From an uncultured Mycoplasmatota bacterium (GTDB taxonomy: Bacteria; Bacillota_I; Bacilli_A; RF39; UBA660), in contig CAOKBR010000006.1 of assembly GCA_948466735.1 (NCBI GenBank), positions 1-38,294 on the forward strand: a stretch of DNA of 38,294 bases. Direction: 5' to 3'. The notes under the pieces are model-generated. The model had not been told where the DNA came from. It did not search any database and saw nothing but the letters and a program-made list of their open reading frames with translations. Made by a program: the position numbers and the translations under genes. Positions within the stretch are counted from its first letter, which is position 1. The number at the start of each line of letters is the position of its first letter. This document shows, piece by piece, positions 1-38,294 of the stretch.

Positions 1-1033
1 TTAAAGAAGGAGAAATTAGTGCTGATGTTGCTCACGAAATTGGAGTTAAATTTGCAGAGGAAATGTTTGAGGATTATGAAGTGGTTGTTGCTACTCACCA
101 AAATACAAATCATATTCACAATCACTTCATAATAAACTCTGTTTCATTTATGACAGGTAAGAAATATAATAACAATCGCACTAATCTAGCAAAGTTAAGA
201 CAAATATCAGATTCATTATGTGCAGAATATGAATTAAGTGTTCTTGATGAGAATATTAGTTATAAAAACACCTATAAACATAAAGTAATTAATAACGATT
301 ATTATAAAATCCTTAAGGATGATTTAGATAGTGTTATTCGTTATTCAGTTACACTAAAACAAGTTATGACAGAATGAAATCATTAGGCTATCAATGTTAT
401 TCTCGTAATGATGTAATAACAATTTATAGAGATGGCTATGATAAAGTTAGAATTAAAAAGGCTTTTGGTAATGATTATTCAAAGGATAGAATTAATGAAC
501 GATTATATTCATCAAGACAAATTGCTTTTAAACCAATTCCACAAAAATCTATTTTTCAAGAATATCTAACAAAAACAAATAGTAATCATAAAGGTATTTA
601 TGGGTTATTTCTATACTATTGTTATTTATTAAAAGTATTTCCAAAGGAACATCCTAAACAATATTTACCATATTCCATAAGACAAGAAATAAAAAAGCTA
701 GATTCATTTTCAGAACAAACTGAATTTATAGTATCTAATAAAATTGAAACAAAGGAAGATTTAGAAAAGTTTGCTAAAAATAACTATGAAAAATACCAAA
801 ATCTTATGGGTAAAAGAGAAAATCTATGGAAACGATATCATAGAGCAAAAACTGAAGAAAAACAAACTGAAATACTTGCAGAAATAAATTCTATTCAGCC
901 AAAAATCAAAGAACTTCGCAAACTTGATAATTATTGTAAAGAAATTAGAAAACGATCTGAATCCATACAAAATAATCTCAATAGTTTTGATAAAGATTTA
1001 CAAAAAGAAAAAGACCAAGTCAAATCTCAATAA
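1..1033 (+). pseudogene. Relaxase/mobilization nuclease, 5' truncated by window edge and frameshifted
   Basis: MobA/MobP-type plasmid or ICE relaxase, which nicks DNA at oriT. The reading frame is already open at base 3, so the true start lies left of the window. The first part carries the relaxase metal-binding motif NHIHNHFIINSV. That frame ends at a TGA at 375-377. The downstream frame continues with YDRMKSLGYQ and runs to a TAA at 1031-1033, ending in a charged, coiled-coil-like tail. The two frames join if one base is missing at 363-364, so the gene looks inactivated by a 1-nt deletion. The ATG at 374 could in principle allow separate translation of the C-terminal part through the ATGA overlap, but no such split is known to me for this family. 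It is the main evidence for a mobile-element remnant. The family call is firm; loss of function is inferred. Confidence 0.85.
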
Positions 1034-1076
1034 TATATATTTTCTAAATAAAAGTTTTAGAAAAAAATAATAATTA

Positions 1077-1120
1077 AAAAACTACCAAATATGACTTTAT
1101 ATCGTTTTGGTAGTTTTTTT
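1077..1120. terminator. Bidirectional terminator between convergent genes
   Basis: Inverted repeat AAAAACTACCAAA (1077-1089) and TTTGGTAGTTTTT (1106-1118), with a T tract on the + strand and A-rich DNA on the other side. It lies between the relaxase remnant and the convergent gene ending at 1123, so it can stop transcription from both. Confidence 0.8.
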
Positions 1121-1122
1121 GC

Positions 1123-2142
1123 TTATCTTCTTTTAATGCGATAACCAGAATCAAATGATTGACCATCTAATCCATCATAATCTGGATTAATTGATTGAAG
1201 AACTGGGCTAATTCTTGACATAAAAGAATTTTTCATTTGTTCTGAAGCTCTAATTTGATAGTCTTGATCATTTCCTCTGCTCATTGCTGAAAAAATTGAA
1301 ATAAAAGCTACAGTATCTCTTGCTTCACCATAAACTCCATCAAGAGAAACATTACTATCTTCCACATTTAGTGATTCTACTTTAAAATCGTTAGCAGCAA
1401 AACTCATAAATGAATTTATAAACTCTGTTGCTCCTAATGTTTTCATTTGGCGTACCATTTCAACAAAACTCGTTGCATAATCTACATCTACCTTAAGTAG
1501 CTTACTAAATATAGCAACTAAATTATTTTCACTTAAATCACCATAATTAACTCCACGACCAGAATAATAACTCGCTCTATCATTCAAACCACTTGTTACT
1601 AGAATATGGCTAGCTAAATCTCTATTATTGACATTATTCTTAATAAATGATACTACTCCTGGACCATTTAATTTATATAATAATGACATTAAATAATTAG
1701 CAGCACTAACCTTTTCTGTTCTTGGTGATTTAGTATAAAATTCTTTTATAGCAGAATATATTAATGATATTTCTTCTTCACTCATATCATTCATTTCTTT
1801 ATCACTATTTAATACATTTAAAACTTTATCACTTAAATCTTCATCTGAAAGTAATTCTCTTATGCTAGTTTTGAAATAATCTGATAAATATTTTGATTGT
1901 ATAAATTTTTCTGCTCCTTGAGAATAATGATAAACTATTGTTCTTCCCCAGTCACGTGAAAGAAATTTGTTGATAAATTCAACGCCACAATCTTTTACTT
2001 CCCAATAATCACATTTGCAAGAATTACCAATTAGCTTTTTGTGAGTCTCAATTAATTCTTCTTCACTCATTATTGAATCTATTCTTGATTCAATTTCTCT
2101 GTAATCATCCATACTTATTTCTGTATGATTTATTTTTTCCAT
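1123..2142 (-). CDS. Hypothetical protein, 339 aa, soluble
   Basis: I do not recognise this protein. It is acidic in its N-terminal third, has no signal peptide or membrane segment, and has two close cysteines near residues 42-44 (SCKCDYW). The rest looks mainly alpha-helical, with Ser/Asn-rich loops. The start is supported by a strong ribosome binding site (AAGGGGGAA) just upstream and by a promoter: TTGACA at 2192-2197, 17-nt spacer, TATTTT at 2169-2174. It is intact although the relaxase and nucleotidyltransferase beside it are broken, so it may still be expressed cargo of the decayed element. Lineage-restricted origin is likely but inferred. Confidence 0.75.
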   Translation of the reverse strand: MEKINHTEISMDDYREIESRIDSIMSEEELIETHKKLIGNSCKCDYWEVKDCGVEFINKFLSRDWGRTIVYHYSQGAEKFIQSKYLSDYFKTSIRELLSDEDLSDKVLNVLNSDKEMNDMSEEEISLIYSAIKEFYTKSPRTEKVSAANYLMSLLYKLNGPGVVSFIKNNVNNRDLASHILVTSGLNDRASYYSGRGVNYGDLSENNLVAIFSKLLKVDVDYATSFVEMVRQMKTLGATEFINSFMSFAANDFKVESLNVEDSNVSLDGVYGEARDTVAFISIFSAMSRGNDQDYQIRASEQMKNSFMSRISPVLQSINPDYDGLDGQSFDSGYRIKRR

Positions 2143-2168
2143 TTAAAATTCCCCCTTAATTGCTAATT

Positions 2169-2197
2169 AAAATACCATATTTATATTAAATTGTCAA
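2169..2197 (-). promoter_or_regulatory. Sigma-A-type promoter for the 339-aa gene
   Basis: Read on the minus strand: TTGACA (2192-2197), 17-nt spacer, TATTTT (2169-2174), about 27 bp before the start codon. It is divergent from the promoter at 2214-2241. Confidence 0.7.
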
Positions 2198-2213
2198 ACA
2201 ATTTTTTAAGGTG

Positions 2214-2241
2214 TTGCAATATTTTTTATATCTGTTATAAT
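2214..2241 (+). promoter_or_regulatory. Sigma-A-type promoter for candidate small RNA
   Basis: TTGCAA (2214-2219), 16-nt spacer, TATAAT (2236-2241). No coding start follows closely; the first structures downstream are three hairpins ending in a terminator. Confidence 0.65.
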
Positions 2242-2247
2242 TTAAAT

Positions 2248-2345
2248 ATCAGTTGATTTAATCAACTTTTGACCTTAATTTTTCGCATACGTGTATCGTT
2301 AAGGCTCCATTGAGAGAATTACTCACACCCCTCGTGTGAGTTTTA
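2248..2345 (+). ncRNA. Candidate small structured RNA, about 100 nt
   Basis: A transcript starting near 2248 would fold into three successive hairpins. The first is AGTTGAT/ATCAACT (2251-2267). The second is a longer stem with CCTTAA (2273-2278) pairing to TTAAGG (2299-2304), enclosing a short CG-AUA/UAU-CG helix. The third is a terminator, CTCACAC/GTGTGAG with a CCCTC loop and T run (about 2322-2344). There is no ORF inside. I do not recognise a known riboswitch or RNA family. It could be a trans-acting or plasmid-type antisense RNA, or an attenuated leader for the broken gene at 2582; the distance of about 240 nt favours an independent RNA. Confidence 0.5.
2322..2345 (+). terminator. Terminator of the candidate small RNA
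   Basis: Perfect 7-bp stem CTCACAC/GTGTGAG with a 5-nt CCCTC loop, followed by TTTTAT. The remainder of the gap, 2346-2581, holds only AT-rich sequence and a possible weak -10 (TATAAT, 2554-2559) for the broken gene that follows. Confidence 0.75.
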
Positions 2346-2581
2346 TATTACAAAAATATTGAAAGCTAATATTCTTTATCAGTCTTTTAATTATCTTTGT
2401 ATTTTATATTCATGACTATCCATAAATTACCCCATCACATATCAAGTTTTTATTTCTCTCATACTCAAAGATTTATATAAATTATTTGCAGGCATTTCAC
2501 ACTAGCATTCAAGTTAATCTCTTAATAGACTATTAAAACGTTTTAAATGATAGTATAATTATATTAACTAGTGAGGTAGTT

Positions 2582-3172
2582 ATGAGATATAAAACGATTA
2601 ATAACAAAATAAAATCTTTGCTTCTATTTTAAAACAAAATAATGACCTAATGACAATTTTAAATTATATTTCTAAATTAGAGCTTCCCAATTTTTATATA
2701 GTAGCAGGTTCAGTTTTTCAAACGATATGGAATTATTATGATAATAAACCTTTAAATTATAAAATTAAAGATATAGATATTATTTATTATGATTCTAATA
2801 ATATATCAAAAGAAAGTGAAAAAAACTTGAAGATAAGATTCTAACCACTTTAAAAAATTAGGTCTAAATTACGAATTTGATATTCATAATGAAGCAAGAA
2901 TGCATTTATGGGAAAAGGAAAACGAAAACAAAAATATTGATCGATACACAAATTCGGAAGATGCTATTGACCAATGGATAGCAACTGTACAAGCAATTGG
3001 AATTACTAAGAAAAATAATATGATTAAAATATATGCTCCTTATGGATTAAGTGACATATTTAGTAAAACAATCCGTTCGATAAAGCACAAAGCGAATTCT
3101 AAAGAACTATACCATAAAAAGATAGCTAGTTGGCAAAAAAGATTTGAAAATTTAAATATTATTGAATGGTAA
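2582..3172 (+). pseudogene. Nucleotidyltransferase-family protein (NTP_transf_6/DUF925-like), multiply frameshifted
   Basis: Pieces of one protein lie in three frames. The start at ATG 2582 follows GAGG; that frame hits an early stop, and the gene resumes near 2605 in the frame of 2650-2844 with AGSVFQTIWN and KDIDIIYYD, the nucleotidyltransferase core. After two further single-base losses near 2830 and 2841 it continues in the frame reading through 2900-3172, with FDIHNEARMHLW and YGLSDIFS to the end. About three 1-nt indels are needed to rebuild a continuous protein of near-family length, so it is almost certainly dead. Family members are standalone predicted nucleotidyltransferases of unclear substrate. 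Confidence 0.75.
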
Positions 3173-3325
3173 AAAGGAAAAACGAATAGACAATTTAAAT
3201 ATAAATAATTAAATAAAGATATCAAAAGGCGCTATATTATTATTGAATGAATCAAACTCAACTTTTAGTTCGTGTTATCTTTTTACAATATAGTGTATAT
3301 TAAATTTATGAAAGGAGAAAACTAT

Positions 3326-3937
3326 ATGGATCAAATTAAAATAAGTAAGTTTATTAGTTCCAAAAGGAAGGAAAAGAATATAACTCAAAGTGAACTAGCA
3401 GAAAAGTTAAATATAACCGATAGAGCAATTTCTAAATAGGAAAACGGTGTTTGCCTACCTGACGCTAGTAATACGCCCCTTTTGTGTAAAATACTTAACA
3501 TTACGATAAACAATCTATTTAGTGGTAAAATTATCGATATGAAAAATAACGAAAAAATACTGGAAGAAAATTTAATTGAAATGACCAAATTTAAAGAACA
3601 ACGGGATAAGGAATTATTATTGCTAGAAATATTTATTGGTGTAACTGTATCTATCAATATGATTGCTTGTATCCTTATTGCCCCACTTACTAATATGCAA
3701 GACTGGTTAAGAGTGGTGTTAATTTTTATTGGTATCATTCCGTTTGCAATTGGAATATGTTATGCGTTAAGAATAGAACAAATAGCAGGTTTCTATGAAT
3801 GTGAGAATTGTCATTATAAGTATGTACCTTTATATAAAAGTGTATTTTTTGCTTTTCATTTCAATAGGAATAGAAAAATGAAATGTCCAAAATGTAAGCA
3901 AAAAAGTTGGCATAAAAAAGTATTAACTAAGGAATAA
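3326..3937 (+). pseudogene. XRE-family regulator with membrane and zinc-ribbon tail, interrupted by in-frame TAG
   Basis: From ATG 3326, behind AAAGGAGA, the frame encodes an XRE helix-turn-helix (residues about 5-55). It hits TAG at 3437-3439, exactly where the family has the Trp of the ISKWENG-type motif (here ISK-stop-ENG), so a TGG to TAG transition is the simplest explanation. The same frame then continues to 3935-3937 through two hydrophobic segments and a C-terminal zinc ribbon (CENCHYKY ... MKCPKCK). A TTG at 3482 could restart translation but would lose most of the DNA-binding domain. Such proteins usually sense or control transport genes; here the regulator is probably inactive unless the TAG is suppressed. 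Confidence 0.8.
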
Positions 3938-3953
3938 TTTACAATTTTTACTG

Positions 3954-3983
3954 GTGTTAGTAGGAACTTACTAACACTTTTTT
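3954..3983 (+). terminator. Terminator after the XRE-family pseudogene
   Basis: Perfect 9-bp stem GTGTTAGTA/TACTAACAC, 6-nt loop, then six T residues. Confidence 0.85.
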
Positions 3984-4078
3984 ATATCAATAGAATCTAT
4001 TTTTTCAATAATTGTTTTTATTTTTTGAAAATGATATTATAATATGAACAAATTAATAGATTTTATTATGGTGATTAT

Positions 4079-4444
4079 ATGGAAAAAAATTTAATAGATT
4101 GGAAACAGGAGTTAGCTATAGCACTTAAAAACGAGCAAATTACTAATTTGCGGTTTTTTGAATTTATGAAAGGTAAAATTAAAAAAGTTCCTTTTTTAGT
4201 AGAAGATTTTGGATGGGGTGTTTTTCCTATAATAAATGAAAATGGTATTTTAGAAGATATTAGAATGATTGTACCAGTAATTTATGATATAAAATCTTTG
4301 TGTGTTAATCTTCATGAATATACCCATGCTTATGAACTATTTTCTTCTCTTGGAAAAGTTTATGAATGGCATGTTGAAGAAAGTGAACAAAAAGCACGCA
4401 GCGCAGAAAAAAGATATTTATTATCTTTAGATGATAAAAAATAA
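4079..4444 (+). CDS. Small protein with HExxH metalloprotease-like motif, 121 aa
   Basis: I do not recognise the family. The central feature is NLHEYTHAYE near residues 82-91. It matches the zinc-binding HExxH signature and is preceded by a hydrophobic beta-like stretch (MIVPVIYDIKS), as in minimal gluzincin folds such as ImmA/IrrE-type domains. Acidic residues suited as a third ligand follow (HVEESEQKA). At 121 residues it is shorter than typical peptidases and has no signal peptide, so it would act in the cytoplasm. It is the last + gene before the convergent galE and is monocistronic, with a likely -10 in the AT-rich DNA just upstream. Activity is inferred from the motif only. Confidence 0.65.
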   Translation: MEKNLIDWKQELAIALKNEQITNLRFFEFMKGKIKKVPFLVEDFGWGVFPIINENGILEDIRMIVPVIYDIKSLCVNLHEYTHAYELFSSLGKVYEWHVEESEQKARSAEKRYLLSLDDKK

Positions 4445-4514
4445 CATTTTTATAAGGTTTAATAGAGTTTACAAATTTCTTTTCCTAATGAAACATTTAT
4501 AGTACAATTTAAAG

Positions 4515-4546
4515 AAAAGTCCCAAGAAATTTTGGAACTTTTTTAT
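4515..4546. terminator. Bidirectional terminator between HExxH gene and galE
   Basis: AAAAGTCCCAA (4515-4525) pairs with TTGGAACTTTT (4532-4542) with one mismatch; U-rich on either transcript. It separates convergent genes. Confidence 0.75.
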
Positions 4547-4550
4547 TAAA

Positions 4551-5552
4551 TTATTTTTTACTAGCAAAGCGATAAGCATCTTGACACATGTCATCTAATG
4601 TTTTACTAGCTACAAAACCTAATTCTTCTTTAGCTTTGGTAGGATCAGCATAATATATGGCAATATCACCTTTTCTTCGCTCTGTTATTTGATAAGGAAT
4701 TTCTACATTGTTTACTTTTTCGTAAGTTTTTACGATATCTAAAACACTATACCCTTTTCCAGTTCCTAAGTTATAGACAAATAATCCTTTTTCTTCTTTA
4801 TCTAATTTGTTTAATGCTAAAACATGTCCCTTTGCTAAATCGACTACATGAATATAATCTCTTACTCCTGTACCATCCTTTGTATCGTAATCATTACCAA
4901 ATATAGATAATTTTTCTAATTCATGAGACGCTACTTTAGTAATATACGGCATTAAATTATTAGGAATTCCCTCTGGGTCTTCTCCGATTAATCCGCTCTC
5001 ATGAGCACCAACGGGGTTAAAGTATCTTAATATAGCAATATCCCATGTGGAATCAGATCGATAAATATCTTTTAATATTTGTTCGATAAATAATTTCGTC
5101 GTGCCATAAGGGTTAGTCGTTTCTCCAACGTGACAATCTTCAGTAAGAGGAATTTTCTTTGGTTCTCCGTATACTGTCGCACTTGATGAAAATACAAACT
5201 TCTTTACTCCATATTTTTTCATCGTATCAAGTAACACTAAAGCACCTGAAACATTGTTAATGTAATAGTCAATTGGTTTTTCAACAGATTCCCCTACTGC
5301 TTTATATCCCGCAAAGTTAATTACCGCACCAATTTCGTTTTCTTTAAAAATTTTTTCCAATAAGCTTCGATTAAGGTAATCCATCTCATAGAAGGAAAAG
5401 TCTTTTCCTGTTATTGTTTTAATTTTTTCTATTACCGTTGGTTTACTATTGGAAAAATCATCAATAACTACTAGTTCAAATCCAGCGTTTAACAATTCTA
5501 CACAAGTATGTGAACCAATGTATCCAGCTCCTCCAGTTACTAATATTTTCAT
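4551..5552 (-). CDS. galE: UDP-glucose 4-epimerase
   Basis: Interconverts UDP-glucose and UDP-galactose in the cytoplasm, supplying galactose for surface polymers or the Leloir pathway. It is an extended short-chain dehydrogenase with NAD-binding GGAGYIGS at residues 7-14, the SSSATVYG strand with the catalytic Ser near 124, and the YxxxK pair Y149/K153. The C-terminal substrate domain includes ILRYFNPVGAH. Its 333 residues are full family length. It starts 48 bp downstream of the DUF1835-like gene and is probably the last gene of the T-box-led asnB operon. No other Leloir genes are present in the window, so a role in cell-envelope sugar supply is more likely than galactose catabolism; that is inference. 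Confidence 0.95.
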   Translation of the reverse strand: MKILVTGGAGYIGSHTCVELLNAGFELVVIDDFSNSKPTVIEKIKTITGKDFSFYEMDYLNRSLLEKIFKENEIGAVINFAGYKAVGESVEKPIDYYINNVSGALVLLDTMKKYGVKKFVFSSSATVYGEPKKIPLTEDCHVGETTNPYGTTKLFIEQILKDIYRSDSTWDIAILRYFNPVGAHESGLIGEDPEGIPNNLMPYITKVASHELEKLSIFGNDYDTKDGTGVRDYIHVVDLAKGHVLALNKLDKEEKGLFVYNLGTGKGYSVLDIVKTYEKVNNVEIPYQITERRKGDIAIYYADPTKAKEELGFVASKTLDDMCQDAYRFASKK

Positions 5553-5600
5553 TTAATCACCATTCCTCTACTTCTTATTATAGCATAACCGTCTATTTTT

Positions 5601-6320
5601 TTAATTATTTATTTCAATCAAACAATCAAAAAGACGTACATTTTCTTCTTGAGTCACAACCTTAATTTTTCCATCTTCAATTAAATGAAGAATAAAATAA
5701 GTAATTACAAGATCAGACATAACATGACTACGCATAAATTTAGCTACCAAAGCAGAAGTTTTTACCGTTTTCATTTCAGCAAGCATTTCTAACAAAATTG
5801 AATCAAAATAATGATAATCTACCGCTTTTAGTTGTCCGTCTTCCATAATCCACATTAATCCCTTGGTATTTTTTACTTGTTCAAAGGATTGGGCATACTC
5901 TTTAATTTCTGATGAAGTAAGTAAATGAGTATATTTTTCTATTTCTAGTAATTCTTCTTCTTTAAGAATAGAAGGACTATTCCAATCTTTTCGGCAATCA
6001 TCAGAGAAAACAACATGAAGATGATAATCATCATACTGTAGCAAATAACATAAATACATTAGTAATAAATACGAATCGGCTTCTTGCTTACTACACCAAA
6101 TTCGAATATCTTTACTTTTCTTAATTTCTAAAATTTCATCTAAAAATGTATATTCATTATCTTCACTATATATTTCTTTTGATAAAATCACTTTAAAATG
6201 GTCTAAAAAATTTAAATCGGCAATAGAAAATCTTGTATTAAGTAATATAATCTTATGTTGATTTAATGCACTCTTTTTCATCGTATGAAAAAGAGAATGT
6301 CCGTGAACAATTTCTATCAT
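5601..6320 (-). CDS. DUF1835/DUF3658-like protein
   Basis: This 239-residue soluble protein opens with IEIVHGHSLFHTMKKS, resembling the conserved start of DUF1835 proteins (a strand, then GxS and a helix). It later has RIWCSKQEADSYLLLMYL, the second conserved block. The C-terminal 100 residues look like the helical DUF3658 partner domain. The biochemical role of the family is not established. The start is supported by AGAGGTGTGAT just upstream. It lies 24 bp after asnB and 48 bp before galE on the same strand, so it is likely co-transcribed and under the asparagine T-box. The family call rests on motif memory and is moderate. Confidence 0.65.
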   Translation of the reverse strand: MIEIVHGHSLFHTMKKSALNQHKIILLNTRFSIADLNFLDHFKVILSKEIYSEDNEYTFLDEILEIKKSKDIRIWCSKQEADSYLLLMYLCYLLQYDDYHLHVVFSDDCRKDWNSPSILKEEELLEIEKYTHLLTSSEIKEYAQSFEQVKNTKGLMWIMEDGQLKAVDYHYFDSILLEMLAEMKTVKTSALVAKFMRSHVMSDLVITYFILHLIEDGKIKVVTQEENVRLFDCLIEINN

Positions 6321-6344
6321 ATCACACCTCTATTTTTCTAATCT

Positions 6345-7916
6345 TTATTTTCCACTTGCCCCATAATTTTTTAATACCCTAGCAGAAGGATCATCGACAT
6401 TACATCCTTCCCAATTTTTATTTGGCATCCAGTAATCACTAATCCAAGAATCATATCCTTGATAGTATTTTTCAAATAAACTTCGATATAATAAAGATTC
6501 CTTAGTAAATGGTTTAGGATCTTGACATTGTTTTATTTTCTCTTGAAATTCTAAATCGGTATAGTAGTTTGATGCGTACTCTTTTAAATAGTCAACCATA
6601 GAATGTCCCACAGCATCAGAAAAGGCTGCTTTTTCTCTAAATAGGATATCATCAGGTAAATATCCCTCACTAAAAGCTTTTCTTAGCAAATATTTTCCTT
6701 TGTTATAAGTATTCATCTTTTTACTTGGGTCTATACTCATCACATATTCAACAAATTCTAAATCCGCAAAAGGAACACGAGCTTCTAGTGAGCAACCTGA
6801 AATACAGCGATCTGCTCTTAACACGTCATACATATAAAGTTCACTTACTCGTTTTTTCGCTTCCTGTTGAAATTCTTTAGCATTAGGAGCAAAATCAGTA
6901 TATTTGTATCCAAATAGTTCATCACTAACTTCTCCAGTTAACAACACTTTAATATCTGTATTTTCTCTAATCCATTTACATAATAAGTACATACCAATAG
7001 ATGCTCTCACTGTAGTAATATCCCATGTTTCCAAATGATAAATAACTTCATCAATAGCATTTAACACATCCTCCTTAGTAATAATTACCTCAGTGTGAAT
7101 ACTTCCAATGTGATTGGCTACTTCTTTAGCATACTTCAAATCAATTGCATCTTTTTCCATTCCAATTGCAAATGTATGAATAGGTTTCTTTAATACTCTA
7201 CTTGCTACAGCACAAACTAAACTAGAATCTAATCCCCCACTTAGTAAGAAACCAACAGGTACACCTGCTGATAATCTTTTCATGATTCCACTAGTTAATT
7301 TATCGTGAATATTTTTAATAATTTCATCCATATTTTGATGAGTAGTAGTAACATCTACTAAATTTTTATAACAGATAAATTCTCCTTTAGCATAATAATG
7401 TCCTGGAGGAAATGGTTTAACATCATCACATAAATCAATTAAAGCTTTAGCTTCTGATGCAAACATGATATCATGACTTTCCTTAGAATATCCATAAAAC
7501 ATTCCTCGAATACCAATAGGGTCTCTTGCAGCAATATAATCTTTTCCATCAAATAAAACGCATGCAAACTCTGCATCTAATTCACTAAACATCGCTAAAC
7601 CTTTTTCTTTTAATAAAGGAATTAAAATTTCACAATCACTATCGGATTGAAAAGTATATCCCTTTTGCATTAACTCCTCGCGTACTTTTTTAAATCCATA
7701 AATTTCACCATTACAAACGGCTTTATAATTTCCATCAGTAAACGGTTGCATTCCTCTAGTGGTTAAACCCATAATCGATAAACGATTAAATCCCCACATT
7801 CCATCATCAATTACTACTTTACTCATATCAGGTCCACGATAAATAATCTTGGCTAAACTGCTTTCAAAATCTTCTTTTTTTACATTGTTGTTCGTATAAA
7901 CTAAAAAGCTACACAT
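6345..7916 (-). CDS. asnB: Asparagine synthase (glutamine-hydrolysing)
   Basis: Makes asparagine from aspartate, glutamine and ATP. The N-terminal class II amidotransferase domain begins directly at Cys2 (MCSF), the nucleophile exposed after Met removal. It contains RGPD (28-31), GFNRLSIMG and CNGEIYG. The synthetase domain has the PP-loop SGGLDSS (226-232) and LLTGEVSDELFGYKY. Its 523 residues fit the short AsnB type. The start follows GAAGGAAA. A T-box riboswitch with an Asn-compatible specifier sits immediately upstream, so expression should rise when tRNA-Asn is uncharged. That regulation independently supports the assignment to asparagine rather than to another asparagine-synthetase-like ligase. 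Confidence 0.95.
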   Translation of the reverse strand: MCSFLVYTNNNVKKEDFESSLAKIIYRGPDMSKVVIDDGMWGFNRLSIMGLTTRGMQPFTDGNYKAVCNGEIYGFKKVREELMQKGYTFQSDSDCEILIPLLKEKGLAMFSELDAEFACVLFDGKDYIAARDPIGIRGMFYGYSKESHDIMFASEAKALIDLCDDVKPFPPGHYYAKGEFICYKNLVDVTTTHQNMDEIIKNIHDKLTSGIMKRLSAGVPVGFLLSGGLDSSLVCAVASRVLKKPIHTFAIGMEKDAIDLKYAKEVANHIGSIHTEVIITKEDVLNAIDEVIYHLETWDITTVRASIGMYLLCKWIRENTDIKVLLTGEVSDELFGYKYTDFAPNAKEFQQEAKKRVSELYMYDVLRADRCISGCSLEARVPFADLEFVEYVMSIDPSKKMNTYNKGKYLLRKAFSEGYLPDDILFREKAAFSDAVGHSMVDYLKEYASNYYTDLEFQEKIKQCQDPKPFTKESLLYRSLFEKYYQGYDSWISDYWMPNKNWEGCNVDDPSARVLKNYGASGK

Positions 7917-7941
7917 AAATTTTCCTTCTTTCTATAGTATA

Positions 7942-8210
7942 TAAAAATCTAGACCCTCCCTAATTATGGGACGAAGTCTAGATTTCGCGGTGCCACCCAA
8001 TTTATTATAAACTTTTTATAATCACTCTTTTTGATTCAAATAAATCTAGAACTTTTAACGGTGTTCATTCGGCTTTATCTACTAAAACTAATATTTTTTC
8101 AATAAGCAACTCCGAAGTGTTTTTCTTAATGAGACTTTTACTAGACTTTCACCATTTTCTAGTTCGCTTTTTCAAATTTCTCAAAAATACTCCTCTTCAT
8201 CCGTGTTGTT
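7942..8210 (-). promoter_or_regulatory. T-box riboswitch, probable tRNA-Asn sensor, upstream of asnB
   Basis: The minus strand carries the hallmark T-box sequence TGGGTGGCACCGCG (7986-7999), whose bulge pairs with the tRNA acceptor end. Stem I features are present: GAAGAGGAGTA near the 5' end and AATGGTGAAAGTC farther on. ACGG near the 5' end can pair with CCGT just after GAACA, placing the specifier triplet AAC (Asn) at 8063-8065. The terminator competing with the antiterminator is AAATCTAGAC (7945-7954) against GTCTAGATTT (7976-7985), followed on the transcript by a U run. The promoter is TTGACA at 8240-8245 with TAATTT 17 nt downstream at 8217-8222. Uncharged tRNA-Asn should allow readthrough into asnB. 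Confidence 0.92.
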
Positions 8211-8282
8211 AATAACAAATTACACTAAAAATTCTTTGCTGTCAATAAATATTTATTCTTTTCGACAACATTTTATGCAAAA

Positions 8283-10346
8283 TTAGCGTCTTTCTTTTAT
8301 TATTCGCCTACTACATAAATAAGTTAACGAGAAATATCCTCCGTAAATGATAATGATAAAAATTGCTGTCATTACTATCGATTGTAATAATTTCTCATTT
8401 CCCAGTGTCTCTAAGATATAATTACAAAACATAATTCCAAAGATAGAATGAATAATGGCAATAACTAAAGGAAACATAAAGAAAATGACAATTTGTTGGA
8501 ACAAGGCTTTATTAATCATTTTCTCATCTGTCCCAATTTTTCTTAGCATTTGAAAGCGTTCTTGATTATCACTACTTTCGGATAATTCTTTTAAAGCTAA
8601 AATGGCTGCACTACTCATTAAGAAAATAATACCAAGATATAATCCAATAAAAGTTACCATCGCCCCTAAACCTACACTTGATTCATAAAGGAAAAGTTTA
8701 GTTATCATGGATAGATTAGTAAAAGCACTATAAGGGTGATTTTCTATAGAATTTAATTTTTCTTCGACTTGTTTTTTTTCATCAATTTTCTCTACATTAT
8801 AATTAGCAAGAAATATTCCTGTATTTCGCATGGAGTTATTGACTGCATCATCAGGAACAACAAACAATCCTGTATTAATATGATTATTGGATAGATGAAT
8901 AAAACCATTTTGACATTCTAAATATTTAGGATAATATTTTTTTGCTAACAAAGTAATTGGCGTATGTTTTTTCAATCCTTCATTTCTAATAGGAATCCAA
9001 CCTTCGTAATCAGAAAGTAAAATATATTGATTATCTTTTAAGGATAATTCTTCTAAACCATACAATCTTGCTACTTTATTGTAATCACTTAACTTTATAA
9101 ATTCTTCTTTCATCTCATAACGCAAAAATGGATATTTTTCTTTTGCTTGTTCATAGTAACTTCCTAGGGTATCTTTTATCATAATGGTATCTATTGAATA
9201 AGTATCTAATTCAATGATATCTTTAAAGTCTTTAAGATCAATTTCTAATTTTTTTAGTGTTTCTAGCATCGAAATCTTAGAGTCTTCTATCATATTTTCG
9301 TTATATTGCCACAAATGTTCTACTTCTTCACTTGTTAAATCATAGGTTTTATAAAACTCAACATCAACAGGAGCTAGTTTTTTTAAATTAGCTGTCATAG
9401 AATTTTTAATTGACAAAGCACTTGATAGTACACATATGGTAATAAATAGCATTAAACAAATTACGGTCATTGACATTACTGTCGTATTAATTTTACTACT
9501 AATTTGTCGTAAAACAAAACTATTTAAACCTTTATAATAAAGTTTTTTAATACTCATGACAATTTTTAAAATTAAACCTGACAAAGAATAGAAAACGAAA
9601 AACGTCGATATTGCTCCTAACAAAATAGGTTTAAATAATTCCATAGCTGTTGTTAATTCACTAACACCAACAGTAACTAAGTAATAAGCATATCCTAAAG
9701 CAGTAGATGATAAAATAAAAAGAACAATACATAAATATGGATTTTTTATTTTGATTTTTTCTGATGTTTTATTCCCATGGAGCAAGTCAATAAGTTTACA
9801 TTTACTAATACTAACAGTATTAAAAATCATAACCAAAATGTACATTATTCCAAAGTAAATTAAGGTTTTCATAAAAGCACTTGATGAAAATACAAATGTA
9901 AATTTAGTAAGATCTGCTTCAAACATATTGGCAACTAATAAACTCATAAATTGTGATAGAAAAACACCTATTCCAAGTCCAACAAAAAGGGAAAATATCC
10001 CAATAATTAAGGTTTCGATAAAAAGAATCATTGAAATTTTTCGTTTACTCATTCCTAAGGTAAGATAAATTCCAAATTCCTTGTTTCGCCTTTTAATGAG
10101 AAATCGTGAAGCATAGATAATTAAAAAGCCTAAAATAAAGGAAACAAAGACACTTACCCAAGAAAGTCCTTCTGTCATTAGTTTGATAATATTTCTAGTT
10201 GAGTTGGTAACTTGTAGCATTACCGTTTGATTTTCAATAGCATTAAAAACATAAAATATAGCTACACCAAGAATAAGGGTAAAAAAGTAAATGGCATAAT
10301 CTTTAAAGCTTTTTTTAATATTTTTTATGGATAATTTACAAAGCAT
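8283..10346 (-). CDS. bceB: BceB-type ABC transporter permease
   Basis: Membrane partner of the ATPase encoded directly upstream. The family protects against cell-wall-active peptides such as bacitracin or lantibiotics, acting on lipid II cycle intermediates, and also signals to the histidine kinase. The 687 residues show FtsX-like topology: one N-terminal helix (about 15-36), grouped helices to about residue 310, then a large extracellular domain (about 315-545) typical of BceB, then three C-terminal helices. The cytoplasmic FGIYLTLGMSKRKI segment is the conserved FtsX coupling region. Its start overlaps the 3' end of bceA by 11 bp, indicating translational coupling. The peptide specificity cannot be read from the sequence. 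Confidence 0.9.
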   Translation of the reverse strand: MLCKLSIKNIKKSFKDYAIYFFTLILGVAIFYVFNAIENQTVMLQVTNSTRNIIKLMTEGLSWVSVFVSFILGFLIIYASRFLIKRRNKEFGIYLTLGMSKRKISMILFIETLIIGIFSLFVGLGIGVFLSQFMSLLVANMFEADLTKFTFVFSSSAFMKTLIYFGIMYILVMIFNTVSISKCKLIDLLHGNKTSEKIKIKNPYLCIVLFILSSTALGYAYYLVTVGVSELTTAMELFKPILLGAISTFFVFYSLSGLILKIVMSIKKLYYKGLNSFVLRQISSKINTTVMSMTVICLMLFITICVLSSALSIKNSMTANLKKLAPVDVEFYKTYDLTSEEVEHLWQYNENMIEDSKISMLETLKKLEIDLKDFKDIIELDTYSIDTIMIKDTLGSYYEQAKEKYPFLRYEMKEEFIKLSDYNKVARLYGLEELSLKDNQYILLSDYEGWIPIRNEGLKKHTPITLLAKKYYPKYLECQNGFIHLSNNHINTGLFVVPDDAVNNSMRNTGIFLANYNVEKIDEKKQVEEKLNSIENHPYSAFTNLSMITKLFLYESSVGLGAMVTFIGLYLGIIFLMSSAAILALKELSESSDNQERFQMLRKIGTDEKMINKALFQQIVIFFMFPLVIAIIHSIFGIMFCNYILETLGNEKLLQSIVMTAIFIIIIYGGYFSLTYLCSRRIIKERR

Positions 10347-11103
10347 CAGTTAAATCTCCACCTAGTAAAGTAACAACATCGATAATGCGATCAAAAAATT
10401 CTTTTCTTGTATTATCTCCACGATAAATTTCATTAAAAATTTTACCATCTTTTATAAAAATTACCCTTTTAGCGTAAGATGCTGTAAAAGCATCATGAGT
10501 TACCATTAAAATAGTCGCTTGTAATAATTCGTTCAAATCATTAAAGCTTTCTAATAACATTTTCGATGATTTAGAGTCTAAAGCTCCCGTTGGCTCATCG
10601 GCTAATACTAATTTTGGGTTAGTAATAATTGCTCTAGCTGCTGCTACTCTTTGCTTTTGACCTCCGGATAATTGATAAGGATATCTAGGTAATATTTCTA
10701 ATATACCTAACTCTTTAGCTATTTTTTTAATTCTTACATCGATTTCTTTTTCTTGAACGTTTTGAATAGAAAGAGCTAAAGCAATATTTTCATACGCAGT
10801 TAAGGTATCTAATAAGTTAAAATCTTGAAAAATAAAACCTAATTCTTCCCTTCGAAAACGATTTAATTGATTTCCTTTTAATTTGGTAATATCTTCGCCG
10901 CTTAAATAAATATGACCCGAAGTTACTTTATCAATGGTGGAAATAACGTTTAATAAAGTTGTTTTACCACTTCCTGAGGTTCCCATAATAGCAACAAACT
11001 CACCCTTATCCACCTCAAAAGAAACTCGGTCAACAGCTTTTGTTAATGAAGATTGATTTCCATAATATTTTTCAATATTGTCTATTTTTAAAATGTTTTC
11101 CAT
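10336..11103 (-). CDS. bceA: BceA-type ABC transporter ATPase
   Basis: ATPase driving the BceAB detoxification transporter. From the chosen start the protein has 255 residues with Walker A GTSGSGKTT, Q-loop IFQDFNLLDT, signature LSGGQKQRV, Walker B LVLADEPTGALD and the switch His in MVTHD. A longer frame opens at 11136, but the ATG at 11103 is preceded by AAAGGAGA at normal spacing and gives the usual family N-terminus (MENILKIDN), so I use it. The gene is separated from bceS by 86 bp holding a Bce-type operator, so bceAB probably has its own inducible promoter controlled by BceR. Confidence 0.93.
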   Translation of the reverse strand: MENILKIDNIEKYYGNQSSLTKAVDRVSFEVDKGEFVAIMGTSGSGKTTLLNVISTIDKVTSGHIYLSGEDITKLKGNQLNRFRREELGFIFQDFNLLDTLTAYENIALALSIQNVQEKEIDVRIKKIAKELGILEILPRYPYQLSGGQKQRVAAARAIITNPKLVLADEPTGALDSKSSKMLLESFNDLNELLQATILMVTHDAFTASYAKRVIFIKDGKIFNEIYRGDNTRKEFFDRIIDVVTLLGGDLTDAL

Positions 11104-11173
11104 AAATTTCTCCTTTTCCATCCCATCATAATACAAAATAATCTCGTTGTCCCTCGTTTAATCTAACCATATC

Positions 11174-11187
11174 TTACAATTTTGTAA
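11174..11187. promoter_or_regulatory. Predicted BceR operator for bceAB
   Basis: The perfect palindrome TTACA-ATTT-TGTAA matches the known binding pattern of Bce-type response regulators (TnACA, 4-nt spacer, TGTnA). It lies just past the bceS stop codon and about 70 bp before the bceA start, the expected place for an activator site. Confidence 0.75.
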
Positions 11188-11189
11188 GG

Positions 11190-12206
11190 TTAACGAACAA
11201 CATCAAAATGAGTGTTTTTATAAAAGGTAATACTTACCTTTGTAAACTCACCTTCCATGGATTCGATAGTAATTTTATGTCCTAATTTATCACACATACT
11301 CTTAGCAATAAATAATCCCATACCAGTAGATTTCCTTTTGCACCTTCCGTTTACTCCTGTAAAAGATTTCAAAAACACTTTAGGTAAATCACTAAGAGGT
11401 ATTCCTATTCCATTATCATAAATGGTTAAGATTGTACAATCTATTTTATCACTTGCTTGAATCTTTAAATAAGAGGATTCCTCTTTTTTATATTTGATAC
11501 TATTATTAATAATTTGATTAAGAATAAAAATCATCCATTTTGAATCCGTTAAAACTGAAACTTTAGTATTTTCTACTATAAAATCCATCTTATTTTCTAA
11601 AAAATCATCTTTATTTTTTAAAGCCACTTCTGTGATTATTTTATCTAGTGAAACCTTTTTGATAAAATAATCTTTTGTAGCATTTTCCGCTCGTACATAA
11701 TATAAAACTTGTTCAATACTATCTTCCATTCTCTTTAGTTGATAAACGACTTTTCTATCGTAATTGCTTGGATGATTATGAACCATTAAGTTAAGTGAGG
11801 AAAGAGGAATTTTGACTTCATGTATCCACATTTCAATATACTCTTTAAAATCATTCATTTGATTTTGGTACATACTAACATTTTCACACATCGACTTATT
11901 GGTTTCATAAAGGATTTGAACAAAAAGCTCCCCTTCATAAAAGTTAGGTACATCAATAGTCTCTAATACAAGATAGCTTTTATCTAGCTTTAACACGTGG
12001 GATAAAATTTGATGATAGAAACTACGTTTTCTAAAGTAGTCTATACTCAAGGAAAGAAGAAAAAAAACAAAATGAAGAATAACTACGGCAACGATTAATT
12101 CTACTGGAGAATGAAATGCCATAAAAAGAAGAAGATAGATAATAAATACTATTATTGCTAAGATAAAAACATATAATCGATCTTTAATAAAGCTAGTTAA
12201 TTTCAT
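11190..12206 (-). CDS. bceS: BceS-type intramembrane-sensing histidine kinase
   Basis: Sensor kinase of the module. Two transmembrane helices (about 12-30 and 36-53) are joined by a very short external loop, so it has no real sensing domain; in this family the BceAB transporter supplies the signal. The phosphoacceptor is His129 in MWIHEVKIPLSSL. The ATPase domain has the N box (NQIINNSIKY), G1 DNGIGIP and G2 STGMGLFIA. The length of 338 is typical. The start codon overlaps the bceR stop (ATGA, 12203-12206), so both are coupled in one transcript. Confidence 0.93.
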   Translation of the reverse strand: MKLTSFIKDRLYVFILAIIVFIIYLLLFMAFHSPVELIVAVVILHFVFFLLSLSIDYFRKRSFYHQILSHVLKLDKSYLVLETIDVPNFYEGELFVQILYETNKSMCENVSMYQNQMNDFKEYIEMWIHEVKIPLSSLNLMVHNHPSNYDRKVVYQLKRMEDSIEQVLYYVRAENATKDYFIKKVSLDKIITEVALKNKDDFLENKMDFIVENTKVSVLTDSKWMIFILNQIINNSIKYKKEESSYLKIQASDKIDCTILTIYDNGIGIPLSDLPKVFLKSFTGVNGRCKRKSTGMGLFIAKSMCDKLGHKITIESMEGEFTKVSITFYKNTHFDVVR

Positions 12207-12865
12207 AATAAAATGTACCCCATTTTCTTTTTGGTTTCAATCGCATTAGGACAACCTGCTAACATTAATTTTGATCTTAAACGACTAATATTTACTGTTA
12301 AGGCATTATCATTAATAAACTCATTATTATTCCATAACACGGTCATTAATTCATCTCTAGTGACAATTCTATTTTGATGAATTAATAAGTAGTTTAAAAT
12401 AATCATTTCGTTTTTTGTTAAGGAATATTCTTGATTTTTTGATTGTATTACTCCTTTTTGCATATTTACTATAATTCCCTTATAAGAATAAAACTCTTGA
12501 TTAGGATTTACTCTTCTTAATACGGCTGCTATTCGTAAAAGTAAAATATTTGCTTGATAAGGTTTAGTAATATAATCATCAGCACCACAAGAAATTGCAA
12601 GAACTTCATCTATTTCTGTGTTTTTGCTAGTGACCATAATCACAGGAACATTAGATTGTTTCCTAAGATTTTGTAAAACCAATTGACCATTCATATAGGG
12701 AATATTTATATCTAATAAAATCAAATCGGGCTTTACGGAAAAAATTTCTTCTAAAGGATTATTATAGTCTTTTAACACAAGGGGAAAATAATTTGCTCCT
12801 TTTAATAAATCACATAGTTCATTTACCATTGCCTTATCATCTTCAATAATTAAAATTTTCTTCAT
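12203..12865 (-). CDS. bceR: BceR-type response regulator
   Basis: OmpR/PhoB-family transcription factor. The receiver domain has acidic E8, D9 and D10, phosphoacceptor D52 in LLDINIPYMNG, T79 and K101 (YITKPY). The C-terminal winged helix covers about 125-218, with SLTKNEMIILNYL and the recognition-helix region TVNISRLRSKL. It should activate bceAB through the palindrome at 11174-11187. A possible -10 (TATAAT read on the minus strand, 12887-12892) lies just upstream, without a clear -35. An imperfect half-site containing TTGTAAGG lies at about 12912-12920, which hints at autoregulation. Confidence 0.93.
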   Translation of the reverse strand: MKKILIIEDDKAMVNELCDLLKGANYFPLVLKDYNNPLEEIFSVKPDLILLDINIPYMNGQLVLQNLRKQSNVPVIMVTSKNTEIDEVLAISCGADDYITKPYQANILLLRIAAVLRRVNPNQEFYSYKGIIVNMQKGVIQSKNQEYSLTKNEMIILNYLLIHQNRIVTRDELMTVLWNNNEFINDNALTVNISRLRSKLMLAGCPNAIETKKKMGYILL

Positions 12866-12886
12866 TTTTCCTCACGCTTCTTTCTT

Positions 12887-12932
12887 ATTATATCACTGAT
12901 TTTACCTAGCTAACCTTACAATATCGAAAGGT
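12887..12932 (-). promoter_or_regulatory. Possible bceR promoter with partial BceR-like site
   Basis: TATAAT (12887-12892 on the minus strand) lacks a good -35. The sequence around 12912-12932, which carries a TGTAA half-site and the same AAGGTTA flank seen near the bceA operator, could be a weak regulator site. The rest of the gap to 13119 is AT-rich with no recognisable gene. Confidence 0.35.
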
Positions 12933-13118
12933 TTTTAAAAAATGTGCTAACATTTCTTTTTGTCTAAAAGAATAACATAAAATAAATTCTTACGCAAATC
13001 GATAAATTAGCAAAACCCAATAAAAAAAATAGAAAAAAGGTTAAAAGTTCCTAGGAAATTTCAAATATTTTATTCCATTTTTAAAGAAAAAAGGATAATT
13101 AATGTATTTTAAACTTTT

Positions 13119-13151
13119 TTATACAAAAAGTAGATGATTTTCTCATCTACT
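13119..13151 (-). terminator. Terminator of the 13167-14804 operon
   Basis: Perfect 9-bp stem AGTAGATGA (13129-13137)/TCATCTACT (13143-13151), followed on the minus-strand transcript by TTTTTG. Confidence 0.85.
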
Positions 13152-13166
13152 AAAGTTTCCTTTTTC

Positions 13167-13529
13167 CTAAAATAAGATATGGTTTTTCGCTAAAAAATCA
13201 TCTAACTCTCCATGTTCAAACAAGAAAGCATCATCATATTGTTCCTTATCTCGAACAGGAAGAAAAATAGAAAGTTTTACCACATGATTTCCACAATCAG
13301 AACAATGGTAAACAATTACACCACAAGCATACATTCCTGTTGGAATATCAGCCTTACAATCAACTGGTACCAAATTTTTTTGATAATAAGCTGGATTCGA
13401 ATGAGAAACGTAATGCCCCACCATCATTGGCAACATAAATAACTTTCTATCCACTTCACGCATTGGACAATAACATTTACTACACCAATCATCATGAAAT
13501 TTAGAACGTAATTTCCTAAAGGCTACCAT
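13167..13529 (-). CDS. Zinc-ribbon-like protein of unknown function, 120 aa
   Basis: Not recognised. It has two CxxC pairs, CSKCYC near residues 16-21 and CSDC near 76-79, placed to form a treble-clef or zinc-ribbon site. They enclose a middle section of about 55 residues with PMMVGHYVSHSNP. It lacks membrane segments. The start is preceded by AGGATAA and lies one base after the stop of the upstream membrane-protein gene, so it is tightly coupled. As last gene of a three-gene operon with two membrane proteins, it may be an accessory of that membrane complex; this is inference. Confidence 0.75.
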   Translation of the reverse strand: MVAFRKLRSKFHDDWCSKCYCPMREVDRKLFMLPMMVGHYVSHSNPAYYQKNLVPVDCKADIPTGMYACGVIVYHCSDCGNHVVKLSIFLPVRDKEQYDDAFLFEHGELDDFLAKNHILF

Positions 13530-13530
13530 T

Positions 13531-14118
13531 TTACTTATCCTGATTTGCTGCTTTTGCCTTTTTGATTACTTCAACCATCATATCAGCTTTAGAAATACCA
13601 GTTAAGATATAATTGCTATCCATTCTAAAACGTTGATTAGAGGTAAAAGTATTTACTCTAACTTTCACACCATCAACAATAAATAGGAAACTAACTCGAC
13701 TACTTCCTTCCATAAAGCCACTTCCCGTACGACCATCATCTACCCAAGCCTTTTCTACACTTTTAGCAGGAAGAATATAACTATTAAAGGGATTCCAAAA
13801 AAACATTAATCCGATTTTTCCACTTTCATCTACAATAACGGTATTTCCTCTTCCATAAAAAGTATGGTTTCTTTTGAAATTAGATTCATCTAATTCTTTT
13901 TCAAACTTCTTTCTTTTTTGCTTAAATAAAATGCTACCTCCAAAGCTCCACCAAAGTATAGCAGCAAAAGTTGGCACCATAAATAAAACAGCAGCCATTG
14001 TTCCTTTAGGGAAAAAGAAATACCCTACAACATAGCAAATTGCACAAATAATAATAGGTAGTAAAATATACCCCAATAAATAAATCATATTAATTTTTTT
14101 TACTTTTTTATTTTCCAT
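13531..14118 (-). CDS. Membrane protein of unknown function, 195 aa
   Basis: Two hydrophobic segments (about 11-33 and 40-62) are followed by a basic stretch (KQKRKKF) and a soluble domain of about 120 residues with alternating beta-like segments (GNTVIVDESGKIGLMFFWN; VSFLFIVDGVKVRV), which may be PH-like. The positive-inside rule puts this domain in the cytoplasm. A good ribosome binding site (AAGGAGTAAT) precedes the ATG, 20 bp after the previous gene. Middle gene of the 13167-14804 operon; function unknown. Confidence 0.75.
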   Translation of the reverse strand: MENKKVKKINMIYLLGYILLPIIICAICYVVGYFFFPKGTMAAVLFMVPTFAAILWWSFGGSILFKQKRKKFEKELDESNFKRNHTFYGRGNTVIVDESGKIGLMFFWNPFNSYILPAKSVEKAWVDDGRTGSGFMEGSSRVSFLFIVDGVKVRVNTFTSNQRFRMDSNYILTGISKADMMVEVIKKAKAANQDK

Positions 14119-14138
14119 TTTTTATTACTCCTTATTTT

Positions 14139-14804
14139 TTATTTCCACTCTTCTTGTACTTTCTTTTTAGGGGCAAAGAAATAAGGGAATATTCCAATTT
14201 TTGCTCCTAAGGCATGAAAGATAGGAAAAGTAGCAAACACTGTTAAAACTTGAGTCATTAAAACAGGTGTTTTTACATAATCTTCTTCACTAACAATTCC
14301 CCCATTTCCCACCATATCAATATAAAAATCATGACGGCTTAAGGGTTCTTTGTATTCAATTTGATTGAGAAAAGTCTCTTCCTTCTCTAAATTTTCCTTA
14401 ACGATTTTCCCTACTGGAAGAATAGAATCTCCGCTATAGATACTATCCCCACTATGTTTTACCGAATCATTTTTGATTTTTGCTGCTACTTTTTCTCCTG
14501 AGGGAAGCGTCACTGCGTACATATAGTATCCTTTATAATATCCCGCACCTTTATTTCGATACTCGATTCCAGGAGATACTATAGTAAAGGTTTCATATTT
14601 CAATAAATCTTCAACGCTTTCTGCTCTTTTTGTATCTTCTTTTGCAAATCCTCCAATTTCTCCTTCTTCTACTTGATGTTTTAAAACGTATTCTTGATAT
14701 TTTTTAGGTAAGATATTTTCTAAAATTTTTCCAAACCCACATCCTAGTAAAAAACTTAAGAGTAAGCAAAGCCAAATATCAAACCTAAGATGATGATATC
14801 TCAT
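14139..14804 (-). CDS. Membrane-anchored protein of unknown function, 221 aa
   Basis: One transmembrane segment at each end (about 8-26 and 180-205) surrounds a soluble region of about 150 residues. That region has a beta-rich stretch containing GYYMYAVTLPSGEKVAAKIK and a Gly/Ser-rich turn, SGDSIYSGDSILPVG. Frames open upstream at a GTG (14813), but the ATG at 14804 sits right behind AGAGGTGAGAGG and is preferred. First gene of a three-gene operon with the membrane protein and the zinc-ribbon protein. The domain may be extracytoplasmic. No family assigned. Confidence 0.7.
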   Translation of the reverse strand: MRYHHLRFDIWLCLLLSFLLGCGFGKILENILPKKYQEYVLKHQVEEGEIGGFAKEDTKRAESVEDLLKYETFTIVSPGIEYRNKGAGYYKGYYMYAVTLPSGEKVAAKIKNDSVKHSGDSIYSGDSILPVGKIVKENLEKEETFLNQIEYKEPLSRHDFYIDMVGNGGIVSEEDYVKTPVLMTQVLTVFATFPIFHALGAKIGIFPYFFAPKKKVQEEWK

Positions 14805-14965
14805 ACCTCTCACCTCTTAACTAAAATGAAATATCTACATCATTTTGACAAGCAAACCTACTTGTAACAAAATCATTATAGCACTTTTCTTTTTACTTGT
14901 CACAACTTTTTTTCTATATACTATATGTACTTTACCATTTTTCTAGAAGAAGGAAAAAAAATAAA

Positions 14966-14994
14966 TTTACAACTAAACAAGAGTGTGATATAAT
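14966..14994 (+). promoter_or_regulatory. Sigma-A-type promoter for secreted protein gene
   Basis: TTTACA (14966-14971), 17-nt spacer, TATAAT (14989-14994). The predicted start point near 15001 excludes translation from upstream codons and fixes the start at 15027. Confidence 0.85.
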
Positions 14995-15026
14995 AGTTGA
15001 CGCAATTAAAAAAGGAGCAAATAACA

Positions 15027-15863
15027 ATGAATAAAAAATTATTAAATTTACTAGCAACCACTACTACAGCCTTAGTTATCTCTAATATGTCTTCTACAGT
15101 AGTAAACGCTAAAAAAATAGATTTTCCCTCATCTTCTTTTACAAAAGTGACTGAAAATCATGATGCACTAGATATTTATGATCAAATATACATCTCTTTA
15201 TTTACAAGTAAAAATTTAAGTAAGATAAATTTAGAAGAGATAGAAGATGATGTCAACTATTTAAAAAGTGGTTTTCATCACCCACAGATGATAAAAATCA
15301 ACCAAATAATTTTATCCCGATTGCTACAGGATGTGCAAAAAAGTCCTTTTATTAAAGGAGTAAAAGCAAATGAGGTTACAAATGAACTTAGTTATCAAAG
15401 TAATCGTCACGAAAATCCATGGATTAGTAGAATCGATTTAGATGGTCAAAGCAGTACGTTAACTTACGCTAGTGAAAATTATCAAAATTTATGGGTAATG
15501 AAATATAGTCTTAATGAAAATACAACAAGTAATGGTTGCTATCAATTTGTCATTAGTGAAATCAATAACCGTCACCTTAACTTAAGTTATACCAAAGGAA
15601 GTAAAATGTTAATACTTTACTATCATGCTTTTCCTAACGAAAATGAATATATTTGTTATTTTCTAAAAGAGGAAGAACAATTACAAAATGTATTAAAAAC
15701 AATGGTAGAAGCAATGAACAATCATCAAAGTATTGATGAGTTTTTAGTTAGTGATATTCTTGCAGAAATTGATACTTCTAAAAAATTATCCTCAATTGCA
15801 AAAATAACCAATGAGAGTAAAATATTAGAAAAGAAAAGCACAAATAAAGTAGGAACAAATTAA
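15027..15863 (+). CDS. Secreted protein of unknown function, 278 aa
   Basis: Starts at ATG 15027 behind AAAAGGAGC. An N-terminal signal peptide (residues 1-28: a Lys pair, hydrophobic and Thr-rich core, then VVNA) has a likely signal peptidase I cleavage site before KK. The mature part is hydrophilic, mixed alpha/beta and without cysteine pairs, repeats or a sortase or lipobox motif, so it is probably released or loosely wall-associated. The C-terminus is Lys/Ser-rich. It is monocistronic, with its own strong promoter and a terminator over its stop codon. Function not recognised. Confidence 0.8.
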   Translation: MNKKLLNLLATTTTALVISNMSSTVVNAKKIDFPSSSFTKVTENHDALDIYDQIYISLFTSKNLSKINLEEIEDDVNYLKSGFHHPQMIKINQIILSRLLQDVQKSPFIKGVKANEVTNELSYQSNRHENPWISRIDLDGQSSTLTYASENYQNLWVMKYSLNENTTSNGCYQFVISEINNRHLNLSYTKGSKMLILYYHAFPNENEYICYFLKEEEQLQNVLKTMVEAMNNHQSIDEFLVSDILAEIDTSKKLSSIAKITNESKILEKKSTNKVGTN

Positions 15864-15876
15864 ATTCCTACTTTTT
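15848..15876 (+). terminator. Terminator overlapping the stop codon of the secreted protein gene
   Basis: AGTAGGAA (15848-15855) pairs with TTCCTACT (15865-15872), then a T run. The TAA stop (15861-15863) lies in the loop. Confidence 0.8.
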
Positions 15877-15892
15877 ATTAATTTTTAACAAA

Positions 15893-16477
15893 TTATTTGG
15901 TACTTTTTGTCTTAGATTCTACCTTTTTAGTAGAATTTACTTTTCTTTTTGTGTTTTGACTGTTAGAAGAAGCACTTTTCTTTGAAGTAGATTTTACCGT
16001 GGTGGATACTTTCTTTTCTTTTGTAGCTCCTTGCTTTTTTTGTTGTGTATTGGGTTTAGGACGATTGGTTTTTTCTTTTTCGTTTTTTATTTTAGGTACA
16101 TCTTGAACGGCAGTCTTTTTTACTGGATTACTTGTAGTTTTTGGAATAGCAGTTTTTTTCTCCTCCTCTTTAACAGCAATCTTATTTTTTTCTTGTTTCA
16201 TGTTTAAAGCATAGGTTTTAAATTCTTTATTAAAGTTATACTCTCCAATTCCTTCTAAAACCATACCAGCAATAGCAACAATTGTACCAACGGCATACAA
16301 AATAATCGGCCAAGGATATAAAAATACGGTAGTAAACTGGTCTAACAACAAAATCACTAAGGCTAATAATAACCCAAAAAAAGTCACAATCATACCCATC
16401 ATCGTATATCGATAATTTTTTCTTTTTTCCTCTTTACACTTTTTCCTAAAATCAATTTTTAATTGTTTTTGATTCAT
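15893..16477 (-). CDS. Two-helix membrane protein with long basic tail, 194 aa
   Basis: Two transmembrane helices (about 24-46 and 52-75) are followed by a tail of more than 100 residues made almost entirely of Lys, Thr, Ser, Pro and Asn, repeatedly patterned as K-K, S-T and T-K. The tail is low complexity and strongly positive. The sequence before helix 1 is also basic, so both ends are predicted cytoplasmic; the tail could bind nucleic acid or acidic lipids. It is 25 bp downstream of the GH25 muramidase gene on the same strand, so a role in the cell envelope is possible. No family is recognised. Confidence 0.75.
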   Translation of the reverse strand: MNQKQLKIDFRKKCKEEKRKNYRYTMMGMIVTFFGLLLALVILLLDQFTTVFLYPWPIILYAVGTIVAIAGMVLEGIGEYNFNKEFKTYALNMKQEKNKIAVKEEEKKTAIPKTTSNPVKKTAVQDVPKIKNEKEKTNRPKPNTQQKKQGATKEKKVSTTVKSTSKKSASSNSQNTKRKVNSTKKVESKTKSTK

Positions 16478-16502
16478 ATACTTCCCTCTTTTTCTTTTCT
16501 AT

Positions 16503-17702
16503 TTAATCTATATACATTACATTAACGTCTACTCCACCTTGAATTCCATCAACTTGACCGTTATCGCAAAATTGCCAAAATCGATATTTACCTTGATAAG
16601 TAGTCGTCTTTGTATAATGTGCTAACCAAATGTCATAAGTAGTTGGATACCAAATGTCTTCTAAAAAATTTTTACTGCTATATAACATCGCTTTGTATCC
16701 TGCTTGTTCTATAGTATCTAAAAAAGCTTTAGCCATCTCGGTTAATCCAAAAAAACTAAGATGAAAATCGTTAAAATAATCCCAATTTTCCCAGTCAAAC
16801 GCAATTGGTAAATCAATTTTGTAAGGTTTTATTTGTTCAAGCACCCATTTTGCATCCTTAATTGCTGCTTGATTCGTTTCTGAATAGGAATAAAAATAGA
16901 CACCAACTGGAATATTATATTGATTTGCTAATTCAATATTTCTCTTAAATTGTTCATCAACAAAATATTCTCCGTTTGTTCCTCTTGTTCCTCCAACGCG
17001 AATCATCAAAAACTCAACACCAGCGGCTTTGATTTTTTCAAAGTCAATTTCCCCTTGCCACTTTGATACATCAAGTCCAATTTTTGTATTTTCCTTTTTA
17101 TATTCTTTAATAATATTAGAAAAAGAAATATACTCTTTAGAATTAGGTTTTTTTGGTTTTTCATTCGGCTCAATCACATGCAAAGTAAATGATTTTTCAC
17201 TCCTATTTCCGCTTTTGTCCACCGCTTTTAATACTAAAGGATAACTTCCCACTTGCGATACATCATATTCTCCTTCAATATAACAATTCGGTTTAGCATC
17301 TTGATTGTCTCCACAAAAAATATTTTTATAAAAGTCTTTATCGCCATTTTTATTTAAAGTATAACTATTTCCCATTCGAATCATAGGAGGTATGGTATCT
17401 ACTATTTTTACTTGATAAGAATAAGAAACTTTAATCTTATCTTCATTAATAAAAGTAAAACGAACATTTTTTTCTCCTAAAATAGTAGAATCAATAACAT
17501 AATCATCAATAATTGTGCCGTTGATTTCCTTAATAAAATCGGATACTTTTTTTAATTCGGCAAATTCAATAATCAAAGAATCTTCTAATACGACATTTAC
17601 CTTTGCATTTCTAACTTGCAAATAGTTATAAAAAGCAATTACACCTAAAATAAGAAGAACAACTCCTATTGGTAAGAGGATTAACCATTTGTTTTTTACC
17701 AT
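16503..17702 (-). CDS. Membrane-anchored GH25 muramidase with Ig-like domain
   Basis: Cell-wall hydrolase cutting the MurNAc-GlcNAc bond of peptidoglycan. Residues 7-27 form an uncleaved signal anchor. Residues about 100-178 form a bacterial Ig-like/DUF5011-type domain (DTIPPMI ... VGSYPLVLKAVDKSGN) with a Cys130/Cys140 pair. The GH25 barrel spans about 205-399, opening with IGLDVSKWQGEID (D211) and carrying the catalytic DxE pair D303/E305 in FDWEN. It ends with FWQFCDNGQVDGIQGGVDVN, typical of the family. Probably used in wall remodelling rather than phage lysis, because it is anchored and no holin or phage gene is near. Forms an operon with the basic-tailed membrane protein. Confidence 0.9.
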   Translation of the reverse strand: MVKNKWLILLPIGVVLLILGVIAFYNYLQVRNAKVNVVLEDSLIIEFAELKKVSDFIKEINGTIIDDYVIDSTILGEKNVRFTFINEDKIKVSYSYQVKIVDTIPPMIRMGNSYTLNKNGDKDFYKNIFCGDNQDAKPNCYIEGEYDVSQVGSYPLVLKAVDKSGNRSEKSFTLHVIEPNEKPKKPNSKEYISFSNIIKEYKKENTKIGLDVSKWQGEIDFEKIKAAGVEFLMIRVGGTRGTNGEYFVDEQFKRNIELANQYNIPVGVYFYSYSETNQAAIKDAKWVLEQIKPYKIDLPIAFDWENWDYFNDFHLSFFGLTEMAKAFLDTIEQAGYKAMLYSSKNFLEDIWYPTTYDIWLAHYTKTTTYQGKYRFWQFCDNGQVDGIQGGVDVNVMYID

Positions 17703-17766
17703 ATCCCACCACTTTCTTCTTTATCATAACATAAACAAAGAAAATTGTACATGAGATTTTCTTATC

Positions 17767-18207
17767 CTATTGTTCTTTCAATAATTTTTTTTCATGACCT
17801 TCTTCTTTTTTTTTGATGAATTTATTCCATTCGCTTAACCAAATCATTAATCCTAGAACATCTTCAATCATAATTAGAGAATAATAAATTTTATCTGGGT
17901 AATAGGAGATATAATAATCTCTCATTTTTTTTAATGTTATCATTTTTTCATACCAAAGGTGACTATCTGACTGCATGATGTAATCTAACATTTGTTCATT
18001 GGTAATATAACTTTTACCTGGTAAAGAGATAATTCTTTTTTCCTTTTTTAAATTTGCTATAAAAGAGTATGGTATTTTTCCTATCACTTGAACCATTCCA
18101 TTCTTAGCATCATATCGATAACGTAACTTTTCGCATATATATGACCCATTTTCGGTAAACAGCACATCTTTTTTTGTTAAAATATATTTAAACTCTTCTC
18201 TTGTCAT
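17767..18207 (-). CDS. Hypothetical protein, 146 aa
   Basis: Not recognised. A soluble, Lys/Tyr-rich protein with a helical C-terminal half containing LWYEKMITLKKMRDYYISYYPD and ending in a charged EGHEKKLLKEQ tail. The reading frame is open to 18282, but that extension would run back through a terminator at 18253-18292. The ribosome binding site AAGGAGGAAT (18211-18220) is best spaced (6 nt) for the second of two adjacent ATG codons, at 18205-18207, so I start there. It follows the superoxide reductase gene but is likely transcribed separately. Confidence 0.7.
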   Translation of the reverse strand: MTREEFKYILTKKDVLFTENGSYICEKLRYRYDAKNGMVQVIGKIPYSFIANLKKEKRIISLPGKSYITNEQMLDYIMQSDSHLWYEKMITLKKMRDYYISYYPDKIYYSLIMIEDVLGLMIWLSEWNKFIKKKEEGHEKKLLKEQ

Positions 18208-18252
18208 CATATTCCTCCTTGTATAGATTACTTCATAATATGTTTTCGTTAA

Positions 18253-18292
18253 AAAAAATGAGTAACTACTTTTTATCATCACTACTCATTCT
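18253..18292 (-). terminator. Terminator of the superoxide reductase gene
   Basis: On the minus strand AATGAGTA pairs with TACTCATT (18283-18290 and 18259-18266), followed by a run of eight T residues. It ends the transcript of the gene at 18318-18686. Confidence 0.75.
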
Positions 18293-18317
18293 TAGCGCAA
18301 TAAATAATTAAACTGAA

Positions 18318-18686
18318 TTATAAAACTTCAGTTTTCCACAATCCGTGTTTATTACAATAAGCATAAATAGTTGAGCCCTTCTCATAAGGAAATTCAGCTA
18401 TAGGACTATCATTTTTACTAAATTGAACCATAATTTCTTGATTTTTCGTTACTAAACCAATACATGAAATAAAATGTTCTTCTTCCATGACATGATTTAC
18501 TCGAACGATTAACTTATCATTATCAATTTGATAAGTAGGAAGATGTTTTTCTACTGCGCACTCTTCACTATTGGGAATAATGCTTTCCATCTTTTCGTTA
18601 CAACAAATAATACCACAATTATCACAGAAACAATCGTTTACTACTTTTATCACTGCATTACAATGTTTACACTTTTTAAATTGCAT
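18318..18686 (-). CDS. dfx: Superoxide reductase (desulfoferrodoxin, two-domain)
   Basis: Reduces superoxide to hydrogen peroxide without releasing oxygen, a typical anaerobe defence. The N-terminal desulforedoxin-like domain (1-35) has Cys6, Cys9, Cys28 and Cys29 for the Fe(Cys)4 centre. The C-terminal domain carries every expected ligand of the Fe(His)4Cys catalytic site: H48 in EKH, H65 and H71 in NHVMEEEHF, C111 and H114 in CNKHGLW. The lysine next to H48 (K47), which helps catalysis in the family, is kept. Extra cysteines at 19, 21 and 24 in the first domain are unusual. The start follows AAGGAGGAG and a likely -10 (TAAAAT). Its 122 residues are the normal two-domain size. Confidence 0.9.
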   Translation of the reverse strand: MQFKKCKHCNAVIKVVNDCFCDNCGIICCNEKMESIIPNSEECAVEKHLPTYQIDNDKLIVRVNHVMEEEHFISCIGLVTKNQEIMVQFSKNDSPIAEFPYEKGSTIYAYCNKHGLWKTEVL

Positions 18687-18773
18687 TTAAACTCCTCCTT
18701 AAGCAAATCTTATTTTATCACAAATGAACAAAGAAAAAAAGAATTAATTGATAAAAATACATAAAAATAAGCC

Positions 18774-19520
18774 TTATTTAATTTTTTCATTTTCATTCAA
18801 GGGATAAAATGCACTATAAAACATCTCAGGATAGCTACAAATAAAGGTTAACTGTTTAAAAATATTCGCTTTTTCTTCTGTTTTATTGGTAATGAAATAT
18901 TGAAAAGCAATTGACATTTGATTTCCATCCATAACTGATATCATCATTTCTTTTCCCACATCAATTTGTTGTTTCATAATATCTTCATCTAACATCGTAG
19001 GAGGTAATACATAATAATCAACATCTAAATAAGTCTGATTATCAGGACTCATCGCTAAACCAATTTTAACATTTAAATGAGAGTTTTTTAACAGGTCAAC
19101 AATACGATAATTGACACTACTAAGATATAATTTCAATTTAGAATGATTGCTAATAATGTTTTTTAGTAAATCAACATATTCTTTATTTCTTTGACTAATA
19201 TAACTAGCAGTCTGCTCTGATAAAGGCGGATTAATTAAAGGAATAACATTTAATAAAATTTTTTTATCCCAATCACTAAAGCTAGTTAAGAATACTTCTA
19301 ATAAATAAATTCCTGAGTCCCCTAAATCACAATAGTTAGAACTTTGAATTGTCTCAGTCGATAAAGCCCCACCCATAATTGTTGGAACAAATATAATAAA
19401 TTTTTTATCCTTTGTTATGGTAATATCGATATTTAATCCATCAATAAACTCTTTTTTATGAATTAATTCTAAGAAATCAGCTCCGTTAATTAAATTACTT
19501 CGTCTAGCAATGATTGCCAT
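18774..19520 (-). CDS. Glycerophosphodiesterase-like protein, apparently degenerate
   Basis: The N-terminus resembles the GDPD TIM-barrel start: an IIA strand, a helix, then GLNIDITITKDKKFIIF, which parallels the family's G-x-x-x-E-x-D-x-x-x-T-K-D-G block. Later beta/alpha alternation (KLYLSSVNYRIVDLL; VKIGLAMSPD) fits the barrel. The catalytic His-Arg-Gly is replaced by RRS, the Glu of E-x-D by Asn, and the His-Asp after the third strand is absent, so diesterase activity is unlikely. I chose the ATG at 19520 because AGTGGA lies just before it; the upstream ATG at 19541 has no good ribosome binding site. It follows the acetyltransferase gene by 59 bp. The fold assignment is tentative. Confidence 0.5.
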   Translation of the reverse strand: MAIIARRSNLINGADFLELIHKKEFIDGLNIDITITKDKKFIIFVPTIMGGALSTETIQSSNYCDLGDSGIYLLEVFLTSFSDWDKKILLNVIPLINPPLSEQTASYISQRNKEYVDLLKNIISNHSKLKLYLSSVNYRIVDLLKNSHLNVKIGLAMSPDNQTYLDVDYYVLPPTMLDEDIMKQQIDVGKEMMISVMDGNQMSIAFQYFITNKTEEKANIFKQLTFICSYPEMFYSAFYPLNENEKIK

Positions 19521-19579
19521 TTTCCACTTCACCCAATTCATTTTATGTGTAATGAAAAGTGATCATTCACTAATTCTTT

Positions 19580-20128
19580 TTATTGTTTTATTAACAACTT
19601 TTGATAAGCCACTAAATCTTGTTTTTTTTCTTGATACATCTCTTTCGTGTATAAATAATGCTTTAAGTAATGTCTTTTTCCATTAATTTTCATAAAATCA
19701 TAACCCGCGAACCCACAAAAATTTATAAATTCATTACGTTCAAAAAGACGAACAGAATTTTTATTCTTTTCTTCTATCGTTACATATAGTCTACGAATAT
19801 ATGGATAACTAAACAAAGTATTTAATGTTTTTTTTATGATAAAGTCCGCTAAACCCTTATGACGATAATTTGGAGCAATAACAATGGTGAGTAACCAATC
19901 AGCTAAAAACTTTTCATCAACTTGACATAAACCTAAATACCCTGCTAATTGATGATTTTCTCCATCAACTATAGCAAAATTTAAATAAGGATGACAATCT
20001 TTTGTTAAAATAGCATCACCGAAACAAAGTTTCTTCTCATCCATAGCTTGAATTTCATTAAACAAATCAACATCATTATCTTTTAATAGTTTTAAATAAT
20101 AAATAGAGAAATTTAATGTATTTTTCAT
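19580..20128 (-). CDS. GNAT-family N-acetyltransferase
   Basis: Transfers an acetyl group from acetyl-CoA to an unknown amine. Motif A is visible as WLLTIVIAPNYRHKGLADFII, containing the R-x-x-G-x-A pyrophosphate loop. Strand-helix motif B follows as RRLYVTIEEKNKNSVRLFERNEF, with the family's Asn-x-x-x-x-x-x-Phe-Glu-Arg. Its 182 residues are a single domain resembling RimJ/RimL-type enzymes. The start overlaps the stop of the methyltransferase-like gene (ATGA, 20125-20128), so the two are translationally coupled. Substrate unknown; coupling to a catalytically altered methyltransferase fold is unusual. Confidence 0.85.
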   Translation of the reverse strand: MKNTLNFSIYYLKLLKDNDVDLFNEIQAMDEKKLCFGDAILTKDCHPYLNFAIVDGENHQLAGYLGLCQVDEKFLADWLLTIVIAPNYRHKGLADFIIKKTLNTLFSYPYIRRLYVTIEEKNKNSVRLFERNEFINFCGFAGYDFMKINGKRHYLKHYLYTKEMYQEKKQDLVAYQKLLIKQ

Positions 20129-21207
20129 AATAAGTAAAAATCATCTAATCGTAGAGCCATATAATAGCCAATTTCTTCTATCATAGGAATAGAAAAAGAA
20201 TTGCCAAAAAGTTGATATTTCTTTTTATCACTTATTCCACTTGGAAAGGAAAAATAATCTACACCATTGTTTAAAAAAGCATAATTTACAAAACCATGTA
20301 ATTTTCCCCATTCATTAGGCGTTAGAAAACGAATTCCTTCTTTATTAATTGCTGGTTTGTTACCGATAATCATTCCAATGTAAGATGGCAATGGTTGTCT
20401 TACTAAATTACGTTCTTTTCCATAAACTCCTATCGCGGTTAATGAAAATATAATTTGCCATTCACTTCCATTAATAATTAAAGGTTTCTGACTTTTTTCG
20501 CTTTTAATTTTTAGGGTATCTAACAAAGTTTGCGATAAATAATACTTAGGCTCTACTCCACCATCAAGTAAAGAATGAACGCTTGGATATATTACCTTAG
20601 ATCCTTTTTTAGGCAATGGTGGAAATTGATAATTTTTTTTAATCCCCCTTTTTTTAAACCCCATAATTATAACACAATTTTTATCCTGCGGCAAGCCAAA
20701 ATCACTAAAATTACGTACAATGTCTTTAGGTGAATAAACAACTTTGTCTCCTACTACATCAATTCCTACCATACGATAACTATATGAGTCTAAAGTTTTA
20801 ATAAGAGAGTTAAATACTCTTCCTCTATCATAATCTAAAATACTATCTGCACTAATAATCATAAACGCTACTGGTTTTACTTGCTTTAATACATTCAAAC
20901 ATTCCACACTAGAATTCGCTCCAGGACGATTCTTCTTAATAACAACTGAATCACAACGAAAGCAATAATTAGACGGCCATGTACTGACTAACACATCATA
21001 ATAATTAGTATTCAATTCTTTTTTCAATTGATTAGAGTGAATATCTTTATATACTTTTTCTTTATATAAGTGTTGATATACAATTTGTGCATAAGGATCA
21101 GGTTCCACTGCTAAAACACTTTTAAAACGTTTAGTCATCTCTAAGCCTTTTTTAACGCTTCCTATTCCTGCGTTTAAATCAATAAACTTATAAACCTTCC
21201 CTGTCAT
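20125..21207 (-). CDS. DNA cytosine-5 methyltransferase-like protein lacking the catalytic cysteine
   Basis: The fold of a C5-cytosine methyltransferase is clear. Motif I is FIDLNAGIG (8-16), motif II is VEPDPYA (34-40). Motif VIII is seen as GLPQDKNCVIIMGF, motif IX as FLTPNEWGKLHGF and motif X as LFGNSFSIP, in the right order over 360 residues. The reactive Pro-Cys-Gln of motif IV is Pro78-Ser79-Asn80. The Glu-Asn-Val of motif VI is replaced by ISAD (118-121), and the motif VIII arginines by Lys-Asn. AdoMet binding may persist, but methylation of cytosine is not expected. The frame is intact with a strong ribosome binding site (AAAGGGGTGA), so it is not a simple pseudogene. A regulatory or DNA-binding pseudoenzyme is a possibility. 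Confidence 0.8.
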   Translation of the reverse strand: MTGKVYKFIDLNAGIGSVKKGLEMTKRFKSVLAVEPDPYAQIVYQHLYKEKVYKDIHSNQLKKELNTNYYDVLVSTWPSNYCFRCDSVVIKKNRPGANSSVECLNVLKQVKPVAFMIISADSILDYDRGRVFNSLIKTLDSYSYRMVGIDVVGDKVVYSPKDIVRNFSDFGLPQDKNCVIIMGFKKRGIKKNYQFPPLPKKGSKVIYPSVHSLLDGGVEPKYYLSQTLLDTLKIKSEKSQKPLIINGSEWQIIFSLTAIGVYGKERNLVRQPLPSYIGMIIGNKPAINKEGIRFLTPNEWGKLHGFVNYAFLNNGVDYFSFPSGISDKKKYQLFGNSFSIPMIEEIGYYMALRLDDFYLL

Positions 21208-21284
21208 ATTTTCACCCCTTTTACCATGTTTTTTGTTTTCATCTGGTTAACATTCCATATTGTTATCATAGCAAGTTATTTATC

Positions 21285-21304
21285 ACAAATTTACTGGTAA
21301 AATT
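21285..21304. promoter_or_regulatory. Possible operator upstream of the methyltransferase-like gene
   Basis: The near-palindrome AATTTACTGGTAAAATT, centred near 21295, lies about 90 bp before the start at 21207. No convincing -35/-10 pair was found in this gap. The role is speculative. Confidence 0.25.
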
Positions 21305-21373
21305 AGGAAAATTAAAATATGAAGTGGTTATTTTATCAAATATGTTGATATTCTTATAAAATAAATGATTACT

Positions 21374-21949
21374 TTATTTTACAGTAATGGAGTTTAACAT
21401 ACCTTGAATTGCTTCTTGATACATCACATTTTCATCATTGGCAACCTTAATTGCTGCAATGGTTACCTTTTTATCAGAAGAAAAAATAACCATATGAGTA
21501 ATCGTATTCTCATCTTGATTATATAATTCCATATGTAAGACAAAATGTCGATGATGTTGTAAGATTCCACTAGCCCTAATTTCTTGACCATCTTGCTCCA
21601 TAAATTGACTTTTATAAACTTCTAATGCCTCTTCACTATCTTCTAATTTTTCTTCTGATAAATGAATCGACAAATATAAATCTTGATCCTTCAATCGAAA
21701 TACACTACTTGGAATTATTCCACCTACGGTATAATTTGCACATTCTTCTTCATCTAGCAAGATAAAGTCTTCTAATATTTGAATATTAAATCGTTGATAA
21801 TGATTTTTTAACGAATGCATAACACCATTTATATTTACTTTAGTAAGCACTTTTTCTTTTGTTGAAAATATGCCAATCGTAATTAATGCTACGATTCCTA
21901 AAAAGAAGATTCCTCCGATGATAAATAGTAATTTTTTATTTTTTTTCAT
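21374..21949 (-). CDS. Membrane-anchored extracytoplasmic protein, 191 aa
   Basis: Not recognised. A lysine-rich start and one transmembrane helix (about 7-28) are followed by an extracytoplasmic domain of about 160 residues with several beta-like strands (RHFVLHMELYN; ITHMVIFSSDKKVTIAAIKV). There is no lipobox. The start has GGAGTTTTC upstream. It is monocistronic, with more than 200 bp to dut on one side and 166 bp to the methyltransferase-like gene on the other. Confidence 0.75.
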   Translation of the reverse strand: MKKNKKLLFIIGGIFFLGIVALITIGIFSTKEKVLTKVNINGVMHSLKNHYQRFNIQILEDFILLDEEECANYTVGGIIPSSVFRLKDQDLYLSIHLSEEKLEDSEEALEVYKSQFMEQDGQEIRASGILQHHRHFVLHMELYNQDENTITHMVIFSSDKKVTIAAIKVANDENVMYQEAIQGMLNSITVK

Positions 21950-22134
21950 GAAAACTCCTCCATTTCATTTACTTGATGAGCACATCTTATCAAAGGCTTC
22001 TACTCCTGTCAACACCCTTTGTTTTTCCCGAATTTTACTTTTCCCTTTTTCGATTAAAAAGAAAGAGGAAAAAGCTTTTTTTTCTTATCAAAATTACCTT
22101 TTTAAACCCTTAAAAAAGTCAAAAAAAAATTTTA

Positions 22135-22162
22135 ATATACTAAAAAAGGGCATTACCCTTTT
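22135..22162 (-). terminator. Terminator of the nrdD-nrdG-dut operon
   Basis: On the minus strand AAAAGGG-TAATG-CCCTTTTTT forms a GC-anchored hairpin with a U tail directly after the dut stop codon. Confidence 0.8.
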
Positions 22163-22164
22163 AA

Positions 22165-22614
22165 CTATTTTACTCCAGTTGAACCAAATCCTTTTACACC
22201 ACGAGTTGTATCATCTAATTCTTCTACTAATTCAAAATTGGCCTTCAAATAAGGAGTAAAAATAATTTGTGCAATTCTCTCTCCTTGTTCAATCGTTTGT
22301 TCGACTAAAGAATCATTTCGTAGTGCGACCATAATTTCTCCGCGATAATCAGCATCAACTACGCCTACCTTATTAGCAGGAGCTAGTCCCCTTTTACAAG
22401 CTAAGCTACTTCTAGCGTAAATTAATCCCGCATAACCTTTAGTAATTTCCAATGCAATTCCTGTTTTACAAAAATACACTTCACTAGGTTGAATGGTAAC
22501 AGTATCTTCTTCTAAACATGCATATAAATCAGCACCTGCTGCATCAGTTGAACCATACGTTGGAATCTTTGCTTTCTCATTTACCTTTTTTATTTTTATT
22601 TGTGCTTCTAACAT
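22165..22614 (-). CDS. dut: dUTP diphosphatase
   Basis: Hydrolyses dUTP to dUMP, keeping uracil out of DNA and feeding thymidylate synthesis. Trimeric dUTPase motifs appear in order: 1 (STDAAGADLYA), 2 (YARSSLACKRGL), 3 (NKVGVVDADYRGE, with the catalytic Asp), 4 (GERIAQIIF) and the C-terminal glycine-rich arm 5 (RGVKGFGSTG). Its 149 residues are normal. The start overlaps the end of nrdG by 7 bp, so it is coupled to the anaerobic reductase operon, which fits a shared job in dNTP balance. Confidence 0.97.
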   Translation of the reverse strand: MLEAQIKIKKVNEKAKIPTYGSTDAAGADLYACLEEDTVTIQPSEVYFCKTGIALEITKGYAGLIYARSSLACKRGLAPANKVGVVDADYRGEIMVALRNDSLVEQTIEQGERIAQIIFTPYLKANFELVEELDDTTRGVKGFGSTGVK

Positions 22615-23141
22615 ATTACCTTATCCTCCCATAACACAATTTTATTCTGTTTTCTACTTTCTTTAAGATCGATAATTCTTTGATTTTCTGAACCCCTAAA
22701 ACGTAGTTTTAACGATTTTTTTTCTAAAACGAACTTGCCATCTACTAATACGTCAATTAACGCCAATAACTCACTTGTCACCCCATCAATATGAACCTTC
22801 TCTATCGTTAAATCATCATTTAATGTATAACCTGAATAACACCAAATACTCTTATTCTTATATTTTTCCTTTACTCTTTTTAAAAACGGAAGAAGATGAA
22901 TTTGATTTTCTTTTTCTAATGGTTCTCCACCTAACAAAGACAAGCCATCGATATAATCAAAATCTAACAAATCTAATATTTCATCTTCTACTTCCTTAGT
23001 AAACTTTTCTCCGTAGTGAAAATCCCACGCTTCTTTGTTAAAACATCCTATACATTGATGCGTACAACCAGAAACAAATAAAGAAACACGCACACCTGTA
23101 CCATTAGCTACATCACACTTTTTAATATCCGCATAATTCAT
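22608..23141 (-). CDS. nrdG: Anaerobic ribonucleoside-triphosphate reductase activating protein
   Basis: Radical-SAM enzyme that installs the glycyl radical on NrdD. The [4Fe-4S] motif CTHQCIGCF gives Cys26, Cys30 and Cys33 (CxxxCxxC). Family landmarks include GTGVRVSLFVSGC, LLGGEPLEKEN for SAM binding, and SIWCYSGYT. Its 177 residues match the usual NrdG size. It begins 11 bp after the nrdD stop and overlaps dut. Confidence 0.96.
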   Translation of the reverse strand: MNYADIKKCDVANGTGVRVSLFVSGCTHQCIGCFNKEAWDFHYGEKFTKEVEDEILDLLDFDYIDGLSLLGGEPLEKENQIHLLPFLKRVKEKYKNKSIWCYSGYTLNDDLTIEKVHIDGVTSELLALIDVLVDGKFVLEKKSLKLRFRGSENQRIIDLKESRKQNKIVLWEDKVIC

Positions 23142-23152
23142 AATCCATCCCC

Positions 23153-25279
23153 CTATAAATGAGTAACACGAGCTTTAATTTCCATTGTTTTTCCCACGTT
23201 CCAAAAATTTTCTCCTAAATAACCACAAGTTCTTCTAGTCACATTCATTTTTGCTTTGTCTTTATTATGACAATTAGGGCATTCCCACTCTAACTTATCA
23301 TTAACAATAATTTCCCCATCGAAACCACAAACATGACAATAATCAGATTTTGTATTAAACTCTGCATATTGAATATTATCATAAATAAATTTAACCACAT
23401 TTTCTAAAGCTTTTAAATTATTTACCATATTAGGAATTTCAATATAAGAAATAGCTCCTCCTGTTGACAAAGACTGGAACTCACTTTCAAATGACAACTT
23501 AGCAAAAGCGTCAATTTTCTCTCGTACATCAACGTGATATGAATTTGTGTAATATCCCTTATCCGTTACATCCTTAATTTCTCCAAAACGATTTTTATCA
23601 ATTGTAGCAAAACGATAACATAATGACTCTGCAGGTGTACCATATAAAGCAAAACCTAAACCACTTTCTCTTTTCCATTTTTCTGTTGCCTCTTTTAATT
23701 TTTTCATCACGCTAATGGCAAAATCATGACCTTTCTTTGTTGTATGACTAAGTCCTTTCATCAATTTTGTTGTCTCATAAATTCCAATGTATCCTAATGA
23801 AAGAGTTGAATATCCGCCTTTTAATAAAGGATCAATCACATCAGTTGGTTTTAATCTTGCAATCGCCCCATAACACCAGTGTACAGGACTAACATTAGCA
23901 CGTGTTCCAAGTAGTGCATAATGACGGCACATCAACGCTTCATAACATAACTCTAATCTCTCATCTAATAAACGATAAAATTTTTCTTCATCTTTATTGG
24001 CTAAAATCGCAATTTGCGGTAAATTAATTGTAACTACACCTTGATTAAAACGTCCTTCAAATTTAAAATTGCCAAATTCATCCTTCCAAGGAGATAAAAA
24101 GCTTCGACATCCCATTGGACTAAATACATTTCCTTGATAATTCTCTTTCATTTTCTTAGCAGAAATGTAATCAGGATATAAACGTTTACTAGAACATTTT
24201 ACAGCAAGCTTAGTAAGATAGTCATATTTTCCACCTTTTAGACAGTTATGCTCATCGAGTACATAGATTAATTTTGGAAAAGCGGGTGTTACATATACCC
24301 CTTTTTCGTTTTTTATTCCTTGATAACGTTGTTTTAAAATTTCCTCGATAATCATCGCATTTTCTTTAATGTAAGGATCATCTTCCTCAAGATTTAAAAA
24401 CAAGGTAACAAATGGAGATTGACCATTGGTAGTCATTAAAGTATTAATTTGATATTGAATCGTTTGAACACCTGATGATAGTTCACTTTTTATGCGAATT
24501 TTTACTAATTGCTCAATCGTCTTTTCATCTAATTTACCCTTAAACTCTTCTACAATTTCCTTTTTAAATTTTTCAGAACTAATACGTAAGTATTTTCCCA
24601 AATGTTTCAAATCAACCGATTGCCCACCGTACTGACTACTAGCAACCGCAGCAATAATTTGAGTAGTTACTGTACATGCAACTTGAAAACTTTTTGGACT
24701 TTCAATTAATTTTCCATTCATTACTGTACCATTATCTAGCATATCACCAATGTTAATTAAGCAACAATTAAATATAGGTTGTAAAAAATAATCGGCATCA
24801 TGAAAGTGAAGAACTCCTTCTTCATGTGCTTTGGTAATTTTCTCAGGAAGTAAAATTCTTTTCGTTAAATCTTTAGATACTTCTCCTGCTATCAAATCTC
24901 TTTGTGTTGATGCAATTATGGCATTTTTATTGGAGTTTTCTTCCATTAATTCTTTATTTTGATTTTTAATTAATCCTAAAATAGACTCATCAGTGGTATT
25001 TTGTTTTCTCACCAAAGCCCTATTATAGCGGTATACGATGTAACGCTTGGCTAAGTCAAATTTCCCAAGCTCCATTAACTTCATTTCAATGATATCTTGA
25101 ATGTCTTCTACTAATATTCTTTTTTTATCTAATCCTTCAATATATTTAATAATCGTATTAATATCTTTCTTCTTGGCTCGCTCACTTACTGAGACTTCCC
25201 TATTAGCTTTTTCAATTGCTGTTGCAATCTTTTCCTTATTATATTCTACTGCGCGTCCATCACGTTTAATTACTTTCAT
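23153..25279 (-). CDS. nrdD: Anaerobic (class III) ribonucleoside-triphosphate reductase
   Basis: Makes deoxyribonucleotides from ribonucleotides under anaerobic conditions using a glycyl radical. An N-terminal ATP cone (about 3-92, starting VIKRDGR) allows allosteric control. The catalytic barrel includes FNCCLINIGDML and SPMGCRSFLSPW. The C-terminal Zn site CHVCGFD/CPNCH is followed by the radical loop RTCGYLG. The frame opens earlier with a TTG at 25294, but that codon is part of the ribosome binding region (TTGGAGG); ATG 25279 is the true start, giving 708 residues. Transcription probably begins near 25304 from a TATAAT without a good -35, next to a Crp/Fnr-like operator. Confidence 0.96.
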   Translation of the reverse strand: MKVIKRDGRAVEYNKEKIATAIEKANREVSVSERAKKKDINTIIKYIEGLDKKRILVEDIQDIIEMKLMELGKFDLAKRYIVYRYNRALVRKQNTTDESILGLIKNQNKELMEENSNKNAIIASTQRDLIAGEVSKDLTKRILLPEKITKAHEEGVLHFHDADYFLQPIFNCCLINIGDMLDNGTVMNGKLIESPKSFQVACTVTTQIIAAVASSQYGGQSVDLKHLGKYLRISSEKFKKEIVEEFKGKLDEKTIEQLVKIRIKSELSSGVQTIQYQINTLMTTNGQSPFVTLFLNLEEDDPYIKENAMIIEEILKQRYQGIKNEKGVYVTPAFPKLIYVLDEHNCLKGGKYDYLTKLAVKCSSKRLYPDYISAKKMKENYQGNVFSPMGCRSFLSPWKDEFGNFKFEGRFNQGVVTINLPQIAILANKDEEKFYRLLDERLELCYEALMCRHYALLGTRANVSPVHWCYGAIARLKPTDVIDPLLKGGYSTLSLGYIGIYETTKLMKGLSHTTKKGHDFAISVMKKLKEATEKWKRESGLGFALYGTPAESLCYRFATIDKNRFGEIKDVTDKGYYTNSYHVDVREKIDAFAKLSFESEFQSLSTGGAISYIEIPNMVNNLKALENVVKFIYDNIQYAEFNTKSDYCHVCGFDGEIIVNDKLEWECPNCHNKDKAKMNVTRRTCGYLGENFWNVGKTMEIKARVTHL

Positions 25280-25310
25280 TTTTACTACCTCCAACCTTCT
25301 TTACTACTTC

Positions 25311-25316
25311 ATTATA
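25311..25316 (-). promoter_or_regulatory. -10 element of the nrdD operon promoter
   Basis: TATAAT on the minus strand, about 32 bp before the nrdD ATG. At 17-nt spacing the -35 position reads AACTTT, far from consensus, suggesting dependence on an activator bound at the palindrome 25338-25355. Confidence 0.65.
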
Positions 25317-25337
25317 GCAAATTAAAGATGAAAAAAG

Positions 25338-25355
25338 TTGTTGCAATTGCCACAA
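25338..25355. promoter_or_regulatory. Candidate Crp/Fnr-type operator shared by nrdD and the divergent regulator
   Basis: TTGTTGCAA|TTGCCACAA is an 18-bp near-palindrome with one mismatched pair out of nine, resembling Crp/Fnr two-fold sites. Its centre (25346.5) is about 42 bp upstream of the predicted nrdD start point, a class II activator position. It also covers the -35 of the regulator's own promoter (25341-25346). Confidence 0.65.
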
Positions 25356-25369
25356 AATTAAAATATAAT
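25341..25369 (+). promoter_or_regulatory. Promoter of the Crp/Fnr-family regulator gene
   Basis: TTGCAA (25341-25346), exact 17-nt spacer, TATAAT (25364-25369). The start point is near 25376, followed by ribosome binding site AAGGGGAAG. The -35 lies inside the palindrome. Confidence 0.75.
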
Positions 25370-25397
25370 TTTTTATAAGAAAGGGGAAGAATTTTTT

Positions 25398-26024
25398 ATG
25401 TTGAATTTAAAGGAAAACGATGATTTATTCATCTTGTCAAGCAAATGTAAACAGGTGCAAACACGTAATTTTAATAAAGGGGAAATCATTATGAATTACA
25501 TTGAAAAACGTGATAAAGTTGGGATGATAAAAGAAGGAAAAGCAGAGTTAATTCGCTTTGATTATGAGGGAAATAAAACGATTATTGAACACTTTTCTAA
25601 GAATGATATCTTTGGTGAATTATTCCATCATATCAATTATAATAATGAATTAATTGTACTAGCGACAGAAAAATGTGAGGTAATGTTTTTAAACGCTAAC
25701 TGTCTTGAGAAAAAATGTAGCCGTAACTGTGGAATTCATGATTTATTGGTTGAAAAATTTGTCCATCTTCTAGCACTTAAAATCGTCACTTTAAATGAAC
25801 ATATTGAATTCCTTACCAAAAAAAGTATTCGTGAAAAACTTCTTAGCTATTTTGATCGTTTATCACATCATAAAATAAAAAGAAGATTTACTCTTCCAAT
25901 GTCATACACTGATTTAGCTGATTACCTAAACATCGATCGAAGCGCCCTAATGCGAGAGTTAAAAAACTTACAAGAAGAAGGTTTCATTGAAAAGGAAGAT
26001 AGAAAAATTACTATTTTGTACTAA
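25398..26024 (+). CDS. Crp/Fnr-family transcriptional regulator, cysteine-rich
   Basis: The N-terminal cyclic-nucleotide-binding-like barrel (about 10-100) contains GMIKEGKAELIRFD and FSKNDIFGEL. The dimer helix covers about 115-145. The C-terminal winged helix has the HTH at about 168-190 (TDLADYLNIDRSALMREL). Cysteines at 17, 93, 102, 107 and 111, three of them clustered in CLEKKCSRNC at the start of the dimer helix, could bind an Fe-S cluster or sense redox state; the spacing differs from classic Fnr. It is transcribed divergently from nrdDG-dut and is the obvious candidate to control that operon and itself through the palindrome between them. Confidence 0.88.
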   Translation: MLNLKENDDLFILSSKCKQVQTRNFNKGEIIMNYIEKRDKVGMIKEGKAELIRFDYEGNKTIIEHFSKNDIFGELFHHINYNNELIVLATEKCEVMFLNANCLEKKCSRNCGIHDLLVEKFVHLLALKIVTLNEHIEFLTKKSIREKLLSYFDRLSHHKIKRRFTLPMSYTDLADYLNIDRSALMRELKNLQEEGFIEKEDRKITILY

Positions 26025-26147
26025 GAAATTAAAAAATTATCACTTAAAATTTAAAAATAATACTTATGCCTATGTATCATTATCCAAAAAGTATAATTAT
26101 CTATACCATCATTTACTGTTCCACTCAACACTATTTCAGTAACTAAA

Positions 26148-26180
26148 AACATCTGATTCAACAATTGTTGATTTCAGATG
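26148..26180 (-). terminator. Long inverted repeat, probable terminator of the ATPase operon
   Basis: CATCTGA (26150-26156) pairs with TCAGATG (26174-26180), enclosing the perfect palindrome TCAACAATTGTTGA. On the minus strand it is followed by TTTTTAG. It lies about 135 bp past the ATPase stop. The rest of 26025-26315 shows no gene. Confidence 0.55.
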
Positions 26181-26272
26181 CCTATCCATTAGGGAATGCA
26201 TTTGACTTAGACATTCAAATGTATCCTTTTTATTGTATGAATTTTCCCTCATTCGTATATATAGCGCATACT

Positions 26273-26312
26273 AATCTTTATCAAATAAATATGGTAAAGA
26301 TTTTTCTATTTT
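26273..26312 (+). terminator. Possible terminator of the regulator gene
   Basis: AATCTTTA pairs with TAAAGATT across a 14-nt loop, followed by TTTCTATTTTT on the + strand. It is about 250 bp beyond the regulator stop, just before the convergent ATPase gene end. Confidence 0.5.
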
Positions 26313-26315
26313 TGT

Positions 26316-28943
26316 TTAGTCTTTCCTCTTCTTCCACTGCCAAACCATTTTATAAAGTTCTACAGCGAATAAGATAACAAGCGATATTCCAAATAACGTC
26401 ATCAAATGAAGAATAGGAATCGAATCAGTTTGTAATAGATGCGATAAAACTGGTAGTTCCATAACAATAATTTGTAAAATAATGGTAGATGCTACGCCAA
26501 TGACAATAAAATAATTATTAGATAATGGAACGCTAAAGGCCGATTTTTTCTCACTACGACAATTAAACGCATGAATATTTTGAACAAATACCATCAAAGC
26601 CATGATATAACCTCTTGCAATATTCACATCCATTCCAATGCGATGAAGCAAAACTTTCCAAACAATAAAGACAAATCCTCCAATAATTAACCCAGAAAAA
26701 ACAACTTCTCGTAACAAACTTCGATCAAAAATAGACTCTTTTGGATTTCTTGGCTTTTCTAATAAAATATCATTTTCCGCTTTTTCTAATGATAAAGCTA
26801 TATCTTGAATTCCATCAGTAACAACATTCAACCACAATAATTGAATTGCTACTAAAGGAACAGGCATATTAAATAAAATAGCCAAACAGAAAAATAAAAT
26901 TTCAGCAAAACCACAGGAAATAAGAAAATAAATAATTTTTCTAATGTTAGCATAGGCAACTCGTCCTTCCTTAATTCCAGCAACAATTGATTTAAAACTA
27001 TCATCTAAAATAATCATATCTGCTGTTTCTCTTGCAATATCTGTCCCACTTCCCATCGCAATACCAATGTTAGCAGCTTTTAAGGCCGATGCATCATTTA
27101 CCCCATCCCCAGTTACTGCCACATACTCCCCTTGCCTTTTTAAAGACTCAACAATCCAAAGCTTTTGTAACGGTGTAACCCTAGCAAATACACACTTTTT
27201 CTTAATAAAACGATCAAAAAATTTTTTCCCTTTTTGATAAGCTTCTTCCAACTCACTACCAGTCGCCACTTCACTTTTTGTTTTTACTAAATGAAGTTCT
27301 CTAGCAATAGAATACGCTGTTAAGGGATGATCCCCTGTTATCATTAACACCTTAATGCCTGCTTGGCGACACTCCACAATAGAATCTACTACATCTTCCC
27401 TAATGGGATCAATAAAACCAACCATTCCCCTAAATGTTAACTCTTTAATATCTTTTTCATCATACTTTTCTTGTTTTCTCACTCTTCCACTAGCTAAAGT
27501 AATTACCCGATACCCATCTTTTGCTAAAGAAGTATTTTGTTTTTCTAAAATCGTAAAATCTTCCTTTTCATCAACAAGGTGAATATCTTTGCAAAATGAT
27601 TTCACCACTTCAAGTGAACCTTTCACTGTACAATAAGTCTTTCCCTCTACTTCATAGAATACTGCTGAATACTTATTTTCTGATTCATAATGAATCCTAT
27701 CTAAAATCTTAATATTGTTAGTATCCACTTTTAACTTTTTTCCTAAAATCAAAAAAGCCGCATCAATAGAGTCTCCAATAACTTTTTTCCTACTAATAAT
27801 TGCTTCATTATTAATAACCCCTAAAGTAGCAAGCTCCTTAGCAAGTTCAAGATTTTCTCCTAAAACTTCTCCTTTAGGATTCACACCGACTCCAGTAATT
27901 TCAAATTTTTTTCCATCAGGAAGAACAATTTTCTTTGCTGTTTGCTCATTTACAGTTAATGTTCCTGTTTTATCACTAGCAATTACTGTACAACTTCCTA
28001 AAGATTCTGCTGCATTTAACTTTCTTACCACAACATTTTTCTTAGCCATTTTATTAGAAGCAATCGTTAAGGCCATCGTCAATGCTAAAGGAAGTCCTTC
28101 TGGCATTGCAGATACTGCTAAAGCAATAACTGATAAAAATATTTCATTACGGGGAAAACCCTTGATAAATAACAATATAGTAATCAAAATCGCCACTACT
28201 AAAAACAAAATACTTAATTGTTTAGACAACTTTTCTATTCGTAAAGTTAAAGGTGACTTTTCTTTTTCCGTATTGTTAATACTCTCCGCAATTTTTCCAA
28301 TTTCTGTATCTTTACCAACACCCACGACAATCGCTTTTGCGCGACCAGATACCACAGTTGTTCCAGAAAATAACATATTCACCTGTTCTGTAATACCAAC
28401 ATTCTTTTTTTCTATCACATCAGCATTTTTTTCTAAAGGTAAACTTTCCCCAGTTAAGATAGACTCATCAACACATAAGTGATTCGATAAAATAACGCGC
28501 ATATCTGCTCCAATTTTATCACCTGACTCTAATAAAACAAGATCGCCAACAGCCAATTCTTTCGTATCAATTTTTATCATTTTTCCATTTCGAATAACTT
28601 TTGTTTTTATAGAAATTAAATTCGACAAGCTCTTAGCAACATTATTTGCTTTATACTCTTGATAAACTGACAAGATGACATCTATTAAAACAATAAAAAT
28701 AATGGCACAAGCATCAATGATTTCCCCAATTAAGAAAGAAGCAACAATAGCAATGAATAACAAAATAATAATCGGATCCATAAACTCACTAAAAAACATT
28801 TTAACTACACTATCTTGTTTCTTTTCTGGTAACTCATTTTTCCCATATTGCTGTTGATGAAGTAATACCTTATCACTACTTAAACCATTTTTTCCACTAG
28901 ATAATTCTTTTTCAATTTCTTTTTCCGTTTTTTGATAATACAC
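26316..28943 (-). CDS. Cation-transporting P-type ATPase, Ca2+ (P2A/SERCA-like) type
   Basis: Pumps cations, most likely Ca2+, out of the cell at the expense of ATP. Its 875 residues show the full P2 layout: N-terminal cation-ATPase domain, TGES (164-167) in the actuator, PEGLP (281-285) in helix M4, and phosphorylation Asp324 in DKTGTLT. TGDGVNDASALK follows in the P domain, and M6 has NVVTDG with the Asn and Asp used for Ca2+ binding. There is no N-terminal heavy-metal domain. The start follows GGAGTGAT. It lies 27 bp after a Na+/Ca2+ exchanger-family gene, forming a likely Ca2+ homeostasis operon. Other P2 substrates cannot be excluded. Confidence 0.9.
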   Translation of the reverse strand: MYYQKTEKEIEKELSSGKNGLSSDKVLLHQQQYGKNELPEKKQDSVVKMFFSEFMDPIIILLFIAIVASFLIGEIIDACAIIFIVLIDVILSVYQEYKANNVAKSLSNLISIKTKVIRNGKMIKIDTKELAVGDLVLLESGDKIGADMRVILSNHLCVDESILTGESLPLEKNADVIEKKNVGITEQVNMLFSGTTVVSGRAKAIVVGVGKDTEIGKIAESINNTEKEKSPLTLRIEKLSKQLSILFLVVAILITILLFIKGFPRNEIFLSVIALAVSAMPEGLPLALTMALTIASNKMAKKNVVVRKLNAAESLGSCTVIASDKTGTLTVNEQTAKKIVLPDGKKFEITGVGVNPKGEVLGENLELAKELATLGVINNEAIISRKKVIGDSIDAAFLILGKKLKVDTNNIKILDRIHYESENKYSAVFYEVEGKTYCTVKGSLEVVKSFCKDIHLVDEKEDFTILEKQNTSLAKDGYRVITLASGRVRKQEKYDEKDIKELTFRGMVGFIDPIREDVVDSIVECRQAGIKVLMITGDHPLTAYSIARELHLVKTKSEVATGSELEEAYQKGKKFFDRFIKKKCVFARVTPLQKLWIVESLKRQGEYVAVTGDGVNDASALKAANIGIAMGSGTDIARETADMIILDDSFKSIVAGIKEGRVAYANIRKIIYFLISCGFAEILFFCLAILFNMPVPLVAIQLLWLNVVTDGIQDIALSLEKAENDILLEKPRNPKESIFDRSLLREVVFSGLIIGGFVFIVWKVLLHRIGMDVNIARGYIMALMVFVQNIHAFNCRSEKKSAFSVPLSNNYFIVIGVASTIILQIIVMELPVLSHLLQTDSIPILHLMTLFGISLVILFAVELYKMVWQWKKRKD

Positions 28944-28970
28944 AATATCACTCCTACTACTTTTATTTTT

Positions 28971-29918
28971 TTAAATCATACTAACAATATAAATGCCATA
29001 AAGAAGAATTAAACAAAAACCTATTTTCCTATTCAGTTCTTTTTTCTCATTGACCATAGAAATGTATTCTAAAAAAATAGTAACGATTAATAACACTAAT
29101 AAACTTAAGTAATATTCCATCGAAAAAGATAAAGGGTGAATAATAGAGCCTAAACCAATTAATAAGCATAAATTTAAAATTACAGACCCAGTAATGTTTC
29201 CTAATAATAAATCCGTATTTCCTTTTCTAGCAGAAATAATTCCTGTCACGATTTCTGGTAAGGCTGTTCCAATGGCAATAATGGTCATTCCAATAAATTT
29301 TTCAGATAATGCAAAACGTCTAGCAATTAGTACAGCATTATCAACAACAAAATCAGCACCATATTTTAATCCAATTAATCCAATAATTAAATATAGACAA
29401 ATTTTGCCTAATGAAATACTTGTATTTTTCATCTTTGTCTTTGTTTTTTTTATGGTTTCTTTTAAAGATGTATGTTTTTCTTCATAGATAGTATAAATAA
29501 TGTACGCTCCTGTTGCTAGTAGTAGTACTACCCCTTGCCATCTATCTATTGTCTTTGAATAACCAAAGAAAGCTAAAAGCGCCATTGCTAAAACACCAAG
29601 AGGAATATGAATTTTTACAATTTTTTCTTCTAATTTCACTGGATGAATTAAACTAGTAATCCCAATAACTAAAAAATAATTACAAATACAACTTCCAATA
29701 GCATTACCAATAATCAAATCTGTGTGATTAGATAAACTAGAAGTAATGGTTACAAATATTTCGGGAAGTGATGTTCCTATAGCAACAATGGTTAGACCGA
29801 TTAATATTTCTGATAATCCAAATTTTTTCGCAATAGAAGTTGCTGCTTTTACTAATAAATCAGCACCCTTTACTAATAAGAAAAAACCGAAAATAATAAA
29901 TAAAATCTCACCTATCAT
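28971..29918 (-). CDS. CaCA-family Na+/Ca2+ exchanger-like protein (YrbG type)
   Basis: Secondary antiporter predicted to exchange Ca2+ for Na+ or H+. Its 315 residues form about ten helices in two inverted halves, each with an alpha-repeat: AIGTSLPEIFVT with GNAIGSC in the first, AIGTALPEIVTG with GNITGSV in the second. The glutamates in the PE motifs bind the cation. A basic cytoplasmic loop (EEKHTSLKETIKKTKTKMK) joins the halves. The frame extends to 29933, but that TTG is part of the ribosome binding site TTGGGAGGAAAAGC; ATG 29918 is the start. It is co-transcribed with the P-type ATPase. Confidence 0.93.
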   Translation of the reverse strand: MIGEILFIIFGFFLLVKGADLLVKAATSIAKKFGLSEILIGLTIVAIGTSLPEIFVTITSSLSNHTDLIIGNAIGSCICNYFLVIGITSLIHPVKLEEKIVKIHIPLGVLAMALLAFFGYSKTIDRWQGVVLLLATGAYIIYTIYEEKHTSLKETIKKTKTKMKNTSISLGKICLYLIIGLIGLKYGADFVVDNAVLIARRFALSEKFIGMTIIAIGTALPEIVTGIISARKGNTDLLLGNITGSVILNLCLLIGLGSIIHPLSFSMEYYLSLLVLLIVTIFLEYISMVNEKKELNRKIGFCLILLYGIYIVSMI

Positions 29919-30007
29919 AGCTTTTCCTCCCAATTATTTTTAGTATACCAATTTTATAGAAATTAAGTCAACAATCTTCCCAAATTCCCATATTTTGATA
30001 ATGAAAA

Positions 30008-30053
30008 AAGAAAAAGAAGGAACAAAATCAAAATAAATTTGATCGTTCTTCTT
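30008..30053 (-). terminator. Terminator of the 435-aa-frame membrane protein gene
   Basis: A long imperfect hairpin (AAGAAGAACGATCAAAT against ATTTTGATTTTGTTCCTTCTT on the minus strand) is followed by TTTCTTTTTTC; it abuts the stop codon. Confidence 0.75.
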
Positions 30054-31272
30054 ATTTTATATAAACACTAAAGATATTTTTATGATTATATTTTAATTCA
30101 GGATTATAAACTACTCTTCTTATTCCACTAATTAAATGATAAGAATAAATCATATCTTCTACTCGGTAATAAATGTAATCTCCAAGTAAAATAGTATTAT
30201 CGATATTCTCTTCATCGATTAACACAACTGGTGTTGAAACATTTTTGTATAAAGCACAAACTTGATGATTCGTATTTTCATATAAATAGCCAAAGGAAGT
30301 TTTCTTAAATGACTTTACTTGTTGCATAATAAGTTCACTAGGAATTTTACTTTCAAAATATAAATCATAACTTAAAAATTCATACATTGGTAGTGTTTCA
30401 AAACCCACTCCATTATAGTATTGTCCTCCTAAATCAATGCTACCAATAACTTCTATTTTGCTATTAGCAAGATTAAATTCATATTGGACTTTTGCCTTAC
30501 GATCAGTAATGTAAACTTTATTGTCTATTACGCCATTAATATAACTATCATAAGAAATGTCATCACGCATTTTTAAATCACGTACAACTTGACTTTCTAC
30601 ATTATAAATATAAGCTGCACCAAATTGTAGCGTTTGTTCATAATCTGGAAGAAAATAATATTTTCCTGCTAGAGTCCCAAGTGGATTATCATAAGCATCT
30701 TTTCCTAAAATAGAACGATTCACCATACTATTTTTATTAATTAAATATAATCCACGATAATGATAAATATTAAGATAATGATTAGGATACAAATTTTCTT
30801 TATACACTTGCAAATGATCTAATGATGTATGTTGTTCGTTATCACTAGGTAATACATTATTATACCCTTGATCACTAAGGAAAGTTAAAAAACTAGAAAC
30901 TTCATCCCTATTACTTGCTGTACTTGTGGTGATTTTCCCATCAATAGAACATAAAACATATCCTTTTTTATTTTCTTTTAACACTGGATAAAGACAAAAA
31001 TTTTCCCCAAATTCATGATATAAAATATCACTAATAATCTTTTTTTCTTTAATTTTGATGTCATTAAAATAAAATGGAATTTCCTTATCATTTACCTGAA
31101 TGCTTAGTAAATAGTAATCTTTATTGTACTCTTCATTAATAGAAAAATTTTTATTTTGACTACTTTCCACGATATATTCCGTTTGATAACCATGAGTAAA
31201 AAATAATACAACAAATTGATAGGTAAAAAATAATAACATTAATACGATGATAAAAAAAATCACACGTTTCAT
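30052..31272 (-). CDS. Membrane-anchored extracytoplasmic protein, 406 aa, possible beta-propeller
   Basis: Not recognised. An N-terminal signal anchor (about 4-24) is followed by a large external domain rich in Tyr, Asn and aromatic residues. Repeated short beta-like units, such as KYYFLPDY, AAYIYNVES, KVYITDRK, GDYIYYRVEDMIYSYHLISG, suggest a propeller-like fold similar to DUF5050-type domains. The frame opens at 31359, but TATAAT just upstream and AGGGAAGGTGA point to ATG 31272 as the start. It is monocistronic with its own terminator. Confidence 0.7.
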   Translation of the reverse strand: MKRVIFFIIVLMLLFFTYQFVVLFFTHGYQTEYIVESSQNKNFSINEEYNKDYYLLSIQVNDKEIPFYFNDIKIKEKKIISDILYHEFGENFCLYPVLKENKKGYVLCSIDGKITTSTASNRDEVSSFLTFLSDQGYNNVLPSDNEQHTSLDHLQVYKENLYPNHYLNIYHYRGLYLINKNSMVNRSILGKDAYDNPLGTLAGKYYFLPDYEQTLQFGAAYIYNVESQVVRDLKMRDDISYDSYINGVIDNKVYITDRKAKVQYEFNLANSKIEVIGSIDLGGQYYNGVGFETLPMYEFLSYDLYFESKIPSELIMQQVKSFKKTSFGYLYENTNHQVCALYKNVSTPVVLIDEENIDNTILLGDYIYYRVEDMIYSYHLISGIRRVVYNPELKYNHKNIFSVYIK

Positions 31273-31360
31273 TTTCTTCACCTTCCCTATTATATACATT
31301 ATTTTATCACTAAGTTTGATTTTAGTAAAGAAATTTTGGTCGCTAGATAAAATCCACAAA

Positions 31361-31416
31361 AAAACATAGTTTATGAAACTTCTTTCTTAGTTAAAATCTC
31401 TAAATCTATGTTCTTT
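31361..31416 (-). terminator. Terminator of the ylmH-like/thermonuclease/thioredoxin/PH operon
   Basis: On the minus strand GAACATAG pairs with CTATGTT across a roughly 35-nt internal region, followed by seven T residues. The large loop lowers certainty. Confidence 0.55.
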
Positions 31417-31430
31417 CATCTTTTTTAGTG

Positions 31431-31877
31431 CTATTTTTTATTATTTAAGGCATGTTCATACTTTATTTTTTCTTCCATCATGTAAGATGTGATTTTGGTT
31501 TCAATTTCTGCTAAAGAGGATTTTGATAAATTCGATAAACGTACAAATTCTTTTACGGTATCGATATAAATTTTCCCCCAAATAATTCCTGATTTTACTT
31601 TTAAATCATTAAACATATCAGGCGTAATTGAATCAAGAAAGTATCCAAATACCACTCTTTTTCTTCCGATTAACAAGCGCTTATTAGTTAATGTTACTAC
31701 TGCAGAATCTAATATTCCAAAAGGATGATCATTTTTTTGAGCAATAAAGGCATATAAAACTTTTTCTCCTGGATTTAAATGTTCCTCAATAACTTTAGAG
31801 TTTTGCTTTAATCTCCATCCTACAGTCATTGGATACTTCTTTTTAAATTTTAATACATGAGCATACACACTATCCAT
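31431..31877 (-). CDS. PH-like (bacterial pleckstrin homology) domain protein, 148 aa
   Basis: Small soluble protein. Its middle (about 33-120) follows the bPH pattern: LNPGEKVLYAFIAQK, a strand pair with VVTLTNKRLLIGRK, and a C-terminal strand reading KIYIDTVKEFVRL before a helix. The VTLTNKRLL signature is characteristic of bacterial PH domains of the YdbT/short-PH type, whose ligands are mostly unknown. It ends in a charged helix. The last gene of the four-gene operon, it starts 5 bp after the thioredoxin-like gene. Confidence 0.75.
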   Translation of the reverse strand: MDSVYAHVLKFKKKYPMTVGWRLKQNSKVIEEHLNPGEKVLYAFIAQKNDHPFGILDSAVVTLTNKRLLIGRKRVVFGYFLDSITPDMFNDLKVKSGIIWGKIYIDTVKEFVRLSNLSKSSLAEIETKITSYMMEEKIKYEHALNNKK

Positions 31878-31882
31878 AATAA

Positions 31883-32452
31883 TTATCCTTCAATTAAACC
31901 ATTTTCTTTAAAGAAAGTTACTAAGGCATCTTTTGAACGATATCCGTTAGACATACTCACAATTTTATCGTCTTTTACCAAAAGAATAGTAGGTGTTCCC
32001 CAACGTCCTTGAAAATACTCATCAGACTGTGCCAATTTATTAAATCCTTCTTGATCTAATTCATCAGTATTTAAATAATTAACTTCTAAGTTATATAAGT
32101 AAGCAACATTTTTTAAAATTGGGCTTTGTTTTACACAATAACTACAAGTGGGTCTTGCAATATAAATAATCGATAAATTGCTACCTTTTTTTAAACTTAA
32201 ATACTCATCAATATTAATGTTTTTATGTTCTTTTTGCTCTTTTCCATATCCTGAATCATTTGAATTATTGGTGTTATTTCCGTTATTATCACTGCTAGGA
32301 TTATTGTTAGAACTTGAATTATTTTTATTTTCATTCCATATATTAGTACGATTTTTTTCTCCTTGTAGTTCACTAACTACATAACTTCCACCCAAAATAA
32401 TCACTAAAGTTAATACCACGATAGCAATCGTTTTGATATTCTCTTTCTTCAT
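31883..32452 (-). CDS. Membrane-anchored thioredoxin-like protein
   Basis: Predicted extracytoplasmic thiol oxidoreductase or thioredoxin-fold chaperone. A signal anchor (about 8-27) is followed by a flexible linker rich in Asn, Ser, Asp and Gly (about 38-75). The thioredoxin domain has the redox motif TCSYC (Cys103, Cys106) and the cis-proline WGTPTILLV. Total length is 189 residues. It sits between the secreted thermonuclease (30 bp) and the PH-like gene (5 bp). The nuclease has several cysteines in its mature part, so it could be a client; that is inference. Confidence 0.85.
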   Translation of the reverse strand: MKKENIKTIAIVVLTLVIILGGSYVVSELQGEKNRTNIWNENKNNSSSNNNPSSDNNGNNTNNSNDSGYGKEQKEHKNINIDEYLSLKKGSNLSIIYIARPTCSYCVKQSPILKNVAYLYNLEVNYLNTDELDQEGFNKLAQSDEYFQGRWGTPTILLVKDDKIVSMSNGYRSKDALVTFFKENGLIEG

Positions 32453-32482
32453 TTTCTTCTCACTCCTTAAAAAACAATTATA

Positions 32483-33295
32483 TTATATCATACTTTCGAA
32501 AAAATCTGAAACAATACTTACAATTTTATCAAAAAATTCTCCCATTGCTTCCATAATTTGGTCAACTAAAGATGTTTTTTTCTTGGCTACTTTAGCTTTT
32601 GATTCTTGATTTTGCACTTTTTCTTTTGCATTTTCCATAGTAGTATCATCTATTTTCCATTTTCCCATCTTATTTGTTTTGGCTAATGCTTCTATATCTT
32701 TTAATAGACTTGTGTACTTGTAATCTCCATAAAGATAAGCTACCTCGGCATATCCTTTTTCCACTAAACTTTGTTGTAAAAACACTCCATCAGCATAGAC
32801 CCATGCTAACAAGCGACCATATTTATCGTACTTTTCACTATCAGCGTCGTATTCTAATACAATTTTTTTGGCGTTTGTTAACATATTACAGGTAAATTCA
32901 CTTGCTTCCTTACCAAATGCTTCTACTTCTTTTGTTGGATGAACTGTCTCTGGAGTATCAATTGCTAAAAATCTTGTCGTAAATACACCTTCACTTGTTT
33001 TAAATTTTGCTGTATCCCCATCAACACAACTAACTAGACTAACTTCTTCCTTTGCACTTTTCTCTTCAATAAAACTAAGAGCACAACTAGGTTCTTCTAC
33101 TTCATCTCCAACTGGATAATAAGTATTTCCTTTTAACACAACTTCATGATAATGAATGGGGTCTTTATGATAGCCATACATTTTTCCATTACACTCAAAA
33201 ACATTTACTTTCTTTATCGCAGAACCATTAGCAAACACTGGCAAAGGAAGAATCACTAAAAAGCAAAAAATTATCCATAACACTTTTCTTTTCAT
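32483..33295 (-). CDS. Secreted thermonuclease (staphylococcal nuclease family)
   Basis: Ca2+-dependent nuclease acting on extracellular DNA or RNA. A signal peptide (about 1-22, ending VFA) is followed by a His/Tyr-rich segment (MYGYHKDPIHYHEV, residues about 37-50). The SNase domain has VDGDTA, RFLAIDTPE (Arg, Asp and Glu of the active site) and the second arginine in YGRLLAWVYADG. A C-terminal basic stretch and a final amphipathic or hydrophobic segment could hold it at the membrane. Upstream TTG codons lie in the ribosome-binding region; AAGGAG supports ATG 33295. It begins 13 bp after the ylmH-like gene. Confidence 0.9.
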   Translation of the reverse strand: MKRKVLWIIFCFLVILPLPVFANGSAIKKVNVFECNGKMYGYHKDPIHYHEVVLKGNTYYPVGDEVEEPSCALSFIEEKSAKEEVSLVSCVDGDTAKFKTSEGVFTTRFLAIDTPETVHPTKEVEAFGKEASEFTCNMLTNAKKIVLEYDADSEKYDKYGRLLAWVYADGVFLQQSLVEKGYAEVAYLYGDYKYTSLLKDIEALAKTNKMGKWKIDDTTMENAKEKVQNQESKAKVAKKKTSLVDQIMEAMGEFFDKIVSIVSDFFESMI

Positions 33296-33308
33296 TAACA
33301 ACAACTCC

Positions 33309-34043
33309 TTATTTATATTGGTAAATCGTTACAAAATATCGATCTTTTCTCTTACTTTTTTCTATTAATCCAACCTTAAACCTTCCCACATGACGAATAG
33401 ATAAACTAAAACCTTCTTCCAAAAGAAAATCTTTTCTTTTTTCTACCATCTGATTGACTCTTACCTCTTGATTTTTTAAAATTTGGACAACTTTAACTCG
33501 ACTTACACCACTTAACCTTGATACTACAACGTCCAATCTAGTGCTCGCTAGTGATAACACTAAGGGAAATAAATGATCTTCTTTTAATACAATCTCACTT
33601 ATCTTTTCTAACTCAATTTTTTTATTTCCCATCACATGAATAGACTCCACAATCTTCTCTACTTTAGGAATTATCGAAAAATAAAAATAATCTTTTTCGA
33701 CAAAAATATCACCAAACATTTCATTTTCTAAACCAGCGGCAAATAAACTTCCTAAAATATCTTGATGACGTAATCCTACATTTTTCCCGCGATAATGGGT
33801 AACAAAATAATTATCTCCAAAATAGATAATTCCTTTTACTGCTAATAAATTGGGATAATAAACTTGATAATTTATTCCTAAACTTTTTAAATATTGACCA
33901 AAGATAGCAATTAAATCTGAAGAAATAAAATGACTAGACGTATCCTTTTCATTATTTCTAGATAAATCAAGTAAATGGGCAAACACCATTTTCTCTTCTT
34001 TATCTTTGATATAATTTAAAATTTTCTCTTGTTTATCTTTCAT
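33309..34043 (-). CDS. ylmH: YlmH-like S4-domain RNA-binding protein
   Basis: S4-domain protein of the YlmH family, members of which bind ribosome-associated RNA and have been linked to ribosome rescue and, in other species, cell division. The N-terminal domain includes FVTHYRGKNVGLRHQDILGSLFAAGLENEMFGDIFV; the conserved GDI segment is diagnostic. The C-terminal S4 domain (about 165-225) reads TRLDVVVSRLSGVSR, then RVNQMVEKR. Its 244 residues are near family length. In many Bacillota ylmH lies in the division cluster with sepF, ylmG and divIVA; here it heads an operon with envelope and nuclease genes, so the usual context is lost. Confidence 0.88.
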   Translation of the reverse strand: MKDKQEKILNYIKDKEEKMVFAHLLDLSRNNEKDTSSHFISSDLIAIFGQYLKSLGINYQVYYPNLLAVKGIIYFGDNYFVTHYRGKNVGLRHQDILGSLFAAGLENEMFGDIFVEKDYFYFSIIPKVEKIVESIHVMGNKKIELEKISEIVLKEDHLFPLVLSLASTRLDVVVSRLSGVSRVKVVQILKNQEVRVNQMVEKRKDFLLEEGFSLSIRHVGRFKVGLIEKSKRKDRYFVTIYQYK

Positions 34044-34141
34044 AAAATCACAAATTTATCTTACTACAAAAATCTTAAATTGTCGAATGAATTTACAAGT
34101 AATTTAAAAAAATAAGCATAAAGTGTACTGGTGAAGATAAA

Positions 34142-35065
34142 ATGGATAAAATAACGATTGGTATTCCTAAAGCTCTACTTTATTATCATTACTCCCCGTT
34201 ATGGTTAAGTTTTTTTAAAGAATTAGGCATATTTACTACAGTAAGTGAAAAAAGCAATATGGAAATGCTAAATTTAGGAAGCAACCTTTGTATTGATGAA
34301 GCCTGTTTATCGATGAAAATATTTATGGGACATGTACTTTCTCTTAAAGGACGATGTAATTATATTTTGATTCCTAGATTAATTCATATCGAAAAACACG
34401 AAAAATTATGTACCAATTTTTCTGCTTTATATGATTTAGTAAAAACACTAATTCCTGATATCAACATCATTAATTATAATATTGATGTAGAAAAACATGA
34501 TAGTGAGTTACTAGCATTTACTAAAATGGGGGTAGAATTAGGCTTTTCACATTTAGAATCCATCAAAGCTTATAAAAAAGCAAAAAACCAATTAGAAGCA
34601 GAATATCATCTAAAACAAATTAAACAAAATCAACTTTTAGAAAATCAAAATCTTAAGATTTTACTAGTAGGACACCCTTATAATATTTACGATGAGTTAA
34701 TTGGTAAACCTTTAGTTAAATTTTTAAATGAATTAGATGTTACCATAATCGATGCTGGTATTTACCCTAAAGATAATACTGATACTTTAGCTAAAGCAAT
34801 ATCAAAAAGTAATTACTGGACTTATAACAAAGAACTCTTAGCAGGAATAAATTACTACCGTAAAGGCGTGGATGGCATTATTTTATTGACAACTTTTCCC
34901 TGTGGGCCTGATTCTTTATCTAATGAAATTATCTTAAGAAAAGTGAAAAATGTTCCTGTAATTTCTATTATTGTCGATGAAGTCAATGCTTTAGAAGGAA
35001 TTAAAACAAGACTAGAAAGTTTTGTTGATATTATTAAGCAAAGAAAAGAGGTAAGTTCTCGTTGA
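34142..35065 (+). CDS. DUF2229/HgdB-like CoA-dehydratase-type subunit A
   Basis: Corresponds to the DUF2229 part of the large activase/dehydratase fusion proteins. It starts ITIGIPKALLYYHYSPLW, as DUF2229 does with IPRAL and aromatic residues. It carries cysteines at 50, 55, 72 and 90 that may bind an Fe-S cluster, then TTFPCGPDSL, and ends with DEVNALEGIKTRLESF, the family's conserved C-terminal signature. Its 307 residues probably form a heterodimer with the next gene product, receiving electrons from the activase. The TGA stop overlaps the TTG start of the next gene. The reaction is not known. Confidence 0.8.
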   Translation: MDKITIGIPKALLYYHYSPLWLSFFKELGIFTTVSEKSNMEMLNLGSNLCIDEACLSMKIFMGHVLSLKGRCNYILIPRLIHIEKHEKLCTNFSALYDLVKTLIPDINIINYNIDVEKHDSELLAFTKMGVELGFSHLESIKAYKKAKNQLEAEYHLKQIKQNQLLENQNLKILLVGHPYNIYDELIGKPLVKFLNELDVTIIDAGIYPKDNTDTLAKAISKSNYWTYNKELLAGINYYRKGVDGIILLTTFPCGPDSLSNEIILRKVKNVPVISIIVDEVNALEGIKTRLESFVDIIKQRKEVSSR

Positions 35066-36144
35066 ATAAGAAAGAAGAAGTTATTAGTTTTCCAAGATTA
35101 GGTGATTATGAAGTACCGATTAGTTATTTATTAAAAAAGTTAACTAAGCATAAAATTATGATTGCCCCACCAATTACTAAAAATACAATTGAATTAGGAA
35201 GTAAGTATAGCCCTGATTTTGCATGCATTCCATTTAAATATAACTTAGGAAATTTTATTGAATCACTTGATCAAGGTGCTACAATTTTAATACAAGCAGG
35301 AGGCGGATGTCGTTATGGATATTACGCTGAAATTCAAGAACAAATTTTAAAAGACTTAGGCTATCACTTTGAATTTATTACCTTAACATCAACCGATAAA
35401 GTGACAGTATCTTATGCTTACAAAATCTTCAAACACTTAAACCCTAGTCTTCATTTTTTCAAATTTGCTCACTATTTTTTAATGACCTTTTTAATGATTA
35501 ACTACATGGATAGAATAGATCATTACATTAGAGCAAATATTGGGTTTGAAATACAAACGGGAAGTTTTGAAAATTTAAAAAGAAAGATGCTTAAAAGTTT
35601 TAGTAAAACAAATAATTTTATTACATTAACCTATCAATACTTTAAATATAAAAAAGCTTTTTTAGAATTGCCACTTAAAAGTAAGAAAAATTCTCTAAAA
35701 ATAGGAATTATTGGAGAATTATACACTTCAATGGAACCTTTTTCTAGTTATTTTTTAGAAAAACAATTGGCAACGATGAACATTGAAGTAAAGCGATTTA
35801 CCAATTTGACCTATTTATTATTAGTAAAATCAAGAAAAACAAAGAAAATGTTAAAGGAAGTTTCCAATTATTGTAAGTATACTTTAGGAGCAGATGGACT
35901 AGATAATGTGTATCGTGCTAAGTATTTAATTGAACATAATTTTGATGGAATCATTCATATTAAACCTTTTGGATGTACTCCTGAAATTGGGGCAATTCCT
36001 ATAATTAATAAGGTTTGCAAAGATGGAAAAATGCCAATTATTTATTTTTCATTTGATAACCAAACCTCTCTTGAAGGAATTAAAACGAGGTTGGAAGCTT
36101 TTTATGATATGTTAGTGATGAGAAAGGAAAAAGATGATGATTAA
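35062..36144 (+). CDS. 2-hydroxyacyl-CoA dehydratase-like (HgdB-type) subunit B
   Basis: Second dehydratase-like subunit. Family landmarks are APPITKNTIELGSKYSPDFACIPFKYNLGNF (its Cys55 in a C-x-P-x-K context; positions 35-65), AGGGCRYGYYAEIQ with Cys83, KPFGCTPEIGAIP near the C-terminus, and the closing SLEGIKTRLEAFYDML. The cysteines at 55, 83 and the FGC position are the probable Fe-S ligands, as in the fused homologues. The start is TTG at 35062, overlapping the previous stop (TTGA) behind GAGGT; no ATG before residue 33 is usable, so translational coupling is likely. 360 residues. It overlaps the activase gene by 11 bp. Confidence 0.8.
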   Translation: MNKKEEVISFPRLGDYEVPISYLLKKLTKHKIMIAPPITKNTIELGSKYSPDFACIPFKYNLGNFIESLDQGATILIQAGGGCRYGYYAEIQEQILKDLGYHFEFITLTSTDKVTVSYAYKIFKHLNPSLHFFKFAHYFLMTFLMINYMDRIDHYIRANIGFEIQTGSFENLKRKMLKSFSKTNNFITLTYQYFKYKKAFLELPLKSKKNSLKIGIIGELYTSMEPFSSYFLEKQLATMNIEVKRFTNLTYLLLVKSRKTKKMLKEVSNYCKYTLGADGLDNVYRAKYLIEHNFDGIIHIKPFGCTPEIGAIPIINKVCKDGKMPIIYFSFDNQTSLEGIKTRLEAFYDMLVMRKEKDDD

Positions 36145-37087
36145 AGGATATTTAGGAGTAGACATTGGTTCGATTTCTACAAAAGGAGTCATTTTAGATG
36201 GAGAAAATCATATTTTAGCTCAAAGTTATATTTGGACTAGTGGAAGTCCTGTTAACGCGGTAAAGCAGTTGATTGATAATTTATATCGACAAATCGTAAA
36301 TAAAAATATTCAAGTAGTAGCAACAGGAACAACAGGTTCAGCAAGAAAATTAATTGGAGCTATGTTAGATGCTGTAGTAGTAAAAAACGAAATTACGGCT
36401 CATGCGATTGGAACATTGTCAAAGTATCCTGATGTTAGAACCATTTTAGAAATCGGAGGTCAAGATTCTAAAATTATTTTAATAGATAAGGGAATTGTTA
36501 TCGATTATGCAATGAATACTTTGTGTGCAGCAGGAACAGGAAGTTTTCTAACAAGTCAGGCTAAACGTTTAGAAGTTCCTATTGAACAATTTGGATCCAT
36601 TGCGCTAAGTTCTAAAAATCCAGTTAAAATTGCTGCAAGATGTACCGTTTTTGCTGAATCAGACTTAGTACACAAAGCCCAAATTGGTCATAAGAAAGAA
36701 GATATTATCGCTGGACTTTGTTATAGTGTTGTAAATAATTATTTGAATAACGTTGGAAAAGGGAAAAAGATTTTATCGCCAATTATTTTTCAAGGTGGTG
36801 TCAGTAAAAATCAAGGCGTGGTCAAAGCTTTTGAAGATGTGTTAAAAGAAAAGGTAATTGTCGATGAAAATGGACATTTAATGGGAGCTATTGGGATAGC
36901 AATTTTAGCAAGAAACAGTAATATTGAGCGAAACTTTAATTTTGATATTAATAAAATTGAATTTGAAACAAAAGGTGTTGAATGTAATAAATGCCCCAAT
37001 CATTGTGAAATTATCTGTGTAAAAAAGGATCATGTATTAATTGATTCATGGGGAAACCGTTGTGATAGAGGTGCTATTAGACAATAA
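36134..37087 (+). CDS. CoA-dehydratase activase (BadF/BcrA/HgdC-type ATPase)
   Basis: ATP-driven one-electron reductase that activates the dehydratase-like partner. ASKHA-fold ATPase: VDIGSISTKGVI (9-20), VATGTTGSARK, LEIGGQDSKI. The two cysteines holding the [4Fe-4S] cluster at the dimer interface are in the expected places, C131 (TLCAAGTGSF) and C170 (RCTVFAESD). An added C-terminal tail has C284, C287, C291, C295 and C310 (CNKCPNHC ... GNRCDRG), as in the large fused proteins, and could bind a second cluster. Start at one of two adjacent ATGs behind AAAGGA. This is the last gene, followed by a strong terminator. Confidence 0.88.
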   Translation: MMIKGYLGVDIGSISTKGVILDGENHILAQSYIWTSGSPVNAVKQLIDNLYRQIVNKNIQVVATGTTGSARKLIGAMLDAVVVKNEITAHAIGTLSKYPDVRTILEIGGQDSKIILIDKGIVIDYAMNTLCAAGTGSFLTSQAKRLEVPIEQFGSIALSSKNPVKIAARCTVFAESDLVHKAQIGHKKEDIIAGLCYSVVNNYLNNVGKGKKILSPIIFQGGVSKNQGVVKAFEDVLKEKVIVDENGHLMGAIGIAILARNSNIERNFNFDINKIEFETKGVECNKCPNHCEIICVKKDHVLIDSWGNRCDRGAIRQ

Positions 37088-37131
37088 AAAAGGAAGATGC
37101 TTATTAAAATGAGCAAATTCCTTGTTTTTTT
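37088..37131 (+). terminator. Terminator of the activase operon
   Basis: AAGGAA (37090-37095) pairs with TTCCTT (37118-37123), enclosing a second helix GCTTAT/ATGAGC, followed by GTTTTTTT. Confidence 0.85.
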
Positions 37132-37167
37132 ATCAAGCAATTTCTTGAATTTAGATAAAATATTAAA

Positions 37168-38294
37168 TTATTCTTTAGTAATTTGAACTTTTTTAAATTT
37201 AGTAGTCCCTGTTACAAAACCTGAATCCCTTGTTATAGATATACCCTCTACTATAGCATTCCAAACAAATCTTCTTCCTGTTGTATTAACAATTTTTACT
37301 AAATTAGGATTAGAATTAAAATTAGGATCAACTAGAAAAGCTTGCGTTCCAATCGTTTTCTTATTTTAGGATGAAGTTATCTCTACTGTACGACTTCCAA
37401 ACTCAAACGTACAGGTAATACAAGTAAAATTATTGGCACTATTCACATCCAAAATTTCCTTCCAACGAAATTCTTTTCCTGTTTGATTAACAAATTTTGT
37501 TAAGGTATTGTTCTTACCAAACGCACTTGTTTGAATCTTATTTACTGTTTTGGGAATGATTACACTAGTTAATTGATTATCAAGAAATGCACTACCACCA
37601 ATATCAATTAAACCATCTAGAAGTACTATACTTGTTAATTGATTAGTAGAAAATGCACTAACACCAATGCTTGTTACACTATTTGGGATTTCTATACTTG
37701 TTAATTGATTGTTCCGAAATGCCTTACGACCAATTATAGTTACACTATTTGGTATTGTTACACTTGCTAATTGATTAGTGGCAAATGCATCTTCCCCAAT
37801 ATAAGTAACATTATTAGGAATAATTACATCATCTTTTTTTGCTCCGGCATAACTATTTAATGAAGTATAATCGATACTACCATCACTATTGCGATTATAA
37901 ATAAAAGCATCTTCATCAGACATTTGATTTTTAATAAATGCTCCAATGCCAATATTTGTAACACTTTTAGAAATAGACAAATTTGTTATTTTATTATTAT
38001 AAAATGCCTTGCTTCCAATGCTTGTTATTGTATTTGGAAGAGATAAATTGGTTAAAGCTTTAGATTGGAATGCTGCATTTCCAATAGTAGTTACTTTTAC
38101 TCCATCAATAGTGTATGGAATTACTACATCTTTGGGACAATTTATATCATAATCAGTAATTGTTCCTGTTGTTTTATCAAAGGTAAAACAAGATTCATCT
38201 GTAAAGTTTTCACTAGATACTTGTTTTGCATACACATTCACTTTTACTCCATACTTTCTTGATTCACCGTTTGGAATTTCTGCACTTTCATCTA
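37168..38294 (-). pseudogene. BspA-type leucine-rich-repeat surface protein, 5' end outside window, 3' end cut by in-frame TAA
   Basis: Large surface or secreted protein with tandem BspA/LRR_5 repeats: units of about 23 residues on the pattern LTSVxIPNSVTxIGxxAFxxNQ. The frame is open to the right edge (38294), so the true start lies outside; the GTG at 38241 is not a start. At 37366-37368 a TAA interrupts the frame. The same frame then continues for 65 codons to TAA 37168-37170, containing TIGTQAF, TTGRRFVWNAIVEG and GTTKFKKVQITKE. This mirrors the module just before the stop (QTGKEFRWKEIL ... GSRTVEITSS). A truncated protein lacking one terminal module may still function, since it ends just after a complete module, so inactivation is not certain. 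Confidence 0.8.

Follow-up and report, generated by a model that had tools for sequence, protein, structure and literature searches.

Restriction-modification (R-M) systems are constantly gained and lost, and their methyltransferases usually persist as orphan enzymes or become pseudogenes. Proteins that have a methyltransferase fold and no longer methylate have been described mainly in eukaryotes, and these include mtTFB, Gcd10p, and DNMT3L (PMC1282579). DNMT3L is the inactive DNMT3 paralogue of mammals; it has the cytosine-5 (C5) methyltransferase fold, it has lost catalysis, and it plays a non-catalytic role that involves binding to the active enzymes DNMT3A/B (PMC3716610, PMC1282579). The yeast protein sc-mtTFB, which is kin to the rRNA adenine dimethylases, is a Rossmann-fold methyltransferase that was recruited for a non-methylating role on nucleic acid (PMC1282579). 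M.SsoII is a C5-methyltransferase that also regulates transcription (PMC3978073). A limited literature search, which is not proof of novelty, found no precedent for a stand-alone bacterial C5-methyltransferase that is inactive.

In this report, a gene encoding a catalytically depleted C5-methyltransferase is described from one bacterial genome (G000) and from its sister species (G001). Like DNMT3L, the protein combines the C5 fold with the loss of catalysis, but the origins are separate, as the bacterial protein comes from an R-M system, and an active C5-methyltransferase that could serve as a partner of the DNMT3A/B kind is missing from the sister genome (PMC3716610, PMC1282579). The likeness to sc-mtTFB is limited by the fact that sc-mtTFB is eukaryotic and belongs to another methyltransferase family, and a regulatory role for the bacterial protein is one that we infer (PMC1282579). 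M.SsoII differs in being active and in using an added N-terminal region (residues 1-71) for its second role, whereas the protein described here has neither an extra domain nor catalysis (PMC3978073). The closest known systems are the methyltransferases of three HpaII-family R-M loci (L019, L020, and L051), which have the same fold and length, are 43-46% identical to the protein, and fall with it into one clade.

Fold and active site of the protein

The window, which is the whole stretch of DNA that was analysed (positions 1-38294; 38,294 nucleotides), contains an intact 360-codon open reading frame at 20125-21207 (minus strand), and the plus strand over the same interval is full of stops. The ribosome binding site AGGGGTG lies at 21213-21219 (minus strand). 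The gene was identified as a pseudo cytosine-5 methyltransferase of 360 amino acids from the reading frame, its PF00145 and dcm matches, a structural model, and the sister-species orthologue. The PF00145 match covers residues 6-348 (E=4.6e-28) and the score against the NCBIfam dcm model TIGR00675 is 105.6 bits, barely above the cut-off of 100.65. An AlphaFold2 model built from 39 aligned sequences has a mean pLDDT of 88 and a pTM of 0.89. The top structural match of this model is 3lx6_A (Z 31.0, 318 residues, rmsd 3.6), and M.HhaI (1fjx_A) is matched with a Z of 30.3 over 292 residues (rmsd 2.9); both are solved C5-methyltransferases. The C5-methyltransferase fold is complete in this protein and the chemistry is incomplete. 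An earlier note on this DNA had described an intact frame with a strong ribosome binding site and a coupled downstream gene, and a methyltransferase fold to be checked by structure prediction. All of these descriptions hold, and the strand, which the note did not give, is minus.

The catalytic motifs were compared with those of nine active relatives of one clade, which align without gaps around motif IV. Motif IV of the pseudo-methyltransferase reads W-P-S79-N80, with Pro78-Ser79-Asn80 (20968-20976, minus strand) replacing Pro-Cys-Gln, and all three residues are identical in the sister species. The length from Pro78 to Pro112 is exactly equal in the pseudo-methyltransferase and the active relatives, so that no gap is needed to place Ser79 opposite the nucleophile. 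A MAFFT alignment with a six-residue gap had put forward Cys85 as a shifted nucleophile; this is an artefact, as the loops do not differ in length and the sister species has Ser at this position. In motif VI, Ile-Ser-Ala-Asp (residues 118-121; 20845-20856, minus strand) replaces Glu-Asn-Val-Glu, and the sister species has VSVD. In motif VIII, Pro-Gln-Asp-Lys-Asn-Cys (residues 173-178; 20674-20691, minus strand) replaces PQ-K-R-A-R, and the Arg-x-Arg has become Lys176-Asn-Cys178 in both species. The earlier note had reported these same three changes (Pro-Ser-Asn for Pro-Cys-Gln, ISAD for the Glu-Asn-Val block, and the loss of the arginines after the PQ of motif VIII), and the alignment bears it out on each. 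Additionally, motif V (RGTLFF) is absent or replaced, and alignment and codon analysis place a deletion of the GFGY segment in the target-recognition region (residues 231-285; 20353-20517, minus strand), which is the most divergent stretch between the two species. The motif V and GFGY losses were not in the earlier note, nor were the motif I change and the gain of positive charge that are described below.

The loop at residues 79-98 has also been replaced, and 15 of its 20 residues are equal in both species. Residues that are invariant in the nine active relatives number 131; 65 are kept in both pseudo-methyltransferases and 58 are lost in both, with 48 of the 58 changed to an identical new residue in the two species. 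Losses shared on this scale, and mostly to the same residue, are not due to chance. Sequencing or assembly error is also excluded, as two separate metagenome-assembled genomes (MAGs) have the losses in common. The two known positions for the nucleophile are empty, namely that of the motif IV Cys used by DNA enzymes and that of the motif VI Cys used by RNA m5C enzymes (PMC3380923). Judged by its residues, the protein very probably transfers no methyl group.

Motifs IX and X (residues 293-340; 20188-20331, minus strand), with RxLTPxEWGKLxGF and GNS, are the best-preserved part of the protein. The cofactor-pocket residues G14 and G16 (the GxG of motif I), E35 (the acidic residue of motif II), D55 (the Asp of motif III), P78, and N336-S337 (the Asn-Ser of motif X) are retained. 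The structural glycines are likewise present, and motif IX is mostly intact; the roles of the pocket residues are taken from the AdoHcy-binding residues described for a related enzyme (PMC3380923). Motif I is altered in part (FAGIGG to NAGIGS), and residue 12, the position of the aromatic residue that stacks on the adenine, is Asn here and Tyr in the sister species. The earlier note had listed motifs I, II, IX, and X as kept. Most residues of the AdoMet pocket evidently remain, and AdoMet or AdoHcy is tentatively proposed as the ligand.

Origin, inheritance and selection

In the tree, the two pseudo-methyltransferases group with L019, L020, and L051 (support 99/92) inside the clade of HpaII-type methyltransferases. 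Each of these three has a HpaII-family nuclease directly 3' of the methyltransferase, as scored with PF09561 for L019 and L020 and by reading a similar open reading frame for L051. A YAF-NG-D-FSFP insertion between motifs IX and X and a C-terminal RLDDFY are common to the three active proteins and the pseudo-methyltransferase. In contrast, PCQ, ENV, RxR, RGTLFF, GFGY, and the adjoining nuclease are all kept by the active proteins, and none of these is found with the pseudo-methyltransferase. The protein is evidently a descendant of an HpaII-type R-M methyltransferase. No RE_HpaII nuclease (PF09561) was found in the G000 or G001 genome, and the statement of the earlier note that no nuclease is nearby can be extended, for the HpaII family, to the whole of this genome. 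We infer a loss of the nuclease within this lineage, as opposed to its being left behind at transfer. At the L019 locus of genome G149 (C38:34831-35881), the match to the HpaII-family nuclease is split in two, with an in-frame TAG in one of the parts, and the nuclease adjoins an intact methyltransferase; this is an R-M system that is losing its nuclease half.

The sample of the genus consists of two species, G000 and G001, both of which are incomplete MAGs (about 92-93%; G001 is 92% complete). The G001 orthologue is 81% identical, and it has the same place, the same neighbours, and the same catalytic losses. Pairwise codon maximum likelihood (ML) gave an omega of 0.029 (dN 0.108, dS 3.7) and rejected omega = 1 (2dlnL 294); as the estimate comes from one pair whose dS is close to saturation, there is uncertainty in the exact value of omega, which does not extend to the rejection of omega = 1. 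The same approach gave an omega of 0.025 for the active pair L020/L051 of the same clade and 0.04-0.06 for four neighbouring genes. By NG86 counting, the value for the pseudo-methyltransferase pair was 0.116 (dS 1.03) and those for the flanking genes were 0.04-0.25. Residues 201-285 in the recognition region are under looser constraint and are still constrained (omega 0.07). Neutral simulations that started from this gene ended at a mean identity of 9-38% with about 18-30 stops, compared with the observed 81% and none; at the shortest simulated distance (0.5 changes per site), identity did not exceed 45% and about 18 stops had arisen.

The branch leading to the two pseudo-methyltransferases has a stem of 1.33 changes per site and tips of 0.11 and 0.14, which is best read as a burst of change followed by new constraint. 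A recent transfer between the two species is excluded, as the dS of the gene resembles that of the flanking genes; together with the same synteny, this indicates that the gene was inherited with the chromosome. The inactivation evidently preceded the split of the species, and the inactive protein has been retained since then. Purifying selection since the catalytic loss has, by these estimates, been strong and comparable to that on active methyltransferases and neighbouring genes. Catalytic losses shared by both species and an omega well below 1 are what is expected of a pseudoenzyme under selection. The earlier note had proposed that a function other than methylation accounts for the retention of the protein, and had suggested examining homologues and dN/dS. 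Its proposal is supported by losses common to both species (Ser79, the lost ENV, and the lost RxR are all present in the sister orthologue) and by an omega of about 0.03 with omega = 1 rejected. It is very likely that the protein is a domesticated pseudoenzyme, derived from an HpaII-family R-M methyltransferase and fixed for a role that does not involve methyl transfer.

The nucleophile Cys is retained in 65 of 65 other full-length homologues that were inspected. One survey found P-C-Q or P-C-T in 39 of 39 other full-length PF00145 homologues, and a second found P-C-Q or, once, P-C-P in 26 of 26. There was no third carrier among 386 genomes of the family, 385 of the order, and 395 of the class, which are overlapping samples. 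Viral contigs, phages, and plasmids contained no further carrier and had distant C5-methyltransferases only, the phage and plasmid matches being at most 28% identical and not inspected one by one, and one further scan of genome contigs returned a 26% match only. On present evidence, the inactive form is confined to one genus.

Genomic surroundings and the 5' region

The downstream gene (19580-20128, minus strand) encodes a GNAT acetyltransferase (PF00583, E=3e-10), and its start overlaps the stop of the pseudo-methyltransferase gene in the sequence ATGA. The GNAT gene and the ATGA arrangement are the same in the sister species (L043:2295-2843), and no GNAT orthologue was found in 58 other relatives sampled.

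Comparison with the sister species reveals conserved blocks in the 5' region of the gene (21208-21373, minus strand), a probable promoter. This region is 75% identical between the two species, compared with 39-65% in six other gaps, and it is exceeded in identity by two gaps of 64 bp (95%) and 25 bp (88%). The 64-bp gap lies between two genes at 17703-17766 and has the highest identity of the gaps compared. An extended -10-like sequence, TGCTATGAT, was read by eye at 21265-21273. Two perfect inverted repeats that are conserved in the sister species sit in near-identical blocks of the 5' region. The first is TATCAA-N5-TTGATA (21334-21350), for which 0.7 chance matches are expected when one mismatch is allowed, and the other is TTTAC-CA-GTAAA (21290-21301), where the 13-mer TTTTACCAGTAAA has its single occurrence in the genome. 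An Rfam scan of the 5' region gave no match. The 5' region is likely a site of regulation, and the pseudo-methyltransferase itself possibly regulates there.

Several other features of the surroundings were recorded. A 255-aa protein (18774-19541) resembles, by eye, a glycerophosphodiesterase barrel without catalytic residues; it has no Pfam match, and a diverged paralogue is present on contig C11 of both species (omega 0.04). This protein, close to the pseudo-methyltransferase, may be another pseudoenzyme. A desulfoferrodoxin/superoxide reductase (PF01880) is encoded at 18318-18686 and, by eye, has kept its iron-binding His and has a rearranged N-terminal Cys cluster. In the window, GATC occurs 44 times compared with about 120 expected from trinucleotides, and CCGG occurs 2 times compared with 9.1 expected. 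The avoidance of GATC suggests restriction pressure at this sequence, present or past. The G000 genome has two other C5-methyltransferases, L001 (G000:C9) and L002 (G000:C13), in apparently intact R-M loci with Eco47II-family and HNH nucleases, and the sister genome contains no match to either methyltransferase.

Possible roles and rival explanations

The pseudo-methyltransferase has a net charge of +17 in this species and +16 in the sister species, compared with values between -1 and +3 for the three active proteins closest to it. It is the highest of 15 window proteins checked, the others ranging from -13 to +12, and the gain is located towards the N terminus, in the former loop, and in residues 186-230. 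The gain fits nucleic-acid binding, though charge by itself is weak evidence, as a more distant active relative (L021) has a net charge of +15. Nucleic-acid binding without methylation is the most likely of the roles considered and is put forward as a possibility.

A course of events can be proposed in which the protein descends from the methyltransferase of an HpaII-family type II R-M system whose nuclease would have been lost, or never carried along, in the ancestor of the genus. The nucleophile, the ENV glutamate, the motif VIII arginines, the mobile catalytic loop, and part of the recognition domain would then have been lost in a burst of change, and the remaining protein would have been fixed for a function without methyl transfer. 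The protein would bind nucleic acid in the old DNA cleft, which is now more basic, without its former target specificity, and AdoMet or AdoHcy, held in the largely retained cofactor pocket, would perhaps gate this binding. Together with the GNAT acetyltransferase, to which it is translationally coupled, the protein could serve as a regulator or scaffold. That the two proteins work together is doubtful, and the complete picture, a dedicated AdoMet-gated nucleic-acid-binding regulator that is found in one genus and never methylates, is less probable still.

The protein might also be an AdoMet- or AdoHcy-sensing partner that binds and tunes the coupled GNAT enzyme with no nucleic acid involved. 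The ATGA overlap and gene order preserved in both species, the absence of orthologues of both genes outside the genus among the relatives sampled, and the largely retained pocket are all consistent with such a partner, and inactive partners that control an enzyme are known, the trypanosome AdoMetDC prozyme being an example (PMC5201418). However, there is no direct sign of interaction, co-translation is common in a genome of about 1 Mb, and the gain of basic charge is left without explanation, so that this reading is rather unlikely. A cofactor in the manner of DNMT3L, binding or stimulating an active C5-methyltransferase of the cell, has its precedent in DNMT3L itself (PMC3716610, PMC1282579), and the two intact enzymes in the R-M loci of G000 could be its targets. 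In the 92% complete G001 genome the gene is equally retained and there is no other PF00145 protein, which makes helping an active enzyme very unlikely as the common role.

Two further explanations were considered. A methyltransferase still active by unusual chemistry would use Cys82 or Cys85 as its nucleophile, or would act on RNA or another substrate; Cys82 is three residues past the old nucleophile site and conserved in both species, and the cofactor pocket is mostly preserved. However, the sister species has Ser in place of Cys85, motif VI has no Cys of the kind that serves RNA m5C enzymes (PMC3380923), and Cys82 would have to work without the ENV Glu and both Arg. Moreover, the catalytic loop is modelled with a pLDDT of 40-46 compared with 72-83 in an active control model, a difference that is partly blurred by misaligned loop columns. 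Continued activity is highly improbable on these grounds. The earlier note had also considered a fixed inactive relic of an R-M system, and it was right about the R-M descent. A decaying relic, with a frame still open by chance, would account for the loss of all catalytic groups, and the stop codon in the G149 nuclease shows that such systems do decay, but the shared losses in two species, the omega of 0.03, and an identity with no stops far from the neutral expectation speak against it. Decay since the split of the two species is ruled out by the omega and the simulation, and the relic is the least credible of the explanations.

The reading that is preferred here, a pseudoenzyme fixed for a role without methylation, adds a third fate to those of R-M methyltransferases, in which all of the catalytic groups are lost in one burst and a constraint like that on active enzymes follows, and the sequence evidence for it is clear. 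The inactive protein and its 45%-identical active relative form a pair in which the non-catalytic abilities of the C5 fold can be separated from catalysis. If the AdoMet-gated regulator is real, it would be a bacterial counterpart, of separate origin, to the pseudo-methyltransferases of the DNMT3L and mtTFB types.
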